From: Flavobacteriales bacterium
Lineage (GTDB): Bacteria; Bacteroidota; Bacteroidia; Flavobacteriales_E; Vicingaceae
Length of the DNA: 64,000 nucleotides
Direction: 5' to 3'
Assembly: GCA_905339165.1 (NCBI GenBank)
Contig: CAJPFH010000005.1
Location: 62,001-126,000, forward strand
Below, piece by piece: positions 1 to 64,000 of this stretch. The position numbers were made by a program, and so were the translations under genes. The notes beneath the pieces were generated by a model. That model was not told the origin of the DNA. It made no database searches and was given only the letters and a program-made list of their open reading frames with translations. Within the stretch, counting starts at the first letter, position 1. Every line of letters begins with the position of its first letter.

Positions 1-499
1 CAAAGGCTAAAGGGGTGGTTACTATTTTAAACGAGGTATCGCTATCATTTGAATAGGTAAATGAAATTCCTGCTAGGTCAAAATCTTCTGTCCAATGAAA
101 AATTGTTTCAGGCCTGTATGTAAACAATGGCTTTATATCAATCGTTTTATTTTTTTCTAAATCAATATATTGCGAGTATTCAGTATAAAAAGGATAGGCC
201 GTTCTTGTATTAGCTATTCCATTAACTTTAATACCTGCTTTTATGGTTATTTTGTGATTACCTTGTTTCAGAATGGGGATTTTTACAGGTAGCTCAAATG
301 CTCCAATAAAATCATCGTTTAAATAGACCCATATGTCGGTGATTTTGTGTGAGGCAGAGCCTTGCGTTTGATAATTAGTGTTCACAAAAACACTATCTAT
401 AGAGAGGTAGGCCGGAATATCGGCTTCGATTTTAGATTTAGAACATCCCCAAACGAAAAATTCTAATAGAAACAGAAAGAAATACATTTTTTTGCCCAT
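1..499 (-). CDS. putative lipoprotein, C-terminus cut by window edge
   Basis: The frame stays open from an ATG at 499 to the left edge, giving 166 codons and no stop, so the C-terminus is missing. The N-terminus has a short hydrophobic stretch followed by VWGC (Cys19), which fits a lipobox and an exported lipoprotein. A second Met at residue 5 is an equally good start. The rest is rich in beta-strand patterns (IWVYLND, HKITIKAG), like a surface or periplasmic lipoprotein. I do not recognise the family. It may be co-transcribed with the oxidoreductase gene whose stop lies about 60 nt upstream of this start. Confidence 0.7.
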   Translation of the reverse strand, partial: MGKKMYFFLFLLEFFVWGCSKSKIEADIPAYLSIDSVFVNTNYQTQGSASHKITDIWVYLNDDFIGAFELPVKIPILKQGNHKITIKAGIKVNGIANTRTAYPFYTEYSQYIDLEKNKTIDIKPLFTYRPETIFHWTEDFDLAGISFTYSNDSDTSFKIVTTPLAF

Positions 500-557
500 A
501 AACGCTCGCAAATCTGACCCGTTAACGCTGCAAAAATAAGATTATTGTTTAAACATG

Positions 558-1550
558 TTATTCTTCTGCCGAATGAGCTGTAACTTTTAGTTTTTCAATT
601 ATTTGGATAGCTACTCGAAGGGCGTTTACGCCATCATGCAGGGTAACAGGAGGAGTGGTATTGTTAGCGATAGAAAGGGCGAAATGAGAAAGTTCCTCCT
701 TAATAGAATTAATGGCTTCTATTTTAGGGCTTTCGAAATAAATTTGTTTCTTTCCTTTTTCGTTGCCAAGGTCTATGGTAATTGAAAGTGGATCGATCTC
801 ATTTTTAGATACATTTTTAAGTTTAACAATACTCACTTCTTTATCTAAAAAATCAACAGAAATGTATGCATCTCGCTGAAAAAAACGAGATTTTCGCATA
901 TTTTTAAGAGAAATACGGCTGGCTGTAAGATTTGCCACACATCCGTTATCAAATTCTATTCGGGCATTAGCAATGTCTGGCGTATCGCTCACTACAGCTA
1001 CCCCACTGGCACTTATTCTGCGAATGTTTGATTTAACAATACTAAGCACTACGTCTATATCATGAATCATTAAATCTAATACGACCGAAACATCTGTTCC
1101 TCTAGGATTAAACTGGGCTAAGCGGTGTGTTTCTATAAACATTGGCTCCGTACAATATGCCGAAGCAGCCAAAAATGCCGGATTAAAACGCTCCACATGA
1201 CCAACCTGCACTTTTACATTTGCTTCTAGTGCAATGCGAAGCAAGGATTTCCCCTCATCAATGGTGGCGGTAACGGGTTTTTCTATAAATAAGTGCTTGG
1301 ATTTTTTTAATGCAAGCTTTGCATATTCAAAATGGTAAATTGTAGGAGTAACAATATCTACGGCATCAACCTGTTCTATTAATTCTTCTACGGTATCAAA
1401 ACTTCTGATATTAAATTCATCGGATACATTCTTTCTTACCAACTCGTTACTATCATAAAAGCCCACCAATTGGAATAACTCAACTTCTTTCAGTAAACGC
1501 AAATGAATCTTACCTAAATGCCCAACTCCTACAACACCTATTTTTATCAT
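558..1550 (-). CDS. Gfo/Idh/MocA family NAD(P)-dependent oxidoreductase
   Basis: The protein has 330 residues, the usual family length. It starts with a Rossmann dinucleotide-binding motif (G8-x-G10-x-x-G13) and has the family EKP motif at residues 90-92; K91 is the usual catalytic lysine. The C-terminal alpha/beta half follows, with a conserved His at about 163 (MIHDID). Family members oxidise or reduce sugars and related substrates; in Bacteroidota, close relatives often sit near envelope-sugar genes. The substrate cannot be read from the sequence. The gene diverges from pcm. Confidence 0.85.
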   Translation of the reverse strand: MIKIGVVGVGHLGKIHLRLLKEVELFQLVGFYDSNELVRKNVSDEFNIRSFDTVEELIEQVDAVDIVTPTIYHFEYAKLALKKSKHLFIEKPVTATIDEGKSLLRIALEANVKVQVGHVERFNPAFLAASAYCTEPMFIETHRLAQFNPRGTDVSVVLDLMIHDIDVVLSIVKSNIRRISASGVAVVSDTPDIANARIEFDNGCVANLTASRISLKNMRKSRFFQRDAYISVDFLDKEVSIVKLKNVSKNEIDPLSITIDLGNEKGKKQIYFESPKIEAINSIKEELSHFALSIANNTTPPVTLHDGVNALRVAIQIIEKLKVTAHSAEE

Positions 1551-1705
1551 AAAAAATGAAAATTAGAAACAAAAATACAAGTTCACTCATTTTATAAAGT
1601 AAAGAAAGTATTCTTGTTATCAACAAATAGGTATTGATAATAGGAAAAGAAACGGCATAATATAAACGGTATTATTCTTTTCTTTTGTACTCGGAAAAAA
1701 CGAAG

Positions 1706-2362
1706 ATGGAAGATAATTATAAACACAAAGGCCTGCGAAAAAAATTAGCTGAAATTATAAAGAACAAAGGAATACTCAATAGTGCAGTATTAGAAGCTAT
1801 AGAAACGGTTCCCCGTCATTTATTTTTTTCCGATTCAGCCTTTGCATATATTCACGCCTACGATGATAAAGCTTTTCCGATTGGTTCCGGACAAACTATT
1901 TCGCAACCTTATACAGTAGCATTACAAACCGAATTATTAGAGTTGAACTCAGGCGAAAAAGTGCTTGAAATTGGCACAGGTTCAGGTTATCAAACTGCCG
2001 TGCTCGCTTGTTTTGGGGTAAAAATTTATTCTATTGAGAGAGTAAAAACCTTATACGACAAAACAAGAGTTCTAATGGCAAAACTAAAAATACAAGCCAA
2101 ATTGTTTTATGGTGATGGTTATTTAGGATTACCAACTTTTGCACCATTTGATAAAATTATTGTTACCGCTGGAGCCCCTATCGTTCCTCCAGCTTTGTTG
2201 CAGCAATTAAAAACAGGAGGTATAATGGTAATACCTGTAGGCGAAGGCAGTGAGCAAATTATGAAAAGAATTATTAAAAAATCTGAAAACGAGTATATTA
2301 CGGAGGAGCACGGTGTTTGTCGTTTTGTGCCTATGCTCGAAAAAAGAGTAGAAGAAAAATAA
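1706..2362 (+). CDS. pcm: protein-L-isoaspartate O-methyltransferase
   Basis: This SAM-dependent enzyme methylates L-isoaspartyl residues in damaged proteins to start their repair. The sequence shows the family signature GSGQTISQPYTVA and SAM motif I (LEIGTGSGYQTAV), and ends with a typical PVGEG/FVPM segment. I place the start at the ATG at 1706 (218 residues). The frame runs back to a TTG at 1685, but that stretch overlaps a likely promoter element (TTCTTTTG ending at 1687). Length and motifs fit the family well. Confidence 0.93.
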   Translation: MEDNYKHKGLRKKLAEIIKNKGILNSAVLEAIETVPRHLFFSDSAFAYIHAYDDKAFPIGSGQTISQPYTVALQTELLELNSGEKVLEIGTGSGYQTAVLACFGVKIYSIERVKTLYDKTRVLMAKLKIQAKLFYGDGYLGLPTFAPFDKIIVTAGAPIVPPALLQQLKTGGIMVIPVGEGSEQIMKRIIKKSENEYITEEHGVCRFVPMLEKRVEEK

Positions 2363-2423
2363 AAAAGAAACCATAAAATAATATCCATAAGTTTGAGTTC
2401 TTTTTTTGCAATAAAAAAATAAC

Positions 2424-3164
2424 ATGAAAAAAAACGTATTCTTTATTTCCATTATCTCCGTTTTTGTTACAACTGTAATGCAAGCACAAACAGATTCTGT
2501 AAAGGCCTATGAAGGAAACTGGGGAGTAGCACTCAATATTTCTGGAATGATTAATAACATAGGTTTAACTAATTTTAAAGATGTAAATAGTAATAATTCT
2601 ATACTCTTTAAACATTTTCTAAAAGATGATTTAGCCTTACGTTTTGGCATAGGTATTAAAACGGTAAGCGATAAATTTACCTCGGCCGATAGTGTAGGAA
2701 CCATATTGGTAGAAGTAGATTCTACCTACAAGCGAAACGATATCTCTTTTTCTGCCGGAATAGAAAAGCATCTAGGAAAATCGAAAAGATTAGACCCTTA
2801 TTTGGGAGCTGAATTTTCGTTTGGTTTTATAGGGAGAGCCAAGGCCGATGCTACAACGAAACAATCAGACGTGAGTGGCACGTCTACCTTACAACGCATT
2901 ATGCAACAAGATGGAGGAAGTGCAGTATCTTTAAATATGCTGGCAGGATTCAACTATTTTTTTTCTGACAAACTTTCGCTTGGAGCTGAAACCGCATTGG
3001 GGTATTCATACCTTACCACAGGAGGGAACTACTCTATAAGCATAGTAGATACTCCTGTCAGTGGAACTGGAAATTCCTCTTTTAACAGAGGAATAGCGAA
3101 GCAAACCAGCACAGGGTTAAAAGTCTATTCATCTGCGGCTCTCATTCTAAGTTTCTATTTCTAA
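2424..3164 (+). CDS. outer-membrane beta-barrel protein, function unknown
   Basis: The 246-residue protein starts with a clear signal peptide (MKKNVFFISI, cleavage near MQAQ). It continues with alternating hydrophobic and polar strands, Gly-rich turns (YLGAEFSFGF, GAETALGYSY) and ends with an aromatic residue (LILSFYF), as outer-membrane barrels do. I recognise no specific family. It stands alone between pcm and ispH, so the context gives no function. Confidence 0.7.
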   Translation: MKKNVFFISIISVFVTTVMQAQTDSVKAYEGNWGVALNISGMINNIGLTNFKDVNSNNSILFKHFLKDDLALRFGIGIKTVSDKFTSADSVGTILVEVDSTYKRNDISFSAGIEKHLGKSKRLDPYLGAEFSFGFIGRAKADATTKQSDVSGTSTLQRIMQQDGGSAVSLNMLAGFNYFFSDKLSLGAETALGYSYLTTGGNYSISIVDTPVSGTGNSSFNRGIAKQTSTGLKVYSSAALILSFYF

Positions 3165-3220
3165 TTTCTTTCTTAAATGGGATTAATGTATTTTTCTTTC
3201 TCAACTCTAAACAAAAAGAG

Positions 3221-4453
3221 ATGAAAAAATTTGATATCCCCTCGTTTTACCGTAGTTCATTTATTACTCAAATAAAAAACACTCGTTCTAGATCCGATAC
3301 CCGAAAAAAAGATTTTTCTCCTACAGTATTGGATTTTGGCCCTGTTCAATTTTTTATGGCAAGGCATTTTGGCTTTTGCTACGGAGTAGAAAACGCTATA
3401 GACATTGCCTATAAAGCCATAGAGGAAAACCCGGAGAAGCGTATCTTTCTGCTAAGTCAGATGATACACAATCCCTTTGTTAACAAAGATCTTGAAAAAA
3501 ACGGAATCCGCTTTATTATGGATACCAGCGGTAAAATGTACATAAGCTGGAATGAGTTAACAAAAGAAGATGTAGTATTAATTCCGGCATTTGGCACCAC
3601 CATAGAAATAGAGAACAAGTTAAAAGAAATGGGCATTACAACTGAAAAATATAATACCACTTGCCCCTTTGTAGAAAAAGTGTGGAATAAATCGAATATG
3701 TTAGGTTATGAAAAATATACCATCATTATACATGGCAAACACAACCACGAAGAAACTAGAGCTACTTTTTCTCATGCACAACAAAATGCACCTTCTATTG
3801 TAATCAGAAATATTGCCGAAGCCAGATTGTTGGCAGACATTATACTCGGGAAAATAGATTCAAGCCAATTTGCTTTATTATTCAATGGTAGATATAGCAA
3901 TGAATTTGATGTAGAAAAAGATTTAACCCGAGTGGGTATCGTTAATCAAACCACCATGTTAGCTTCAGAAACGCAGCAAATTGCCGATTTTTTTAAAAAA
4001 GTGATGATAGATAAATATGGAATTGAAAATATACAAAAACACTTTTCCGATACGCGTGATACATTGTGTTACGCAACAAACGATAATCAGGAAGCCACTT
4101 ATGCACTCCTAAACACAGAGGCTGATTTTGCCATTGTAGTAGGAGGGTATAATAGTTCAAATACCTCTCATATTGTAGAATTATGCGAGGAAAAACTACC
4201 CACATATTTTATCAGTACTGCTAATGAAATAGCGTCTTCCTCCGAAATAAATCATTACAATTTCCACAAAAAAGAAATGCTTCAAACAAAAGGTTTTATA
4301 CCCCCCAATAAAAATCCATTAAAAATTATACTTACTAGTGGTGCATCTTGCCCCGATACGATGGTAGAAGAGGTAATGGATAAAATACTTTCTTTTTTTG
4401 GAAACTCCAAAAGTAAAGATGAGGTATTACAGCAATTTATAAAAAAAGACTAA
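3221..4453 (+). CDS. ispH: 4-hydroxy-3-methylbut-2-enyl diphosphate reductase
   Basis: IspH carries out the last step of the MEP isoprenoid pathway, making IPP and DMAPP with a [4Fe-4S] cluster. Expected ligands are visible: Cys53 (FGFCYGVENA), Cys148 (NTTCPFVEKVW) and Cys283 (DTLCYATNDNQ). The conserved GASCPDTMVEE segment near 374-384 carries a Cys where many homologues have Ala or Thr. At 410 residues this is the long form, with an N-terminal extension of about 45 residues and internal insertions. The gene converges on ribE, and their stops overlap by 4 nt. Confidence 0.94.
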   Translation: MKKFDIPSFYRSSFITQIKNTRSRSDTRKKDFSPTVLDFGPVQFFMARHFGFCYGVENAIDIAYKAIEENPEKRIFLLSQMIHNPFVNKDLEKNGIRFIMDTSGKMYISWNELTKEDVVLIPAFGTTIEIENKLKEMGITTEKYNTTCPFVEKVWNKSNMLGYEKYTIIIHGKHNHEETRATFSHAQQNAPSIVIRNIAEARLLADIILGKIDSSQFALLFNGRYSNEFDVEKDLTRVGIVNQTTMLASETQQIADFFKKVMIDKYGIENIQKHFSDTRDTLCYATNDNQEATYALLNTEADFAIVVGGYNSSNTSHIVELCEEKLPTYFISTANEIASSSEINHYNFHKKEMLQTKGFIPPNKNPLKIILTSGASCPDTMVEEVMDKILSFFGNSKSKDEVLQQFIKKD

Positions 4454-5058
4454 TATTTATTATAATCTGTTATCGCTTGTTTCTTAAGCAAAGCATTTAC
4501 GTATTTACCTATAATATCAAACTCTAGGTTTACCTCATCGCCTTTTTGCAGGGATTTAAAAGTTGTGTTGGCAAGTGTGTAAGGAATTATGCAAACAGAA
4601 AATCTGTTTTGAAAAGAATCTACAACCGTTAAACTCACGCCATTTATAGTAATAGAACCTTTCTCTACAGTAATATGTTCTTTGGGCTCGTATTCAAAAG
4701 AAAACATCCAGCTGCCGTTTAAAGAAGAAGCCTTAGTACAAATAGCTGTTTGGTCAATATGCCCTTGTACCACATGTCCGTCAAAACGACCATTGGCTGG
4801 CATTGCCCTTTCAAGATTAACCAACTGTCCAACCTTAAGTGTACCTAAGTTTGTCTTTTCTAAGGTTTCATTTATAGCAGTTACCGTGTAGCTGTTTTCG
4901 CTTATATCTACTATAGTTAAGCATACTCCATTATGAGCTAAGCTTTGATCTATTTTCAACTCATTAATAAAAGGGCAGAATAGAGTAATATGCAAATTTT
5001 GCTGTTCCTTTTTTAAGGCAATTACTTTTCCCGTTGCTTCTATAATTCCTGTAAACAT
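4450..5058 (-). CDS. ribE: riboflavin synthase, alpha subunit type
   Basis: The enzyme dismutates two 6,7-dimethyl-8-ribityllumazine molecules to riboflavin. The sequence opens with the family hallmark MFTGIIEATG and contains two tandem lumazine-binding repeats of about 95 residues each. The first has the VCLTI and GxVNLERAM-like motifs and GHVVQGHID; the second has SITINGVSLTVVD and DEVNLEFDIIGKY. The length of 202 is standard. It lies just downstream of the large T9SS gene on the same strand (4 nt gap) and may be co-transcribed. Confidence 0.95.
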   Translation of the reverse strand: MFTGIIEATGKVIALKKEQQNLHITLFCPFINELKIDQSLAHNGVCLTIVDISENSYTVTAINETLEKTNLGTLKVGQLVNLERAMPANGRFDGHVVQGHIDQTAICTKASSLNGSWMFSFEYEPKEHITVEKGSITINGVSLTVVDSFQNRFSVCIIPYTLANTTFKSLQKGDEVNLEFDIIGKYVNALLKKQAITDYNKY

Positions 5059-5062
5059 CGTG

Positions 5063-7678
5063 TTATTTTGAACAGAAAATCTGAATATTCCCTTTTAACA
5101 CCCGAGAGGTTATTCCATTAAATCGTTCTTCGTAAACCGTGCAGACGTAGTAGTAAACCCCACTGCTGCATAAGTTTCCTGAATCCTTGTCGGTACCATC
5201 CCAATTAATATCAGGGTGAGTAGTTTCAAAAACCAATTTACCCCAACGATTGTAAATTTTTAAATTAATAGCCTCTACATACCGATAAGGAAAAGGAACA
5301 TATAAATCATTTTTGCCGTCATTATTTCCCGGAGAAAAAACATTGGGTAACTCATAAACAGGGCAATTATCAACGCAAGAACTATCACTAAAAACACTCT
5401 CATTGCCTGTTGAATCAAGAGCAGTAACAACATAACAGCCGGCTGCCGAACTTAGATTGGTGTGAAAGAATATTGTATCACTAGCCGGAGATAAGGAGGT
5501 TACAAACCTAAAATCGGTTTCGCGTGCAGGCAAAAAATAGATATTATATTTTTCTACATCATCGGCACAATAGTGATTAGGATTTGTCCATGAAAGAATA
5601 TTTTCAAATTTCTCACAAGCCGATGTTACAGTGAGTTTGGGTGGACAAGGAGGCTCGTTATCATATGGTATTCCGCAGGCTATTTGCGAATAATTAATAA
5701 GAGGGTAAGTTATACCGGCCGAATTATATCCACCTACGCTTTTTACCCTATAGCAGTAGTTTAGACCATTTACTAAATGGGAATCTGTAAAATTTTGGGT
5801 AAGGCTGGTGCCCACAGAATCCCACCCCATGTTTTGATTTCTTCGGTAAATTACATAATAAGTATTTATCCATGGGGTGTTTTCTGTCCAAACAATATGA
5901 AGTTTCTCATCACCCGGACTGGTACCTGCATAAATCGAAGAGGCATAATTCGATTTACCCACCAAATCAAATCCCGAATAAAAATCAACTCTATACGAAT
6001 AGGGAGTGCCTACGGTATTCAAAAGAGTGTCAATTGTATATATCGTGTCGTTTATACTCATAGTAGAGTCTATTAATGCAAAGGCTGCTCCGGTATTATT
6101 GGCTGCTCTGTAAATTAGATATTTATATGGTCCGGGATACAAAATGGTATTGTGTTCAGTAGGTTTAGACCAATCTAAATAAATTCTTCCATTGACAGTA
6201 GAGGTAGAGTCAACGCTAACATGTGTAATAATAGCAACATCTTTAATAAGGGTGTTACAAACTTCGTCTGAAGCGTAACTTTCAGCCTCGTCTGGGAATA
6301 CGGCAACTACTCTGTAGCAATATTCTCTTCCATGTATTAGACCTATGCCGTTATTAGTGTCAGTAAAGGAAGTATCGGCAAAAGAGGTGGTTGTGGCTAT
6401 TAATTGAAAACCTGTATAAGAAGGCACACCAGTTTCGCAGTAGGCGGGACTCCAGCCGGAAGGGCCTTCTCGCCTATATACTTTATATTTTACTACGTTA
6501 TTACATTCACTTTTATTCCACTTTATGTGCATATTGGTGGCCTGAGGGGTAACAGTAAGATTTTTAGGTTTTGGTCCAACAACCAGTATTTTTACGGTAT
6601 AGTATGAGGCCATAGTATTTGGAGAGCCAATGTCTTCGGCTTTAAAGGTTGCTTTGTATTGTTGTTTTTTTACATGAGAACACTCGGTTTGCCACAAAAA
6701 CTGACCGGTTACAGAGGGGGCTGGTATTCCAGAAGCATTAAAAACAGCGGGGCTACTAGGTGCCATAAAGGGGTTATTTCCATTATTTTCGTTTCCGATT
6801 CCTCCTGTTATCGCAGTCAATAAAACATTATCCCCTTCGGGGTCGTTTGCTGTTACATTAAACTGCAAAAAAGTACCTGCTTCTACACATAGTTCATTAT
6901 TTAATGATGAGATTACTGGCGGAAAATTACTACAATTGCCTATTATTATTTGCATATCCCTAACAACGCTCCCAATAAACTTTCCGTTTCTATACTCTTT
7001 TATCAAAATCGCTATATTATAAAAACCCTGCTGCACGGGAACATTCCATGTAAGGTTTCCATCTTGGTCTATAGCAAAACCTGCAGGGTAAGAAAAACTT
7101 TGAATAACATTTCCCTTATACCCTCTGCAATCTATCAAGGAGTAAACCAAGAGATCTCCATCGGGGTCAACCGCACCCGGATTGTGCTGAAAAGGAACAA
7201 ACACACAACCATTGTCAATAGGAGGATTGTGTAAAACGGGAGAGTTATTGGGTGCTCCTCCAAAGGGAGTAATAACCAATTCTGTTTCCAAATAAAAAGG
7301 GATATCTACAGAGCCTGGCATATTAACTACACTGGCCACACGATTAGGGTCTGTAACGCTTATTTTGTAGGTAAAAGGACCTGGAAAAATATGTTCCATC
7401 TCGTACACATTTTTCTGTATCAGATTAGGAATAATACCAACAATTAATACGCGAGGAATGGTGTCTGTTTTATTATTATGCCCCCAATCAATTTCTAACT
7501 CCGGTCTGTCGGCAGGGCTAGTGGGGTCGGTATAGGTGGTAACGGTTACTTTATATCTGAGTTCGCTCACATGCGTGTATGTTATTTCTCCTGCTCGGTT
7601 GTGTGTTGCAAAAAGCGAAAAGGAAGATAAAAGAATAAAAAGAAGCAAAATAGATATATTTCTTACTTTCAAAAACAT
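5063..7678 (-). CDS. T9SS-secreted protein with gliding-associated C-terminal domain
   Basis: The 871-residue protein has a signal peptide (LLLFILLSSFSLFA, then THNRAGEI), a beta-rich ectodomain with several fibronectin-III/Ig-like modules (for example PKPKNLTVTPQ near the middle), and a C-terminus of the gliding-motility-associated type: VFSPGNNDGKND, IYNRWGKLVFE, WDGTDKDSG, SGVYYYVC. This is a T9SS type-B sorting domain, found on SprB-like and other large surface proteins. It is probably secreted and anchored or released at the cell surface. Its ligand is not visible. It starts 20 nt after mqnC and may be in the same transcript; TAACTTTA at 7683-7690 is a weak own promoter. Confidence 0.88.
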   Translation of the reverse strand: MFLKVRNISILLLFILLSSFSLFATHNRAGEITYTHVSELRYKVTVTTYTDPTSPADRPELEIDWGHNNKTDTIPRVLIVGIIPNLIQKNVYEMEHIFPGPFTYKISVTDPNRVASVVNMPGSVDIPFYLETELVITPFGGAPNNSPVLHNPPIDNGCVFVPFQHNPGAVDPDGDLLVYSLIDCRGYKGNVIQSFSYPAGFAIDQDGNLTWNVPVQQGFYNIAILIKEYRNGKFIGSVVRDMQIIIGNCSNFPPVISSLNNELCVEAGTFLQFNVTANDPEGDNVLLTAITGGIGNENNGNNPFMAPSSPAVFNASGIPAPSVTGQFLWQTECSHVKKQQYKATFKAEDIGSPNTMASYYTVKILVVGPKPKNLTVTPQATNMHIKWNKSECNNVVKYKVYRREGPSGWSPAYCETGVPSYTGFQLIATTTSFADTSFTDTNNGIGLIHGREYCYRVVAVFPDEAESYASDEVCNTLIKDVAIITHVSVDSTSTVNGRIYLDWSKPTEHNTILYPGPYKYLIYRAANNTGAAFALIDSTMSINDTIYTIDTLLNTVGTPYSYRVDFYSGFDLVGKSNYASSIYAGTSPGDEKLHIVWTENTPWINTYYVIYRRNQNMGWDSVGTSLTQNFTDSHLVNGLNYCYRVKSVGGYNSAGITYPLINYSQIACGIPYDNEPPCPPKLTVTSACEKFENILSWTNPNHYCADDVEKYNIYFLPARETDFRFVTSLSPASDTIFFHTNLSSAAGCYVVTALDSTGNESVFSDSSCVDNCPVYELPNVFSPGNNDGKNDLYVPFPYRYVEAINLKIYNRWGKLVFETTHPDINWDGTDKDSGNLCSSGVYYYVCTVYEERFNGITSRVLKGNIQIFCSK

Positions 7679-7698
7679 GGCATAAAGTTAAGAAAAAA

Positions 7699-8823
7699 TT
7701 AGTACTCTATTTTTTGTATTTCCATATTTATAGGAATATTTCTGTATTCATATTCTTGATTACGAAGTTGTGGAGTAAATCCTGCTTCAGTTATAGCTTC
7801 TTGAATCCCTTCTGAAGTAAACCGATGAGGAGCTCCTGCAGCAGATACTACATTCTCCTCTATCATAATAGAACCAAAATCATTTGCTCCGGCATGTAAG
7901 CATATTTGTGCTACTTTTTTACCCACAGTTAGCCAAGAAGCCTGAATGTTTTCTATATTAGGCAGCATAATTCGACAAAGAGAAATCATTCGAATGTATT
8001 CATCGGCCGTAACTTTGTTTGATATCCCTTTTAATCGTTTTAATAAGGTTCCATCATCTTGAAAAGGCCAAGGAATAAATGCAATAAAACCTTTTGCATT
8101 TTCAGGTTTTTCGTTTTGTACCTGACGTATCCATACCAAGTGTTCGAATCTTTCTTCTATGGTCTCAATATGCCCAAACATCATAGTGGCTGAAGTGGTA
8201 AGGTTTAGTTGATGGGCCGCTCTCATTACATCAAGCCATTCCTGCCCGCTGCATTTTCCCTTAGATATAAGTCGTCTAACCCTATCGTTTAATATTTCGG
8301 CACCTGCACCCGGTAGCGAATCTAAACCGGCTTTTATTAGTTCTTTCAGCACATCTGTGTGTGTTAAACCTTCCAGTTTGCAGATATGGGCAATTTCAGG
8401 CGGCCCAAGAGCATGAAGTTTTATATTAGGAAACATTTTCTTTATTTGTGAAAAAGTTTCAACGTAAAAACGTAAACCCAAATCGGGGTGATGTCCTCCC
8501 TGCAAAAGAAGTTGCTCTCCTCCATACCGAATGGTTTCTTCTATTTTTTGTTTATAGGTTTGTATGTCGGTAATATACGATTCGGGATGACCAGGAACCC
8601 TATAGAAATTACAAAACTTGCAATTGGCAATACACACATTGGTGGTATTCAGGTTTCTATCAATAATCCAGGTAACTTTACCATCGGGCTTTTTAAATTT
8701 TCTTAGTTGATTAGCGACATACATTAAATCTGTTATGGTTGCATTTTTAAAAAGGAACACACCCTCATTCTGAGATAACTCTTCAAAATGTAATGCTCGC
8801 TCTAACAATTGGTTTATATTCAT
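7699..8823 (-). CDS. mqnC: cyclic dehypoxanthinyl futalosine synthase (radical SAM)
   Basis: MqnC is a radical-SAM enzyme that cyclises dehypoxanthine futalosine in the futalosine route to menaquinone. The sequence has the CxxxCxxC cluster motif (Cys64, Cys68, Cys71 in TNVCIANCKFC), then LLLQGGHHPDLGL, the PWPFQ segment and the GANDFGSIMIEENVVSAAG block near the C-terminus. These match MqnC better than MqnE. The length of 374 is typical. It implies that this organism makes menaquinone by futalosine rather than the classical Men pathway, although no other mqn gene is in the window. Confidence 0.9.
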   Translation of the reverse strand: MNINQLLERALHFEELSQNEGVFLFKNATITDLMYVANQLRKFKKPDGKVTWIIDRNLNTTNVCIANCKFCNFYRVPGHPESYITDIQTYKQKIEETIRYGGEQLLLQGGHHPDLGLRFYVETFSQIKKMFPNIKLHALGPPEIAHICKLEGLTHTDVLKELIKAGLDSLPGAGAEILNDRVRRLISKGKCSGQEWLDVMRAAHQLNLTTSATMMFGHIETIEERFEHLVWIRQVQNEKPENAKGFIAFIPWPFQDDGTLLKRLKGISNKVTADEYIRMISLCRIMLPNIENIQASWLTVGKKVAQICLHAGANDFGSIMIEENVVSAAGAPHRFTSEGIQEAITEAGFTPQLRNQEYEYRNIPINMEIQKIEY

Positions 8824-8881
8824 CGAATAGGTATAAGAAACAAATTATGCTAATTTTACGGCTTCCAAAATTACTAAAACT

Positions 8882-10321
8882 ATGTCAGCTAAAAACAAGA
8901 AAACCTCGAAAAAGGAAACTAATACCCCTCGCGTAATTTTAGGTACTACTGAAACAAAACTCTTAGAATCCGACTTGGGAAATGCGTATCGTTTTGTATT
9001 AAACGAACGCAAAAAAAATTCTGTTTTAGAAATACCCGGAACCCCTACTACATATGTTGTATCTATTAAAGAAGAAGATGCAACACATAAAACCAAAGAA
9101 AAAGCAAGGCAGGCAGGAAGTGCACTAGCGTCTATCCTAAAAAGAAGAAGCATCTCTTCAATTAATATCAGCAACAAATTGAAAAAGACCGAGTGGTTTC
9201 TTTGTTTTATTGAGGGCTTATTGTTGGGAGCATATGCTTTCAGAAAGTATAAAACAACAAAAGAGAATTCACTTTTTGAAAAATTTGAACACGATTGTGA
9301 TTTTTTGAACGAAAAAGACTTGGATGAATTACTAAATATAGTATATGCCACAGAATTTGCCAGAGATTTAGTGAACGAAACACCTCAGTATCTAGATGCA
9401 GTAACTTTTGCCAATGAAATAAAAAAAGATATTATAAAATGTGGAGCAAAGGCTGAAATACTTGGTAAAAAACAAATTGAATCACTTAAAATGGGAGGCT
9501 TACTTGCTGTAAATAGAGGAAGTATACATCCTCCAACATTTACCATTTTAGAGTGGAAACCTAAAAATGCGAAAAATAAAAAACCTGTTGTTTTAGTAGG
9601 TAAAGGAGTGGTTTATGATACCGGAGGATTAGATATTAAAACAGGGGGTAGTATGGCTACGATGAAATGCGATATGGCCGGGGCTGCAGCAGTAGCTGGC
9701 ACTACATTGGCCATAGCAAAGAACAAACTTCCTGTGCATATAGTTGCACTTATTCCTGCTACCGACAACCGTCCGGGTGGAAATGCTTACGCTGCCGGAG
9801 ATGTAATTACCATGCATAACGGAAAAACTGTAGAAGTGCTAAATACTGATGCCGAAGGCAGAATGATACTGGCTGATGCACTGAGTTATGCACAAAAATA
9901 CAACCCGGAATTGGTAATAGATATAGCAACCCTTACCGGAGCTGCTGTTAGAGCCATTGGCGACATAGGAATTGTAGCCATGGGAAATGTAGATGAAAGC
10001 TGTATGAACGAACTTATATCATCGGGAAACCATGTTTACGAACGCATTGCCGAAATGCCTTTTTGGGAAGAGTACGGAGAAATGATAAAATCAGAAATTG
10101 CCGATATTAAAAACATTGGAGGGGCTACTGCTGGTCAAATTACAGCCGGCAAATTTTTAGAACATTTCACCATGTATCCATGGATTCACTTAGACATTGC
10201 CGGTCCTGCTTTTTTAGACAAGGCCTCGCATTACAGACCATTAGGAGGAACAGGAGTAGGAGTGAGACTACTCTACGATTTTATTAAAAATAAGTATGTA
10301 ACTAACCCAACTAAAAAATGA
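8882..10321 (+). CDS. pepA: leucyl aminopeptidase, M17 family
   Basis: This is a cytosolic di-metal exopeptidase that removes N-terminal residues from peptides. Metal and catalytic residues are visible in the C-terminal domain: K241 and D246 (GKGVVYDTGGL), K253, D264 (KCDMAGAAAV) and the NTDAEGR signature at 321-327. The N-terminal domain (1-160) is divergent, as is usual for the family, and begins with a Lys-rich stretch. The length of 479 is normal. The stop overlaps the pdxA start (ATGA), so the two are probably translationally coupled. The gene diverges from mqnC. Confidence 0.93.
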   Translation: MSAKNKKTSKKETNTPRVILGTTETKLLESDLGNAYRFVLNERKKNSVLEIPGTPTTYVVSIKEEDATHKTKEKARQAGSALASILKRRSISSINISNKLKKTEWFLCFIEGLLLGAYAFRKYKTTKENSLFEKFEHDCDFLNEKDLDELLNIVYATEFARDLVNETPQYLDAVTFANEIKKDIIKCGAKAEILGKKQIESLKMGGLLAVNRGSIHPPTFTILEWKPKNAKNKKPVVLVGKGVVYDTGGLDIKTGGSMATMKCDMAGAAAVAGTTLAIAKNKLPVHIVALIPATDNRPGGNAYAAGDVITMHNGKTVEVLNTDAEGRMILADALSYAQKYNPELVIDIATLTGAAVRAIGDIGIVAMGNVDESCMNELISSGNHVYERIAEMPFWEEYGEMIKSEIADIKNIGGATAGQITAGKFLEHFTMYPWIHLDIAGPAFLDKASHYRPLGGTGVGVRLLYDFIKNKYVTNPTKK

Positions 10322-11370
10322 GCGAAAAAATAAAAATAGGAATTACCTCGGGTGACATAAATGGCATAGGCACAGAAATTATTATAAAAACACTAAACGA
10401 TAATTTAATAACCGATTTGTGCACCCCCATTTATTATGGTTCATCAAAAGTGGTTTCTTTCTACAAAAAAACACTTGATTTACCCGACTTTAATTTCAAT
10501 AAGATTAGAAGTGCGGATGAAGCGAACCCTAAAAAAAATAACCTCATAAATATTTGGGACGAAGAATTAAGTATTGAACCCGGCAAAAGCAATAACACAT
10601 TCGGAAAATACGCATACTATTCTTTAAAAACAGCTACCGATGATTTGTTGCAGGGCAAAATTCAAGCATTGGTAACTGCCCCGATAGATAAAAAAAATAT
10701 TCAATCGAACGAATTTAATTTTCCCGGACACACCGAATATCTTGCTCATAGAGCTGAAGGAAATGCCCTCATGATTCTTTCTAGTGAAGAAATGAGGGTG
10801 GCATTGGTAACCGGGCATATCCCACTCAGCGAAGTGTCAAAGAAAATAACCAAAGAAGCGGTAATAGAAAAGATTAAAAAACTAAACCAATCACTAATAA
10901 CCGACTTCTCTATACGAAAACCAAGAATTGCTGTACTAGGATTAAACCCTCATGCAGGTGATAATGATCTTATTGGAAAAGAAGATAAAGAAATGATACT
11001 TCCTGCCATAGAAACATCAAAATCGCAAGGAATTCTTGCCTTTGGTCCCTTTCCGGCCGATGGTTTTTTTGGAAATATGTTGCATAAAAAGTACGATGCG
11101 GTATTAGCCATGTATCACGACCAAGGACTAAGCCCTTTTAAATTATCGAGCTTTGGAAACGGAATAAACTACACAGCCGGATTAAAAATCATTCGCACCT
11201 CGCCCGACCACGGCACGGCTTTCGATATTGCAGGCAAAAACAAAGCCAACGAAAATTCATTCAGGCAGGCAATATACACAGCCATAGAAATTTATAAAAA
11301 CAGAACCACCAACAGCCAATTAGTTTCTAACCCTTTGCCATTTGCAAAAACAGGAGATAAGGACAATTAA
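10318..11370 (+). CDS. pdxA: 4-hydroxythreonine-4-phosphate dehydrogenase
   Basis: PdxA oxidises 4-phosphohydroxy-L-threonine in the DXP-dependent pathway to pyridoxal phosphate. Family segments are present: the N-terminal GITSGDINGIGTEI, the substrate- and metal-binding VTAPIDKKN and FPGHTEYLA, GLNPHAGDNDLIGKE, the metal-binding histidine in AMYHDQGL, and TSPDHGTAFDIAG. The length of 350 is typical. It overlaps pepA by 4 nt. The downstream gene yceD has its own promoter, so the transcript probably ends in the short gap after pdxA. Confidence 0.94.
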   Translation: MSEKIKIGITSGDINGIGTEIIIKTLNDNLITDLCTPIYYGSSKVVSFYKKTLDLPDFNFNKIRSADEANPKKNNLINIWDEELSIEPGKSNNTFGKYAYYSLKTATDDLLQGKIQALVTAPIDKKNIQSNEFNFPGHTEYLAHRAEGNALMILSSEEMRVALVTGHIPLSEVSKKITKEAVIEKIKKLNQSLITDFSIRKPRIAVLGLNPHAGDNDLIGKEDKEMILPAIETSKSQGILAFGPFPADGFFGNMLHKKYDAVLAMYHDQGLSPFKLSSFGNGINYTAGLKIIRTSPDHGTAFDIAGKNKANENSFRQAIYTAIEIYKNRTTNSQLVSNPLPFAKTGDKDN

Positions 11371-11396
11371 AAACCACAGTCAATTTAACGAAAAGT

Positions 11397-11427
11397 ATTG
11401 TAGGTTTTGAATAAATTGATACATTTG
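11397..11427 (+). promoter_or_regulatory. Bacteroidota-type promoter of the yceD-rpmF cluster
   Basis: ATTG at 11397-11400 is followed after 19 nt by a perfect TAnnTTTG box (TACATTTG, 11420-11427). This is the usual two-part arrangement of the main Bacteroidota sigma factor. It places the transcript start near 11432, after the first possible TTG start codon of yceD. Confidence 0.55.
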
Positions 11428-11448
11428 CCCTCTTCAAAAAAAACAACA

Positions 11449-11961
11449 TTGAAGAAGTTGAGTGAATTTATTATTCGGGCAGAGAGTTTATCGCTAGGAA
11501 GCCATGATTTTGATTATTGCTTAAACGATGCGTTCTTTACATTTTTTGGATTATCCGAAATTATCATCAACGGAGAAATTGCCGTTTCATTGAAGCTAAC
11601 TAAGCACTCTAACATGTTGCATTTGCAATTTAAGTTAAGTGGCAATGTTACAACACCCTGTGATAGATGCCTAGAACCCCTAGAGATAGAAATAAAAGGA
11701 GAACCCACTTTGACTGTAAAATATGGAGAAGAATTATTGGAAGAAACAGATGAAATAATGGTGATTCCAAATGGAGAAAAGGAATTAGATATATCTTCGT
11801 TTTTATACGAAACCGTCTATTTGCTTATACCTCAAAGAAATATACATAAAAAAGAGCAATGCAATCCCGAAGTAATTAAGAAACTAAACACACTAATAGT
11901 CAAAGAAAAAAGCCCAAATAACCCGCAATGGGATATTTTAAAAAAAATAAAAAATAAATAA
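11449..11961 (+). CDS. yceD: DUF177/YceD family protein (23S rRNA accumulation)
   Basis: YceD proteins affect 23S rRNA and L32 levels; the gene is found directly upstream of rpmF in many bacteria, as here (12 nt gap). The sequence has the family core: strands ending in LSGNVTTPCDRCLEPLEIEI, with the CDRC pair, and the acidic EETDEIM / ELDISSFLYETVYLLIP segment. No ATG exists in the first part. I chose TTG at 11449 (about 170 residues) because a TACATTTG promoter covers the earlier TTG at 11407. TTG at 11458 is also possible. Confidence 0.85.
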   Translation: MKKLSEFIIRAESLSLGSHDFDYCLNDAFFTFFGLSEIIINGEIAVSLKLTKHSNMLHLQFKLSGNVTTPCDRCLEPLEIEIKGEPTLTVKYGEELLEETDEIMVIPNGEKELDISSFLYETVYLLIPQRNIHKKEQCNPEVIKKLNTLIVKEKSPNNPQWDILKKIKNK

Positions 11962-11973
11962 ATCGAATAAACT

Positions 11974-12165
11974 ATGCCACATCCAAAACGAAAACATTCC
12001 AAAACCCGAAGGGATAAAAGACGCACCCATTATAAAGCAGAGGCTCCCACGGTAGCGATTTGCCCCGCAACCGGACAGCCTCATTTATACCACAGAGCCC
12101 ACTGGTTCGAAGGAAAACTATACTACAAAGGCAAGGTAGTAATGGAAAAAGCCGTAGCAGTATAA
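11974..12165 (+). CDS. rpmF: 50S ribosomal protein L32
   Basis: The 63-residue basic protein has the L32 N-terminus ([17 protein letters not shown]), then the [15 protein letters not shown] region and YYKGKVV. It lacks the paired CxxC zinc motifs, with one Cys only, so it is a zinc-free L32. It sits between yceD and plsX, the order conserved from Proteobacteria to Bacteroidota. Confidence 0.97.
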
Positions 12166-12190
12166 CCTACTTATACCGCTTTTTTTGTAT

Positions 12191-13135
12191 ATGAAAATAG
12201 CCCTTGATATTATGGGTGGTGATTATGCTCCGTTGGAAACAACAAGAGGAGCCATCATTGCTCAAAAAGAATTGGCTGAACAAGGTGTTAAACTTGTTCT
12301 TATTGGAGATAAACCATCCATAGAAGCCATTATCATAAAAGATGGAGCATCGGTAAACGATTTTGAAATTGTTCATACCACCGAAGTAATTGGCATGGCA
12401 GAATCACCTACCAGAGCCTTCTCTCAAAAACCTAATTCGAGTATCACCGTTGGCTTTGGTCTCCTAAAATCAGGGCAGGTACAGGCCTTTGCGAGTGCCG
12501 GAAATACCGGAGCCATGCTAGTAGGGTCTGTTTATTCCGTTAAAAATATACCAGGAGTTATTAGGCCGTGCATAACTTCTTTAGTGCCTAAAGTAGAAGG
12601 CGGATATAATATTATTTTGGATATTGGAGCAAATGCAGATTGTAAGCCCGATGTGCTCTATCAGTTTGGCATTTTAGGTTCGCTTTATTCCAAATACGTA
12701 CTGAATGTAACTAATCCCAAAGTAGGATTACTCAATATAGGCGAAGAAGACGAAAAAGGAAATTTAGTTTCCTTAGCCGCTCACCAATTAATGAGAGAAG
12801 GGAAAGATTTTAATTTTGTAGGAAATGTAGAAAGCAGAGAATTGTTTAACAACAAAGCAGACGTAATCGTATGCGATGGATTTACCGGAAATATAGTTTT
12901 AAAACAAGCGGAAGCCTTTTATGATGTGGCTATGAGAAGAGGAATTAAAGATGATTTCTTTTCGCGATTTAACTATGAAAACTATGGGGGGTCGCCCATT
13001 TTGGGAATTAACTCTAACGTAATTGTAGGGCATGGCATTTCAAATGCAAAGGCTATAAAGAGTATGCTTCTGCTTAGCAAAAATGTGGCAGAAGCCAAGC
13101 TTTCAGAAATTATTAATAAAGCATTCAATGACTAA
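12191..13135 (+). CDS. plsX: phosphate acyltransferase
   Basis: PlsX converts acyl-ACP to acyl-phosphate, the first step of phospholipid synthesis with PlsY. The sequence starts with the family signature [13 protein letters not shown] and continues with [34 protein letters not shown] and [15 protein letters not shown]. Length is 314 from the ATG at 12191; two codons upstream is a TTG that I consider too early. It overlaps fabH by 8 nt, which couples phospholipid and fatty-acid genes. Confidence 0.95.
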
Positions 13136-14126
13136 AATAAGTGCAGCCATAACAGGTGTTGAAGGGTATGTTCCCGAGTATGTTTTATCTAACAAAGAGT
13201 TAGAAAAAATGGTAGAAACAAATGATGAATGGATTACAGAGCGTACAGGCATAAAAGAAAGAAGAATTCTAAAGGGAGAAGGGAAGGGAACCTCTGATAT
13301 GGCAGTAGTAGCTGTGCAAAATCTACTAAAGAAAAAATCTATTAAAGCCGAAGAAATAGATATGCTTATTTGTGCTACAGTTACTCCCGATTTAGTATTT
13401 CCGGCTACTGCGAATATTATTTGCGATAAAATAGGAGCCACCAAAGCATGGGGGTTTGATTTACAAGCCGCCTGCTCTAGTTTTATTTACGCATTGTATA
13501 CAGCCTCTCAATTTATTGAAACCGGACGATACAAGAAAATTATTGTAGTAGGAGTAGATAAAATGTCTTCAATTATAGATTATACCGATAGATCTACTTG
13601 CATTATTTTTGGTGATGGGGGTGGAGCGGTATTATTAGAACCTTCTACAGAGGGTATGGGAATTCAGGATTCAATAATGTATAGTGACGGCTCAGGTCGT
13701 CATCACCTGCATCAAAAAGCGGGAGGTTCTTGTTATCCGCCAACGCATGAAACCATTGATAAAAAATGGCACTATGTTTATCAGGAAGGGCAGCCCGTTT
13801 TTAAAGCTGCGGTAAAGGGAATGGCTGATGTTTCGGCAGAAATAATGGAAAAGAATAATCTAACATCTGAAGATGTAGCATGGTTGGTTCCACACCAGGC
13901 AAATCTTCGAATAATAGATGCTACAGCCCGAAGAATGGGTTTAAGTAACGATAAAGTGATGATAAATATTGAACGTTACGGCAACACTACATCGGGTACT
14001 ATTCCACTTTGTTTATGGGAATGGGAAAAACAATTAAAAAAAGGGGATAACATCATCTTATCAGCTTTTGGTGGCGGTTTTACGTGGGGTGCCATTTATC
14101 TAAAATGGGCATACGATTCAAAATAA
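13128..14126 (+). CDS. fabH: beta-ketoacyl-ACP synthase III
   Basis: FabH condenses acetyl-CoA (or branched acyl-CoA) with malonyl-ACP to start fatty-acid synthesis. The catalytic triad is visible: Cys116 in LQAACSSF, His256 in VPHQANLRI and Asn286 in [11 protein letters not shown] chose the ATG at 13128 (332 residues), which overlaps the plsX stop; the frame extends 45 nt upstream but those codons lie inside plsX and do not resemble FabH. The order plsX-fabH-accB-accC makes this a compact lipid operon. Confidence 0.95.
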
Positions 14127-14133
14127 ATTTATT

Positions 14134-14141
14134 ACTTTCGG
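14134..14141 (+). promoter_or_regulatory. possible promoter -7 element before accB
   Basis: TACTTTCG matches the Bacteroidota TAnnTTTG box at 7 of 8 positions and lies 22 nt before the accB ATG, in the 36-nt gap after fabH. It could give accBC an extra transcript. No clear TTTG partner is visible. Confidence 0.3.
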
Positions 14142-14162
14142 CAAATTGAAAAACTATAAGTT

Positions 14163-14660
14163 ATGAAAATAAACGAAATTCAAGACCTTATAAAGTTTGT
14201 TTCTAAATCGGGCGTAAGCGAAGTAGAATTAGAAATGAAAGATTTTAAAATAACTATTAAAACATCTCAAAACGAAAAACAACGCACAGAACAAACTGTT
14301 TTTGTTCAGCAGGCAATACCTGCTACGACAAATCCTTCTGCCATTACAGCACAATCAACGGCTGCTGCCAGCCAAGCTGTATCTACACCTACCACAGCCG
14401 AAGTTGCAAACAATTCCAAATACATTACAATAAAATCACCCATGATTGGCACTTTTTATCGCAAACCAGCTCCCGACAAAGCTCCATTTGTAGAGGTGGG
14501 TTCTGATGTTAAAAAAGGCACTGTAGTGTGCGTTATTGAAGCCATGAAATTATTCAATGAAATCGAATCGGAATTTTCGGGCAAAATCGTAAAGGTTTTA
14601 GTAGATGATAATTCTCCTGTAGAATACGATCAACCATTGTTTTTAGTAGATCCTGCATAA
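14163..14660 (+). CDS. accB: acetyl-CoA carboxylase biotin carboxyl carrier protein
   Basis: AccB carries the biotin that moves CO2 between biotin carboxylase and the carboxyltransferase. The C-terminal biotinyl domain (about 88-165) has the biotin-accepting Lys129 in the [11 protein letters not shown] motif and the [17 protein letters not shown] thumb-like segment. An Ala/Thr-rich flexible linker spans about 50-85. Length 165 is typical. It is followed at once by accC. Confidence 0.96.
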
Positions 14661-14698
14661 AAATGGCCAAAAGAAAATCGATTAATAAATCGGGCGAA

Positions 14699-16048
14699 AT
14701 GTTTAATAAAATATTAATCGCCAACCGTGGTGAAATTGCCATGCGTATTATTCGTACCTGCAAAGAAATGGGAATAAAAACAGTAGCGGTGTATTCTAGT
14801 GCCGATAAAGAAAGTTTGCCGGTTCGCTTTGCCGATGAGGCTGTTTGTATTGGTCCTCCGGCTAGCAAAGATTCATACCTAAAAATGTCGAATATTATTG
14901 CTGCTGCAGAAATCACCAATGCAGATGCTATACATCCGGGATATGGCTTTTTATCGGAAAATGCAAAGTTTTCAAGAGTGTGTCAAGAACACCATTTCAA
15001 ATTTATAGGTGCTACGCCCGAACAAATAGACGGAATGGGAGATAAGGCCACGGCAAAATCTACCATGAAAAAAGCGAAAGTGCCTGTTATTCCTGGATCT
15101 GATGGATTGGTAGAAAATATCTTAGAAGCTAAAAAAATTGCTAAAGAAATAAAGTATCCTATAATTCTTAAAGCTACTGCAGGAGGCGGAGGAAAAGGGA
15201 TGCGTGTAGTATGGGAAGAAAAAGAACTGGAACATGCATGGGAAGCAGCCAAGAAAGAATCGGGAGCAGCCTTTGGAAACGATGGTATTTACATGGAGAA
15301 ATTTATTGAAGAGCCTCGCCATATAGAAATTCAAGTAGCAGGCGACCAATACGGAGCTGCCTGCCATTTGTCGGAAAGAGATTGTTCCATACAAAGAAGA
15401 CATCAAAAATTAGTAGAGGAAACCCCTTCACCATTTATGACACCCGATTTAAGAAAAAGAATGGGCGAAGCGGCTATTAAAGCATGTAAAGCGATAAGTT
15501 ACGAGGGGGTAGGAACCGTTGAGTTTCTAGTCGATAAACATCGTAATTTCTACTTTATGGAAATGAATACACGTATTCAGGTAGAACACACCATTACCGA
15601 AGAAGTAATAAATTACGACTTGATTAAGGAACAAATTAAAATTGCTGCGGGAGTACCCATTTCCGGAAAAAATTACGAACCTATTTTACACTCCATACAA
15701 TGCAGAATTAATGCCGAAGACCCTTTTAAAAATTTTGCTCCATGTCCAGGAAAAATCACAAATTATTATTCACCTGGAGGACACGGTGTAAGGGTTGATT
15801 CGCATGTTTATGCAGGCTATGTCATTCCTCCGTTTTACGATTCCATGATTTCTAAACTCATTACGGTAGCTCAAACCCGAGAAGAGGCAATTACTAAAAT
15901 GGAGAGAGCTTTAGATGAGTACATTATTGAAGGGGTAAAAACAACCATTCCTTTTCATAAAGCATTGATGAGAAACGAAGATTTTAGAAAAGGGAATTTT
16001 AACACAAAATTCTTAGAGAGTTTCGACTTTAACTCAATGAAGGAGTAA
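14699..16048 (+). CDS. accC: acetyl-CoA carboxylase, biotin carboxylase subunit
   Basis: AccC carboxylates biotin with ATP and bicarbonate. The sequence has the N-terminal [17 protein letters not shown], the ATP-grasp glycine loop ([12 protein letters not shown]), the [13 protein letters not shown] segment, [16 protein letters not shown] and the C-terminal domain with the RINAEDP motif. I chose the ATG at 14699 (449 residues), where homologues start; an ATG at 14663, 2 nt after accB, would add 12 Lys-rich residues. The carboxyltransferase genes are not in the window. Confidence 0.95.
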
Positions 16049-16118
16049 TAAATAATAGTCTTCTTTATTATTTAATCTTCAATTAAAAAAAAATAATAAG
16101 CACTTTGTAAACGCTTAG

Positions 16119-16126
16119 TATCTTTG
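16119..16126 (+). promoter_or_regulatory. promoter -7 element (TATCTTTG) close to the start codon
   Basis: A perfect TAnnTTTG box ends only 5 nt before the ATG at 16132. With the usual spacing the transcript would begin at or next to the A of the ATG, which suggests a leaderless or nearly leaderless mRNA for the hydrolase. Confidence 0.45.
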
Positions 16127-16131
16127 AGGAT

Positions 16132-16935
16132 ATGTTTAAGTTGTTTATCTATTTAATTATTATTATTCCTACCTTGTTAGTGGGCATTTTGCTCACCATT
16201 TATTCGTTTCAAGAACACCTCATATTTTACCCCGACAAACTAAGCGATGCACATCAGTTTAATTTTAATTCATCGTTTGAAGAATTGAATATTGAGGTAG
16301 AAAAAAATGTAACACTAAATGCAATACATTTCAAAACGAACAATCCAAAAGGTTTAATTTTTTACCACCATGGAAATGCAGGTAATTTGCAAACTTGGGG
16401 CACAGTTTCCCCCATATTTACAAGACTTGGGTTCGATATTTTTATGTACGATTACCGAGGATATGGCAAAAGCAAAGGCGAAATAAAACATGAAAGAGAA
16501 TTACATACTGATGCCAAGTTTTTATATTCATATCTTTTAAAACAATACAAAGAAGAAGAGGTGATTTTATTTGGAACCTCTTTAGGAACAGGAATTGCAG
16601 CTAAACTAGCAGCAGAGAATAATCCAAACAAATTGATTCTAGAAACCCCTTACTACAATTTTTATCAGGTGGCTAAATTTCATTACCCTTATCTACCCAC
16701 ATCATGGTTGCTAAAATATAAACTACGCACCGACCGATATCTTAAAGACGTAAAATGCCCTGTTTACCTTATACATGGTACCGAAGACTTAGTAGTTCCC
16801 TATGAATCGAGTTTAAAGCTAAAAAAGATAAAACCCGAAGCCCAACTAATTACCATAGAAAATGGCTCCCACAGTAATTTAGATAGTTTTGAAACCTACT
16901 TTATGCAACTTTATAAGATTTTTTCCGTTAAGTAG
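16132..16935 (+). CDS. membrane-anchored alpha/beta hydrolase
   Basis: This 267-residue protein resembles the ABHD13/YfhR-type hydrolases. An N-terminal membrane segment (about 3-25) precedes the hydrolase fold: oxyanion region YHHGNAGN (78-85), nucleophile elbow G148-T-S150-L-G152, the acid in IHGTEDLVVP and the histidine in ENGSHSNL. The substrate is unknown; family members act as esterases or thioesterases. It follows accC but has its own likely promoter. Confidence 0.85.
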   Translation: MFKLFIYLIIIIPTLLVGILLTIYSFQEHLIFYPDKLSDAHQFNFNSSFEELNIEVEKNVTLNAIHFKTNNPKGLIFYHHGNAGNLQTWGTVSPIFTRLGFDIFMYDYRGYGKSKGEIKHERELHTDAKFLYSYLLKQYKEEEVILFGTSLGTGIAAKLAAENNPNKLILETPYYNFYQVAKFHYPYLPTSWLLKYKLRTDRYLKDVKCPVYLIHGTEDLVVPYESSLKLKKIKPEAQLITIENGSHSNLDSFETYFMQLYKIFSVK

Positions 16936-16961
16936 TTCAATTGTTCAATAAATGTAAAGTT

Positions 16962-17921
16962 TTAACTATTTTTTCTCTTTATCGCCTTCTCGGCAGCATG
17001 AACAATTGCTTCTGAAGTAAGGCCATATTTTTGCATCAATTGTTCCGGAGTACCACTCTCGCCAAAACAATCATTAACTGCAATAAACTCTTGAGGTACA
17101 GGAAATTTTTCAGAAAGTAATTGAGCAATGGAATCTCCAAGCCCTCCATTTTTTTGATGTTCTTCGGCAGTTACCACACAATTTGTTTTTTTTGTCGACA
17201 TTAAAATAGCTTCTTCATCGAGAGGTTTAATAGTATGAATATTGATTATTTCTGCACTAATTCCTTTCTCGGCTAAAACTGTTCCGGCCTTTATAGCTTC
17301 CCATACTAAATGACCTGTGGCAAAAATACTCACATCAGTTCCTGGGTTTAATAATAATGCTTTACCTATTACAAACTCAGTGTTTTCGGAAATAAAAACA
17401 GGCACTTTAGGGCGACCGAAACGTAAATATACTGGTCCATTATGTTGGGCTATAGCTATTGTGGCTGCTTTGGTTTGATTGAAATCGCAGGGATTGATTA
17501 CCGTCATTCCGGGCAACATCTTCATTAAACCAATATCTTCTAAAATTTGATGTGTAGCACCGTCTTCGCCAAGAGTTAAACCAGCATGCGAGGCACATAT
17601 TTTTACATTTTTTTCTGAATACGCTACAGATTGCCGTATTTGGTCGTACACTCTTCCGGTAGAAAAATTAGCAAATGTTCCTGTAAATGGAATTTTTCCG
17701 CCAATGGTAAGGCCGGCTGCAATACCAATCATATTGGCCTCGGCAATGCCCGTTTGAAAAAAACGTTCCGGAAAATTCTTTTTAAAATCGTCCATTTTTA
17801 ACGACCCGATTAAATCGGCACATAAGGCTACCACGTTGGGGTTTATTTTACCTAGTTCATTTAAACCCTCTCCAAATCCGGAGCGAGTGTCTTTGTTACC
17901 TAATATTTCGTGCTTTTTCAT
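16962..17921 (-). CDS. transketolase, C-terminal subunit (split form)
   Basis: This 319-residue protein is the pyrimidine-binding plus C-terminal half of a two-gene transketolase, which shuttles two-carbon units between sugar phosphates with thiamine diphosphate. Motifs include the catalytic glutamate in FQTGIAEANMIGIAAGL, SHAGLTLGEDGATHQ, and a C-terminal Rossmann-like domain (VSIFATGHLVWEA, VVTAEEHQKNGGLGD). The matching N-terminal half is at 19317-20168, but a von Willebrand-type gene lies between them with only a 16-nt gap here. Confidence 0.92.
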   Translation of the reverse strand: MKKHEILGNKDTRSGFGEGLNELGKINPNVVALCADLIGSLKMDDFKKNFPERFFQTGIAEANMIGIAAGLTIGGKIPFTGTFANFSTGRVYDQIRQSVAYSEKNVKICASHAGLTLGEDGATHQILEDIGLMKMLPGMTVINPCDFNQTKAATIAIAQHNGPVYLRFGRPKVPVFISENTEFVIGKALLLNPGTDVSIFATGHLVWEAIKAGTVLAEKGISAEIINIHTIKPLDEEAILMSTKKTNCVVTAEEHQKNGGLGDSIAQLLSEKFPVPQEFIAVNDCFGESGTPEQLMQKYGLTSEAIVHAAEKAIKRKNS

Positions 17922-17937
17922 AGTTTACTAAATGGTG

Positions 17938-19317
17938 CTAAAATTTAACTTGTGAAGATGAACCTGCTTTAATTACAAAGGGTATTTCTTTGCTGTAAAT
18001 TACTTGTTTAGAATTAGCCGACCTGTAAACGGCTCTATACTGCCCGGGTTGTAATACAATAGTTTCTCTGGTAGAATATTCGTTTAAATTACATACCCAT
18101 TTTAATTCGTTATTTTCTTCTACATAAATGCTCCCGTAACCTTTATTATTACTATAAACCGTAACCATTCCGGGGGCAGGTATTTCTACTTTGGTGGTAT
18201 GGCTTTGCGATACAGGAACAGCCTTCACGTAAGTTCTTGGTAGAGTTAATATTTCTAAATCGTATTCTCCAACGATGTATTTTTGAGTAAAATCAATATC
18301 GTGTACCGCGAGGGTTTGCATATCGCCTTTTTTTCTAACAATTGCTTTTAAATTGGAGTATTCATTTATGCCATTTATTTTTAAGTGAATGCTGCCTTGA
18401 GGAGCATCTAAACCAATGATGTTGTGTTTTCCGGGAACAATGGTTATATTGTCTTTGGTAACCTGAGGAATAGTATGAACTACTAGCTTGTAGGTTCCAA
18501 GCGGGTCGATAGGAATGGTATCGGGATTTCCTTTATGGTTAATGGTATGAATAAAATTATAACGTATTTGTTTTGAGAAACTGTCGTAAAAAGTCATATT
18601 TACGTCTGTTTCGCTTGGGTTTCCGTGTATGTCGAGTAAATTCACCTGCACCGTAGTGTTATTCATGGCCTGAGAAATTACGACATTTAATGCATTTTGG
18701 AATGCAACCGATGTTTCGGTATTGTAAAAGTTTCCCACACATTTAAATGCATCAGCCACTTCTACGCTAAGCGACATGCCTATTACAAAGGGTTTTAACA
18801 CTACTCCGTTTCTTTGTAAAGCAAGCGATATAGCACAGGGATCGCCATCACATTCTTCTATACCATCTGTTATTAAAATAATTATATTCCGGCAATTTGT
18901 GCAAGGAGGAAAATCGTTGGCCGATTTTTCTAATGAGTAGGCTATAGGTGTAGTTCCTTTGGGAATAATGGATTTTATTTTTTCGATTATTTGATTGTGA
19001 TTTTTTGCGGCAAAAGCAACTTCCAACTTGGTGTCCTTACAGTCTCTTTGTCCTGCGGCAAGGGGACTTTGATGCCCGTATAGTCTTAGCGCTAATTCTA
19101 AATTCTCCACGTTTCTTAGGCTATCAACGGCTTTTGTGAGTAACCTTTTGGCTACAATCATTTTTTGTTCATTACCCCATAATCCATACATGCTCTGGGA
19201 GCAATCTAATACAAATAAAATTCTTGTTTTTTGAGGCGTGTTGTTTTGTGTATAGCAATCATTTATTCTTGCAATAAGAAATAGAAAAAGAAATATATAG
19301 ATTGCTTTGTATCTCAT
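17938..19317 (-). CDS. secreted von Willebrand factor A domain protein
   Basis: This 459-residue protein has a signal peptide (about 1-23) and a VWA domain with an intact MIDAS metal motif (D38-C-S40-Q-S42), then TPIAYSLEKSA and LITDGIEECDGDPC, which supply further MIDAS residues and two Cys pairs. The C-terminal half is beta-rich repeats of carboxypeptidase-regulatory or Ig-like type. It probably binds a ligand in the periplasm or at the surface. It is lodged between the two transketolase genes; its start overlaps the upstream stop as TAATG, so the three genes form one operon. I see no functional link to a cytosolic transketolase. Confidence 0.82.
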   Translation of the reverse strand: MRYKAIYIFLFLFLIARINDCYTQNNTPQKTRILFVLDCSQSMYGLWGNEQKMIVAKRLLTKAVDSLRNVENLELALRLYGHQSPLAAGQRDCKDTKLEVAFAAKNHNQIIEKIKSIIPKGTTPIAYSLEKSANDFPPCTNCRNIIILITDGIEECDGDPCAISLALQRNGVVLKPFVIGMSLSVEVADAFKCVGNFYNTETSVAFQNALNVVISQAMNNTTVQVNLLDIHGNPSETDVNMTFYDSFSKQIRYNFIHTINHKGNPDTIPIDPLGTYKLVVHTIPQVTKDNITIVPGKHNIIGLDAPQGSIHLKINGINEYSNLKAIVRKKGDMQTLAVHDIDFTQKYIVGEYDLEILTLPRTYVKAVPVSQSHTTKVEIPAPGMVTVYSNNKGYGSIYVEENNELKWVCNLNEYSTRETIVLQPGQYRAVYRSANSKQVIYSKEIPFVIKAGSSSQVKF

Positions 19318-20168
19318 TATTTATAATCGCCAAGTGTTTCTTCTAGTTGAGCAAGGGCTGTTTTTAGTTGTTCATCGTTAGGTGGAGATCCGTGCCATTT
19401 GTGTGTTCCCATCATAAAATCTACTCCTTGCCCCATTTCTGTGTGCATTAGAATAACAACGGGTTTTTGTTTGCCTAAGTATGTTTGTGCTTTTTCTATT
19501 GTAGTTATAAGGTTTTCCATATCATTGCCGTTCATTTCTAACACCTCCCAGCCAAAAGCTTGCCATTTTTCTTTAAGGTTGCCTAAACTCATTACCTCAT
19601 CGGTGCTTCCGTCAATTTGCTTTTTATTGTAATCTATAGTGGCAATTAAATTGTCAACCTTATGATGTGCGGCAAACATAGCTGCTTCCCAAATTTGGCC
19701 TTCCTGTAATTCTCCATCTCCATGTAAGGTGTAAACAATGCATTTATCGTTGTTTAATTTTTTTGCAAGGGCAGCACCAATTCCAACGGAAAGCCCTTGC
19801 CCCAATGATCCTGATGCAATACGAATACCCGGTAAATGATCGTGTGTGGTTGGATGTCCTTGTAAACGGGTGTTTATTTTTCTGAATGTTGAAAGTTCGC
19901 TTATTTCAAAATACCCTGAACGAGCCAATACACTGTAAAGAGCGGGAGATATATGCCCATTCGAGAGAATAAAAACATCTTCGTTTTTACCGTCCATTGT
20001 AAATTTTTTAGGTTGGTGTTTTAGAAAATGGAAATACAGGACAACGAGATAGTCTGTACAACCAAGCGAACCTCCCGGATGACCGGATTGTACGGCATGA
20101 ACCATTCGCAAAATATCTCTTCTTACTTGACTTGAAAGTTGTTTCAGATAAGTTATATCAGGCTTCAT
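19317..20168 (-). CDS. transketolase, N-terminal subunit (split form)
   Basis: This 283-residue protein is the thiamine-diphosphate-binding half of a two-gene transketolase. The Mg/ThDP motif begins at GDGE (150-153) and ends at N181 (ATIDYNKKQIDG). Other markers are SGHPGGSLGCTDYL at the N-terminus, LSNGHISPALY and ASGSLGQGLSVG. It is the first gene of a three-gene operon; a TACTTTTG promoter box lies just upstream at 20193-20200. It must pair with the C-terminal subunit two genes downstream. Confidence 0.93.
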   Translation of the reverse strand: MKPDITYLKQLSSQVRRDILRMVHAVQSGHPGGSLGCTDYLVVLYFHFLKHQPKKFTMDGKNEDVFILSNGHISPALYSVLARSGYFEISELSTFRKINTRLQGHPTTHDHLPGIRIASGSLGQGLSVGIGAALAKKLNNDKCIVYTLHGDGELQEGQIWEAAMFAAHHKVDNLIATIDYNKKQIDGSTDEVMSLGNLKEKWQAFGWEVLEMNGNDMENLITTIEKAQTYLGKQKPVVILMHTEMGQGVDFMMGTHKWHGSPPNDEQLKTALAQLEETLGDYK

Positions 20169-20192
20169 AAAATTTTCTTTTTAAGTAGTTTC

Positions 20193-20200
20193 CAAAAGTA
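20193..20200 (-). promoter_or_regulatory. promoter -7 element of the transketolase/VWA operon
   Basis: On the minus strand this reads TACTTTTG, a perfect TAnnTTTG box, 24 nt before the ATG of the transketolase N-subunit. No good TTTG partner is visible in the T-rich stretch upstream. Confidence 0.45.
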
Positions 20201-20280
20201 AATTTTATTCGAGTAGCCGCTTTTTTTCTGTTGATAACTTTAGGTAATCGTTGAAAAGGAAAATGTTATCCCAAAACATA

Positions 20281-21408
20281 TTATTGTTTTACTATTTTAA
20301 TAGCCCTATGATTGTAATCGGGAAGTAAAAAATAAACACCTTTTTCTTCTAATTCAATAGTAATCTGTTTATCGTTTGTGGATATGGAGTAAACCAACAT
20401 ACCAAGAGTATTGTAAATATTTACAATACTCTTGGTTTCGTTGTTATTAAAGCAAACAGAAAAGGTATTGTTTGAAGGGTTTGGGTAAACCGTTACTGAA
20501 TTTAAATAATTATGATCATTAACACTGTTTAATTGATTTAGTTTATACTGACTGAAAAATCTCCATATTTCTTTACTGGCACTAAAATCCATATTTGTTA
20601 TGTTAATATTTACAGGAGCTCCTGGCCATGAGTGGCCTCCCCCAATAATTTTATATAATTCAACAGAAGATTGGTTTGTGCCACTTGGGTATACAAAATG
20701 CTCTGCCACACAACCATCGGCAGGTGCAATATCGGGAAGCAAATTGTAAATGGGTGTAGGGGAACAATTATTAAAATTTACCCAAAACTTTACTAGGGTA
20801 TCCACAGGCACAAAGGCAAGATTACCAATGTAAGGAACGGTAGCATCGAGTGTGCCATGTATTTGCATAACCGGTGTAGGTTTTGGCGGGGTACAAGTGC
20901 CAAAATAAAAATGAGCCATGGTGCCGGTAACTGAAGCTATTGCTGCAATGCGGTTTCCTAAGAAACAGGCTAAGTGATAGCTCATAAAACCACCGTTACT
21001 CATTCCTGTGCAGTATATGCGGGTTGTATCTATATTGTAATGGGCAGATACGGTATCTATTAGTGCAGAAATAAAACCAATATCATCAACTGAGGAGCCT
21101 CCGAATGTATTCCAAAAGCGTTTGCTGTTTCCGTCAAAACTGCCGTTGGGTGCCACAATAATAAAATTAGCTGTGTCTGCAATGGGTCTAAAATCTCCAT
21201 AAACTTCTTGATCCGAATTTACAGATCCATAACCGTGTAAATTAAATACTAACGGAACAGGATTTATACCGTTATAAACAGAAGGAATATAAACGCGATA
21301 ATCTCTAAAAATACCCCCATATAGAAAACTATCTACCACTGTAGTCTGCGAATACGCATTGGTTAGAATAAGAAATAGAAAAGACGGTAAGAGTGATTTT
21401 AAATCCAT
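20281..21408 (-). CDS. T9SS-secreted esterase, PHB depolymerase/feruloyl esterase-like
   Basis: This 375-residue protein has a signal peptide (about 1-20) and an alpha/beta hydrolase domain of the LpqC/PHB-depolymerase type: oxyanion region VFNLHGYGS (54-62), nucleophile Ser137 in GMSNGGFMSYH, and the histidine in GGGHSWPG. The last 75 residues are a T9SS type-A sorting domain (SVTVYPNPSNNTF, IYNTLGMLVYS, KGVYFLL, IKIVKQ). It is therefore likely released or anchored at the cell surface to cleave an ester-bearing polymer; the substrate is not readable. Confidence 0.87.
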   Translation of the reverse strand: MDLKSLLPSFLFLILTNAYSQTTVVDSFLYGGIFRDYRVYIPSVYNGINPVPLVFNLHGYGSVNSDQEVYGDFRPIADTANFIIVAPNGSFDGNSKRFWNTFGGSSVDDIGFISALIDTVSAHYNIDTTRIYCTGMSNGGFMSYHLACFLGNRIAAIASVTGTMAHFYFGTCTPPKPTPVMQIHGTLDATVPYIGNLAFVPVDTLVKFWVNFNNCSPTPIYNLLPDIAPADGCVAEHFVYPSGTNQSSVELYKIIGGGHSWPGAPVNINITNMDFSASKEIWRFFSQYKLNQLNSVNDHNYLNSVTVYPNPSNNTFSVCFNNNETKSIVNIYNTLGMLVYSISTNDKQITIELEEKGVYFLLPDYNHRAIKIVKQ

Positions 21409-21432
21409 TATTTACTTCATTAGCTTTAATGG

Positions 21433-21440
21433 CAAAATTA
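21433..21440 (-). promoter_or_regulatory. promoter -7 element of the secreted esterase gene
   Basis: On the minus strand this reads TAATTTTG, a perfect TAnnTTTG box, 24 nt before the esterase ATG. A TTTAG about 15 nt further upstream is a weak -33 partner. Confidence 0.45.
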
Positions 21441-21519
21441 ATGGTAATTATCCTGCTAAAATTTATCGTTTTAGAAATATCCAAATATAAACTACCTTCG
21501 TAACGGTTATTCTTGTACG

Positions 21520-22113
21520 GTGAGAAATTATCCAAAGTATCTGTTTAGTGTTTATTTGTTGATTTGGGGTATTTTAGCCATCAATCCAAGTTATCGGTTT
21601 GATTGGTTTCTGGAAAATATACTGGTTTTTGTATTCGGTATTTTATTAGTAGTTACACATCGAAAATACCCGCTTTCAAACAAATCGTACACCCTTATCT
21701 TTTTATTTTCCGTTTTCCATATTATTGGAGCACATTATACATATTCGGAAGTTCCATTTGCAAGCAAATTAAGTGAATTGGTGGGCGTAGAAAGAAACTA
21801 TTACGATCGTTTTATTCATTTTACTTTCGGATTATTGATTACACTTCCGATGGGTAATTTACTTGAATTGCTTTCTAAAATAAGTGGTCGGTGGCTATAC
21901 CTTTTAACTATAGCTATTATGATTAGCTTTGGGGAGATTTACGAACTTTTAGAGTGGCTCACCGCAATAATCGTTTCGCCCAAAGCTGGTATAGCATTTT
22001 TAGGAGCACAAGGAGATGTATTTGATGCACAAAAAGATGTATTTTGTAATCTCGCTGGCATTTTTATTGCTCTGTTGGTTTATTTTTTTACAAAGAAAAG
22101 GAGTTTGTTATAG
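21520..22113 (+). CDS. DUF2238/YjdF-like integral membrane protein
   Basis: This 197-residue protein has several hydrophobic segments and matches the DUF2238 (YjdF-type) pattern: GAHYTYSEVPF, the central YYDRFIHFTFGLLI and the acidic FGEIYELLEW helix, then GAQGDVFDAQKDVFCNLAG near the C-terminus. Its role is unknown. The best start is GTG at 21520. The next gene starts 4 nt after its stop. Confidence 0.8.
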   Translation: MRNYPKYLFSVYLLIWGILAINPSYRFDWFLENILVFVFGILLVVTHRKYPLSNKSYTLIFLFSVFHIIGAHYTYSEVPFASKLSELVGVERNYYDRFIHFTFGLLITLPMGNLLELLSKISGRWLYLLTIAIMISFGEIYELLEWLTAIIVSPKAGIAFLGAQGDVFDAQKDVFCNLAGIFIALLVYFFTKKRSLL

Positions 22114-22117
22114 TATC

Positions 22118-23176
22118 ATGATTTTTAAATACAGTTTTGTTTTTATTGTTTTAATATCCACCTCTTCTTGTGTACGAATAACGTACAAGAAGCCCTATTA
22201 TCCTTTTGAGTCACACAAAGCATTTCAGGAGCCTGATTATGCAAATGAATCTTCTTGGGCTGCATTGCCCAACAAAAAGGACAATGCAGATTTAGTGCCT
22301 GATAACTCATTATTAAAGAATAATCAGGATAGTGCCTTGGCAGATGTTTTTTATATACATCCCACTTCGTACAACGGAGAAGAGTGGAATGCGACTATCG
22401 AAAACAAGAAAATAAATAAAAGAACAGATAATCTTGCTATTCGGCATCAGGCAAGCATATTTAATGAGAGTTGCAAAATTTATGCACCACGCTATAGGCA
22501 AGCAACACTATACAGTTTTATTGATCCATTTAATAATGGAGAAAAAGCGATTCATTTAGCCTATCAAGATATTAAAAGAGCTTTTGAATATTATTTAAAA
22601 CATTGGAATAAAAATAGGCCTATTGTTATAGCAGCTCACAGTCAAGGAACGGCTCATGCTTTGCAATTAATAAAAGATTATTTTGATGGTACACCTCTTA
22701 GCAAACAATTAGTGGTCGCTTATCTTGTAGGAATACCTGTAAGAAAAGATGCTTTTATAACGATTGCTCCATGTAATTATGCCGAAGAAACGGGCTGTTT
22801 TGTAAGTTGGATGACATTTGCTTGGAATAAGAAATCAAAGAAATTTGAACATGTTTACAAAACAAATCTCCCTCTTTACCAATACAACCACCATTCCATC
22901 AATTGCACAAATCCTTTAAGTTGGACCAACGATACCATTTATCAGGATAAAACTAAAAACAAAGGTTCTGTTCCAGTATCATTTAAAAAAATAAAAAAGC
23001 AGGTTTGCGATGCACAATCTTATGATGGTGTGTTGTGGATACATTTGCATAAAAATATAAGATATCCTTCGTTTCCTGACGGAAATTTCCACCCTGTAGA
23101 TTACAATTTATTTTACATTAATATCAGAGAAAATGTAAAACAACGAATAGAGACCTACCTTAAATCCAAAGATTAA
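22118..23176 (+). CDS. DUF3089 family lipoprotein, alpha/beta-hydrolase-like
   Basis: From the ATG at 22118 the protein has 352 residues and a lipoprotein signal (hydrophobic stretch ending LISTSSC). It shows DUF3089 hallmarks: VFYIHPTSYNGEEWNA, YAPRYRQATLYSF, the nucleophile elbow AAHSQGTAHALQL and a C-terminal LHKNIRYPSFPDGNFHPVDYNLFY block. The hydrolase elbow suggests esterase activity, but no substrate is known. The frame reaches back into the preceding DUF2238 gene, but those codons belong to that gene; the 4-nt spacing suggests one transcript. Confidence 0.83.
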   Translation: MIFKYSFVFIVLISTSSCVRITYKKPYYPFESHKAFQEPDYANESSWAALPNKKDNADLVPDNSLLKNNQDSALADVFYIHPTSYNGEEWNATIENKKINKRTDNLAIRHQASIFNESCKIYAPRYRQATLYSFIDPFNNGEKAIHLAYQDIKRAFEYYLKHWNKNRPIVIAAHSQGTAHALQLIKDYFDGTPLSKQLVVAYLVGIPVRKDAFITIAPCNYAEETGCFVSWMTFAWNKKSKKFEHVYKTNLPLYQYNHHSINCTNPLSWTNDTIYQDKTKNKGSVPVSFKKIKKQVCDAQSYDGVLWIHLHKNIRYPSFPDGNFHPVDYNLFYINIRENVKQRIETYLKSKD

Positions 23177-23199
23177 TTCGTAGTAGAGTATCTTTTTCT

Positions 23200-24879
23200 T
23201 TAAGACAGGCCTGTAATTTTTCCTTGATTATCAATATCCATACCCTCCGAGGCAGGAATAGCAGGAAGTCCAGGCATTCGCATCATATCTCCCAAAATAG
23301 GAATAATGAAACCCGCTCCTGCTGCAAATTCAAACTCGCGAATGGTAACAGAAAAATTTGTCGGTCGTCCAATTTTACTTTCATTATCGGAAAAAGATTT
23401 TTGTGTTTTAGCCATGCACAAAGGGAATTTGTCCATACCTAAATCATAGATTCTTTTTAAATCGGTGCGGGCTTTTGCGGCATATTCTACACTGCTTGCT
23501 CCATAAATTTCTTTTGCAATAGTTTCTATTTTCTTTTCTACCGGCCAGTTCCAATCGTACAAAGCTTTATAACTATTTCTGCCCGATTGTATTTCTTCTA
23601 CCACTGCTTTTGCTAATTCCATCATGCCATCGCCACCCTTTGCAAAACCTTCCGCACGCACTGCTTTAACGCCTAGTTTGGCACAGCGTTCTTGCACTAA
23701 TGCAATTTCTTCATCAGAATCGGTAGGGAAGTGGTTTACGGCTACCACCGGATAGTATCCGAATTTAATCATATTCTCAATATGTTTTTCTAGATTGGCT
23801 ACACCCATCTCCACTTTTTTAATATCGGGTGTATTGTATTCATCTTTTTTTGCTCCGCCATGATGCCGCAGAGCTCGGATTGTAGCAACCAGTACTACCG
23901 CCTTCGGACGTAGTCCCGAAGCCCCACATTTGATATTTAAGAACTTTTCGGCACCTAAATCAGCACCAAATCCGGCTTCAGTAATTACGTATTCCGAAAG
24001 AGACAATCCGGTTTTAGTAGCAATTATAGTGTTAGTTCCTTGTGCAATATTGGCAAAAGGACCACCATGAATAATGGCAGGATTGCCCTCTAAAGTCTGT
24101 ACCAAATTAGGTTTTATGGCATCTTTTAGCAACAGAGCCATAGCTCCTTGAGCATTTAAATCTCTAGCATACACAGGTTTTTTATCAAAAGTAGAACCGA
24201 TGTAAATGTTGCCCAATTTTTCTTTTAAATCTTCAATATTTTTGCTCATACACAAAATGGCCATCACTTCTGATGCGGGAGTAATATTAAAACCATTTTC
24301 TCTAGGAATACCATTTGCAGTGCCACCAATACCAATTATAATGTGTCGTAGAGATCGGTCATTCATATCAATTACTCTTTTCCAAACAATGGTACGCGGA
24401 TCTATATTTAAACTTCTGCTCTTATTCTGAATGTTGTTATCAATGAGTGCGGCTAATAAATTATTAGCTTTCTCAATCGCATTAAAATCACCGGTAAAAT
24501 GTAGGTTTATATCTTCCATAGGAATTACCTGTGCATAACCACCGCCTGCAGCTCCTCCTTTAATACCGAAAACAGGACCTAAAGATGGTTCACGCAATAC
24601 AACGGTTGCCTGTTTGCCAATTTTGTTTAATCCTTCGGTTAGCCCGATAGAAGTAGTGGTTTTCCCCTCTCCGGCTGGGGTAGGAGTTATCGCTGTAACC
24701 AATACTAAATGATGTTCTGCGATTTTATCCTCGTTTATGAGGGTAAGCGGAAGTTTTGCTTTATACTTGCCAAAGTGTTCCAAGTGGTCTACATCAATAT
24801 TTAATTTTGCAGCAATTTCGTTGATGTGTTTAATCTTCGCATTTTGAGCTATTTCTAAGTCTGTAGGAAATGTGGCCAT
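23200..24879 (-). CDS. fhs: formate--tetrahydrofolate ligase
   Basis: Fhs ligates formate to THF with ATP, giving 10-formyl-THF for one-carbon metabolism. The ATP-binding loop TPTPAGEGKTTTSIGL is near residue 68, followed by REPSLGPVFGIKGGAAGGGYAQV, FTGDFNAI and DLGAEKFLNIKC. I chose the ATG at 24879 (559 residues, the normal length); an upstream TTG would add 7 residues. It diverges from the DUF2341 T9SS gene. Confidence 0.95.
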   Translation of the reverse strand: MATFPTDLEIAQNAKIKHINEIAAKLNIDVDHLEHFGKYKAKLPLTLINEDKIAEHHLVLVTAITPTPAGEGKTTTSIGLTEGLNKIGKQATVVLREPSLGPVFGIKGGAAGGGYAQVIPMEDINLHFTGDFNAIEKANNLLAALIDNNIQNKSRSLNIDPRTIVWKRVIDMNDRSLRHIIIGIGGTANGIPRENGFNITPASEVMAILCMSKNIEDLKEKLGNIYIGSTFDKKPVYARDLNAQGAMALLLKDAIKPNLVQTLEGNPAIIHGGPFANIAQGTNTIIATKTGLSLSEYVITEAGFGADLGAEKFLNIKCGASGLRPKAVVLVATIRALRHHGGAKKDEYNTPDIKKVEMGVANLEKHIENMIKFGYYPVVAVNHFPTDSDEEIALVQERCAKLGVKAVRAEGFAKGGDGMMELAKAVVEEIQSGRNSYKALYDWNWPVEKKIETIAKEIYGASSVEYAAKARTDLKRIYDLGMDKFPLCMAKTQKSFSDNESKIGRPTNFSVTIREFEFAAGAGFIIPILGDMMRMPGLPAIPASEGMDIDNQGKITGLS

Positions 24880-24942
24880 AGGTTTGAAATTTTTTGGCAA
24901 TTTATAAAAAAAATATAACTTCGTAAGTAAATATAAAAATAT

Positions 24943-26580
24943 ATGAAAAAGATTGTTCTATTTAACATTATTGCTCTATTGGCAAATAGCATGTTATTCT
25001 CTCAATTAAATGGGTGGGAATTTAAAGTACCGGTAAAAATATACGAGAAATCGGGGGTAAGTCTCTCTCAGTTTCAGGTACCTATTTATTTTGATACACA
25101 AACCCCAATACAAGCGGGAGATATGAAGCCAATGGGAGAAGATATTCGCTTTTCGAGTGATTGTGATGGAAGTAACTTGTTGCTGCATTACATAGATTCG
25201 GGTATTAATTCACCGAATACAAAAATTTGGGTAAGAGTTCCCTCCATTCCTGCAAACGATTCGGTAACGATATTTATTTTTTACGGAAACCCTTTAGCTC
25301 CTCAAACCAGCAACATCAACACATTCGATGGGCAACATTCTGCTACCGATAGTGTTGTTGTGGCTTCTATCAATTCAATTGTTTCAAATTCTCAGCGAGG
25401 TTTTCGGTTTACCGTTAATCAAAAAATGCTTGTGGGAGCACTGGGCAAAAGAGAACCCACAGGTACGGCAAGAATCATTACCATTTTCGATTTTAATTCT
25501 CAGGCTAAATTAGCTCAAGATACCGTGCCTATTGGAGTGGTAGGGCAGTATAATTATAAAATATTGAACCAACCTATTTGGTTAAATGCCGGACAACAAT
25601 ATATTTTATCTCAATTTCAGGCATTAAATGATGGATATTATTATGGCACTTCAAGTCAAAGTGGACAGCATCTTACCTATAATGATATGCGTTTTTGTAA
25701 CAGTTGTAACCAAAATACGTTTCCAACCAGTTCTTTGGGAAATATGCATTATGGAACGCCCGATTTTTGGTATTATTTATACAAAACAGCCAGTGTAGCA
25801 CCTTCTTATGTATTAGGTAATATAAGTCCTACAACACCCGTGGTAACCGTATTATCAAACGATACCCTTTGCGAAGGTGACACCGCCTTTTTAGAATCCA
25901 ATTTTGTAAATGGAGCAACTTATCAATGGTTGTTCAATTCGAATCTCATTAATGGAGCTGTTTCACAACAATATGGAGCAACCTCTTCGGGGAATTATGC
26001 TGTAGTTATTACCGATCAATTGGGTTGTAAAGATACTTCTGCCAGTGTAAGTATTTTAGTAAATTCCTTACCCAATGCCACTATAACTCCTATTGGTTCT
26101 ATTTGCAGCAATGCTCCACCTGTAACTTTAAATACAGCAACTCCGGGAGGAATATGGAGTGGTAATGGAATTACAAATGTAAACACAGGCGAATTTGACC
26201 CTTCTGTTGCGGGTGTAGGCACACATATTATTTCTTATTCTGTTACGGATAATACAACAGGTTGTACCGGAGAAGATACATTGAGCATTGTTATTCTTGA
26301 TTGTACCGGAATAAATGAAAACGGATTAAAAGCAGATGTTTCAATTTATCCCAATCCAAGCAATGGTAATTTTACGATATCCATTCAATCTGAAATAGAG
26401 CAAAATCTACAAATTCAAATACTAAATAACAACGGTCAAAAAGTGAACACATTTGATAGAAAAATAATTTCAGGTCAAAATAAAATCGAAATTAATTTAG
26501 CGAATTTCTCTAAAGGCAACTATTTGATTAATATCCTTAATGGAATAGGGGTGAAATCTTATACTATTGTATTGAGATAA
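24943..26580 (+). CDS. T9SS-secreted DUF2341 domain protein
   Basis: The 545-residue protein has a signal peptide (about 1-20), an N-terminal DUF2341 domain (GWEFKVPVKIYEKSG to FIFYGNPLAP, about 24-125), a second beta domain, Ig-like modules (TLCEGDTAFLES, YQWLFNSNLING, GNYAVVITDQLGCKD) and a terminal type-A sorting domain (VSIYPNPSNGNF, ILNNNGQKV, KGNYLINI). It is likely a surface or released protein that binds a ligand. DUF2341 recurs in bacterial extracellular proteins without a settled function. Confidence 0.85.
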   Translation: MKKIVLFNIIALLANSMLFSQLNGWEFKVPVKIYEKSGVSLSQFQVPIYFDTQTPIQAGDMKPMGEDIRFSSDCDGSNLLLHYIDSGINSPNTKIWVRVPSIPANDSVTIFIFYGNPLAPQTSNINTFDGQHSATDSVVVASINSIVSNSQRGFRFTVNQKMLVGALGKREPTGTARIITIFDFNSQAKLAQDTVPIGVVGQYNYKILNQPIWLNAGQQYILSQFQALNDGYYYGTSSQSGQHLTYNDMRFCNSCNQNTFPTSSLGNMHYGTPDFWYYLYKTASVAPSYVLGNISPTTPVVTVLSNDTLCEGDTAFLESNFVNGATYQWLFNSNLINGAVSQQYGATSSGNYAVVITDQLGCKDTSASVSILVNSLPNATITPIGSICSNAPPVTLNTATPGGIWSGNGITNVNTGEFDPSVAGVGTHIISYSVTDNTTGCTGEDTLSIVILDCTGINENGLKADVSIYPNPSNGNFTISIQSEIEQNLQIQILNNNGQKVNTFDRKIISGQNKIEINLANFSKGNYLINILNGIGVKSYTIVLR

Positions 26581-26606
26581 ATGAAAATTAAAACCATATT
26601 AAGATA

Positions 26607-27086
26607 ATGAGAATATTATTCATCTGTTTTATCGTAGCAATACTCTATTCATCTTGTAAAAAGAAAACCATTCACAAGTGTTATCCCGAATATTCATCAG
26701 CCACAGTAAATGGAAATAATTGGATGGGAAAAGTAGAGGTTATCTTTAAGAAAAACATTTTGGGTGATAATATGAGCATTAAATCTTTTTCATTTTTTAA
26801 CCCCAAAGACAGTACGGTAATAGACATTATAATATACAGCCCCCAAGATGGCAGCAAAGGCCAAGTGCTAACAGAGAATGATGCTGTGTTTATATATAGA
26901 AAAGGGGGAGCCTCGCCTTTCTATTATTCTACCGAGTACCCTATATTAAACACCTACGGCAAACTTACCTTTACCGATTTTGATGAAGGGTATGGAATGG
27001 AAGGAACATTCGAGTTTATTGCCCATAAAACCGATAGTTCAGAAACTTCTGTTCAAAGTGGTTTCTTTTCGGCTGTAGATAATTAA
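26607..27086 (+). CDS. small lipoprotein, function unknown
   Basis: This 159-residue protein starts with a short hydrophobic segment ending in LYSSC (lipobox, Cys near 17) followed by KKK, typical of a lipoprotein signal. The rest is beta-rich (SSATVNGNNWMGKVEV, SSETSVQSGFFSAVDN), like a family of Bacteroidota lipoproteins with a jelly-roll fold. It lies 26 nt after the DUF2341 gene and ends before a strong bidirectional terminator. Confidence 0.7.
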   Translation: MRILFICFIVAILYSSCKKKTIHKCYPEYSSATVNGNNWMGKVEVIFKKNILGDNMSIKSFSFFNPKDSTVIDIIIYSPQDGSKGQVLTENDAVFIYRKGGASPFYYSTEYPILNTYGKLTFTDFDEGYGMEGTFEFIAHKTDSSETSVQSGFFSAVDN

Positions 27087-27094
27087 TAGAGATA

Positions 27095-27146
27095 TTTATT
27101 AAAACAAAAAATGCACAGAATTCTGTGCATTTTTTGTTTTAATAAA
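27095..27146. terminator. bidirectional terminator, 52-bp palindrome
   Basis: A perfect inverted repeat with its centre at GAATTC (27118-27123) spans 52 bp; the inner arms are ATGCACAGAA and TTCTGTGCAT, flanked by A-rich and T-rich tracts. It sits between the convergent lipoprotein gene (26607-27086) and rpmE2 (27157-27408), so it can end transcription from both sides. Confidence 0.85.
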
Positions 27147-27156
27147 ATAGAAAAAT

Positions 27157-27408
27157 TTATCCTTTTTTAGCGTAACGCTTCTTGAATTTGTCAATTCTAC
27201 CTGCTGTGTCTACTAATTGAGATTTGCCGGTATAAAAAGGGTGCGAGGTGTGCGATATTTCCAATTTAACAACAGGATATTCGTTCCCATCTTCCCACAC
27301 AATAGTATCTTTTGTTTGTGCAGAAGAACGGCACAAAAAAGAGTAATCGTTACTCATATCTTTAAAAACTACCAATCTGTAGCTTTCCGGATGTATTCCT
27401 TTTTTCAT
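27157..27408 (-). CDS. rpmE2: 50S ribosomal protein L31 type B
   Basis: The 83-residue protein has the type-B L31 signature: [11 protein letters not shown], the FKDMS segment, the [20 protein letters not shown] core and a basic tail. It lacks the CxxC zinc motif of type-A L31, so it is the zinc-independent form. It converges on a lipoprotein gene and shares its terminator. Confidence 0.96.
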
Positions 27409-27478
27409 AGATGCTTTTTTTTAAGGCTGCAAATGTAATAATTATTGAATTAAACCGCAACAATTAGTTTCAAATTTA

Positions 27479-27486
27479 TACTTTTG
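27479..27486 (+). promoter_or_regulatory. promoter -7 element (TACTTTTG)
   Basis: A perfect TAnnTTTG box 13 nt before the ATG at 27500, in the short gap downstream of divergent rpmE2. The -33 partner is not clear. Confidence 0.4.
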
Positions 27487-27499
27487 ACAATCAAAACCA

Positions 27500-28354
27500 A
27501 TGACTTTGAAAATAAAAATATTCTTGCTTGGACTATTTTTTACTACTCATTTGACCAATGCAAATGCTCAGAAGAGTAGCTTAACCTTAGGTCCTGAAAT
27601 AGGAACACTGTTAGAACCTCTCCGCAGCACGGAAGCCTTAGGAAATCACTTTCATTTAGGGATAAATGGAGGCTTGCACCTAAAATATGATGTGAGCAGT
27701 AATTTTTCGGTTAGTTTTAGAACATTAGCTTCTACCAGAAAAAAAAGTTTTTTTTACGAATCTTCTTTTAGAGAGGAGGGACGCATTAATGAATGGATTA
27801 AATCTTTTGGGCCCACGTTTGGTGTAGATACAAACTTTTTACTTTTAGACACAAACGGCAGTTTTATAAAAATTACAACCTACAATAAATACAATGGCTC
27901 ACATAAACAGCTTTTTATAGATTTTCCGCTTACTGCTAATTATAAATATCAAAATTTTTCGGTGTATGGCGGGTTTTACTTAAGTTTATTACTTCGGAAC
28001 GAAACAGTTACCGAAACCTATAGTGAAACCCCTGCTCTAGACTTGATTAATACAGATTCTTTTCCGGAGATAAACTTAATTATTAAACTTCTTTTTCCAA
28101 ACCACAGGCAAACGGAAGTTAATTACAATGTTTCAAAAACCAATATACTTACTGTAGACTATGGTCTTTTGCTAGGAACCAGTTACCACGTAAACCAACT
28201 TTATTTTTATGCCCGTTACATGATGGGGATTCCTGATTACCGCACAGAGACAAATGGCGATGAGAAGTATGCCAATCATTTAATACAGTTTGGAATTGGT
28301 TTCAACTTTCCGTTTTCGGGTAATACCGGCAAAAGCGTTCCCAGTTTAGAGTAA
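27500..28354 (+). CDS. outer-membrane beta-barrel protein, function unknown
   Basis: This 284-residue protein has a signal peptide (LGLFFTTHLTNANA) and alternating strands with long polar loops (SSLTLGPEIGTLLE, FYARYMMGIPDY, HLIQFGIGFNFPF), the look of an outer-membrane barrel. I recognise no family. It stands between rpmE2 and serC with a promoter box in front and a hairpin terminator behind, so it is probably monocistronic. Confidence 0.65.
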   Translation: MTLKIKIFLLGLFFTTHLTNANAQKSSLTLGPEIGTLLEPLRSTEALGNHFHLGINGGLHLKYDVSSNFSVSFRTLASTRKKSFFYESSFREEGRINEWIKSFGPTFGVDTNFLLLDTNGSFIKITTYNKYNGSHKQLFIDFPLTANYKYQNFSVYGGFYLSLLLRNETVTETYSETPALDLINTDSFPEINLIIKLLFPNHRQTEVNYNVSKTNILTVDYGLLLGTSYHVNQLYFYARYMMGIPDYRTETNGDEKYANHLIQFGIGFNFPFSGNTGKSVPSLE

Positions 28355-28375
28355 ATTGGAATAAACATGATTAAG

Positions 28376-28398
28376 AAAAAGAAATTAAATTTCTTTTT
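28376..28398 (+). terminator. hairpin terminator after the barrel gene
   Basis: An 11-bp inverted repeat, AAAAAGAAATT then one base then AATTTCTTTTT, ends in a T-tract 22 nt after the stop of the barrel gene. It separates that gene from the serC promoter. Confidence 0.6.
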
Positions 28399-28415
28399 AT
28401 GTTATTCGTAAAATA

Positions 28416-28423
28416 TAAATTTG
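28416..28423 (+). promoter_or_regulatory. promoter -7 element of the serC operon
   Basis: TAAATTTG, a perfect TAnnTTTG box, lies 19 nt before the serC ATG; a T-tract about 17 nt upstream could act as the -33 region. Confidence 0.5.
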
Positions 28424-28442
28424 CCGACCAATCATAAAAAAC

Positions 28443-29519
28443 ATGTCTACAAAAATCCACAATTTTAGTGCAGGGCCAGGTATATTGCCTGCCGAAGTAA
28501 TGAAAAAAGCATCTGAAGCTTGTATCAATTTTAAACATTCAGGATTATCCCTGCTCGAAATATCACACCGCAGCAAAGATTATATTGAAGTAATGGACGA
28601 AGCTCGTTCTATTATAAAGCAATTATTTGAGTTGGGGAATGATTACGAAGTGCTTTATTTGGGTGGTGGGGCTAGTTTACAGTTTGGCATGGTGCCTTAC
28701 AATTTGTTAAGTGATGGTGGATATGCGGCATACGTAAATACCGGCACATGGGCCAGCAAGGCCATACAAGAAGCTCAAAAGATAGGAAGAGTAAGTGTAA
28801 TTGCAAGTTCGGAAGATAAAAACTTTAGTTATATTCCCAAAAATTATACTATTCCAAGCGATGCCGATTATTTTCATATTACATCTAACAATACCATTTA
28901 TGGTACACAAATTAAGGAATTTCCGAAAAGCAATATTCCGGTAGTTTGCGATATGTCGTCCGATATTTTTAGCCGAAAAGTAGATGCAAACCAATTTGCA
29001 CTTATTTATGCCGGTGCTCAAAAAAATATGGGGCCGGCCGGAGCTACTTTAGTCGTTATTAGAAAAGATATGGTAGGGAAAACCACTCGCAAAAAACTCT
29101 CCATGCTCGATTATGCCGTACACATCAAGGGTGAGAGCATGTATAATACTCCTCCTGTTTTTCCGGTATACGTAGTATTAGAAACCCTAAAGTGGCTTCA
29201 GGCAAACGGAGGAGTTTCTTGGATCGAAAAAATAAATAATGCCAAAGCAGAATTACTGTACAACGAAATTGATACAAATCCTCTTTTTTATGGAACTGCG
29301 GCAAAAGAAGACCGCTCTTACATGAATGTTTGTTTTTTACTACACAACCCCGAACTAGAAACTGCATTTGAAAAAACAACCAAAGAAGCGGGCATAAGTG
29401 GAATAAAAGGGCATCGCTCGGTAGGTGGATACAGAGCCTCTATTTATAATGCCATGCCAATAGAAAGTGTAAAAGTGCTAGTCGAAACAATGAAAGAATT
29501 TGCAATTAAACATGGATAA
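28443..29519 (+). CDS. serC: phosphoserine aminotransferase
   Basis: SerC makes 3-phosphoserine from 3-phosphohydroxypyruvate and glutamate with PLP. Family marks are NFSAGPGILPAEVM at the N-terminus, LYLGGGASLQFGM, the PLP lysine in IYAGAQKNMGPAGATLV and the C-terminal GHRSVGGYRASIYNA. Length 358 is standard. It overlaps serA by 8 nt and heads the serC-serA-DUF1015 operon. Confidence 0.96.
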   Translation: MSTKIHNFSAGPGILPAEVMKKASEACINFKHSGLSLLEISHRSKDYIEVMDEARSIIKQLFELGNDYEVLYLGGGASLQFGMVPYNLLSDGGYAAYVNTGTWASKAIQEAQKIGRVSVIASSEDKNFSYIPKNYTIPSDADYFHITSNNTIYGTQIKEFPKSNIPVVCDMSSDIFSRKVDANQFALIYAGAQKNMGPAGATLVVIRKDMVGKTTRKKLSMLDYAVHIKGESMYNTPPVFPVYVVLETLKWLQANGGVSWIEKINNAKAELLYNEIDTNPLFYGTAAKEDRSYMNVCFLLHNPELETAFEKTTKEAGISGIKGHRSVGGYRASIYNAMPIESVKVLVETMKEFAIKHG

Positions 29520-30480
29520 AATAAAAATTTTAGCAAACGATGGAATTGATGATTCAGGAAAAAAAATACTGGAAGAGTCTCGTTTTATAGTTATTACCGA
29601 TACCAAGCCGGTATCAGAATTAGCCTCGTTTATAAATCAGCAAAACATACAGGTGCTGCTGGTACGAAGTGCCACAAAAGTTAGAAAAGAATTGATAGAT
29701 GAGTGTGCCGGTTTAAAAATTATTGGTAGGGGAGGTGTAGGGATGGATAATATCGATGTTGCTTATGCGAAAGAAAAAGGAATAGAAGTAATAAACACTC
29801 CTGCGGCTTCTTCTCAATCGGTAGCGGAATTAGTTTTTGCTCATTTGTTTTCTTGTGTTCGTTTTTTACACCAGTCGAATGCGGCTATGCACCATGTTGA
29901 AAATGGCCACTTCAACGAACTGAAAAAATCGTATTCGAAAGGAATTGAGCTAAGAGGAAAGACACTGGGTATAATTGGTTTTGGTCGCATTGGTCAATCC
30001 TTGGCTTCGTACGCATTGGGCTGTGGAATGAAAGTGGTGGCGTACGATCCTTTTGTAGAAAAAGGAGTAATTAAAATTGCCATAGAAGAACACGTTCCAG
30101 TAGAGATAACAGTAAAAACAAAATCCTTCGATGAAGTGTTAACTACCTCTGATTTTATTTCGTTACATGTACCTATGCCAAACAATGGGCAACCCATTAT
30201 AGGAGAGACCGAGATGAAAAAAATGAAAAAAGGAATCATTCTTATTAACGCATCAAGAGGGGGCATTGTTGATGAAATCGCTTTATTAACCGCCATTCAT
30301 TCAAAACATCTATTCGCGGCCGCACTAGATGTTTTCGAGAATGAACCGGAACCTTCACCGCTCATTTTATCAAATAAAAACATCTCACTAAGCCCGCATA
30401 TTGGAGCTTCTACTATTGAAGCCCAAGAAAGAATAGGATCTGAATTAGCCGAAAAAATTATAGCCTTTTTTAGTAAATAA
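29512..30480 (+). CDS. serA: D-3-phosphoglycerate dehydrogenase, short form
   Basis: SerA oxidises 3-phosphoglycerate to start serine synthesis. The sequence has the NAD-binding GIIGFGRIGQSLA, the substrate-side IIGRGGVGMDNID, NASRGGIVDE with its catalytic Arg, and the SPHIGASTIEAQ His. It has 322 residues from the ATG at 29512 and lacks the C-terminal ACT regulatory domain, so it is probably not serine-inhibited in the classical way. The start lies inside the serC end. Confidence 0.93.
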   Translation: MDKIKILANDGIDDSGKKILEESRFIVITDTKPVSELASFINQQNIQVLLVRSATKVRKELIDECAGLKIIGRGGVGMDNIDVAYAKEKGIEVINTPAASSQSVAELVFAHLFSCVRFLHQSNAAMHHVENGHFNELKKSYSKGIELRGKTLGIIGFGRIGQSLASYALGCGMKVVAYDPFVEKGVIKIAIEEHVPVEITVKTKSFDEVLTTSDFISLHVPMPNNGQPIIGETEMKKMKKGIILINASRGGIVDEIALLTAIHSKHLFAAALDVFENEPEPSPLILSNKNISLSPHIGASTIEAQERIGSELAEKIIAFFSK

Positions 30481-31719
30481 ATGGCAAGTATTACTCCTTT
30501 TAAAGCCGTTCGTCCAGCCAAAGATAAATCGCACCTTGTTCCTTCGCGTTCAAATATATCGTACACCAAAAAAGATTTAAACGAGAAACTAAGCGGAAAC
30601 CCGTTTACCTTTCTGCATATTCTTCATCCCGATTTTCACTTACCCGATAAATCAAAACCGGGCTCATTGCTTCGTATGCAACGCATCAAAGAAAAGTATA
30701 ATTATTTTATTCAAAAGGAAATTTTGCTGCGAGATACAACTCCCTCTTTGTACGTTTATAATCAGCAAAAAAATGGTATTTCGCATATAGGTATTATAGC
30801 CTGTACTTCTGTAGACGAATATTTGAGTAAGCAAATAAAAAAACATGAAGATACATTGGAACAAAGAGAAATGAAATTAAAAGAATATCTCTCTAACGTG
30901 TCATTACATGCCGAACCGGTTTGCTTATTTTACGAGCAAAATGCAGAGATACAAGAATTAATAGAGCAAACCACTCAAGCTCATCCGGAATATGATTTTA
31001 CTACTACCGACTGGATAAGACACACCTTATGGATAGTGAGTAAAGAAGAAGAAATTCAAAAGTTTCAGGCCGCTTTTAAACAGGTGGAAACTCTTTTTAT
31101 TGCCGATGGGCACCACCGTTTAGCGGCCTCTACTCTATATTGCAAAGAACAACGTGATCTAAACCCAAACTATACCGGATTAGAACCTTTTAATTATTTT
31201 TTAAGTATTCTTTTTTCAGAAGAACAACTAAGAATATACCGATACAACCGAATGGTTAAGTTAGATGATTTTTTTAGTGTGGCTGAGTTATTAGAGAAAA
31301 TAAAACAATACTTTACCATAACCAAAATCGAAGAAGGCTTTATGCCGGAACAACACACGCTTGCCGGATTATTTATACACAACCGATGGTACAAATTAGA
31401 AATTAAACCAGAGTTTCTCTCGAATTTCAAAAAGCACGAAATCATTTCAACAAACATTATCGACAAATATTTGTTTACCCCTATTTTAGGTATAACTGAT
31501 TTGCGAAACGACAAAAGAGTGCAGTTTATTAGCGGAAATGAGGGTATAGAAAATCTAATAAAAAAAATGAAAAGAACCGAATCTCAAATGGCTTTTACCT
31601 TTTGCAGGGTAGAAATAGAAAAAATAAAAACGTACGCTTTACAAAATGAAGTAATGCCACCCAAAAGCACATGGATAGAGCCTAAACTAAGAAGCGGATT
31701 CACTATTTATGAACTTTAA
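30481..31719 (+). CDS. DUF1015 family protein
   Basis: This 412-residue protein has the DUF1015 N-terminus (ITPFKAVRPAKD), the middle RQRVI-like acidic segments and the family motif IADGHHRLAAST near residue 205. Its biochemical role is unknown. It begins on the base after the serA stop, and DUF1015 genes follow serA in many genomes, which suggests a link to serine or phosphoserine metabolism. Confidence 0.85.
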   Translation: MASITPFKAVRPAKDKSHLVPSRSNISYTKKDLNEKLSGNPFTFLHILHPDFHLPDKSKPGSLLRMQRIKEKYNYFIQKEILLRDTTPSLYVYNQQKNGISHIGIIACTSVDEYLSKQIKKHEDTLEQREMKLKEYLSNVSLHAEPVCLFYEQNAEIQELIEQTTQAHPEYDFTTTDWIRHTLWIVSKEEEIQKFQAAFKQVETLFIADGHHRLAASTLYCKEQRDLNPNYTGLEPFNYFLSILFSEEQLRIYRYNRMVKLDDFFSVAELLEKIKQYFTITKIEEGFMPEQHTLAGLFIHNRWYKLEIKPEFLSNFKKHEIISTNIIDKYLFTPILGITDLRNDKRVQFISGNEGIENLIKKMKRTESQMAFTFCRVEIEKIKTYALQNEVMPPKSTWIEPKLRSGFTIYEL

Positions 31720-31731
31720 CAAAAGCTAAAA

Positions 31732-32688
31732 ATGCGATTTACAATAATTACCACATTCCTTTATTTTAGTTTTTTCTTGGCTCAGGCACAAGTGCTGGAA
31801 GCAGAAAAAAAAATAAAAGAAGTAAATAAAGATACCATAGAAGGATGGAAAATTGGAGGTATTTTAGGAATAAACTTTAGTCAAACCGCCTTAGTAAACT
31901 GGTCGGCAGGTGGGCAAAATTCTATTGCAGTAGGAGGTTTGTTCAATTTATTTGCCAATTATAAAAAAGGCAATTCAGCTTTCGATAACTCTTTAGATGC
32001 AGGATTTGGAATGATTCGGCAAGGCGATAATGCCCAATTTATTAAATCGGACGACAAACTTGACATTACCTCCAAGTACGGACAATTTGCCTTTAAAAAC
32101 TGGTATTATGCCGGCTTGTTAAACTTTAAATCGCAGATGGCACCCGGATACAATATGCCAAACGATTCGGTTAAAATATCCGATTTTTTAGCTCCCGGTT
32201 ACTTATTAATAGCCTTAGGAATGGATTATAAACCCAGTAAAAATCTAAACCTTTTTGTAGCCCCACTTACCGGAAAAATTACCTTTGTAAACAATCAACA
32301 ACTTGCCAATGTTGGGGCTTTTGGAGTAAAACCAGCCGAATATGATAATATGGGAACTCTATTAAAAAAAGGAGAAAAAATGAGGTATGAATACGGAGGG
32401 TATATCCGTTTGTTTTTTAAACAAAGTCTAATGGATAATGTAACTTTTCAAACTAAACTCGATTTATTCTCTAATTATCTGAACAACCCACAAAATATTG
32501 ATGTGTATTGGGAAAGCTTATTAACTCTTAAAGTAAACAAGTTTATTACTACCAGCGTTACCGCAACTCTTATATACGATCATGATATAGATATTCCAAC
32601 ATATAATGCAGATAAAACAATCAAATCAATTGGTCCCCGCACCCAATTTAAAGAGGTATTGGCGGTAGGGATTTCTTTTAAATTTTAA
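31732..32688 (+). CDS. DUF3078 family outer-membrane protein
   Basis: The 318-residue protein has a signal peptide (FLYFSFFLAQAQ) and the DUF3078 opening GWKIGGILGINFSQTALVNWSAGGQNS, followed by barrel-like strands and a terminal aromatic residue (VGISFKF). It is a likely Bacteroidota outer-membrane barrel of unknown function. It lies 12 nt after the DUF1015 gene and 12 nt before mscL, so all may share a transcript. Confidence 0.82.
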   Translation: MRFTIITTFLYFSFFLAQAQVLEAEKKIKEVNKDTIEGWKIGGILGINFSQTALVNWSAGGQNSIAVGGLFNLFANYKKGNSAFDNSLDAGFGMIRQGDNAQFIKSDDKLDITSKYGQFAFKNWYYAGLLNFKSQMAPGYNMPNDSVKISDFLAPGYLLIALGMDYKPSKNLNLFVAPLTGKITFVNNQQLANVGAFGVKPAEYDNMGTLLKKGEKMRYEYGGYIRLFFKQSLMDNVTFQTKLDLFSNYLNNPQNIDVYWESLLTLKVNKFITTSVTATLIYDHDIDIPTYNADKTIKSIGPRTQFKEVLAVGISFKF

Positions 32689-32700
32689 AACCATATTACT

Positions 32701-33117
32701 ATGAAAATTTTAAATGAATTTAAAACCTTTGCCACACGCGGCAATGTAGTAGATTTAGCTGTAGGGGTTATAATCGGTGGGGCATTCGGAAAAATTGTAG
32801 CCTCATTAGTAAACGATATTATTATGCCTCCCATTGGAGTACTAATTGGCGGGGTAAGTTTTACCGATTTATCTTTTACATTATTAGAAGCTGTAAAAGA
32901 TGAAAACCACAACGTAATTAAAGAAGCAGTTAAGTTGAATTACGGAATGTTTATTCAAAATATTTTCGACTTTACCATTATTGCATTTTCTGTATTTCTA
33001 CTTATTAAGGGCATTAACAGACTTAAGAAAAAGGAAGAAGAAAAACCAGCTGCACCGGCCGAACCTCCGGTACAGGAAAAATTACTAGCCGAAATACGAG
33101 ATTTACTCAAAAAGTAA
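32701..33117 (+). CDS. mscL: large-conductance mechanosensitive channel
   Basis: MscL opens under membrane tension to release solutes on osmotic downshock. The sequence has the TM1 pore segment ([34 protein letters not shown]), a periplasmic loop, TM2 ([20 protein letters not shown]) and the cytoplasmic helix with EIRDLL near the C-terminus. Length 138 is typical. A Pro/Ala-rich linker precedes the last helix. Confidence 0.95.
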
Positions 33118-33152
33118 CCCCTCTGAAGAGTAAGAAATGTATAATTTATTTC

Positions 33153-33160
33153 TAACTTTG
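33153..33160 (+). promoter_or_regulatory. promoter -7 element before yggS
   Basis: TAACTTTG, a perfect TAnnTTTG box, is 30 nt before the ATG at 33191. The -33 partner is weak. Confidence 0.45.
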
Positions 33161-33190
33161 GTTGAGTACATTTTCCATCTTCATCAGTAA

Positions 33191-33853
33191 ATGATTTCTG
33201 AAAACCTTAATAACCTAAAAAAGCAGGTTGGAAACCAAGTTGCAATAGTAGCTGTTTCTAAAAAAAAATCGCCTGAAATGATTTTGGAAGCATATAAAGC
33301 CGGACACAGGCACTTTGGGGAGAACTATGTTCAGGAACTCTGCGAAAAAAAAGAAAAATTACCCCAAGATATCTGCTGGCATTTTATAGGGCATTTGCAA
33401 ACCAACAAGGTAAAACAAATAGCTCCATTCATCTACTTAATACATGGAGTAGACAGTTTCAAATTGCTGAAAGAAATTAATAAGCAGGCACAAATTAATA
33501 ACAGAAAAATCAATGTTCTTTTGCAAGCACACATTGCTCAAGAAGAAACAAAATTCGGACTAAATAAGGCAGAATTATATGCCATTATAGGAAGTGATGA
33601 ACTAAAAAAAATGGAAAACATTAGTATACTAGGATTAATGGGGATGGCTTCTAACACCGAAAATTCAGCAATTATTGAAAAAGAATTTAAAGAGTTGAAT
33701 GAAATTTATTCAGAAATAAAAAAAAGAAGATTATTAAATTTGGATTTTAAAATACTCAGCATGGGTATGAGTAGCGACTATCACATCGCCCTTAAAGAAG
33801 GTTCAAACATGCTTCGTATTGGTAGTACTATTTTTGGAGAAAGAATTAATTAA
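33191..33853 (+). CDS. yggS: YggS/PROSC family pyridoxal-phosphate homeostasis protein
   Basis: This 220-residue PLP-binding protein is the COG0325 type, thought to keep free PLP and amino-acid pools in balance. The PLP lysine lies in the AVSKKKSPEMI strand; FGENYVQE, WHFIGHLQTNK, the IDSF-like VDSF segment and the SMGMSSDYHIALKEGSNMLRIGS phosphate-binding loop are all present. It leads into a HEAT-repeat gene and a Fur gene with 3-4 nt gaps. Confidence 0.93.
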   Translation: MISENLNNLKKQVGNQVAIVAVSKKKSPEMILEAYKAGHRHFGENYVQELCEKKEKLPQDICWHFIGHLQTNKVKQIAPFIYLIHGVDSFKLLKEINKQAQINNRKINVLLQAHIAQEETKFGLNKAELYAIIGSDELKKMENISILGLMGMASNTENSAIIEKEFKELNEIYSEIKKRRLLNLDFKILSMGMSSDYHIALKEGSNMLRIGSTIFGERIN

Positions 33854-33857
33854 ACCT

Positions 33858-34376
33858 ATGAGCGAAAATAAAAAAGTTAAAACCTTAATCGAGAAATTAT
33901 CAAGCGGTTCGGATACAACCGTTATTGAAGCGGTAAACGAATTGCGCAACTACGGAAACTCAGAAGTAATTGCCCCAATAATTGAAACGTTAGTGAGCCA
34001 CCCGAGCGAAAGAGTGAAAAGCGAAATCATAGACTTTTTATTCGATCTAAATTCAGAAGAAGCTCTAAAACCCCTCATTGCAGCTATAGCTGATAAACGA
34101 AATAAAGAGTATAAAAACACCCTAATTTCCGCACTTTGGCACTCTTCATTAGATGCCAGCGATCACTTAACATTCCTTGTTGAACAAGCTATTTCCGGAG
34201 ATTATCTTACCTGTTTGGAAGTACTTACTGTGGTAGAGAATTTAGAAGGTCCTTTCGATAACAATGAATTAGAAGAATTAATTCAGTTACTAAATGAAAA
34301 AAAGAGAAAGAATCCGGAAACTACCGATATGTTGGAACAAATTGAATCGGTATTAAAAAACTTTCTGTTAGATTAA
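33858..34376 (+). CDS. HEAT-repeat protein
   Basis: From the ATG at 33858 (173 codons including stop) the protein is all-helical with HEAT-like repeats: VIEAVNELRNYGNSEVIAPIIETLV and EALKPLIAAIADKRNKEYKNTLISALW. It is likely a small protein-interaction scaffold in the cytosol. The frame extends upstream into yggS but homologous-looking sequence begins at MSENKK. It is 3 nt from the Fur gene. Confidence 0.75.
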   Translation: MSENKKVKTLIEKLSSGSDTTVIEAVNELRNYGNSEVIAPIIETLVSHPSERVKSEIIDFLFDLNSEEALKPLIAAIADKRNKEYKNTLISALWHSSLDASDHLTFLVEQAISGDYLTCLEVLTVVENLEGPFDNNELEELIQLLNEKKRKNPETTDMLEQIESVLKNFLLD

Positions 34377-34379
34377 TAA

Positions 34380-34796
34380 ATGACCGACCCTGTTAAACTT
34401 CTTCTTGTAAAAAATCTTAGGGTTACACCATGCCGTAAAAAAGTGTTAGAAATTTTTGCCAGAAAAAATAGGGCTCTTTCTCATGTTGAAATTGAAAATG
34501 AAATCAATAACGAATTTGACCGTGTAACTCTTTACAGAACCCTTGGCACATTTACTCAAACCGGAGTATTGCATAAAGTGCCCAATGATACCGGAGCCGC
34601 AAAATTTGCTCTTTGTAAAGAAAATTGCGATGAACACATTCATCGAGATGAGCATGTGCATTTTAAATGTATAAAATGCCATACCATAAAATGTATAAAC
34701 AGCGTAGATGTTCCTGAAATCTCTTTACCTAAGGGTTACCAAATTCATTCTGCTGGATTAATCATTGAAGGTGTTTGCCCTCTCTGCAATAAATAG
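34380..34796 (+). CDS. Fur family transcriptional regulator
   Basis: The 138-residue protein has the Fur winged helix (TPCRKKVLEIF, ALSHVEIENEI, FDRVTLYRTLGTFTQTGVLHKV) and a C-terminal metal-binding domain (DEHVHFKCIKCHTIKCI and a final CPLC), which gives the two CxxC pairs. The Zn/Fe/Mn specificity cannot be told from sequence; it may be Zur- or Fur-like. It ends next to the convergent lptF/G gene. Confidence 0.9.
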   Translation: MTDPVKLLLVKNLRVTPCRKKVLEIFARKNRALSHVEIENEINNEFDRVTLYRTLGTFTQTGVLHKVPNDTGAAKFALCKENCDEHIHRDEHVHFKCIKCHTIKCINSVDVPEISLPKGYQIHSAGLIIEGVCPLCNK

Positions 34797-34797
34797 T

Positions 34798-35874
34798 TTA
34801 CTTAGGAGCTATTTTAAGTAAATACAACGAAAGAATCAGATACATAATATTGGGTGTCCAAACAGCAATTGCCGGAGCCAAACCTGCATTAGTGCTAAAA
34901 GTAGTAGATACCTGCATAAATAATATATAAGAAAAACTAATAAATATACCCAGTCCTATATGTGCTCCAATACCCCCTCGAACCTTGCGACTGGCAATTG
35001 AAACACCTATAAGGGTTAAGACAAAAGTAGCAAATGGAAAAGCAGCCCTTCTGTATTTTTCTATTTCGTAGTATTCAATTCCTTCCGATCCTTTAAATTT
35101 TTCTTCTTCAATAAATTTATTAAGTTGGTTATAATCCATCATTTCCATTACATTTTCCCTACGTGTAAAATCCGAGGGAAAAATATTAATAGTGGTATCT
35201 TTTTGATAACCGGTTGTAATCTTTTCTTCCAATCCGTTTATTTCTCTTACTACGTAATTATTAATTTTCCACTTATTCAGAGTAGAATCCCACTGTATAA
35301 AATCAGATAGAATTTTATAGGTTAATTTGTTATCTTTAAACTGCTCTAAAGAAAATTTATAGCCTACATTGGTTAAATTATTATAACTTTCAAAATATAC
35401 ATAGGTATCGGGGGCTATTTGTTTATGAATATTTCGGTCGTAGTTTCTGTATGGGTTTCGAATGTAAGCCTCCTCAAATTCTAATCTTTTTTTATTGGCG
35501 TGGGGGATTAAAAAGTTATTTAAGTAAAACGACAAACAAGCTAAAATTCCGGCACAAATTAAATAAGGTAACAGCAATCTTTTAAAACTGATACCGCTGG
35601 CCAATATGGAAACAATTTCGGTGTTATAGGCCATTTTGGAAGTAAAATAGATAACCGAAATGAAAATAAAAAGTGGGCTAAAAAGATTAGCGAAGTAGGG
35701 AATGAAGTTAAAATAATAATCAAATACTATAGCATTGAAAGGTGCTTTTCTGGAAATAAAATCTTCAATTTTTTCAGAAATATCAAAAACTACAGCAATA
35801 GAAACAATAAGGGCTATGGACAGAAAAAAAGTGCCTAAAAACTTTACAATAATATATCGGTCTAAAATTTTCAA
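34798..35874 (-). CDS. LptF/LptG family lipopolysaccharide export permease
   Basis: The permease extracts LPS from the inner membrane with LptB. The 358-residue protein opens with ILDRYIIVKFLGTFFLSIALIV, has three N-terminal membrane segments with the EIVSILASGISF coupling helix, a periplasmic beta-jellyroll domain (about 140-260) and three C-terminal segments (AAFPFATFVLTLIGVSIASRK). Whether it is the F or G type cannot be decided. It overlaps tgt by 4 nt (ATGA), a common Bacteroidota pairing. Confidence 0.9.
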   Translation of the reverse strand: MKILDRYIIVKFLGTFFLSIALIVSIAVVFDISEKIEDFISRKAPFNAIVFDYYFNFIPYFANLFSPLFIFISVIYFTSKMAYNTEIVSILASGISFKRLLLPYLICAGILACLSFYLNNFLIPHANKKRLEFEEAYIRNPYRNYDRNIHKQIAPDTYVYFESYNNLTNVGYKFSLEQFKDNKLTYKILSDFIQWDSTLNKWKINNYVVREINGLEEKITTGYQKDTTINIFPSDFTRRENVMEMMDYNQLNKFIEEEKFKGSEGIEYYEIEKYRRAAFPFATFVLTLIGVSIASRKVRGGIGAHIGLGIFISFSYILFMQVSTTFSTNAGLAPAIAVWTPNIMYLILSLYLLKIAPK

Positions 35875-37001
35875 AGGCGTTGCGATACTTGTTTAACCAT
35901 TTTAGTTTTCCACTCACCAAAAGTCAGATTCAATATGTGCTTTCGGGCTTCTTTTACTAGCCAAAGATAAAAAGAAAGATTATGAAGTGTAGCAATTTGA
36001 GCCCCAAGAATTTCTTTAGATACCATTAAATGCCGTAAATAAGCTTTACTAAATGCGGTGTCGACATAACACGTTCCGCTTACATCGATAGGACTTAAGT
36101 CACTTTTCCATTTTTCGTTACGTATGTTTATTATTCCTTCTGATGTGAACAACATTCCGTTACGTGCATTTCGGGTGGGCATTACACAATCAAACATATC
36201 TATACCTAATGCAATATTCTCGAGTATATTGGCAGGAGTACCCACTCCCATTAGGTAACGAGGTTTATCGTCAGGAAGGATGGAACACACTAAATCACAC
36301 ATTTCGTACATTATTTCATCGGGTTCTCCAACCGATAACCCTCCAATGGCATTTCCTTCTCTATTAAACGAAGCTACAACTTCGGCCGATTCTTTTCTTA
36401 ACTCCTTATAAACGCTGCCCTGAACAATAGGAAAGAGGCTTTGCGAATAACCGTAATGAGGTTCGGTTTTATCGAAATGAGAACAACATCTTGTAAGCCA
36501 CCGGTGGGTGAGGTACATAGATTTTTTGGCATAACTCCATTCGCAAGGAAAGGGAGTACATTCATCGAAAGCCATCACAATGTCTGCTCCAATAATTCGT
36601 TGAATATCCATTACATTTTCGGGCGAAAAAAAATGTTTTGAACCATCAATATGCGAAGAAAATTTTACCCCATCTTCTTTTATTTTTCTGCGGTGTGCAA
36701 GTGAGTATACCTGATATCCTCCACTATCAGTTAAAATAGGCTTTTTCCAATTCATAAAAGAATGCAAGCCACCTGCATTTTTTAATAAATCTGTTCCTGG
36801 CCTCAAATAAAGATGATAGGTATTTCCTAAAATAATCTCCGCTTTTACATCGTTGATTAATTCGCGTTGCTGAACAGCTTTAACCGTTCCGGCTGTACCC
36901 ACGGGCATAAAAATAGGCGTTTCAATATTGCCATGAGCCGTTTCGATTAATCCGGCACGTGCATTCGAATTTTTATCTTTTTGCTGAAGTGTGAATTTCA
37001 T
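35871..37001 (-). CDS. tgt: tRNA-guanine transglycosylase
   Basis: TGT exchanges guanine-34 for a queuine precursor in certain tRNAs. Visible blocks: MPVGTAGTVKAV, TDSGGYQVYSLAHRRKI, MAFDECTPFP, AIGGLSVGEP, TRNARNGMLFTSEG. I chose the ATG at 37001 (376 residues), where homologues begin; the frame runs on to 37115 but overlaps the divergent glycosyltransferase. The C-terminal zinc site looks incomplete: of the expected CxCxxC plus His, only one Cys (GTCYVDT) and the His (ATLHNL) are visible. Confidence 0.93.
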   Translation of the reverse strand: MKFTLQQKDKNSNARAGLIETAHGNIETPIFMPVGTAGTVKAVQQRELINDVKAEIILGNTYHLYLRPGTDLLKNAGGLHSFMNWKKPILTDSGGYQVYSLAHRRKIKEDGVKFSSHIDGSKHFFSPENVMDIQRIIGADIVMAFDECTPFPCEWSYAKKSMYLTHRWLTRCCSHFDKTEPHYGYSQSLFPIVQGSVYKELRKESAEVVASFNREGNAIGGLSVGEPDEIMYEMCDLVCSILPDDKPRYLMGVGTPANILENIALGIDMFDCVMPTRNARNGMLFTSEGIINIRNEKWKSDLSPIDVSGTCYVDTAFSKAYLRHLMVSKEILGAQIATLHNLSFYLWLVKEARKHILNLTFGEWKTKMVKQVSQRL

Positions 37002-37084
37002 TGTTGATAAGATGCCCTTAAGGGGCTGCCAAAGATACATAAAAGCAGGGCAAAGTATTTTAACTTTGCCATAAGGCAGAACCA

Positions 37085-38218
37085 ATGAGTCCATTCCACT
37101 TAGATATAAATACAAAGAATATTTTTCTACTCCTTTTTTTTGTATTTTCTTTTGTTCAGTTGTTGTATTATTTTATTTTCTATTTTCGATTCGCCTTCTA
37201 TAAAAAAACAAACTCAGGATTTTGGAATACACCTCCGGTATCGGTTATTGTATGTGCGAGAAACGAAAGAGAAAATTTATTGAATAATCTTCCGCTATTG
37301 CTTGCTCAAGACTATAAACACTTCGAAATAATTGTAGTAAACGACAATTCAAAAGATGATACAGATGATGTATTAAAAGCTTTTTGCCAACAATATAAAA
37401 ATATTAAGGTAGTAAAAGTGCCTGAAAACGAACGATTTTATTTTAGTAAAAAACTAGCTTTAACCTTGGGTATAAAAGCTGCTCAGCACGAAATTTTACT
37501 GCTTACAGATGCCGATTGTAAACCTTTTTCAAAGAATTGGATTCGATGTATGACGGAAAATATGGTAGATAAAAAGGAAATAGTATTAGGATACAGTGCA
37601 TATGAAAAAAAGGAAGGCTTCTTAAACCTACTTATTCGCTTTGATACTTTTAATACCGCGGTAAATTATATTTCATTTGCATTGGCAGGAATGCCATATA
37701 TGGGAGTGGGCAGAAATCTGAGTTACAAAAAATCATTATTCTTTAAACACAAAGGGTTTGCTTCGCACCAACACATTCAATCGGGTGATGATGACTTATT
37801 TGTGAATGAAGTGGCCAATAAACACAATACCACTATTTGTATTCATTCTGATGGATTTACTTTGTCGCAACCCAAACATACATGGTCTGAGTGGTTTTTT
37901 CAGAAAAAGAGACATTTAAGTGCCGGAGTACATTACCATTTTTTTCATAAAATACTATTATTTTTATATCCGTTTACTTTACTCTGTTTTATCGTTACCT
38001 TTGTGGTACTTGTGTTTATGAAGTATATGTTATACATCGTTTTATCGGTATTTTTTACACGGTATTTAGTACAATTTTTAGCGTTTTTTAAAATCTCCGA
38101 CAAAATAGGCGACAGAGATATCCTTTTATTTTTGCCTTTTTTGGAGATAGTACACTTTTCAATTCAACCCCTATTTATGTTAAGCAATCTAATTAGCCGA
38201 AAAAATAAATGGAAATAA
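37085..38218 (+). CDS. membrane glycosyltransferase, GT2 family
   Basis: The 377-residue protein has an N-terminal membrane segment (11-33), a GT-A domain (SVIVCARNERENL, IIVVNDNSKDDTD, the DADC metal site, QSGDDDLF, and QKKRHLSAG as the QxxRW-like motif) and three or four C-terminal membrane segments. It probably transfers a sugar to a lipid carrier or envelope glycan at the inner membrane. It diverges from tgt and overlaps the sigma-factor start by 10 nt. Confidence 0.88.
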   Translation: MSPFHLDINTKNIFLLLFFVFSFVQLLYYFIFYFRFAFYKKTNSGFWNTPPVSVIVCARNERENLLNNLPLLLAQDYKHFEIIVVNDNSKDDTDDVLKAFCQQYKNIKVVKVPENERFYFSKKLALTLGIKAAQHEILLLTDADCKPFSKNWIRCMTENMVDKKEIVLGYSAYEKKEGFLNLLIRFDTFNTAVNYISFALAGMPYMGVGRNLSYKKSLFFKHKGFASHQHIQSGDDDLFVNEVANKHNTTICIHSDGFTLSQPKHTWSEWFFQKKRHLSAGVHYHFFHKILLFLYPFTLLCFIVTFVVLVFMKYMLYIVLSVFFTRYLVQFLAFFKISDKIGDRDILLFLPFLEIVHFSIQPLFMLSNLISRKNKWK

Positions 38219-38817
38219 ACGAAAATTTTTCGCCTAAAGCGAAACGCGATTTTTACTTGGTAATCAAAGCTCGTGATGAGGGTGACCAAAAAGCCTTTGC
38301 CGATTTAATGGGATATTATCGAGACACTATTTATTTTATGATGCTTAAAATGGTAAACGATACTGATGATGCCGAAGATTTAACCATTGAAGCTTTTGGA
38401 AAAGCCTTTAATCGCTTATCGCAATACACACCCAATTTTGCTTTCAGCACCTGGCTGTTTAAGATTGCCTCAAACAATTGCATCGATTTTATCAGAAAAA
38501 AAAGATTGCAAACTCTTTCTATCGATCAACCTTTTGAAGATGACGAGGGAGGAGAGTTTTCTCTTAATATAGAATCTAGAACATTAGACCCCGAAGAAAA
38601 ATTTATTAAAAAACAAAAAATAGAAATGATGCGGGTGGTTGTTGAAAGATTAAAACCCCGATATAAAAACTTAATCGTACTGCGTTATTTTAAAGAATAC
38701 TCTTACGAAGAAATATCTAAAGAAATGGACTTGCCTTTGGGTACTGTGAAAGCTCAACTGTTCCGTGCCAGAGAATTTTTGTATCAGATTATTAAACACA
38801 ACAAAGGTGGGATTTAG
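38209..38817 (+). CDS. ECF-type RNA polymerase sigma factor (sigma-70 family)
   Basis: The 202-residue protein has sigma region 2 (DDAEDLTIEAFGKAF, AFSTWLFKIASNNCIDFIRKKR) and region 4 (LRYFKEYSYEEISKEMDLPLGTVKAQLFRAREFL). No anti-sigma gene is adjacent, so its control is unknown. It starts inside the end of the glycosyltransferase gene and its stop overlaps the rsmG start by 1 nt, making a three-gene transcript likely. Confidence 0.92.
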   Translation: MEINENFSPKAKRDFYLVIKARDEGDQKAFADLMGYYRDTIYFMMLKMVNDTDDAEDLTIEAFGKAFNRLSQYTPNFAFSTWLFKIASNNCIDFIRKKRLQTLSIDQPFEDDEGGEFSLNIESRTLDPEEKFIKKQKIEMMRVVVERLKPRYKNLIVLRYFKEYSYEEISKEMDLPLGTVKAQLFRAREFLYQIIKHNKGGI

Positions 38818-39455
38818 TGCAAATGCCTGATAATATTTCGATTATTCTGCACTATTTTCCGGAATTAAACTCTCAACAAAAATCACAGTTTAGTGCACTA
38901 AAAGACATTTACGCAGAGTGGAACTCAAAGATAAATGTTATATCGCGCAAAGATATGGAGTATTTTTATACTCACCATGTATTACATTCCTTAGGAATAG
39001 CTAAAACTGTTAAATTTTCAAATCATTCAAAAATACTAGACTTAGGTACAGGAGGCGGTTTTCCTGGCATACCTTTAGCTATTTTATTTCCCGAAGCCTA
39101 TTTTCATTTAGTTGATTCTATCGGCAAAAAAATAAAAGTGGTAAACGAAGTAATTCATGCCTTGAATCTAACAAATGCGCAAACTTCACATTGCAGAGTA
39201 GAACAGATAAACGAGAAATATAACTTTATTGTAAGCCGAGCGGTTGCTCCGGTAAAAGATATCACAAACTGGAGTAAAAATAAATTTTTGAAATCAAGTG
39301 CCGGGTATGTTTCAAATGGATACTTTCTGCTTAAAGGAGGAAATTTAACCGAAGAAATCATTGAGGCAAAAGCGAAGGCTCGTTTTTATAACCTAAGTGA
39401 TTATTTTAAAGAAGATTTTTTTGAAAATAAAAAGGTAGTTTACATAAAGGGTTAG
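38817..39455 (+). CDS. rsmG: 16S rRNA (guanine-527-N7) methyltransferase
   Basis: RsmG (GidB) methylates G527 of 16S rRNA with SAM. The SAM site is visible as KILDLGTGGGFPGIPLAILFP, with family residues WNSKINVISRKD before it and IVSRAVAP after it. Length 212 fits. The start is GTG at 38817, overlapping the sigma-factor stop, or the ATG two codons later at 38823. It is the last housekeeping gene before the island. Confidence 0.94.
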   Translation: MQMPDNISIILHYFPELNSQQKSQFSALKDIYAEWNSKINVISRKDMEYFYTHHVLHSLGIAKTVKFSNHSKILDLGTGGGFPGIPLAILFPEAYFHLVDSIGKKIKVVNEVIHALNLTNAQTSHCRVEQINEKYNFIVSRAVAPVKDITNWSKNKFLKSSAGYVSNGYFLLKGGNLTEEIIEAKAKARFYNLSDYFKEDFFENKKVVYIKG

Positions 39456-39500
39456 GTGTAGAATTTTGTGAAACCACCAAAATTATATTTAACATAATAT

Positions 39501-39783
39501 TAATTATAGGACAAAACGCTATTATTGTTTATTTAAGTGTTTAACGCGTTTGTCAACTATAATGGATATTATGTCTCCACTTCGTTTCGCCCTGGCGGGT
39601 AAATAGAACACACATGCCAACGCTTCTTTGAATTCTCGTATTCAAGATAAATTCTCCGTAAATTTAAAAATATTCGATTCTCAGGAAGTTTAGATTTTAA
39701 GCGGTATATCATTTTACTCATTCTTTTTTATTTTAAATTAATGTATTCGTGAATTCCGTTTCCCTCCATTTGTCCTATAATTA
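39501..39783. mobile_element. MITE-like element with 15-bp terminal inverted repeats
   Basis: TAATTATAGGACAAA at 39501-39515 is repeated exactly in inverse orientation at 39769-39783, enclosing about 253 nt without a gene. An imperfect internal copy (TTTGTC, 3 nt, TATAAT) lies near 39550. Size and ends fit a non-autonomous miniature element. No target-site duplication is clear and no transposase is in the window. Confidence 0.45.
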
Positions 39784-39880
39784 GCCATTATGTGTAAATA
39801 GCCGCACATGCCTTTCTTTTTTAAAAAATTTATTCTTTTGCCATCGCTCAAAAAATTATGTGGTAGTTCACTTGCATACA

Positions 39881-39921
39881 AAAAATGCGTTTGCCTTAAT
39901 AAGGCTTCATTTCGCATTTTT
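39881..39921. repeat. nested 41-nt hairpin
   Basis: Outer arms AAAAATGCG and CGCATTTTT pair perfectly, and inside them GCCTT and AAGGC pair around AAT. The T-rich 3' arm could act as a terminator for rsmG, but it is over 400 nt away, so a repeat-element hairpin seems more likely. Confidence 0.5.
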
Positions 39922-39953
39922 CTATGCTGCGTTCACTGGATTGGTTTGATTTA

Positions 39954-39977
39954 TTCTTTTTTCTTGATAAAAAAGAA
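39954..39977. repeat. A/T-rich hairpin
   Basis: TTCTTTTTT and AAAAAAGAA pair around the loop CTTGAT. I recall similar A/T-rich hairpins in intergenic regions of other Bacteroidota, but cannot verify that here. Confidence 0.4.
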
Positions 39978-40018
39978 CCAAAAAATCAAGAAAGAAATAT
40001 GCTATCTACGCTCTCTGT

Positions 40019-40104
40019 ACAAATGCAAGTAATTCTATTAAAGTAGTTCCTCCGCTAAGGCGGAGAAAAACGTAAACGCCTTTAATGAATTACTAAGCAT
40101 TTGT
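40019..40104. repeat. 86-nt imperfect palindrome with inner GC-rich hairpin
   Basis: The outer arms (40019-40043 and 40080-40104) pair over about 25 nt with small bulges; ACAAATGC at one end matches GCATTTGT at the other. Inside, CTCCGC and GCGGAG (40050-40065) form a GC-rich hairpin. It resembles a REP- or cruciform-type element. It lies about 90 nt beyond the stop of the AbiV-like gene and might also help end the island operon. Confidence 0.5.
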
Positions 40105-40196
40105 CCATTCACAGCCAAACGCTTGCCCGCATTTCTTTCATGCCAACGCTCTTTAAATCCTGCTAATAATTATGTTAAATAGAAAACTAAAACAAT

Positions 40197-41030
40197 TCAA
40201 GATTTTTTAGTCTTATACTTTTCTCCTAAAGAATTTATTTTGGGAATACTTTTGTCTACAAAACTTTCCCATTCTTTACTTTCTATAATATCTTGTTTGA
40301 AATTATCTAATTTTATTGCCATTGTTTGAAACAATTTACCTCTCTTTTTTCTTACTACATTGATAGTTTTTTGAACTCCAATCGTCAACTCTTTAATTGA
40401 GTTTACATCTTTAGAGAATCTCTTTTTTTCTTCTCCTTTATTCCACCATTCACTTTCTAAAATTGAGGATAGATTAAAAGATATCCAATGAATACAATTC
40501 AATTTTTCTTTTATATCATCATAATCTTTTTTAGACATATCAGTTGGAGTGTTTCCTCTTAAAACATCTACATATAATCCCTTTTGTCGATTATTTTCAA
40601 TATCTCTATAGAATTCTATTTTTTTACTAAAAGAATCTATTTTTTCGACAAGCCAGCTCTTAAGTTGCTTAATATTTTCTGGGTTATTAAATAACTCTAA
40701 CATTGCTTCAGGTCTAGGGTCTTTCTTAATAAGAATAAGCACTTTTTCTAAATCCTTTATTATTTCATTAAAACACTCTACAAAAAAACCAATGTAATGT
40801 CTAAAATGGTGTTGTGTGAAAATATATTCAATTTCATTTAAATTACCCAATGGCACTCCTAAATCAATCAGTTGAAGCGTAACTGCTTTACTTCTTTCTT
40901 CAAATGCTGTAACCAAAATAGAACTAGCTGTTCCATAACTACCTTTGTTGGCTAGATGTTCTGCATCATCTAACTTATCCTTTGCATTTTTAATACATTT
41001 TTCAATTTCTAATTTTATATTATAATTCAT
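40197..41030 (-). CDS. AbiV-like abortive infection protein
   Basis: The 277-residue all-helical protein carries an AbiV-type N-terminus: NAKDKLDDAEHLANKGSYGTASSILVTAFEERSKAV, where family members show a helix with DA.xL, G.Y..A and EExxKA. Known AbiV blocks phage propagation in Lactococcus by inhibiting translation. The C-terminal two-thirds (HHFRHYIGFFVECFNEI onward) is longer than classical AbiV (about 200 residues). It is the last gene of the five-gene island operon and overlaps the previous gene by 11 nt. I call it AbiV-like; it could also be a more distant HEPN-type helical protein. Confidence 0.55.
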   Translation of the reverse strand: MNYNIKLEIEKCIKNAKDKLDDAEHLANKGSYGTASSILVTAFEERSKAVTLQLIDLGVPLGNLNEIEYIFTQHHFRHYIGFFVECFNEIIKDLEKVLILIKKDPRPEAMLELFNNPENIKQLKSWLVEKIDSFSKKIEFYRDIENNRQKGLYVDVLRGNTPTDMSKKDYDDIKEKLNCIHWISFNLSSILESEWWNKGEEKKRFSKDVNSIKELTIGVQKTINVVRKKRGKLFQTMAIKLDNFKQDIIESKEWESFVDKSIPKINSLGEKYKTKKS

Positions 41031-41508
41031 TCAACATATTATTTAAAGCAAACTTGCTTAACTCTGGAATTGCCTTGGTAAATACTTTAATTTCCCAATT
41101 AGACAAGTGTTTAAACCGTTCGCCCTGGTCATTATTAATAAAGATGTAATCATCTGGCTTCGCCAGTTGATTGGATGGTATTAAATATAACACCGGCTCC
41201 ATTTCTTTCATAAACAATACCAATGCCACCCAAAGGTTGTCTTTTGGTTCTCCTAAAACAGTTTTTGTGATTTTAACGCTCCGTTCTGTTTCTAAATTAA
41301 TAGGTTGTAAAAACAATTCGTGATAATTACCTGATTTGGTTTTGACAATAAAATCTACTCCCTCTCTCCCACTTTGACCTGGTGTTAGTTGTTTTTTATG
41401 GTCAGGTCGAATTTCGCTACGCTTCATTTCATTTTGGAAGACATCTAACCTAGCTCTCATTAACTCAAGCTTGGTAAAGTGTTGGGCGTATTTGTAGAGT
41501 TTATCCAT
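41020..41508 (-). CDS. small PD-(D/E)XK-fold-like protein, probably catalytically inactive
   Basis: The 162-residue protein follows the layout of small PD-(D/E)XK nucleases: an N-terminal helix (KLELMRARLDVFQ), a strand pair G-VDFIVKTKSGNYHELFLQP, then LWVALVLF and VLYLIPSNQL. D52 is in the expected place, but where nucleases have (E/Q)xK this protein has F66-L-Q68, so two catalytic positions look lost. It may bind DNA or a partner without cutting. It overlaps its neighbours by 8 and 11 nt. The family call is my pattern match only. Confidence 0.45.
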   Translation of the reverse strand: MDKLYKYAQHFTKLELMRARLDVFQNEMKRSEIRPDHKKQLTPGQSGREGVDFIVKTKSGNYHELFLQPINLETERSVKITKTVLGEPKDNLWVALVLFMKEMEPVLYLIPSNQLAKPDDYIFINNDQGERFKHLSNWEIKVFTKAIPELSKFALNNMLNEL

Positions 41509-44500
41509 GTAATAACTTAAGTTTCTCTTTCACTTGCTTAATAGTATATGACTGTGCTCGATTCATGTAGAATTGTTCTTCTAATCGTTCAATCGTATGC
41601 AATATATATTTGACGTTCTGATTTAGTGCAGACTTCTCCTCAATGAATTTCTTTAAACTTGATTTTACCTTTTCAAGATTTTCTTCCGATTCAAGCCCAA
41701 TATTGTAAAAAGCTCCAAGTACTTGTGAATTAAATCGATCAAAATGGTCTACCTTAATTTCCTTTAAGTAACTTAACTCTAACAAGTCTAAAAGGTAAGG
41801 AATTGCATCAACGCTTTTGATACTATTCAAACATAATGCACGACTTGTTTCAATATCCACTTTTACATTTTCCTTTACCCAATCTACATAGATTTTTAAC
41901 CCCTGTAAATTTTGCAATGTTACAAGCACTTCAGCTGCTTTACCTATTTCTTCAGAATTATTTTCTTTTTTTAAGGTATCAAGTAAATATTTTTCTACAA
42001 ATTGTTCTTGACTGTTAGCTTTCAATTTATCAATGATATTCCATTTAATTAAAGAATCCGATTGATCTATTATTGTTTTAAGGCTCTCTATATTCTTTGT
42101 GAATTCAAAAAACACATCTAAAAACTCTCTTCTTTGATAGTCTTTTCTTTTTGTATTAACTATTTCATTTAAAATAAATGGATAGCTTTTTTCCACCTTG
42201 TTTTGAGCCAAATATTTAATATGATTTTTAAGTACTGAATTGTCAGAAATACCTTTTTGTATATTTTCTAACATTCTGGTTACAATATCATCATTATCTA
42301 ATTTTGAAATAAGATACTCAATTCCTACCCAATCATTGCCTTCAAAAAAGTCAAAGGAAAGCATATCTAACAATACATCTTTAGGATGTTTAATATCAAA
42401 TCTTCTTGAAAAATACCAAACGTACATTGCCATTGTTTTGAAGGTAATATTCCGATCTTCATTAACTTGGATAGCCTCTTTGAAATTTACCTTTCCAACA
42501 TTTTGGTTACACCAGTTTACAATCCACTGTTTTTGACTTTTAGTAACTTCAATTTCCTTATGATTAGTAAGATATTCATAGATAAGAGAAGTTCGATACC
42601 ATTCTTCATTTCCTTCCTTTTCAAACCAATTCATTACCTTATTTTTACTAATATGTTGCCCAGTATTAACAAAGCTTCTTAATAGTTGCATTGCAACGCC
42701 TGAATAATTTTCTTCTATGTCAATCCACTTATTATTAACTTTTCTAATCTCAAACAATTCATCAAAAGAAAGTGTTTCTTTTTGTTCTTTTTCAAAAACT
42801 CTTATTGTAGCCTTCTTGAAAGCATCCCCATCAAAAAGTAATTCAAAATCTTTTTTTAACTTAGTTTTCCGCAAAGCATCATGATCAATTCTCTCAGGTT
42901 CCTTTATTTCGACATTTGTTTTTTTATGAATCAACTCCTTAAAGTTGTTCTGGTTTTCATTTCCAACCCAACCCATATCAAAATAAAGGTTTTCAATCTC
43001 TTTATTAGTTACATTATGTTTTTGATATTCATCAATAATAAATTGCATCAATTTAGGGGATATTAGTTTTGCTATTGCTAATGACTTATTTCTTTCCTTA
43101 TCTTCTATTGACTCCCAAATCTGATAAAAAGCTTTCTCTTTTGTGTTTGTCTGCTCAAAGAATTGAAGAATCAAATTGATTTTTTCCATTCGAAAACCTC
43201 TTATATCTTTTTGAAACCAGGTTAACATACTGTTGAAAACAGTATTATCAATATTGTATGCAATGACAGCATTTGAAATAATTACTTTCAAAACTTTTTC
43301 GATGTCATACCCATAATCAAACCTTGTGCTTTCTGCTATGTATTCCGTTAGCCGTTTAATTCCCTCTGGAGATTTTATGTTTTTAACACACTCCTTTAAA
43401 TTCCAGCCTTCGTCCATTAAAGAAACATCACTCCGTTCACCACTTATTTTTTTATCAATTAACTCGTACCCTTTTGTCAAATATTCTACATTCGATTCCA
43501 AAGCTTCCGATTTCAAAAGAATTGCATACATAGCAGCCCTTATATATTGGTTCTTTTGATTTCCGACTACCTGCATCAGTTTATCAATTGTATTCTTGCT
43601 ATTCAATCCCGCCCATTTTAGAGCGTAAATTGCTGAATGTATAAAGTTGTAATCATCTTGGTTGTTTTCAATTTGTTTTAATAAAAGTTCTTCGACTTCG
43701 ACTTTCATATATTGATTATCCATTTCAAAATGTCCAATTAAGCTAAACACATTTATCTTAACCGTTCTCGTATTTTCAGTATCTTTAAGTTCGTCAATTA
43801 AAAACTGTAAATTGGTGTCTGATTGACCAAAACGAGCTAACTCTTTATCACTAAATTTATTTGAGCGAATCCAAACATCATGTTTTTTATAATAGTTGAA
43901 TATTCCTTGAAAAACTTGATTTCTTAAATCTTCAGGTACTTTATCTGGTTCAAATTTTACAATTATTTCTTTTTCATTATCTAACATCCAGTTTAATAAT
44001 TTTTTAAATAATTCATTATTGATTTCCAATATACTAAACAGAAAAGATAAAGTATTAACCCAACTTGGTATTAGTTTTTTAAACATTGGCTCAAATGCAA
44101 TGAACTTAATTACTTTGTTGTAATCAAGTAGAGATAAAGCCTTAGCTGCAAGAAATTCCTGAATATTGTTGTGTTCAAATTGCCAAATATATTCCTCACC
44201 ATCTTTCTTTTTAAATGCCGTGCAGTACTTTAGTGAATTAAATTCATCACTTGAAATTAATTGTAAAATTTCTGATTCTTCGATTTGATTCTTTGACAAA
44301 ACCTCCATGCTTAGTGCAACCCGTTGCAATAAAGCAACTATTTCTTGCTTTTTACTTCTTAATTCAACAGTAGTCTTAAAATGGTCTTGGTCAAATTCTA
44401 TTCGGTTCAATAAAAACATTTCATATAATTCCGACCTATTTAAAGAAAGTTTTTTCTCCCTTGAATAATGTTCTGATAACAGCATTAAAAAGAAAGGTTT

Positions 44501-45739
44501 AGCGATTAAGTCAGATACATTTTTATCAAATGTTTCATCTATGAAATTATCAGCAAAAGAATCAGAATATTTCTTACTATAGTACTCCCTTGCTTCTGGG
44601 ATATTTATATCGTTAATAAGATATGGTTCAAATTCAGACAATGTGCCAACTGAATTATTTATAGGTAATTCATAGAAGTTAGTTCGACAAGAAATTAATA
44701 TTCTTATTTCTTTATATTTTTCTGAAAAAGCATTAATCTGTCTTACAACCGTATTGAAGTGGGTAGGTTGAATCTCATCTAAACCATCCAAAATTAAAAC
44801 TAATAGATTATTAGGTATTTTTTTCCATATTTCTGACAGAAAATCTTCAATTCCTTTTTCTGGCGTATAAGAATTAAGCCTTTGAAATAATGGGATTAAA
44901 GGTGATTTATCTTCATTTAACTTATGAAATAAGCGTATTAATTCTGTAGATTTCCCCGATCCTGCATCTCCGAGAAGAATGATTCTTTTCTTTGTGAAAA
45001 TTAATTGTTCAAGATTTTGTTTTTCTGTCTCGAGAAAAGGTAAACTTCTTTTTTCTTTTAATGATGTAAAATGAGATATTGTTCGAAATACAAATGAATC
45101 AGGTATCTTTTCAATCTCCGATTGAGAATCTAAAATTTCTAATTTTATTTTATCATTTACAAAAGATTCCTTTCTCTCAATATTGACACCCATACAAAAT
45201 TGAGTAGCTTTTTTCCAAAGTAAATCGGTAATTGTTCTTTCAAAATCTCTTTCATTATCAAAAGAATGGCAGAATCCATTAGGTTCTTGCTTTTTTCTAA
45301 AATCAATTACTTTGCTTAATTCTGCATTAACATCTGATTCGAATAAATCAGTCGTTAGTTCTTTTTTAAAGAATAAATACATTTCAGGTATTTTGTGGGA
45401 GCTCCAGTTTCCATAAGCTAAACAGAATTCTCTATACGTGCCAGACCCGTAGTCCTGACCAGTTTCAGGATTAATAATTCCTGTATTTGAACCAAATTTT
45501 TTCCACCATATTCCTAAATAAATATCGTAAACCCCTAACAAAGATTCTATTTCCTCTTGTGGATTCACAGCGAATTTTACAATTAACTTACTCCATTCTT
45601 TGACTAAGTATCTAACATCACAATTAATTGTAGCTAATTGAGAATTTATTCTCTCACAAATTTTTTCAACTATCTCCTTTTCTGTATTTACATCACTCGG
45701 ATTAGAAACAAAAACTTGTATTTCGGTTGGTGATCTCAT
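41501..45739 (-). CDS. DUF4062-NACHT-helical repeat STAND NTPase (NLR-like defence protein)
   Basis: This 1412-residue protein has three parts. The N-terminus (1-115) resembles DUF4062, a TIR-like fold: IQVFVSNPSDVNTEKEIV, DIYLGIWWKKFG and GSGTYREF. A NACHT NTPase follows, with Walker A GDAGSGKST (257-265), Walker B LILDGLDE (315-322) and SCRTNF (350-355). The remaining 900 or so residues are helical, HEAT-like repeats that probably sense a ligand. This layout matches bacterial STAND/bNACHT anti-phage proteins, in which repeat-domain binding triggers NTPase-driven oligomerisation and N-terminal effector action. It overlaps the restriction gene by 4 nt (ATGA) and the next gene by 8 nt. Confidence 0.85.
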   Translation of the reverse strand: MRSPTEIQVFVSNPSDVNTEKEIVEKICERINSQLATINCDVRYLVKEWSKLIVKFAVNPQEEIESLLGVYDIYLGIWWKKFGSNTGIINPETGQDYGSGTYREFCLAYGNWSSHKIPEMYLFFKKELTTDLFESDVNAELSKVIDFRKKQEPNGFCHSFDNERDFERTITDLLWKKATQFCMGVNIERKESFVNDKIKLEILDSQSEIEKIPDSFVFRTISHFTSLKEKRSLPFLETEKQNLEQLIFTKKRIILLGDAGSGKSTELIRLFHKLNEDKSPLIPLFQRLNSYTPEKGIEDFLSEIWKKIPNNLLVLILDGLDEIQPTHFNTVVRQINAFSEKYKEIRILISCRTNFYELPINNSVGTLSEFEPYLINDINIPEAREYYSKKYSDSFADNFIDETFDKNVSDLIAKPFFLMLLSEHYSREKKLSLNRSELYEMFLLNRIEFDQDHFKTTVELRSKKQEIVALLQRVALSMEVLSKNQIEESEILQLISSDEFNSLKYCTAFKKKDGEEYIWQFEHNNIQEFLAAKALSLLDYNKVIKFIAFEPMFKKLIPSWVNTLSFLFSILEINNELFKKLLNWMLDNEKEIIVKFEPDKVPEDLRNQVFQGIFNYYKKHDVWIRSNKFSDKELARFGQSDTNLQFLIDELKDTENTRTVKINVFSLIGHFEMDNQYMKVEVEELLLKQIENNQDDYNFIHSAIYALKWAGLNSKNTIDKLMQVVGNQKNQYIRAAMYAILLKSEALESNVEYLTKGYELIDKKISGERSDVSLMDEGWNLKECVKNIKSPEGIKRLTEYIAESTRFDYGYDIEKVLKVIISNAVIAYNIDNTVFNSMLTWFQKDIRGFRMEKINLILQFFEQTNTKEKAFYQIWESIEDKERNKSLAIAKLISPKLMQFIIDEYQKHNVTNKEIENLYFDMGWVGNENQNNFKELIHKKTNVEIKEPERIDHDALRKTKLKKDFELLFDGDAFKKATIRVFEKEQKETLSFDELFEIRKVNNKWIDIEENYSGVAMQLLRSFVNTGQHISKNKVMNWFEKEGNEEWYRTSLIYEYLTNHKEIEVTKSQKQWIVNWCNQNVGKVNFKEAIQVNEDRNITFKTMAMYVWYFSRRFDIKHPKDVLLDMLSFDFFEGNDWVGIEYLISKLDNDDIVTRMLENIQKGISDNSVLKNHIKYLAQNKVEKSYPFILNEIVNTKRKDYQRREFLDVFFEFTKNIESLKTIIDQSDSLIKWNIIDKLKANSQEQFVEKYLLDTLKKENNSEEIGKAAEVLVTLQNLQGLKIYVDWVKENVKVDIETSRALCLNSIKSVDAIPYLLDLLELSYLKEIKVDHFDRFNSQVLGAFYNIGLESEENLEKVKSSLKKFIEEKSALNQNVKYILHTIERLEEQFYMNRAQSYTIKQVKEKLKLLHG

Positions 45740-48597
45740 TCCTTTATCATTTTAACACAATCCTCACTCACAAATTCCTTTTTGTTTTTCACACATTTGG
45801 GTAGTCCAGGGCTTTGTACTTCCTCTCCATTTTCAATTTTTGTAGCAACTTCAAAATTTAGTTCCAATAATTGAGTGAGTAAATCTTTTCGCTTTCCAAA
45901 ACCATAAGCAGCCAATACAGCATCATCCAGTTTTTGATGTAAATTTTTTAATGGATTTGAGCCGGGTTCTTCTAATATTCGATAAACATCACGTAAAGTA
46001 AAATTATGATTCATCATTATTTCATTTCGTTTATCCCTCAACTCTTTGGCTGCATTGGCAACTTTTTTAACATCATTTATTGTGGGATTTTGTGGAAACG
46101 GAAAAGTGTCCCAAACTGTATTGGTTGTATATCTAAAATCTCCCTTTAATGTTGAGCAATTTGCCTTCCACCATTCCCAATGTGCAGAAGACTGAATTAT
46201 TCCAAAAGTATAATCATCCTCAAAAGGAAACACCATTAAGGCTGCATTAGGATTTATTTCCGTAGAAATAAATTCAAAAGTTGCTCGTTTTGAAACCTGA
46301 GGTACTGAAATAAATCTTTTTAAGAAACTAATAGCTAATAACATATCTTCTCGTCCATAGGAAAGCTTCCACCATTTGTTATAAAAATTGATGTGGTGTT
46401 TATTCACTTTTGCATTTGGATTCTTTTCAAGTGCAGATTTGTTTTCAGCTTCTTGTTCTTTGGCTCTCGCTTCTCTTTCAGGTAAAACAGTTTGTTTAAT
46501 TATTTCGTAAGGCTCTTTGTAACTGGCAGCTTCTATTACATCCATCAGCGTAAAATCAATTACATACCTATCGGGCTGACTTCTCTTTTTACCAACCAAC
46601 ACATCGCCTATCAAAAATGGCTTAACAACATTTGCGTTTCTGCTATCCTTTTGAATTAATTCCTTTCCCTTCGTAGTTGAAAGTAAGAATCCCTTGTGTC
46701 CATGAGTTTGACCTTGAAAAACAGATTTAGGATTTTTATTACATTCCAGTACTTTAGATTTGCTTACATCAATTTCAATAGTCAAACTACTGTTAATTGT
46801 ATCAACGATATATTCTATTTGTTCGCCTTTGCTATCTTCAATGTATAGTTTCTTTTTTCCTTCATAATCTCCTTTTCTCCAATTGACAATGGAAACAAAA
46901 ACAACTGCATCTCCAGACCATGGTTGAGATGAAATGGCGTTAAAAATAACTCCACCATTATTTACAATGTAATCTAAACTCCCTTCTCGGCTGTAATTTT
47001 GCCGAATGGTATTTGTACCCACCAATCCGGCATAACCTCCTTCTTTTAATTCTTTATGTGCTTTGTAATACCAATATACACAGTAGTCTGCTCTGCCCGG
47101 AACTTCTTCATAAGCACCCCAAAGTTTATTCATGTACTCAATACCATATTCTTCCTGCATTTTGTTTTTGCTTTGATATGGCGGATTTCCTATGATAACG
47201 TCAGCACTTTTCCACTCTGTAAATAATGCATCTGAAAATAGAATATTATCATTCATATTGTCCAAAGGCAAAGTTTCTTCCATGTGAAAACCAAGCCCAA
47301 TTTGCATAGTATCTACCCAATCTTTGGTTTCTTTTATAGCAATTTCTTTAGCCAACATAAGGGTTACTTTTGCTAACTCAACAGCAAACGGATTGTAATC
47401 TATACCATGAAACTGTTTTATACTCACAATGGATTGCGTTCCGATTTCTCCTGCACTTTTTGGAAAATCAACATGTATTTTATTCAGCAATTCCATTTCA
47501 ATCCGCTTCAATTCTCGAAATGCCACATACAAAAAGTTTCCGCTGCCACAGGCAGGGTCTAAAACTTTAAATTCAGCAATATCCTTTCTCAATTGCTTCA
47601 TGTCAGCAAGTGTTTTAGCTTTTGCTATTTTTTCTCGCCAAGGTTGTATAATGGTAGGGTGAACAATTTTTAAAATATCTAATTCAGTTGTAAAGTGTGC
47701 TCCAAAAGCATGTCGGGCTTCTTTTCCCATACTGCTTTGAAAAATAGTACCGAAAATAGCAGGGTTTACTTTGTTCCATTTTTGGGATGCTGCTTTATGT
47801 AGTTTGGCTAATTCATCATCAGTTAACTCCATTGCCTCAGGTTGTGCAAATAAACCTCCGTTAAAATATTGCACATCTTTAAACCGTCCACCTCTTGCTT
47901 GTGCTTTTGTATTCATTTGCTGAAACAACGCTTGTATTAGGTCATAAGCATTGCCCTGTCCATTTTTACAATCCAACAAAATTTGAGTAAAAATATCTTT
48001 TGGTAACAATTGGTAATCTTCCGCAAACATGGTAAAGATGGATTGCAAGATGAAACGCTGAGCACGTTCACTATCTTCTCCCCTAGCAATTAAGGAATTA
48101 AAAACCTTTGCAACTAAATCGGCTGTTTCTCGGGTAACTTCTTCAAGGTTATTCTCGAATACAGGAGTTGCCGCCTTCGGGTACATAAAGTTAAAGGCTG
48201 TGTAACGGTCTGGTAAGTCTTTAATCTTAATGCGGTCGAGCGGTTCATCTTGTATAGCAAAATCATAAATAATAAACTCATTGAAATTGCAGAGAATTGA
48301 ATATTTTGGCTGATTAGGTCTTAATTTCCACCAATAATCAAAAATCTGGCTACGGTGGCTTTGGAGTTGAGCTCCTTTTTTCTTCATTTCAATAAGAACA
48401 CGTTCACCCCAAAGCAAATCAGCAAATCGTGTATTCTTTTTTGATTTTACTCTAAATTCTAAAGTTGCACCTGCTTCTTTATATCCTTCATGTCCGAACG
48501 CCTGAAAAAGTCTATCGCAAAATACTTGTGCCTCTCCTTTTTCATCACCATCTAAAGTGGCAACATATTTTACAAATTGTTCAACTTTTTCTTTCAT
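45736..48597 (-). CDS. MmeI-like type IIL restriction-modification enzyme
   Basis: This 953-residue single-chain enzyme combines cleavage, methylation and recognition. The N-terminal nuclease site is D60-x9-E70-x-K72 (FADLLWGERVLIEMK), the same spacing as MmeI. After a helical connector comes an N6-adenine methyltransferase with motif I DPACGSGNF (347-355) and NPPY (471-474), then a target-recognition region (about 600-850, with FPFPQ) and a helical tail. MmeI itself is 919 residues. BREX PglX is longer and lacks this N-terminal D-ExK site. The start lies 17 nt inside the XRE gene and the stop overlaps the NACHT start. Confidence 0.87.
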   Translation of the reverse strand: MKEKVEQFVKYVATLDGDEKGEAQVFCDRLFQAFGHEGYKEAGATLEFRVKSKKNTRFADLLWGERVLIEMKKKGAQLQSHRSQIFDYWWKLRPNQPKYSILCNFNEFIIYDFAIQDEPLDRIKIKDLPDRYTAFNFMYPKAATPVFENNLEEVTRETADLVAKVFNSLIARGEDSERAQRFILQSIFTMFAEDYQLLPKDIFTQILLDCKNGQGNAYDLIQALFQQMNTKAQARGGRFKDVQYFNGGLFAQPEAMELTDDELAKLHKAASQKWNKVNPAIFGTIFQSSMGKEARHAFGAHFTTELDILKIVHPTIIQPWREKIAKAKTLADMKQLRKDIAEFKVLDPACGSGNFLYVAFRELKRIEMELLNKIHVDFPKSAGEIGTQSIVSIKQFHGIDYNPFAVELAKVTLMLAKEIAIKETKDWVDTMQIGLGFHMEETLPLDNMNDNILFSDALFTEWKSADVIIGNPPYQSKNKMQEEYGIEYMNKLWGAYEEVPGRADYCVYWYYKAHKELKEGGYAGLVGTNTIRQNYSREGSLDYIVNNGGVIFNAISSQPWSGDAVVFVSIVNWRKGDYEGKKKLYIEDSKGEQIEYIVDTINSSLTIEIDVSKSKVLECNKNPKSVFQGQTHGHKGFLLSTTKGKELIQKDSRNANVVKPFLIGDVLVGKKRSQPDRYVIDFTLMDVIEAASYKEPYEIIKQTVLPEREARAKEQEAENKSALEKNPNAKVNKHHINFYNKWWKLSYGREDMLLAISFLKRFISVPQVSKRATFEFISTEINPNAALMVFPFEDDYTFGIIQSSAHWEWWKANCSTLKGDFRYTTNTVWDTFPFPQNPTINDVKKVANAAKELRDKRNEIMMNHNFTLRDVYRILEEPGSNPLKNLHQKLDDAVLAAYGFGKRKDLLTQLLELNFEVATKIENGEEVQSPGLPKCVKNKKEFVSEDCVKMIKE

Positions 48598-48787
48598 TCG
48601 CTTTTTCTATTAAAAGGTCTTTTGCATTTACTTCAAGGATTTCAGCAATTCTATACAGAATTTCCAAACTAGGTTGCGTTCTGTTTTGCACATAAGAGTT
48701 AACCATATTAAAACTTTTACCCAACTTTTCGGCTAACCAAACTTGTTTAATCCCCTTTTCTTCCAGTACTTCTTTGATGCGGTTCAT
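48581..48787 (-). CDS. XRE/Cro-type controller of the island operon
   Basis: The 68-residue protein is one helix-turn-helix domain: IKQVWLAEKLGKSFNMVNSYVQNRTQPSLEILYRIAEILEV. It resembles the C-proteins that time expression of restriction-modification genes. It is the first gene of the minus-strand operon and overlaps the restriction enzyme start by 17 nt. A 15-bp palindrome directly upstream of its start (48790-48804) is a good candidate for autoregulation. Confidence 0.88.
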   Translation of the reverse strand: MNRIKEVLEEKGIKQVWLAEKLGKSFNMVNSYVQNRTQPSLEILYRIAEILEVNAKDLLIEKANERKS

Positions 48788-48789
48788 TG

Positions 48790-48804
48790 CTTCAATTTTT
48801 GAAG
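48790..48804. promoter_or_regulatory. candidate controller operator (palindrome)
   Basis: CTTCAA, 3 nt, TTGAAG is a perfect 6-bp inverted repeat 2 nt upstream of the XRE start codon, downstream of the likely -7 element. A matching half-site TTGAAG occurs at 48875-48880 next to the divergent promoter. The position suits an HTH dimer that represses both promoters; binding is inference. Confidence 0.45.
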
Positions 48805-48806
48805 TG

Positions 48807-48814
48807 GAAAAGTA
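48807..48814 (-). promoter_or_regulatory. likely -7 element of the defence operon
   Basis: On the minus strand this reads TACTTTTC, 7 of 8 matches to TAnnTTTG, 19 nt before the XRE ATG. The candidate operator lies between it and the start codon. Confidence 0.4.
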
Positions 48815-48869
48815 CAGCTAAATTTTTAATTTATCTCGAAATTTAAGATGTTTTTTCAAAATCAAGTCG

Positions 48870-48877
48870 TACATTTG
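48870..48877 (+). promoter_or_regulatory. promoter -7 element of the divergent gene pair
   Basis: TACATTTG, a perfect TAnnTTTG box, ends 4 nt before the ATG at 48882, which predicts a leaderless or nearly leaderless transcript. It overlaps a TTGAAG half-site also found in the controller palindrome. Confidence 0.5.
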
Positions 48878-48881
48878 AAGC

Positions 48882-49511
48882 ATGACAAGAAAGACATTTA
48901 CTATTAATAGCAATGAGGAAAAAAGCCTTGATGCTTTAGGGATTAATAAAATATCAATTAAAAGAATTTCTTCTAATTCTGATATTCATTCTCTTTTTTC
49001 CCCAATTGAAGTAACTATTAGTAAGCCTACTGGTGAAATCAAGAAGTGGTATATTCATGCTACAACTTATTTTTCAAATACAAAACCAGGAATCATTACA
49101 GATATTGAAATGAATGAGATTATTACTTCATGTCAAAATGCGGTTCTTAAAATTAATAATACAATGGAACATGCTCCATTTGTATTAACTATTGAATATG
49201 AAGAATTGCTTGATTTAATAGATGTTCTGGTAATCTATGTTAATAATCAGTCAGAAGGAAGGACGTATAGTCTTCATCCTTCTAGCAAACTAGAATTAAT
49301 GTCAAAATTTCCTGATGCAAAACCAGTTGGTCAACTTTACACATCTTACGAGAATGAACAGCTTTTTCAAATGCAACATGGGGATATTCTAAGACCATTT
49401 GTTCAAGGAATTACAAATCTTACTGATAAAGAGTTATTACGAATAGGCAGAGTAGATTTTATTGATTCTAGAACAAATGAGCTATTAAGACAAATGACTT
49501 TTGACTTATGA
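48882..49511 (+). CDS. island protein of unknown family, 209 residues
   Basis: I do not recognise this protein. It is soluble, with no signal peptide or membrane segment, and mixes strands (PIEVTISKPTGEIKKWYIHA) with helices (EMNEIITSCQNAVLKIN, ELLDLIDVLVIYV). It is transcribed away from the controller/restriction operon, and its stop overlaps the next gene, a PD-(D/E)XK nuclease, by 4 nt (ATGA), so the two likely act together. It could be a nuclease partner, inhibitor or antitoxin; that is inference. Confidence 0.75.
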   Translation: MTRKTFTINSNEEKSLDALGINKISIKRISSNSDIHSLFSPIEVTISKPTGEIKKWYIHATTYFSNTKPGIITDIEMNEIITSCQNAVLKINNTMEHAPFVLTIEYEELLDLIDVLVIYVNNQSEGRTYSLHPSSKLELMSKFPDAKPVGQLYTSYENEQLFQMQHGDILRPFVQGITNLTDKELLRIGRVDFIDSRTNELLRQMTFDL

Positions 49512-49984
49512 GCAAAATGCAAAACTTATATTTAGGTCAAGCTGGTCATTTGCTCGTAATGTCAGAACTATTATACAGGGGTTGGAATGTTGCAATACCT
49601 CAAGTCGATAGAGGTGATGATATTTTTGTTGTTAAAGATGCTAATGGTGACCTTAAAAGAGTTCAGGTGAAAACTGCGGAAGGGAAAAAACGGTTAAAAG
49701 GTTATTCAGCAAAGTATAATTTGCGAATGGACCAACTACAAACTCCATTTACTCCAGATGTTCATTATGTCTTTGTTATGAGAAAAGATGATGGTTGGAA
49801 CAAATTTATTGTTATAGATAGAAGTGTCTTATTTAATCACCGCATAATTGATAAAGTTGGTTATGAGAAAGATGGAACTCTTCAACTTCAAATCAGCATT
49901 CATGATAATACTTCCAAGTGTTCCAAAGTTGATTTCTCAAAATATCTGAACGATTGGAGTAAATTTCCAGTTATAAATCATTAA
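49508..49984 (+). CDS. small PD-(D/E)XK endonuclease-like protein
   Basis: The 158-residue protein has the layout of the DUF4365-like nuclease group: helix with Glu20 (LLVMSELLYRGWNVA), strand with an acidic pair (VDRGDDIFVV, 33-42), then the strand RVQVKT with Q53-x-K55, the (E/Q)xK motif, and later strands VHYVFVMRKDD and KFIVIDRSVLF. The catalytic residues appear intact, unlike the related-looking protein at 41020-41508. It is coupled to the unknown gene before it. Substrate and role (restriction or abortive nuclease) are unknown. Confidence 0.65.
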   Translation: MSKMQNLYLGQAGHLLVMSELLYRGWNVAIPQVDRGDDIFVVKDANGDLKRVQVKTAEGKKRLKGYSAKYNLRMDQLQTPFTPDVHYVFVMRKDDGWNKFIVIDRSVLFNHRIIDKVGYEKDGTLQLQISIHDNTSKCSKVDFSKYLNDWSKFPVINH

Positions 49985-50012
49985 CATATTAAGGCAAAGT
50001 TAGATGATTTGG

Positions 50013-50089
50013 GCGTGCCCCAAAGGGTCGGGCTATTCGCTATATCTTTCTGTGAAAAACAGAAAGGATGCCGCTTCTATCCCTCACGC
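50013..50089. repeat. structured intergenic element with nested hairpins
   Basis: GCGTG at 50013-50017 pairs with CACGC at 50085-50089; inside, CTTTCTG and CAGAAAG (50046-50066) form a clean 7-bp hairpin, and a GGG/CCC pairing lies near the 5' end (TTTGGG, CCCAAA at 50008-50024). I recall similar GGGCGT...GGGTCGGGCT...ATCCCTCACGC sequences scattered in other Bacteroidota genomes; this memory is unverified. It may be a repeated extragenic element marking the island edge. Confidence 0.45.
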
Positions 50090-50286
50090 AGCTAAAAAAT
50101 AAGTAAAGCAAAAAGACTTTACCCATTTTTTGCTAAAAGAAAGCGGTATGTAAGAGTTGCTAATTTGCTTAAATTGGAGTGAAACGGAAATCATGAACTC
50201 CTATTTAAAAAAATAGAAAAGTGTGAATAAATGAACCGCAAATTACCAACCCTTACATGAATTTTTTTAATAATTTTTTTTTGCCC

Positions 50287-50312
50287 TTTTTAAAGAATTA
50301 ATTCTTTAAAAA
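50287..50312. terminator. 26-bp palindrome, possible bidirectional terminator
   Basis: TTTTTAAAGAATT and AATTCTTTAAAAA form a perfect palindrome between the island nuclease and the convergent MOSC gene. It is all A/T apart from one G/C pair per arm, so it may be a weak terminator or chance A/T structure. Confidence 0.4.
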
Positions 50313-50369
50313 CCTAAGCTATATTAACATAATGCAATCCATTATATGACATTTTAGAGAATTTTAATT

Positions 50370-50807
50370 CTATGTAATTCTCACATAATCCCCCTCAGAA
50401 ACAACGCCTTCTGTAATTACTTTGGCATACACACCAGCTCTAAAATCTCTAGATAATACTTCTTTTAAACCTATATAAACTTCGTTAAATTCATCGGAAG
50501 GTATTATTTTTCCGGTAATCTCTATTTTAAAATTACCGATGGTTAGCATTTTTCCAATACTACTTTTTAAATCGACACCTCGCAATAACAAATTAGCATT
50601 TGTTTTGGTCCAGTGTAACTTCTGTCCCAAATCGTTGCAGACATCATTCCATGCTTCTTCTGATAGAATCAATATTTGTTTTTCCGTATCTAGTTTACTC
50701 CTAAAATCATCGGCTATACCAAATCTAAAAGAAACTTTTGCCGAAGCATATACGGTTATATCCCCTGTGGGCCGACTGATTCCGGCTATTCCTATTACTT
50801 TTCCCAT
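50370..50807 (-). CDS. MOSC domain-containing protein
   Basis: The 145-residue protein shows the MOSC pattern: LHWTKTNANLLLRGVDL, then IGKMLTIGNFKIEITGKIIP and DFRAGVYAKVITEGVVSEGDYV. MOSC proteins carry sulfur or act on molybdenum-cofactor-linked reductions such as N-hydroxylated compounds. The conserved Cys that usually follows the EITG strand (PC) is replaced here (IPSDEF), so the sulfur chemistry may be altered or absent. It is the first ordinary gene right of the island. Confidence 0.82.
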   Translation of the reverse strand: MGKVIGIAGISRPTGDITVYASAKVSFRFGIADDFRSKLDTEKQILILSEEAWNDVCNDLGQKLHWTKTNANLLLRGVDLKSSIGKMLTIGNFKIEITGKIIPSDEFNEVYIGLKEVLSRDFRAGVYAKVITEGVVSEGDYVRIT

Positions 50808-50847
50808 GTTTCAAAACTACGTATTTTATAGTATTTAATTTTTACTA

Positions 50848-50876
50848 TTTGTGCAAATGAGTAAAATGTATCTTTG
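50848..50876 (+). promoter_or_regulatory. Bacteroidota-type promoter of dapD
   Basis: TTTG at 50848-50851 and TATCTTTG at 50869-50876, 17 nt apart, match both consensus boxes exactly. The dapD ATG follows 19 nt after the -7 box. It is the best promoter match in the window. Confidence 0.7.
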
Positions 50877-50895
50877 TATCAAAATATAAATTAAA

Positions 50896-51714
50896 ATGAC
50901 AGAATTAAGAGCCCAAATAGAAAACGCATGGGATCATCGCGAATTGCTTAAAGACTCTAAAATACAGATGGCTATACATGAGGTTATCGAAAAACTAGAG
51001 AAAGGTTCTATAAGGGTGGCCGAGCCGGCAAGCGATGGTTCTTGGATGGTAAATGAATGGATAAAAAAAGCAGTGGTAATGTACTTTCCTATACAAAAAA
51101 TGGAAACTCTGCATGCCGGCCCTCTTGAATTTTATGATAAAATGAAATTAAAATCAAATTATGCAGCATTAGGAATTCGTGTTGTGCCTCATGCAGTGGC
51201 TCGTTATGGGGCATTTATTGCCTCGGGGGTTATTTTAATGCCATCGTATGTAAATATTGGTGCATATGTAGATAGTGGCACCATGGTAGATACATGGGCC
51301 ACCGTAGGCTCTTGTGCTCAGATTGGAAAAAATGTGCATTTAAGCGGAGGGGTTGGAATTGGTGGCGTACTAGAACCTTTACAGGCAGCTCCGGTTATTA
51401 TAGAAGATAACTGTTTTATTGGTTCGAGATGTATTGTAGTAGAAGGTGTAAGAGTTAGAAAAGAAGCTGTGTTAGGGGCGAATGTGGTGCTTACCCAGTC
51501 TACCAAAATAATTGATGTTACAGGGAATTATCCTGTTGAATACAAATCCGAAGTTCCGGAACGGTCGGTTGTTATACCGGGTTCCTACACCAAAAAATTT
51601 ATGGCTGGCGAGTTTCAAGTACCTTGTGCTTTGATTATTGGACAACGCAAACCAAGTACCGATTTAAAAACATCTTTAAACAATGCATTACGCGAGTATA
51701 ATGTTGCGGTGTAA
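50896..51714 (+). CDS. dapD: tetrahydrodipicolinate N-succinyltransferase
   Basis: DapD succinylates tetrahydrodipicolinate in lysine and meso-diaminopimelate synthesis. Markers: MTELRAQIENAWDHRELL and EPASDGSWMVNEWIKKAV at the N-terminus, the left-handed beta-helix of hexapeptide repeats (PSYVNIGAYVDSGTMVDTWATVGSCAQIGKNVHLSGGVGIGGVLEP covers several turns) and the C-terminal VPCALIIGQRK. Length 272 is standard. Confidence 0.96.
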   Translation: MTELRAQIENAWDHRELLKDSKIQMAIHEVIEKLEKGSIRVAEPASDGSWMVNEWIKKAVVMYFPIQKMETLHAGPLEFYDKMKLKSNYAALGIRVVPHAVARYGAFIASGVILMPSYVNIGAYVDSGTMVDTWATVGSCAQIGKNVHLSGGVGIGGVLEPLQAAPVIIEDNCFIGSRCIVVEGVRVRKEAVLGANVVLTQSTKIIDVTGNYPVEYKSEVPERSVVIPGSYTKKFMAGEFQVPCALIIGQRKPSTDLKTSLNNALREYNVAV

Positions 51715-52707
51715 ATGAAAAAAGTGTTAATTATACAAACTTCTTATTTAGGTGATGTTATTTTAGCCACTCCTTTAATCGAGAAACTAAAGAGAAAATA
51801 CCCCTCACTCAAAATTGATTTTTTACTGAGAAAAGGAAATGAAAATTTGCTCGAAAATCATCCACATATCAATGAGCTTATCATTTGGGATAAACAAAAA
51901 AACAAGTACCAACATCTTAAAAAAGTTTCTCAGCAAGTACACCAAAACCACTATGATGCAGTTTTTAATTTACATCGCTTCGCTTCCTCGGGTTTAATTA
52001 CCGCTTTTTCGGGAGCTAAACACAAAATAGGATTCGATAAAAATCCATTATCTTTTTTATATACCGTAAAAGTAAAACACGATTTAGAAAATAATAAACA
52101 TGAGGTAGAGAGGAATATTGCACTTTTAAAAGGGTTTACCGATACTCTTTTAGAAAGGCCTGCACTATACCCTTCAGTAAATGACTATAAAAATATAGAG
52201 CCGTTTACTACGAATTCATTTATTTGCATCGCTCCCGGGTCTGTTTGGTTTACTAAACAACTTCCTAAAGAAAAATGGATTGAACTGATAAGTTTAACCC
52301 AGAATTCTTATACTATAATTTTTATAGGATCTGCAAACGATTCCTCTCTTTCCGAAAAAATCATTTCCGAAAGTCAACCCAATAAATTTATAAATCTTTG
52401 CGGAAAACTCTCTCTCTTAGAATCGGCCGCTCTTATGCACCATGCAAAAATGAATTACGTAAATGATTCGGCTCCTTTGCATATTGCCTCGGCAATGAAT
52501 GCCCCTGTTACTGCTTTTTTCTGTTCTACCCTACCCTCCTTTGGTTTTGGTCCTCTATCTGACAATTGTAAGACAGCAGAAATTTCAACGTCTTTACCTT
52601 GCCGGCCTTGTGGTTTACATGGTAAATCCGAGTGCCCCGAAAAACATTTTAAATGTGGCAAAGAAATAAATGTAAAGGAATTTGCATTAGTTCACAATGC
52701 TTCCTAG
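51715..52707 (+). CDS. GT9-family heptosyltransferase-like protein
   Basis: The 330-residue protein resembles ADP-heptose:LPS heptosyltransferases, which build the inner LPS core: IIQTSYLGDVILATPLIEKLK at the N-terminus, APGSVWFTKQLPKEKW (donor-binding), LCGKLSLLESAALM and NDSAPLHIASAMNAPVTAFF. A Cys-rich tail (CRPCGLHGKSECPEKHFKCG) is typical of this family in Bacteroidota. It starts on the base after dapD stops. Its end overlaps the convergent yfiR-like gene by 21 nt. Confidence 0.88.
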   Translation: MKKVLIIQTSYLGDVILATPLIEKLKRKYPSLKIDFLLRKGNENLLENHPHINELIIWDKQKNKYQHLKKVSQQVHQNHYDAVFNLHRFASSGLITAFSGAKHKIGFDKNPLSFLYTVKVKHDLENNKHEVERNIALLKGFTDTLLERPALYPSVNDYKNIEPFTTNSFICIAPGSVWFTKQLPKEKWIELISLTQNSYTIIFIGSANDSSLSEKIISESQPNKFINLCGKLSLLESAALMHHAKMNYVNDSAPLHIASAMNAPVTAFFCSTLPSFGFGPLSDNCKTAEISTSLPCRPCGLHGKSECPEKHFKCGKEINVKEFALVHNAS

Positions 52708-53229
52708 TGCTAGTAGGGAGTTGGCTATTTTTAGATTATGATTTTCCAGCACCTTTTTATTTACATCAAAATGGAGTGCATCGTTTTCTAAAGTAACAAA
52801 GCTAAGTGCAGCACCTTTTTTAGCTAAGCCTTCTCTTTCGCCAATTAATAGAACGGGTTTATTTTTATATTTTTCTTTTAAAATTTTAATACTGCTGCTT
52901 TTGTGCGAACATATATAGATGAGGTTACAATCAATAACGCTCTCTGCATCGGCATACTGTTTTACAACCATTCTTTTTCCGCGTATTCTTTTGTTCTGAG
53001 AAAGATATTGCAATTCTTTAAGCACTGGAGAATCGCCTATCACCGCAATCTTAAAATCTTCTTCAGGATTCAAGTCCGGCCAATCTATGTACTTAATAAA
53101 ATTATATACAAACAGTGAATATGATTTGTAATTTACTTCTTGAGCAGTTGTTTCTTTACAAACAGAAAATAGAAGTATTATAAAAAATGCCAGTAAATAA
53201 AAGGGGGTTATATTTAGGCGTCTAATCAT
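52687..53229 (-). CDS. YfiR family (DUF4154) periplasmic protein
   Basis: The 180-residue protein has a signal peptide (about 1-29) and the DUF4154 core: YSLFVYNFIKYIDWP, FKIAVIGDSPVLKEL, CNLIYICSHKSSSIK, KPVLLIGEREGLAKKGAALSFV and HFDVNKKVLENHNLKIANSLLALGSIV. In Pseudomonas, YfiR represses a diguanylate cyclase from the periplasm. Here it overlaps the TonB-receptor gene by 4 nt; no GGDEF or kinase gene is adjacent. Confidence 0.85.
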   Translation of the reverse strand: MIRRLNITPFYLLAFFIILLFSVCKETTAQEVNYKSYSLFVYNFIKYIDWPDLNPEEDFKIAVIGDSPVLKELQYLSQNKRIRGKRMVVKQYADAESVIDCNLIYICSHKSSSIKILKEKYKNKPVLLIGEREGLAKKGAALSFVTLENDALHFDVNKKVLENHNLKIANSLLALGSIVN

Positions 53230-55367
53230 TCCAAGTTTTCAGTTTTCGTTTTACGCTTAAAATGATAAGAAACTCGTACTATTACTTCTCTAGAAGCGCC
53301 AGGCAATGGGGCATGCATACCATAGTAGGGTTGTATAAAAGGATTTTTCTCATTGAGTAGATTATACACCCCTACGCCAAAATCTAAATTTTCGGTAAAA
53401 AGATGTTGATATAAAAAATACAAATTAAAAAGCAGTATGGGTTTAAATTGACTAAGTATTAGGTTTCCCGATGTATCGGTTGCAGTATAACCATAACGTA
53501 CCGACCTAAGTTGCATTGTTGTGTTAATGCTAAATTTTCTGGTTATGTTATAACTCTCGGTAAGATTTACCTGATGTGCCGGAAAAGCAAGTAGCATTTT
53601 ACTATTTTCTTCCATCATGTTGTCGGAAATATTATCTTTTCCTTTAACGGTATAGAACGAATAATTTAACCAAAATGAATTATACGTATTTTTCATTCTT
53701 ATTTCAAGTTCAACTCCTCTTGTGCCGGCTTTTCCAAAGTTGGTATATCGGTCAGAAAGGGTAAACTCATCGTAATAGTAAACAATAGGATTAAGAGTAA
53801 TGATATCGTAGATATTTGCAGTAAAAAACAATTTACGGGTAAGTTGTGTGCCTATTTCGGCTTCAATAACCTGCGTATATTCCGGTTTAACCGATGCAAT
53901 ACTTAAATTGATATTTTCTACCGAAGGTGCTCTAAAAGAGTTGCTATATAATACTTTAAAATTTATGCGATTTATTTTTTTTGTTAATCCTACTCTAGGC
54001 ACAAAAGCCTCTCCGAAAGTACTATGCATATCATAGCGGGCTCCTAATATTAGGTTTACAATACGGTGTTTTGCTAAACCCTGTATAAAATAAGAAGTAT
54101 TGTTAAACGAAAAAGTGTTTTTGCCGTTTATAAAATAACTACTGTCGGTTTTATCTTTTGCTTCATCTATGTAGTGCTCTACTCCTGCTACTATATTTAT
54201 CTTTCTTGAAAGATTCCATGAGGCACTGAGATTCCCTCGATACCGCGCTATCTCTTTATGGTAGTTTCCTGTAAGAGAATCGTCTTCTATTGTTTTCCAT
54301 GGTGTTTGATTCTTAATATTAATCTTGGGAGTAATCGTAAGTTGGTTATTTATTTTCCATACGTATTTAATTTCATTGTAAAATCCGGAAAAAGTTTGCC
54401 AATAGGGCCTTGTAACAATGGCATCGTATCCGTCTTGTACTTTTAGTTGGTATAAATTTGCAATGCTTCTTATTTGCAACCCTTTATATGTAATACCTAA
54501 GTTATACGAAGAAGATTTTATATTCGAATGATTAGCCATATTATATGTATTCCCGAACACATCAGTATAATCTGCATCACTGCGTATGGCTTCGGATACA
54601 TTAGCAAATAAAGAAATATCAAAATCTTTCCATTTATTTCCGGCTGCTAAACTTATGTTTTTACGACCGGTAGCGTCTAGCATTTGGCCAATTACCCCAT
54701 TGGCTGCTATTCCTTGTATATCCTCACCTCCAAAGGTTATAATATTGATTACTCCATATTCGGCATACCCTCCATTTACGGCAGACCCAGGCCCCCTGAT
54801 GGCCTCTATTCTTTTAATATTATTGATGGGATAGTGATTTCCAAACTGAGTGGTTCCAAATAAATTTTCATTCATTTCCTGCCCGTCAATCAGCAACAAT
54901 ATTTTACCTTCGTGTGCCCAGTTTCCTCTAATTCCAATACCTACAACCCCTTCCACATCCATTCCAAATTCAAACCCGGGCAACATTCTCAACACATCTA
55001 TTAAATCGCGTGCTCCCGATTTTTTTATCTCTTCGGCTGTAATTAACGAAACAATGTTGGGCGATTCTCTGTAACTCATTGGTTTTTGAGAAGCCGATAT
55101 AATAAGTGAATTGATTAGTTCTTCTAATTCACTTGAAGGGGTAAAGGCTTTTAATTTAAGTAATTGTTCTAAAGACATCTCATAGATATCTATGCTATCT
55201 ACCTTAACAGAATCTTGCACCGTTTGTGCCTTCAGTTCCGAATGCGAAAATATAAACAGCAATAAGATTAAACAACAAACGAATTTTATATTAATAAGTT
55301 CTTTTTCCAATTTTTTATCTGAATTTTCAAATATAAATAAAGATTGATACATTCTTTGTAAATACAT
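53226..55367 (-). CDS. TonB-dependent outer-membrane receptor
   Basis: The protein has up to 713 residues: signal peptide (about 28-47, CCLILLLFIFSHSELKA), plug domain (SPNIVSLITAEEIKKSG, LPGFEF, GIRGNW, LLLIDGQEMN, IEAIRGPGSAVNGGYAEYGVINIIT) and a 22-strand-type barrel ending with an aromatic residue. It is not a SusC type. The start is uncertain: a perfect TATATTTG promoter box at 55328-55335 lies inside the frame, so TTG at 55310 is a likely true start, giving a compact signal peptide. It is paired with a YfiR-like protein. Confidence 0.88.
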   Translation of the reverse strand: MYLQRMYQSLFIFENSDKKLEKELINIKFVCCLILLLFIFSHSELKAQTVQDSVKVDSIDIYEMSLEQLLKLKAFTPSSELEELINSLIISASQKPMSYRESPNIVSLITAEEIKKSGARDLIDVLRMLPGFEFGMDVEGVVGIGIRGNWAHEGKILLLIDGQEMNENLFGTTQFGNHYPINNIKRIEAIRGPGSAVNGGYAEYGVINIITFGGEDIQGIAANGVIGQMLDATGRKNISLAAGNKWKDFDISLFANVSEAIRSDADYTDVFGNTYNMANHSNIKSSSYNLGITYKGLQIRSIANLYQLKVQDGYDAIVTRPYWQTFSGFYNEIKYVWKINNQLTITPKINIKNQTPWKTIEDDSLTGNYHKEIARYRGNLSASWNLSRKINIVAGVEHYIDEAKDKTDSSYFINGKNTFSFNNTSYFIQGLAKHRIVNLILGARYDMHSTFGEAFVPRVGLTKKINRINFKVLYSNSFRAPSVENINLSIASVKPEYTQVIEAEIGTQLTRKLFFTANIYDIITLNPIVYYYDEFTLSDRYTNFGKAGTRGVELEIRMKNTYNSFWLNYSFYTVKGKDNISDNMMEENSKMLLAFPAHQVNLTESYNITRKFSINTTMQLRSVRYGYTATDTSGNLILSQFKPILLFNLYFLYQHLFTENLDFGVGVYNLLNEKNPFIQPYYGMHAPLPGASREVIVRVSYHFKRKTKTENLE
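55328..55335 (-). promoter_or_regulatory. promoter -7 element inside the TonB-receptor frame
   Basis: On the minus strand this reads TATATTTG, a perfect TAnnTTTG box, 17 nt before a TTG codon at 55310. It argues that the codons from 55367 to about 55313 are untranslated. Confidence 0.4.
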
Positions 55368-55414
55368 TTGATTTACCTAGAACAAAAAAAATAATAGACT
55401 GTTTAACAAAAAGA

Positions 55415-56083
55415 ATGACTCTAAGTAAGAAGCAAAGATACAAGCGACTCATAGAACACTTCAGTTCTAAAATGCCCCATGCAGAAACAGAACTTAAATA
55501 CAAAAACCCTTACCAATTATTGGTAGCTGTAATTCTTTCGGCACAGTGCACCGATAAACGGGTAAATTTGGTAACTCCCATTTTTTTTAAACAATTTCCA
55601 ACAGCAAAAGTATTAGCCACAGCAAAGCCTGAAGAAGTATATACATTCATAAAAAGCATCAGCTACCCCAATAATAAAGCAAAACACTTAGTGTTAATGG
55701 CTAAAATGCTTGTCAATGAATTTAAAAGCAAGGTGCCTTCTGATATCGATTTACTGCAACAACTACCCGGAGTGGGTCGTAAAACGGCCAATGTAATAGC
55801 ATCGGTTGTTTACAACAAACCGGCTATGGCTGTAGATACACATGTTTTCAGGGTTTCCGCTCGCATTGGCTTAACTACCAATGCCAAAACTCCTCTTGAA
55901 ACCGAAAAACAACTAACTACTTATTTACCTGAAAAAATAATTGCAAAAGCTCACCATTGGTTAATCTTACACGGACGATATGTGTGCGTAGCCCGTAATC
56001 CTAAATGTGCCATTTGCGAGTTAAAACCATTTTGCAAATACTACAGTGAAATTTTTCTAAAAAAAACGACTGTTGAAAACTAA
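55415..56083 (+). CDS. nth: endonuclease III
   Basis: Nth excises oxidised pyrimidines and cuts the abasic site. The helix-hairpin-helix LPGVGRKTANVI holds the catalytic Lys123; the catalytic Asp141 is in VDTHVFRVSARIG. The C-terminal cluster loop is C-x6-C-x2-C-x5-C (from CVARNPKC), binding [4Fe-4S]. Length 222 is normal. Confidence 0.95.
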   Translation: MTLSKKQRYKRLIEHFSSKMPHAETELKYKNPYQLLVAVILSAQCTDKRVNLVTPIFFKQFPTAKVLATAKPEEVYTFIKSISYPNNKAKHLVLMAKMLVNEFKSKVPSDIDLLQQLPGVGRKTANVIASVVYNKPAMAVDTHVFRVSARIGLTTNAKTPLETEKQLTTYLPEKIIAKAHHWLILHGRYVCVARNPKCAICELKPFCKYYSEIFLKKTTVEN

Positions 56084-56141
56084 AAACCCATGTTTTTTTT
56101 AATCAAGAATAAACTTTTCGCTACTTTGTAATGGCTTTGTT

Positions 56142-56612
56142 ATGCCTATGAGAAAACTATCTGAAGGAGACACCATTCCCTCCATTTCGCTTCTGAATCC
56201 AAACGGAAAATCCGTTTCTCTTCAATCCTTTCGAGGTAAAAAATTAATTCTATTTTTTTATCCCAAAGATATGACTCCTGGCTGCACTACTGAAGCATGT
56301 AATTTGCGAGATAATTATGCAGTACTTCAAGGCAAAGGGTTTGAAATTATTGGTATCAGTACCGACAATGAAACCAGTCACACAAAATTTGCCAGTAAAT
56401 ACCAATTACCCTACCTCCTACTTTCAGATATAAATAAAGAAGCGGTAAATGCCTTTGGTGTTTGGGGCGAGAAAAAATTTATGGGTAAAACGCACCAAGG
56501 CACTTTCAGAACAACTTTTATTGTTGATGAAAATGGCGTAATTTTAAACCGAATTGATAAAGTAGATACAAAAAATCATTCCCAGCAAATTTTAAAACTA
56601 ATTAGTAACTAA
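56142..56612 (+). CDS. bcp: thiol peroxidase, Bcp/PrxQ family
   Basis: This peroxiredoxin reduces peroxides with thioredoxin. The peroxidatic Cys48 lies in DMTPGCTTEAC and the resolving Cys53 follows five residues later, the PrxQ arrangement. GISTDNETSHTKFASKYQLPYLLLSD and the HQGTFRTTFIVDENG region are present. Starts at 56142 and 56148 are both possible. recA begins 15 nt downstream. Confidence 0.94.
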   Translation: MPMRKLSEGDTIPSISLLNPNGKSVSLQSFRGKKLILFFYPKDMTPGCTTEACNLRDNYAVLQGKGFEIIGISTDNETSHTKFASKYQLPYLLLSDINKEAVNAFGVWGEKKFMGKTHQGTFRTTFIVDENGVILNRIDKVDTKNHSQQILKLISN

Positions 56613-56627
56613 TAAACTAAACATACA

Positions 56628-57638
56628 ATGAGTGCCGAAATCAAAGAACTAAACAAAGAAAAATTAAAAGCCCTACAGCTTACTATGGATAAGCTGGAAA
56701 AAACATTTGGAAAAGGAAGTATTATGAAATTGGGCGATGAAGTAGCGGTTGACCAATCTCTTGAAATTATTCCTACAGGCTCCCTTACTCTCGATATTGC
56801 ACTAGGTATTGGAGGGCTTCCGAAAGGAAGAATAATTGAAATATACGGGCCTGAATCATCGGGCAAAACTACCCTCGCCATACATGCCATTGCCGAAGCT
56901 CAAAAACGAGGAGGTATTGCCGCTATTATAGATGCAGAGCATGCATTTGATCGTTTTTATGCCGAAAAACTTGGGGTAGATACCGAAAACCTACTCATTT
57001 CTCAACCCGATAATGGCGAACAAGCCTTAGAAATAGCCGATAATCTAATTCGCTCCGGAGCTATCGATATCATTGTAATTGATTCGGTAGCCGCCCTTAC
57101 ACCTAAGGCGGAAATTGAAGGAGAAATGGGCGATTCTCAAATGGGATTACATGCCCGACTAATGTCTAAAGCCCTGCGAAAACTTACCGGAAGTATTAGT
57201 AAAGCAGGATGCGTATGCATTTTTATTAATCAACTTCGCGAAAAAATTGGGGTAATGTTTGGCAATCCTGAAACCACTACAGGTGGAAATGCTTTAAAAT
57301 TCTACGCTTCCATTCGTATAGATATTCGCAGAACCGGACAAATAAAAGATGCCGAAAATGTAATAGGAAACAGAATTAAAGTGAAAGTAGTTAAAAATAA
57401 AGTAGCCCCCCCCTTTCGTACAGCCGAGTTCGATATTATGTATGGTGAAGGAATCTCTAAGGTGGGCGAAATTATTGATTTAGGAGCAGAGAAAGGGGTT
57501 ATTAAAAAAAGCGGCAGTTGGTTTAGCTATGGCGATACAAAATTAGGACAAGGAAGAGATGCTGTAAAGCAAGTGCTGAAAGACAACCCCGAATTAATGG
57601 AAGAATTAGAGGCAAAACTAAAAGAACTACTCAAGTAA
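56628..57638 (+). CDS. recA: recombinase A
   Basis: RecA drives homologous recombination and the SOS response. The Walker A motif is GPESSGKTT (74-82); the Walker B strand is [20 protein letters not shown], the MAW loop region [18 protein letters not shown] and the L2 loop [16 protein letters not shown]. Length 336 is typical, with the usual acidic C-terminal end ([14 protein letters not shown]). A hairpin terminator follows. Confidence 0.97.
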
Positions 57639-57666
57639 ACACTTCCCTATTATTTCATACCTTTAT

Positions 57667-57699
57667 AGCCCGAATAGTAGATTCGGGCTTCTTTTTTTT
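57667..57699 (+). terminator. recA terminator
   Basis: AGCCCGAAT and ATTCGGGCT pair around AGTAG, followed by a T-tract, 28 nt after the recA stop. It is a classical intrinsic terminator. Confidence 0.8.
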
Positions 57700-57719
57700 A
57701 ATGTGTTTTAATTTAAAAA

Positions 57720-58742
57720 ATGAAAAAAATAATTTATTCTGCACTCCTTTTTGGTTCTATCTATTTTATTTCTTGCGGAAATCAAAACGAAGTAAAAAAC
57801 GAATCCATTACCAAAACAGAAAATACTCCAGATAGCTCTTTTGTCGTTATAAATCAGAAAATCAAAAATGATATAACTAATCCCTCCCTTTATATTGAAA
57901 GAGCTGAATTATATGCCAGCCGACAAGATGTACCTTCAGCCATTGCCGATGTTGAAAGAGCCATTAGATTAGACTCGCTCAAACCGGAGTATTATATACT
58001 AAAAGCAGATTACTTGCTCTTTCAGAAAAAAATAGCAGAAGTAAAAGAAGTTCTAAATACATCGCTGCGTTTAAACCCCAATAATGCAGAAACCAATTTA
58101 AAACTTGCAGAAGTATCCATGTTTTTAAGAGATAATAAACAAGCATTGGAATATATTAATCATGTATTAAAAGCTGATATCTATAATTCTCAGGCCTATT
58201 ACATGAAAGGAATAATTTTTATGGAAAATAGAGACACTTTAAAAGCCATATCCAGTTTGCAAACAGCTGTTGAACAAAATCCCGACTACTACGATGCCTA
58301 TATTCAACTAGGCTTATTATTTGCGATAAAGAAAAATCCATTAGCTAAACAGTATTATCTGAATGCACTTAAAATAAAACCCAATAGCATAGAGGCAATG
58401 TATAACATCGGTATGTACTGCCAAGAAAACAATTTATTGAACGAAGCAATTGAGTACTATAACCAAATTTTGATGATCGACTCGAAAAATGCATTAGCCA
58501 ATTTTAATTTAGGTTACTTGCATTTAGTTCAACTACATTTACTCCCCGAAGCGGTTAAGTATTTTTCCAAAGCCATTGAGGCACGTAGCAATTATTACGA
58601 AGCTTATTATAACAGAGGATATGCCTACGAATTAATGAAAGATTGGTTAAATGCTGAAACAAATTACAGACAAGCTCTGTCTATTCAACCTGATTACACC
58701 CTTGCAGCCGAAGGCTTAAGTAGAGTGTTAGAGAAGAAATAG
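57720..58742 (+). CDS. tetratricopeptide-repeat lipoprotein
   Basis: The 340-residue protein has a lipoprotein signal (LLFGSIYFISC, Cys near 19) and about eight TPR units (for example YYILKADYLLFQKKIAEVKEVLNTSLRLNPNN, AYYMKGIIFMENRDTLKAISSLQTAVEQNP, AYYNRGYAYELMKDWLNAETNYRQALSIQP). It is probably a periplasm-facing scaffold for protein contacts. The role is unknown. It ends before a strong terminator. Confidence 0.85.
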   Translation: MKKIIYSALLFGSIYFISCGNQNEVKNESITKTENTPDSSFVVINQKIKNDITNPSLYIERAELYASRQDVPSAIADVERAIRLDSLKPEYYILKADYLLFQKKIAEVKEVLNTSLRLNPNNAETNLKLAEVSMFLRDNKQALEYINHVLKADIYNSQAYYMKGIIFMENRDTLKAISSLQTAVEQNPDYYDAYIQLGLLFAIKKNPLAKQYYLNALKIKPNSIEAMYNIGMYCQENNLLNEAIEYYNQILMIDSKNALANFNLGYLHLVQLHLLPEAVKYFSKAIEARSNYYEAYYNRGYAYELMKDWLNAETNYRQALSIQPDYTLAAEGLSRVLEKK

Positions 58743-58763
58743 TTTTTTTTATCAATAAACCAT

Positions 58764-58795
58764 AAAAAAAGGGCTGCATATGCAGCCCTTTTTTT
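58764..58795. terminator. bidirectional terminator, 32-bp palindrome
   Basis: Seven A, GGGCTGCATATGCAGCCC, seven T form a perfect palindrome between the TPR gene and the convergent T9SS gene. It can stop transcription from both sides. Confidence 0.85.
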
Positions 58796-58815
58796 GTATT
58801 AAATTAATGTAACTA

Positions 58816-61773
58816 CTACTCAACAATTACCTTAGAAATCATAGTTTGTTCGTTGGCAATAATTTTAACAAAGTACATACCGGTTGCATTGTTTAAGTGG
58901 ATGTTTTTGTTTATGCTTCCGTTTGCAATTACTTTCTCTGTATACACAACCTGCCCCTGAATAGTTGTAATTTCTATTTGTGCACTTGCTACTCCGTTCA
59001 TACTTATGGTAAACTCGCCTTTATTCGGATTAGGATAAATGCTTACTACGTTTTGTAAGAAATTTTCATCAATGCTATTAGCCAATACAGTTACCACTTG
59101 TGTAGTTGTATCACAGCCACAATCATTGCAGGCTATTAATGTTACAGTGTAAGTTCCCGATTGATTGTAGATATGGAAAGGGTTCTGTTGTGTACTACTG
59201 TTGCCATCACCAAAATTCCATGTCCACGAAGTGGCATTAGTAGATGCATCGGCAAATACTGCTGTTAACTGATTAGTGGTGGTAATGTTAAAACTAGCAA
59301 TAGGTAAAGGCTTGTTTATAACCTCAATAGAGTCGGTTGCTGAGCCACATGCTGTGGTTATAGTTACATAGTACCAGCCTGCATTGTTTACACTAATACT
59401 TGGAGTAGTAAGGTTTCCGGGTGTCCAGTTGTAACTTAGTATTTGTGTGCTATCCCCCTGTACTTCTAAGGTTATTGCATCTTGGGGGCATTTGCTTACC
59501 TCGGCTCCCAACAAATCTGCAGACAAATCAAAGAATACATCGGCTCCAATGTAGGGTTTATTGCTATCTCTTTGTTCTCCGTCAATATCTTCGGTTACAT
59601 TTGCTATATTTATTCCTGAACCTACAAAACCAACCTCACAAGTGTGCAAATTAAAAGTATCGATATACATCGGGTCTACGCTAATGCTGTTCGCATCAAA
59701 TCCTGTATTATTTATCCAGTTATTTAACGTGGTTTGGATTACCCCATTATAATATCCTACATTTCCATTAGGTACATAAAGATTATTATGGTTAGAGTTG
59801 TTTATAGAACCCACACTTGCAACATATAAACCATACCCCATTTTCCTTAAGACCAAACTATTATTCAAAACATTTGCATTTCCCCCTCCAGTCAAATAAA
59901 TCCCATATGCGCCAGTAGTATTATGAGCTAAATTGAAATTGTTATGAACAATATCTGTATATGTATTTCCAGTTGAGTAAATTCCGTAGGTGCCAGAAAG
60001 ATTATTTGTATCAGTAGTTGCAATAAAATTATTAGCAATCAAACCTTTTTTATTATTCAAACCTATGCATTGCCCTAAGTACATACTATAATGAATACCA
60101 ATGGGTTTCTTTATAGTTAAGATATTGCCAGTTATTTCCATCTTATCATAACAATACCACATGTATAGGGAATATGTAGTCCCTGTATAACTAGCAAGCA
60201 TATTCATTTTGTTATCCCTTACTTTTATATTGCGTTGGTAGTAAAGATATGCTTGTTGATAGTATTGCTTGTAAAATGTATTCCCCTCTATTACATTGCC
60301 ATCTGCCAAATTGCTTGTACTTTGACCCCTTAAGTAAAAAGCCACACTTCCCCCTTGCATAAGGTTATTCTTGTACAGGTTATTGTTATCGGTATTTGCA
60401 CTTCCTATACCATAAACAATCGATTTTAGAGTTGAAGTAGTAGTGGTATTCGTATCGTTCCTTAGTGTGCAATTTGTTATCTCATTATTGCTACTTCCAT
60501 TTAATAACTCAATCACATAAGAATATGTTAGACCAGTGTTCTCTATCGTTAAGCTATCTATCCTATAATAATCTCCATTGTTAAACCTTATTACGTAATT
60601 ATCTAACGTACCCGTACTATTATAAATCAATTTAGAATTATTCCCTGTACCCCTAAAGGTTATCGTGTTTATAGAATCTGTTCCGTTTACGTATCCAAGA
60701 ATCACTTGTTCGTTAAAAGTAGTATTGTCAACCAAAAAAACCGTTGGACCACAAACACCAAAAGCATTTAAATCATTTACTGCATCATTGAAAGTAGGAT
60801 AATCGCCTCCGCTCGAAATAGTGTAAGAACCTGAAAGTCCTGTGGCTACGATAACATCAAGAGAATCATTTACATTGTACAAGTCTATAACTCCATTTGG
60901 AAGAGTTGTTTTTATAGCTAAAAAATCGTTATTATTGAACGTATAAGTTCCAATATTAACACCAGTTTTCGAACTGTAAGGTAAGATAGTATCTGAAAAG
61001 TTATAAGGCGTTTGAGGGATTCCATTTACCCACCAGTTTACGGTGGCGGTAAAAAGAGTATCACTACCCGAATTGTCCATTGTAATTAAAATAGGAACAT
61101 TTAATAAATTGCAAGCAGGAACAGTTGGGGATTCAATTATCGCAATACCAGCATCATCTGCCACCGGAGGAAGAATATTAAGTTGCATAACGGGTCTTTG
61201 AGTGTAAACTCCAGTAGCAGCCATGGAACAACCCACTTGCCCGTCAGCATTTACTTGTGTATTAGAATTGAAGGCCAAAGTATTGTAGTGTATACCTGAA
61301 TTACTTGTCCATGAAGCATTATCAAAACACACTTCAACAATAATATTATCAATTCCATTCCAATTAAACCCATTTGAAAACATATAGGTATTCCAACCTA
61401 TCGTTGTGCCTGGCACGTTTGAAGTGTAACAAGTGGTAAAACCACCATTAGGTTGAAAAGTGTTGGTTAAGCTAGTCAAAGCAGTTGATCCCATTTTTAT
61501 GGTAAAGCCATTCAAAACTTGAGCCTGTGCGGTTGAAACGTTAAATGCTAAACTATTAATTTGTCCAGCACTTCCCCCGTTAGAAATAATTTCACTCGCT
61601 AAAATTAGGTATTGAGTTCTCCCATCTTCCCATAGTGTTTTGTATGGAGTATAAGTAGTTGATGTGGTGGTTGTACCAAGGGTACCCACTTGCACCATAA
61701 CCGCATGGGCTGTTTGGTAAGCAAAAGCCTGTATAACCAACAAGCTTAGTAGTTTTAGGTATAAATTTTTCAT
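58816..61773 (-). CDS. T9SS-secreted beta-helix and PKD domain protein
   Basis: From the ATG at 61773 the protein has 985 residues and a signal peptide (YLKLLSLLVIQAFAYQTAHA). An N-terminal beta domain is followed by a right-handed parallel beta-helix region (about 330-720, Asn-rich turns such as NEITNCTLRND, NVIEGNTFYKQY), an Ig-like module, a PKD domain (TSWTWNFGDGNSS) and a type-A sorting domain (VVSIYPNPNKGEF, QGQVVYTE, TGMYFVKI). It may bind or cut a polysaccharide, but no catalytic residues can be assigned. The frame extends to 61800. Confidence 0.87.
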   Translation of the reverse strand: MKNLYLKLLSLLVIQAFAYQTAHAVMVQVGTLGTTTTSTTYTPYKTLWEDGRTQYLILASEIISNGGSAGQINSLAFNVSTAQAQVLNGFTIKMGSTALTSLTNTFQPNGGFTTCYTSNVPGTTIGWNTYMFSNGFNWNGIDNIIVEVCFDNASWTSNSGIHYNTLAFNSNTQVNADGQVGCSMAATGVYTQRPVMQLNILPPVADDAGIAIIESPTVPACNLLNVPILITMDNSGSDTLFTATVNWWVNGIPQTPYNFSDTILPYSSKTGVNIGTYTFNNNDFLAIKTTLPNGVIDLYNVNDSLDVIVATGLSGSYTISSGGDYPTFNDAVNDLNAFGVCGPTVFLVDNTTFNEQVILGYVNGTDSINTITFRGTGNNSKLIYNSTGTLDNYVIRFNNGDYYRIDSLTIENTGLTYSYVIELLNGSSNNEITNCTLRNDTNTTTTSTLKSIVYGIGSANTDNNNLYKNNLMQGGSVAFYLRGQSTSNLADGNVIEGNTFYKQYYQQAYLYYQRNIKVRDNKMNMLASYTGTTYSLYMWYCYDKMEITGNILTIKKPIGIHYSMYLGQCIGLNNKKGLIANNFIATTDTNNLSGTYGIYSTGNTYTDIVHNNFNLAHNTTGAYGIYLTGGGNANVLNNSLVLRKMGYGLYVASVGSINNSNHNNLYVPNGNVGYYNGVIQTTLNNWINNTGFDANSISVDPMYIDTFNLHTCEVGFVGSGINIANVTEDIDGEQRDSNKPYIGADVFFDLSADLLGAEVSKCPQDAITLEVQGDSTQILSYNWTPGNLTTPSISVNNAGWYYVTITTACGSATDSIEVINKPLPIASFNITTTNQLTAVFADASTNATSWTWNFGDGNSSTQQNPFHIYNQSGTYTVTLIACNDCGCDTTTQVVTVLANSIDENFLQNVVSIYPNPNKGEFTISMNGVASAQIEITTIQGQVVYTEKVIANGSINKNIHLNNATGMYFVKIIANEQTMISKVIVE

Positions 61774-61797
61774 TGTTAGTTTTTTATGATTTGAATG

Positions 61798-61805
61798 CAA
61801 ATTTA
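61798..61805 (-). promoter_or_regulatory. promoter -7 element of the beta-helix gene
   Basis: On the minus strand this reads TAAATTTG, a perfect TAnnTTTG box, 24 nt before the ATG at 61773. It lies inside the upstream part of the frame and supports the later start. Confidence 0.5.
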
Positions 61806-61934
61806 TTTGAAAGCATTTAATTAAGGTAAATAAAAATAATGTAATTTTCCGAACAATTAACCCTAGTAATAGGTTTTTATTATTGATTTACAATACAATA
61901 ACACAATAAATACTCTGTTTTTTTTTCTAACTAT

Positions 61935-63395
61935 ATGAATAGCAAGTTATCAACACTTTTAACCAAAATGAACAAAAACGAGGTTCATTACATAGAGAGT
62001 TTAATTTTAAAAAAATCAACACACGATGTTTTAGATAAATTCATACTGGAAATATTAAGACCAGTTAAGAAGAAAAGTAAGGCCTCGCCTAAAATGGAGA
62101 GTATTGCCTATTATAATTTAATTGAATTACTTACAGAATATTGTATAAGAAATACAAAAAATACCACACACCGATTTGCTATTCAAACCCAAATATTGTA
62201 CGAAAAAATGTTGTTTAATGAGGCGTTTACCTTATTGGTAAAAAATAAAAAAAATGCCTCTGAACATGATAATTACTATTTGATGTTAGAATTGTTGGAA
62301 TGGGAAGAAAAAGTGATTAATGCCATTAGTCCGCAAAATGCCGATGAACTGAGGAGAATTATAAAAGAAAGGAATCATGCCATCTCTTGTGTTCAAAATA
62401 TAAACGAGTACCATTCTCTCTCGAATGAATTAATGATCTTACTTAAAACGGGTTCTATTAGAAGCGAAGAGAATTTAAACGAATTAAAACGCATCATCTC
62501 ATCGGAGCTTTTAGCAAATGAAGAAAAAGCATTTTGTTTAACAGCTAAAATGTATTACTATGTTATTAAGAGTGGTTTACAGTGGATGCAAAACGATTTT
62601 GAGCCTTCCATAAAAAACATGACTAAACTGCTCAGTTTATTTGAAGAAAACGCAAAAGTATTTTCCAGCAACATACTGAGTTACATAATAAGTTATCAAA
62701 ACTATTTAATGCTGGCTATACACCAAAAAAAACATCTTTTAGTAGATGACAAACTACTTTTTTTACGAAACGAGGTATCTAAAAAAATTCCTGAAAATTT
62801 TACGTATACACTTTGTAATTTAGAAATTACCATTGCTATAAATTTTTTGCAAAACACCTTAAGTTCTAAAAACTATGAAAAAGGACTTAAACAAGCCAAG
62901 CAAATTGAAAAGAAAATACTAAAACTACCTGTAACAAATCTTGAACCTCAGTTAATTCTAGCCTTCTATAACTTAGCCTATTTGTATTTTGTAACCGATA
63001 AATACAGCGAAGCTTTACATATTTTAAATTACATTAATCAAAATTTTAAAATAGACATTCGCACCCACTTACACGTTTTTGCTTCTGTTATGCAAGTAAT
63101 AATTCACTATGAAAGAGAGAATTACACCTTAATGAACCATATAATACGCTCAACCAAAAACCGATTGATGAAAAATGTAGGTTTAAAATCTATTGAAAAT
63201 ACCATACTTAATGTATTTTACACCAAAAAAAGTTTTCCGGAAAAAAGTGATTTTATTCCTGCTTTTGTGAGCCTAAAAGAAAAAATTACAGAATTTGAAA
63301 ATGATATGGAAAATGCAAAATACCTGATGTCGTTCAATATTAAAGCATGGCTTAGCTCTAAAATAGAAGGTAAAACATTAACAGAACTTTTGTAG
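61935..63395 (+). CDS. helical repeat-like protein of unknown function
   Basis: I do not recognise this 486-residue protein. It is soluble, almost all-helical, Lys/Asn-rich, and the pattern of paired helices (YNLIELLTEYCIR, ILAFYNLAYLYFVTDKYSEALHILNYI) suggests TPR-like repeats. There is no signal peptide. It lies upstream of nhaC on the same strand with a 50-nt gap, which gives no clear functional hint. Confidence 0.7.
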   Translation: MNSKLSTLLTKMNKNEVHYIESLILKKSTHDVLDKFILEILRPVKKKSKASPKMESIAYYNLIELLTEYCIRNTKNTTHRFAIQTQILYEKMLFNEAFTLLVKNKKNASEHDNYYLMLELLEWEEKVINAISPQNADELRRIIKERNHAISCVQNINEYHSLSNELMILLKTGSIRSEENLNELKRIISSELLANEEKAFCLTAKMYYYVIKSGLQWMQNDFEPSIKNMTKLLSLFEENAKVFSSNILSYIISYQNYLMLAIHQKKHLLVDDKLLFLRNEVSKKIPENFTYTLCNLEITIAINFLQNTLSSKNYEKGLKQAKQIEKKILKLPVTNLEPQLILAFYNLAYLYFVTDKYSEALHILNYINQNFKIDIRTHLHVFASVMQVIIHYERENYTLMNHIIRSTKNRLMKNVGLKSIENTILNVFYTKKSFPEKSDFIPAFVSLKEKITEFENDMENAKYLMSFNIKAWLSSKIEGKTLTELL

Positions 63396-63445
63396 ATTGT
63401 TTCAATTAAATTACTCTTAGTATCTTGCGGCATATTTTTCATCAC

Positions 63446-64000
63446 ATGATACATGAAGTTAAAATTTCCTTGTGGCTCTCGTTTTTACCTATCTTCGTTT
63501 TGATGATGTTATTGGCAGCCAATGTTTTTCTTTTTGGCGATAATGCACTAGGCGGGGCAAATCAGATAGCCCTTTTAATGGCAGCATCGGTAGCTGCCGT
63601 TATTTCTATTATAAAGGGTATTTCATGGAACCATTTATTTGATGGAGTATTAAAAAGTATTAGTTCGGCTTTGCCAGCCTTGCTAATTCTCCTTTTAATA
63701 GGTGCGTTGGCAGGGACATGGATGATGAGCGGCATTGTTCCGGCTATGGTTTATTACGGATTAAAAATACTTACTCCCACTATATTCTTATTTGCCGCCT
63801 GTTTAGTTTGTGCCGTAGTTTCTGTAGCCACAGGAAGTTCTTGGAGTACGGTGGCCACTATTGGTGTTGCATTGCTGGCTATAGGAAAAGCGTTAGGCTT
63901 CCACGAAGGGCTAATTGCCGGAGCCATTATTTCTGGTGCTTATTTTGGGGATAAAATGTCGCCATTATCAGATACCACCAACCTTGCTCCTGCTATGGCA
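63446..64000 (+). CDS. nhaC: Na+/H+ antiporter NhaC family, cut by window edge
   Basis: The frame opens at the ATG at 63446 and runs off the right edge after 185 codons. It has several hydrophobic segments (LWLSFLPIFVLMMLLAA, LPALLILLLIGALAGTWMMSG) and NhaC motifs: ATGSSWSTVATIGVALLAIG and GAIISGAYFGDKMSPLSDTTNLAPA. NhaC swaps Na+ for H+ across the inner membrane. The C-terminal half is missing. Confidence 0.9.
   Translation, partial: MIHEVKISLWLSFLPIFVLMMLLAANVFLFGDNALGGANQIALLMAASVAAVISIIKGISWNHLFDGVLKSISSALPALLILLLIGALAGTWMMSGIVPAMVYYGLKILTPTIFLFAACLVCAVVSVATGSSWSTVATIGVALLAIGKALGFHEGLIAGAIISGAYFGDKMSPLSDTTNLAPAMA

Follow-up and report, generated by a model that had tools for sequence, protein, structure and literature searches.

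A conserved two-gene unit of a compact PDDEXK_5-type nuclease and an orphan partner protein that may be a genome-protection or selfish module

What is the role of a small nuclease gene that overlaps a gene of no recognised family at the edge of a restriction operon? The question arises from a 64,000-nucleotide stretch of a Flavobacteriales contig (the window), in which two adjoining genes, A and B, were singled out. The original prediction took B for an intact PD-(D/E)XK nuclease and A for its dedicated partner, and proposed that the two, facing away from the restriction operon, make up a new defence or toxin–antitoxin module. The coordinates, the 4-nt overlap of A and B, and the nuclease call are all correct (Table 1). 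The pair does face away from the operon, whose HTH regulator, type IIG restriction-methylase, and NACHT-like protein are all encoded on the minus strand and flank the pair on one side; a 145-aa gene and dapD flank it on the other. The term "divergent pair" is loose, since A and B are themselves in tandem and only the pair and the operon diverge. The ATGA that joins the stop codon of A to the start codon of B suggests translational coupling of the two genes. TTGAAG/CTTCAA half-sites at 48790, 48799, and 48875, in the gap between the HTH gene and A, were considered as a shared operator and rejected; an inverted repeat with equal arms appears in 199 of 500 mononucleotide shuffles.

Table 1 Positions of the A–B pair, its parts, and its surroundings (window positions unless a locus is named).
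Feature	Position	Strand	Remark
Exchanged segment (NACHT, type IIG, HTH, A, B)	41514..49986	.	Comparison with G001
NACHT-like protein	41501-45739	-	
Type IIG restriction-methylase	45736-48597	-	PADLOC REase_MTase_IIG, 1330 bits
HTH_3 regulator, first gene of the divergent restriction operon	48581..48787	-	Context, outside the module
ORF A, 209 aa, orphan partner protein	48882..49511	+	C-terminal domain and N-terminal extension
A N-terminal extension, residues 1-110	48882..49211	+	Modelled at low confidence
A conserved ~95-aa domain, residues ~113-209	49218..49508	+	Alignment; block pLDDT ~83-96
ATGA overlap, A stop / B start, 4 nt	49508..49511	+	
ORF B, 158 aa, single-domain PD-(D/E)XK nuclease	49508..49984	+	PDDEXK_5, PF11645
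B Glu20 codon, acidic residue of the first helix	49565..49567	+	Nearly invariant
B Asp38 codon, putative catalytic Asp	49619..49621	+	Compared with DREN D41/Q60/K62
B Gln53-Val54-Lys55, putative QxK active-site motif	49664..49672	+	
Synthetase-upstream loci	L010 5691-5714, L009 5507-5714, L063 5177		

B scores 28.3 bits against PDDEXK_5, above the Pfam gathering cutoff of 26.1, and the other ten aligned B homologues match the family at E <= 0.1. The AlphaFold2 model of B (mean pLDDT 87.3) has a confidently predicted PD-(D/E)XK fold. Membership of PDDEXK_5 is thus supported both by the gathering score and by the fold with its intact active-site motif. Among solved structures, the model is most similar to the homing endonuclease I-Ssp6803I (PDB 2ost; Z 12.7, 3.1 Å, 128 residues, 19% identity), followed by the DREN nuclease chains of SPARDA, an anti-DNA defence system already known (9qcc; Z 10.1), and by archaeal Hjc resolvases (Z 9.8–8.1). 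Foldseek relates B to the SPARDA nuclease with an E of 3.5e-05, and a profile sequence search of the PDB returns 2ost as the sole match, a weak one (E 0.27).

Across 11 homologues, D37/D38, V54, and K55 of B are invariant, and E20 and Q53 are nearly invariant. In accordance with the call that B is intact, the Asp and the Lys of the D...QxK motif are conserved without exception and the Gln nearly so. The DREN nuclease of NbaSPARDA has the catalytic residues D41, Q60, and K62; its tetramer is active and its monomer is not (PMC12205087). By analogy, the Asp and the QxK motif of B probably form its active site. Either Asp37 or Asp38 may be the catalytic residue, since both are invariant.

No model in PADLOC or NCBIfam matches B. 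PHROG 5018, a family of unknown function, matches residues 7–103 (1.8e-13). A 214-kb IMG/VR contig encodes a distant B-like PD-(D/E)XK protein of 129 aa without A (L020 5947-6336).

A is of unknown family, as had been proposed; no match reaches the cutoff in Pfam, NCBIfam, PADLOC, or PHROGs. A Pch2_N match (18.9 bits) lies under the 27-bit cutoff and was rejected. In most relatives, the partner is a protein of 95–103 aa, equivalent to residues ~113–209 of A in the window. The N-terminal extension is missing from most partners and is common to A and a lone homologue in genome G065. This homologue is a full-length protein of 201 aa (L012/L026 1080-1685, minus strand) encoded without an adjacent B, beside secreted-protein-like genes. 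Comparison of the A model with solved structures, which bears on the C-terminal part since the N-terminal half is modelled poorly, yields nothing convincing (best Z 3.7 for ZrgA-like zinc proteins and 3.6 for a MutS chain). No recognised DNA-binding domain is found in A. The charge of A is neither consistently acidic nor consistently basic, and therefore does not point to an inhibitor or to a DNA-binder. Charge complementarity between A and B was considered as well and shows no consistent pattern.

Some copies of A are irregular. Contigs C100 and C640 of genome G530 carry extra copies (L040 and L041) without an adjacent B, one of which is cut by the contig end while the other is a remnant. In genome G235, the A frame (L022 117-422) has no ATG, GTG, or TTG at the usual start and B is intact; this copy of A may be damaged or may use a rare start codon.

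Were the pair confined to the window, the original prediction would be weakened. A co-occurrence search of other genomes removes this objection, since A adjoins B at 15 loci besides the window, 14 of them tandem (L002-L006, L008-L010, L013/L021, L022, L025, L062-L064) and one convergent (L007, a Gemmataceae MAG in which A lies downstream of B). At the 14 tandem loci, A lies directly upstream of B, mostly with an overlap of 4–20 nt or abutting it. The recurrence of the same neighbouring pair indicates that the adjacency of A and B is not due to chance. In a phylum sample of 395 genomes, B occurs in six and A in five, all five of which are among those six (hypergeometric P 8e-11, assuming independence and ignoring relatedness). 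In addition, the distances between A proteins correlate with those between B proteins over 15 pairs (Mantel r 0.73, 0/5000 permutations); common descent of the species could by itself account for part of this correlation. In a sample of 199 genomes covering the phylum to which the Gemmataceae genome belongs, B is present in that one genome only. The exceptions to pairing are G309, which has B but no A, G065, which has A but no B, and G530 with its extra copies of A.

A small upstream gene that overlaps a nuclease gene would also be expected of an addiction toxin–antitoxin module, in which A serves as the protein antitoxin to a toxic DNase, B, the two being kept by post-segregational killing with no specific defence role. 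The sporadic distribution over many insertion sites fits this explanation as well. However, 72,556 plasmids contain no match to either protein, A alone and B alone both occur, the pair is rare (about 1–2% of sampled genomes), and the antitoxin would be one in which no DNA-binding domain is recognised. We therefore regard addiction as an unlikely explanation. Phage records likewise gave no match to A or B, and no close relative of B was found in phage genome records.

A–B travels as a bare two-gene unit in scattered Bacteroidota genomes. In Arcicella, the pair is positioned 5 nt past ccmC and 4 nt ahead of a CcmD-family gene, and the corresponding empty site, with ccmC and ccmD adjacent and without the pair, is found in G505, G106, and G235. 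Two genomes of one genus carry the pair at different sites (L009 in G897 and L064 in G930). The neighbours that could be recognised at other loci are mostly housekeeping genes. The proposal that the nuclease has its own dedicated partner is thereby well supported; the pair is conserved, inherited together, co-diverging, and mobile as a unit. At three loci, an aminoacyl-tRNA synthetase gene (valS, aspS, and metG, named by eye) lies directly upstream of A, a post hoc observation that may be due to chance.

The most serious rival follows from these varied insertion sites taken together with the structure of B, which is nearest to a homing endonuclease. A–B could be a selfish homing-type cassette, in which B cuts cassette-free DNA, repair copies A–B in, and A is an accessory for specificity or repression. 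B has the size and the full-length fold of I-Ssp6803I, bare inserts occur at varied sites even within one genus, and empty sites exist. On the other hand, no tRNA gene is found in the window or at 14 loci, no Rfam intron family is found around the window copy (48500-50900), the one copy searched, and the insertion sites share no common target evident by eye. The partner gene is also at odds with the usual homing enzymes, for which, to our knowledge, a partner is normally unnecessary.

Selection on the two genes speaks further against homing. The two Arcicella genomes give dN/dS values of 0.029 for A and 0.039 for B, and of 0.065 and 0.025 for the flanking ccm genes; those for L009/L064 and L062/L022 were discarded, as their synonymous sites are saturated or their alignment is out of frame. 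A and B are thus under strong purifying selection in Arcicella. Selection this strong on both genes suggests a benefit to the host. On balance, we doubt that A–B is a homing-type cassette.

A benefit to the host could also come from a host DNA-processing pair, in which B is a structure-specific, Hjc-like nuclease of repair or recombination and A its cofactor. The Hjc structures among the next best matches of B, the housekeeping neighbours, the constitutive-looking operon position in Arcicella, and selection as strong as that on the ccm genes all agree with such a role. Nevertheless, the pair is missing from about 98% of sampled relatives, indicating that it does not serve a core function. It is also patchy and inserted at varied sites, and the QxK motif and the best structural matches point to I-Ssp6803I and DREN rather than to Hjc. 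A role in host DNA processing is therefore very unlikely.

The surroundings of the window copy suggest a link with defence. Homology to G001, a genome of the same genus, breaks near window position 41513 and returns at 49987, so that the right edge of the exchanged segment lies about 2 nt past the stop codon of B. The counterpart of the segment in G001 (L050 1686-10975) consists of another type IIG, an AAA_13 protein (PDC-S06), a HATPase protein, and PDC-M19A/B. These homology boundaries indicate that A–B in the window is part of swapped cargo together with the restriction–modification and NACHT genes. The two genes at the left border (40197-41030, 277 aa; 41020-41508, 162 aa) are kept in G001 with 95% and 80% identity, respectively; they are assigned to no family and have no PADLOC match. 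A Flavo-1 RNA (RF01705, 63.7 bits) is located at 50022-50097 on the minus strand, just right of the slot border. Its sequence is conserved in G001, and the slot border therefore adjoins an RNA gene. A perfect 26-nt palindrome, TTTTTAAAGAATTAATTCTTTAAAAA, at window positions 50287-50312 is also present in G001 (L050 11272-11297) and is possibly a terminator.

The defence-island setting that was originally proposed thus applies to the window copy, which occupies a defence-exchange slot, but not to most other copies, which lie among housekeeping genes. One further locus, L002, adjoins a HEC-03-like candidate. Since the neighbours elsewhere, apart from this locus, are mostly housekeeping genes, the link to defence is suggestive only.

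The reading that we prefer, to which we give somewhat less than an even chance, is that A–B is a self-contained module in which a compact I-Ssp6803I/DREN-type DNase, B, is controlled by a small partner, A. Defence is its leading but unproven role. A and B would be produced from one message by coupled translation. A would then bind B and keep it inactive or, judging from DREN, would permit an active B multimer to form only on the right cue. The cue may be foreign or damaged DNA. Once released, B would cut DNA, and the invader would be restricted or the cell stopped. The existence of A alone and of B alone counts against a controlled DNase with a role in defence. The broader proposal of a two-gene defence or toxin–antitoxin module is favoured by the slot placement and by the likeness of B to DREN, but not by the housekeeping neighbours or by the absence of PADLOC matches. 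A more specific version, in which A–B is a minimal anti-DNA immune module that dispenses with Argonaute and NTPase and in which the ~95-aa A is the sensor and assembly switch of a DREN-like B, seems improbable to us.

The nuclease is of a kind already known, while the libraries searched describe neither the partner family nor the two-gene unit. Literature searches, which covered mostly open papers, gave no description of the A–B pair. A–B may be a genome-protection or selfish module that is not yet described. If it is a working module, the orphan family would be a control partner for a nuclease fold known to date from homing endonucleases and SPARDA. The pair takes up about 250 codons in most genomes, which would rank it with the smallest protection systems built on a nuclease. 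It would then offer a simple two-protein test of how a DREN-type nuclease is switched on without Argonaute. It would also be an example of a module from a defence slot that is equally able to settle inside housekeeping operons.

Several known systems invite comparison. The Hjc Holliday junction resolvases (2wj0 and 1gef; Z 9.7–9.8) share the PD-(D/E)XK fold and a similar size with B. However, they are archaeal core recombination enzymes, whereas B occurs sporadically and together with a partner. The layout of type II toxin–antitoxin systems, a conserved small gene adjacent to an effector gene, is found at 16 loci including the window. I-Ssp6803I, a group I intron homing endonuclease of the PDDEXK_5 family, resembles B in its length of ~150 aa, in its fold over the full length, and in the positions of the Asp and the QxK motif. 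In contrast to I-Ssp6803I, to which its sequence similarity is weak, B has a dedicated partner gene and does not lie beside a tRNA gene. Group I intron homing is recognised by an intron-encoded gene or an adjacent tRNA-type target; neither is seen here, the Rfam search covering the window copy. SPARDA is recognised by an APAZ–DREN fusion and a neighbouring short Argonaute gene. No Argonaute gene adjoining the pair is recognised, B is a single domain without APAZ, and A is not an Ago. Nevertheless, the nuclease domain of SPARDA DREN-APAZ (9qcc, 9jsz, and 9qbp) and B have the same fold and the same D...QxK active site, and each of the two nucleases is paired with a second protein.
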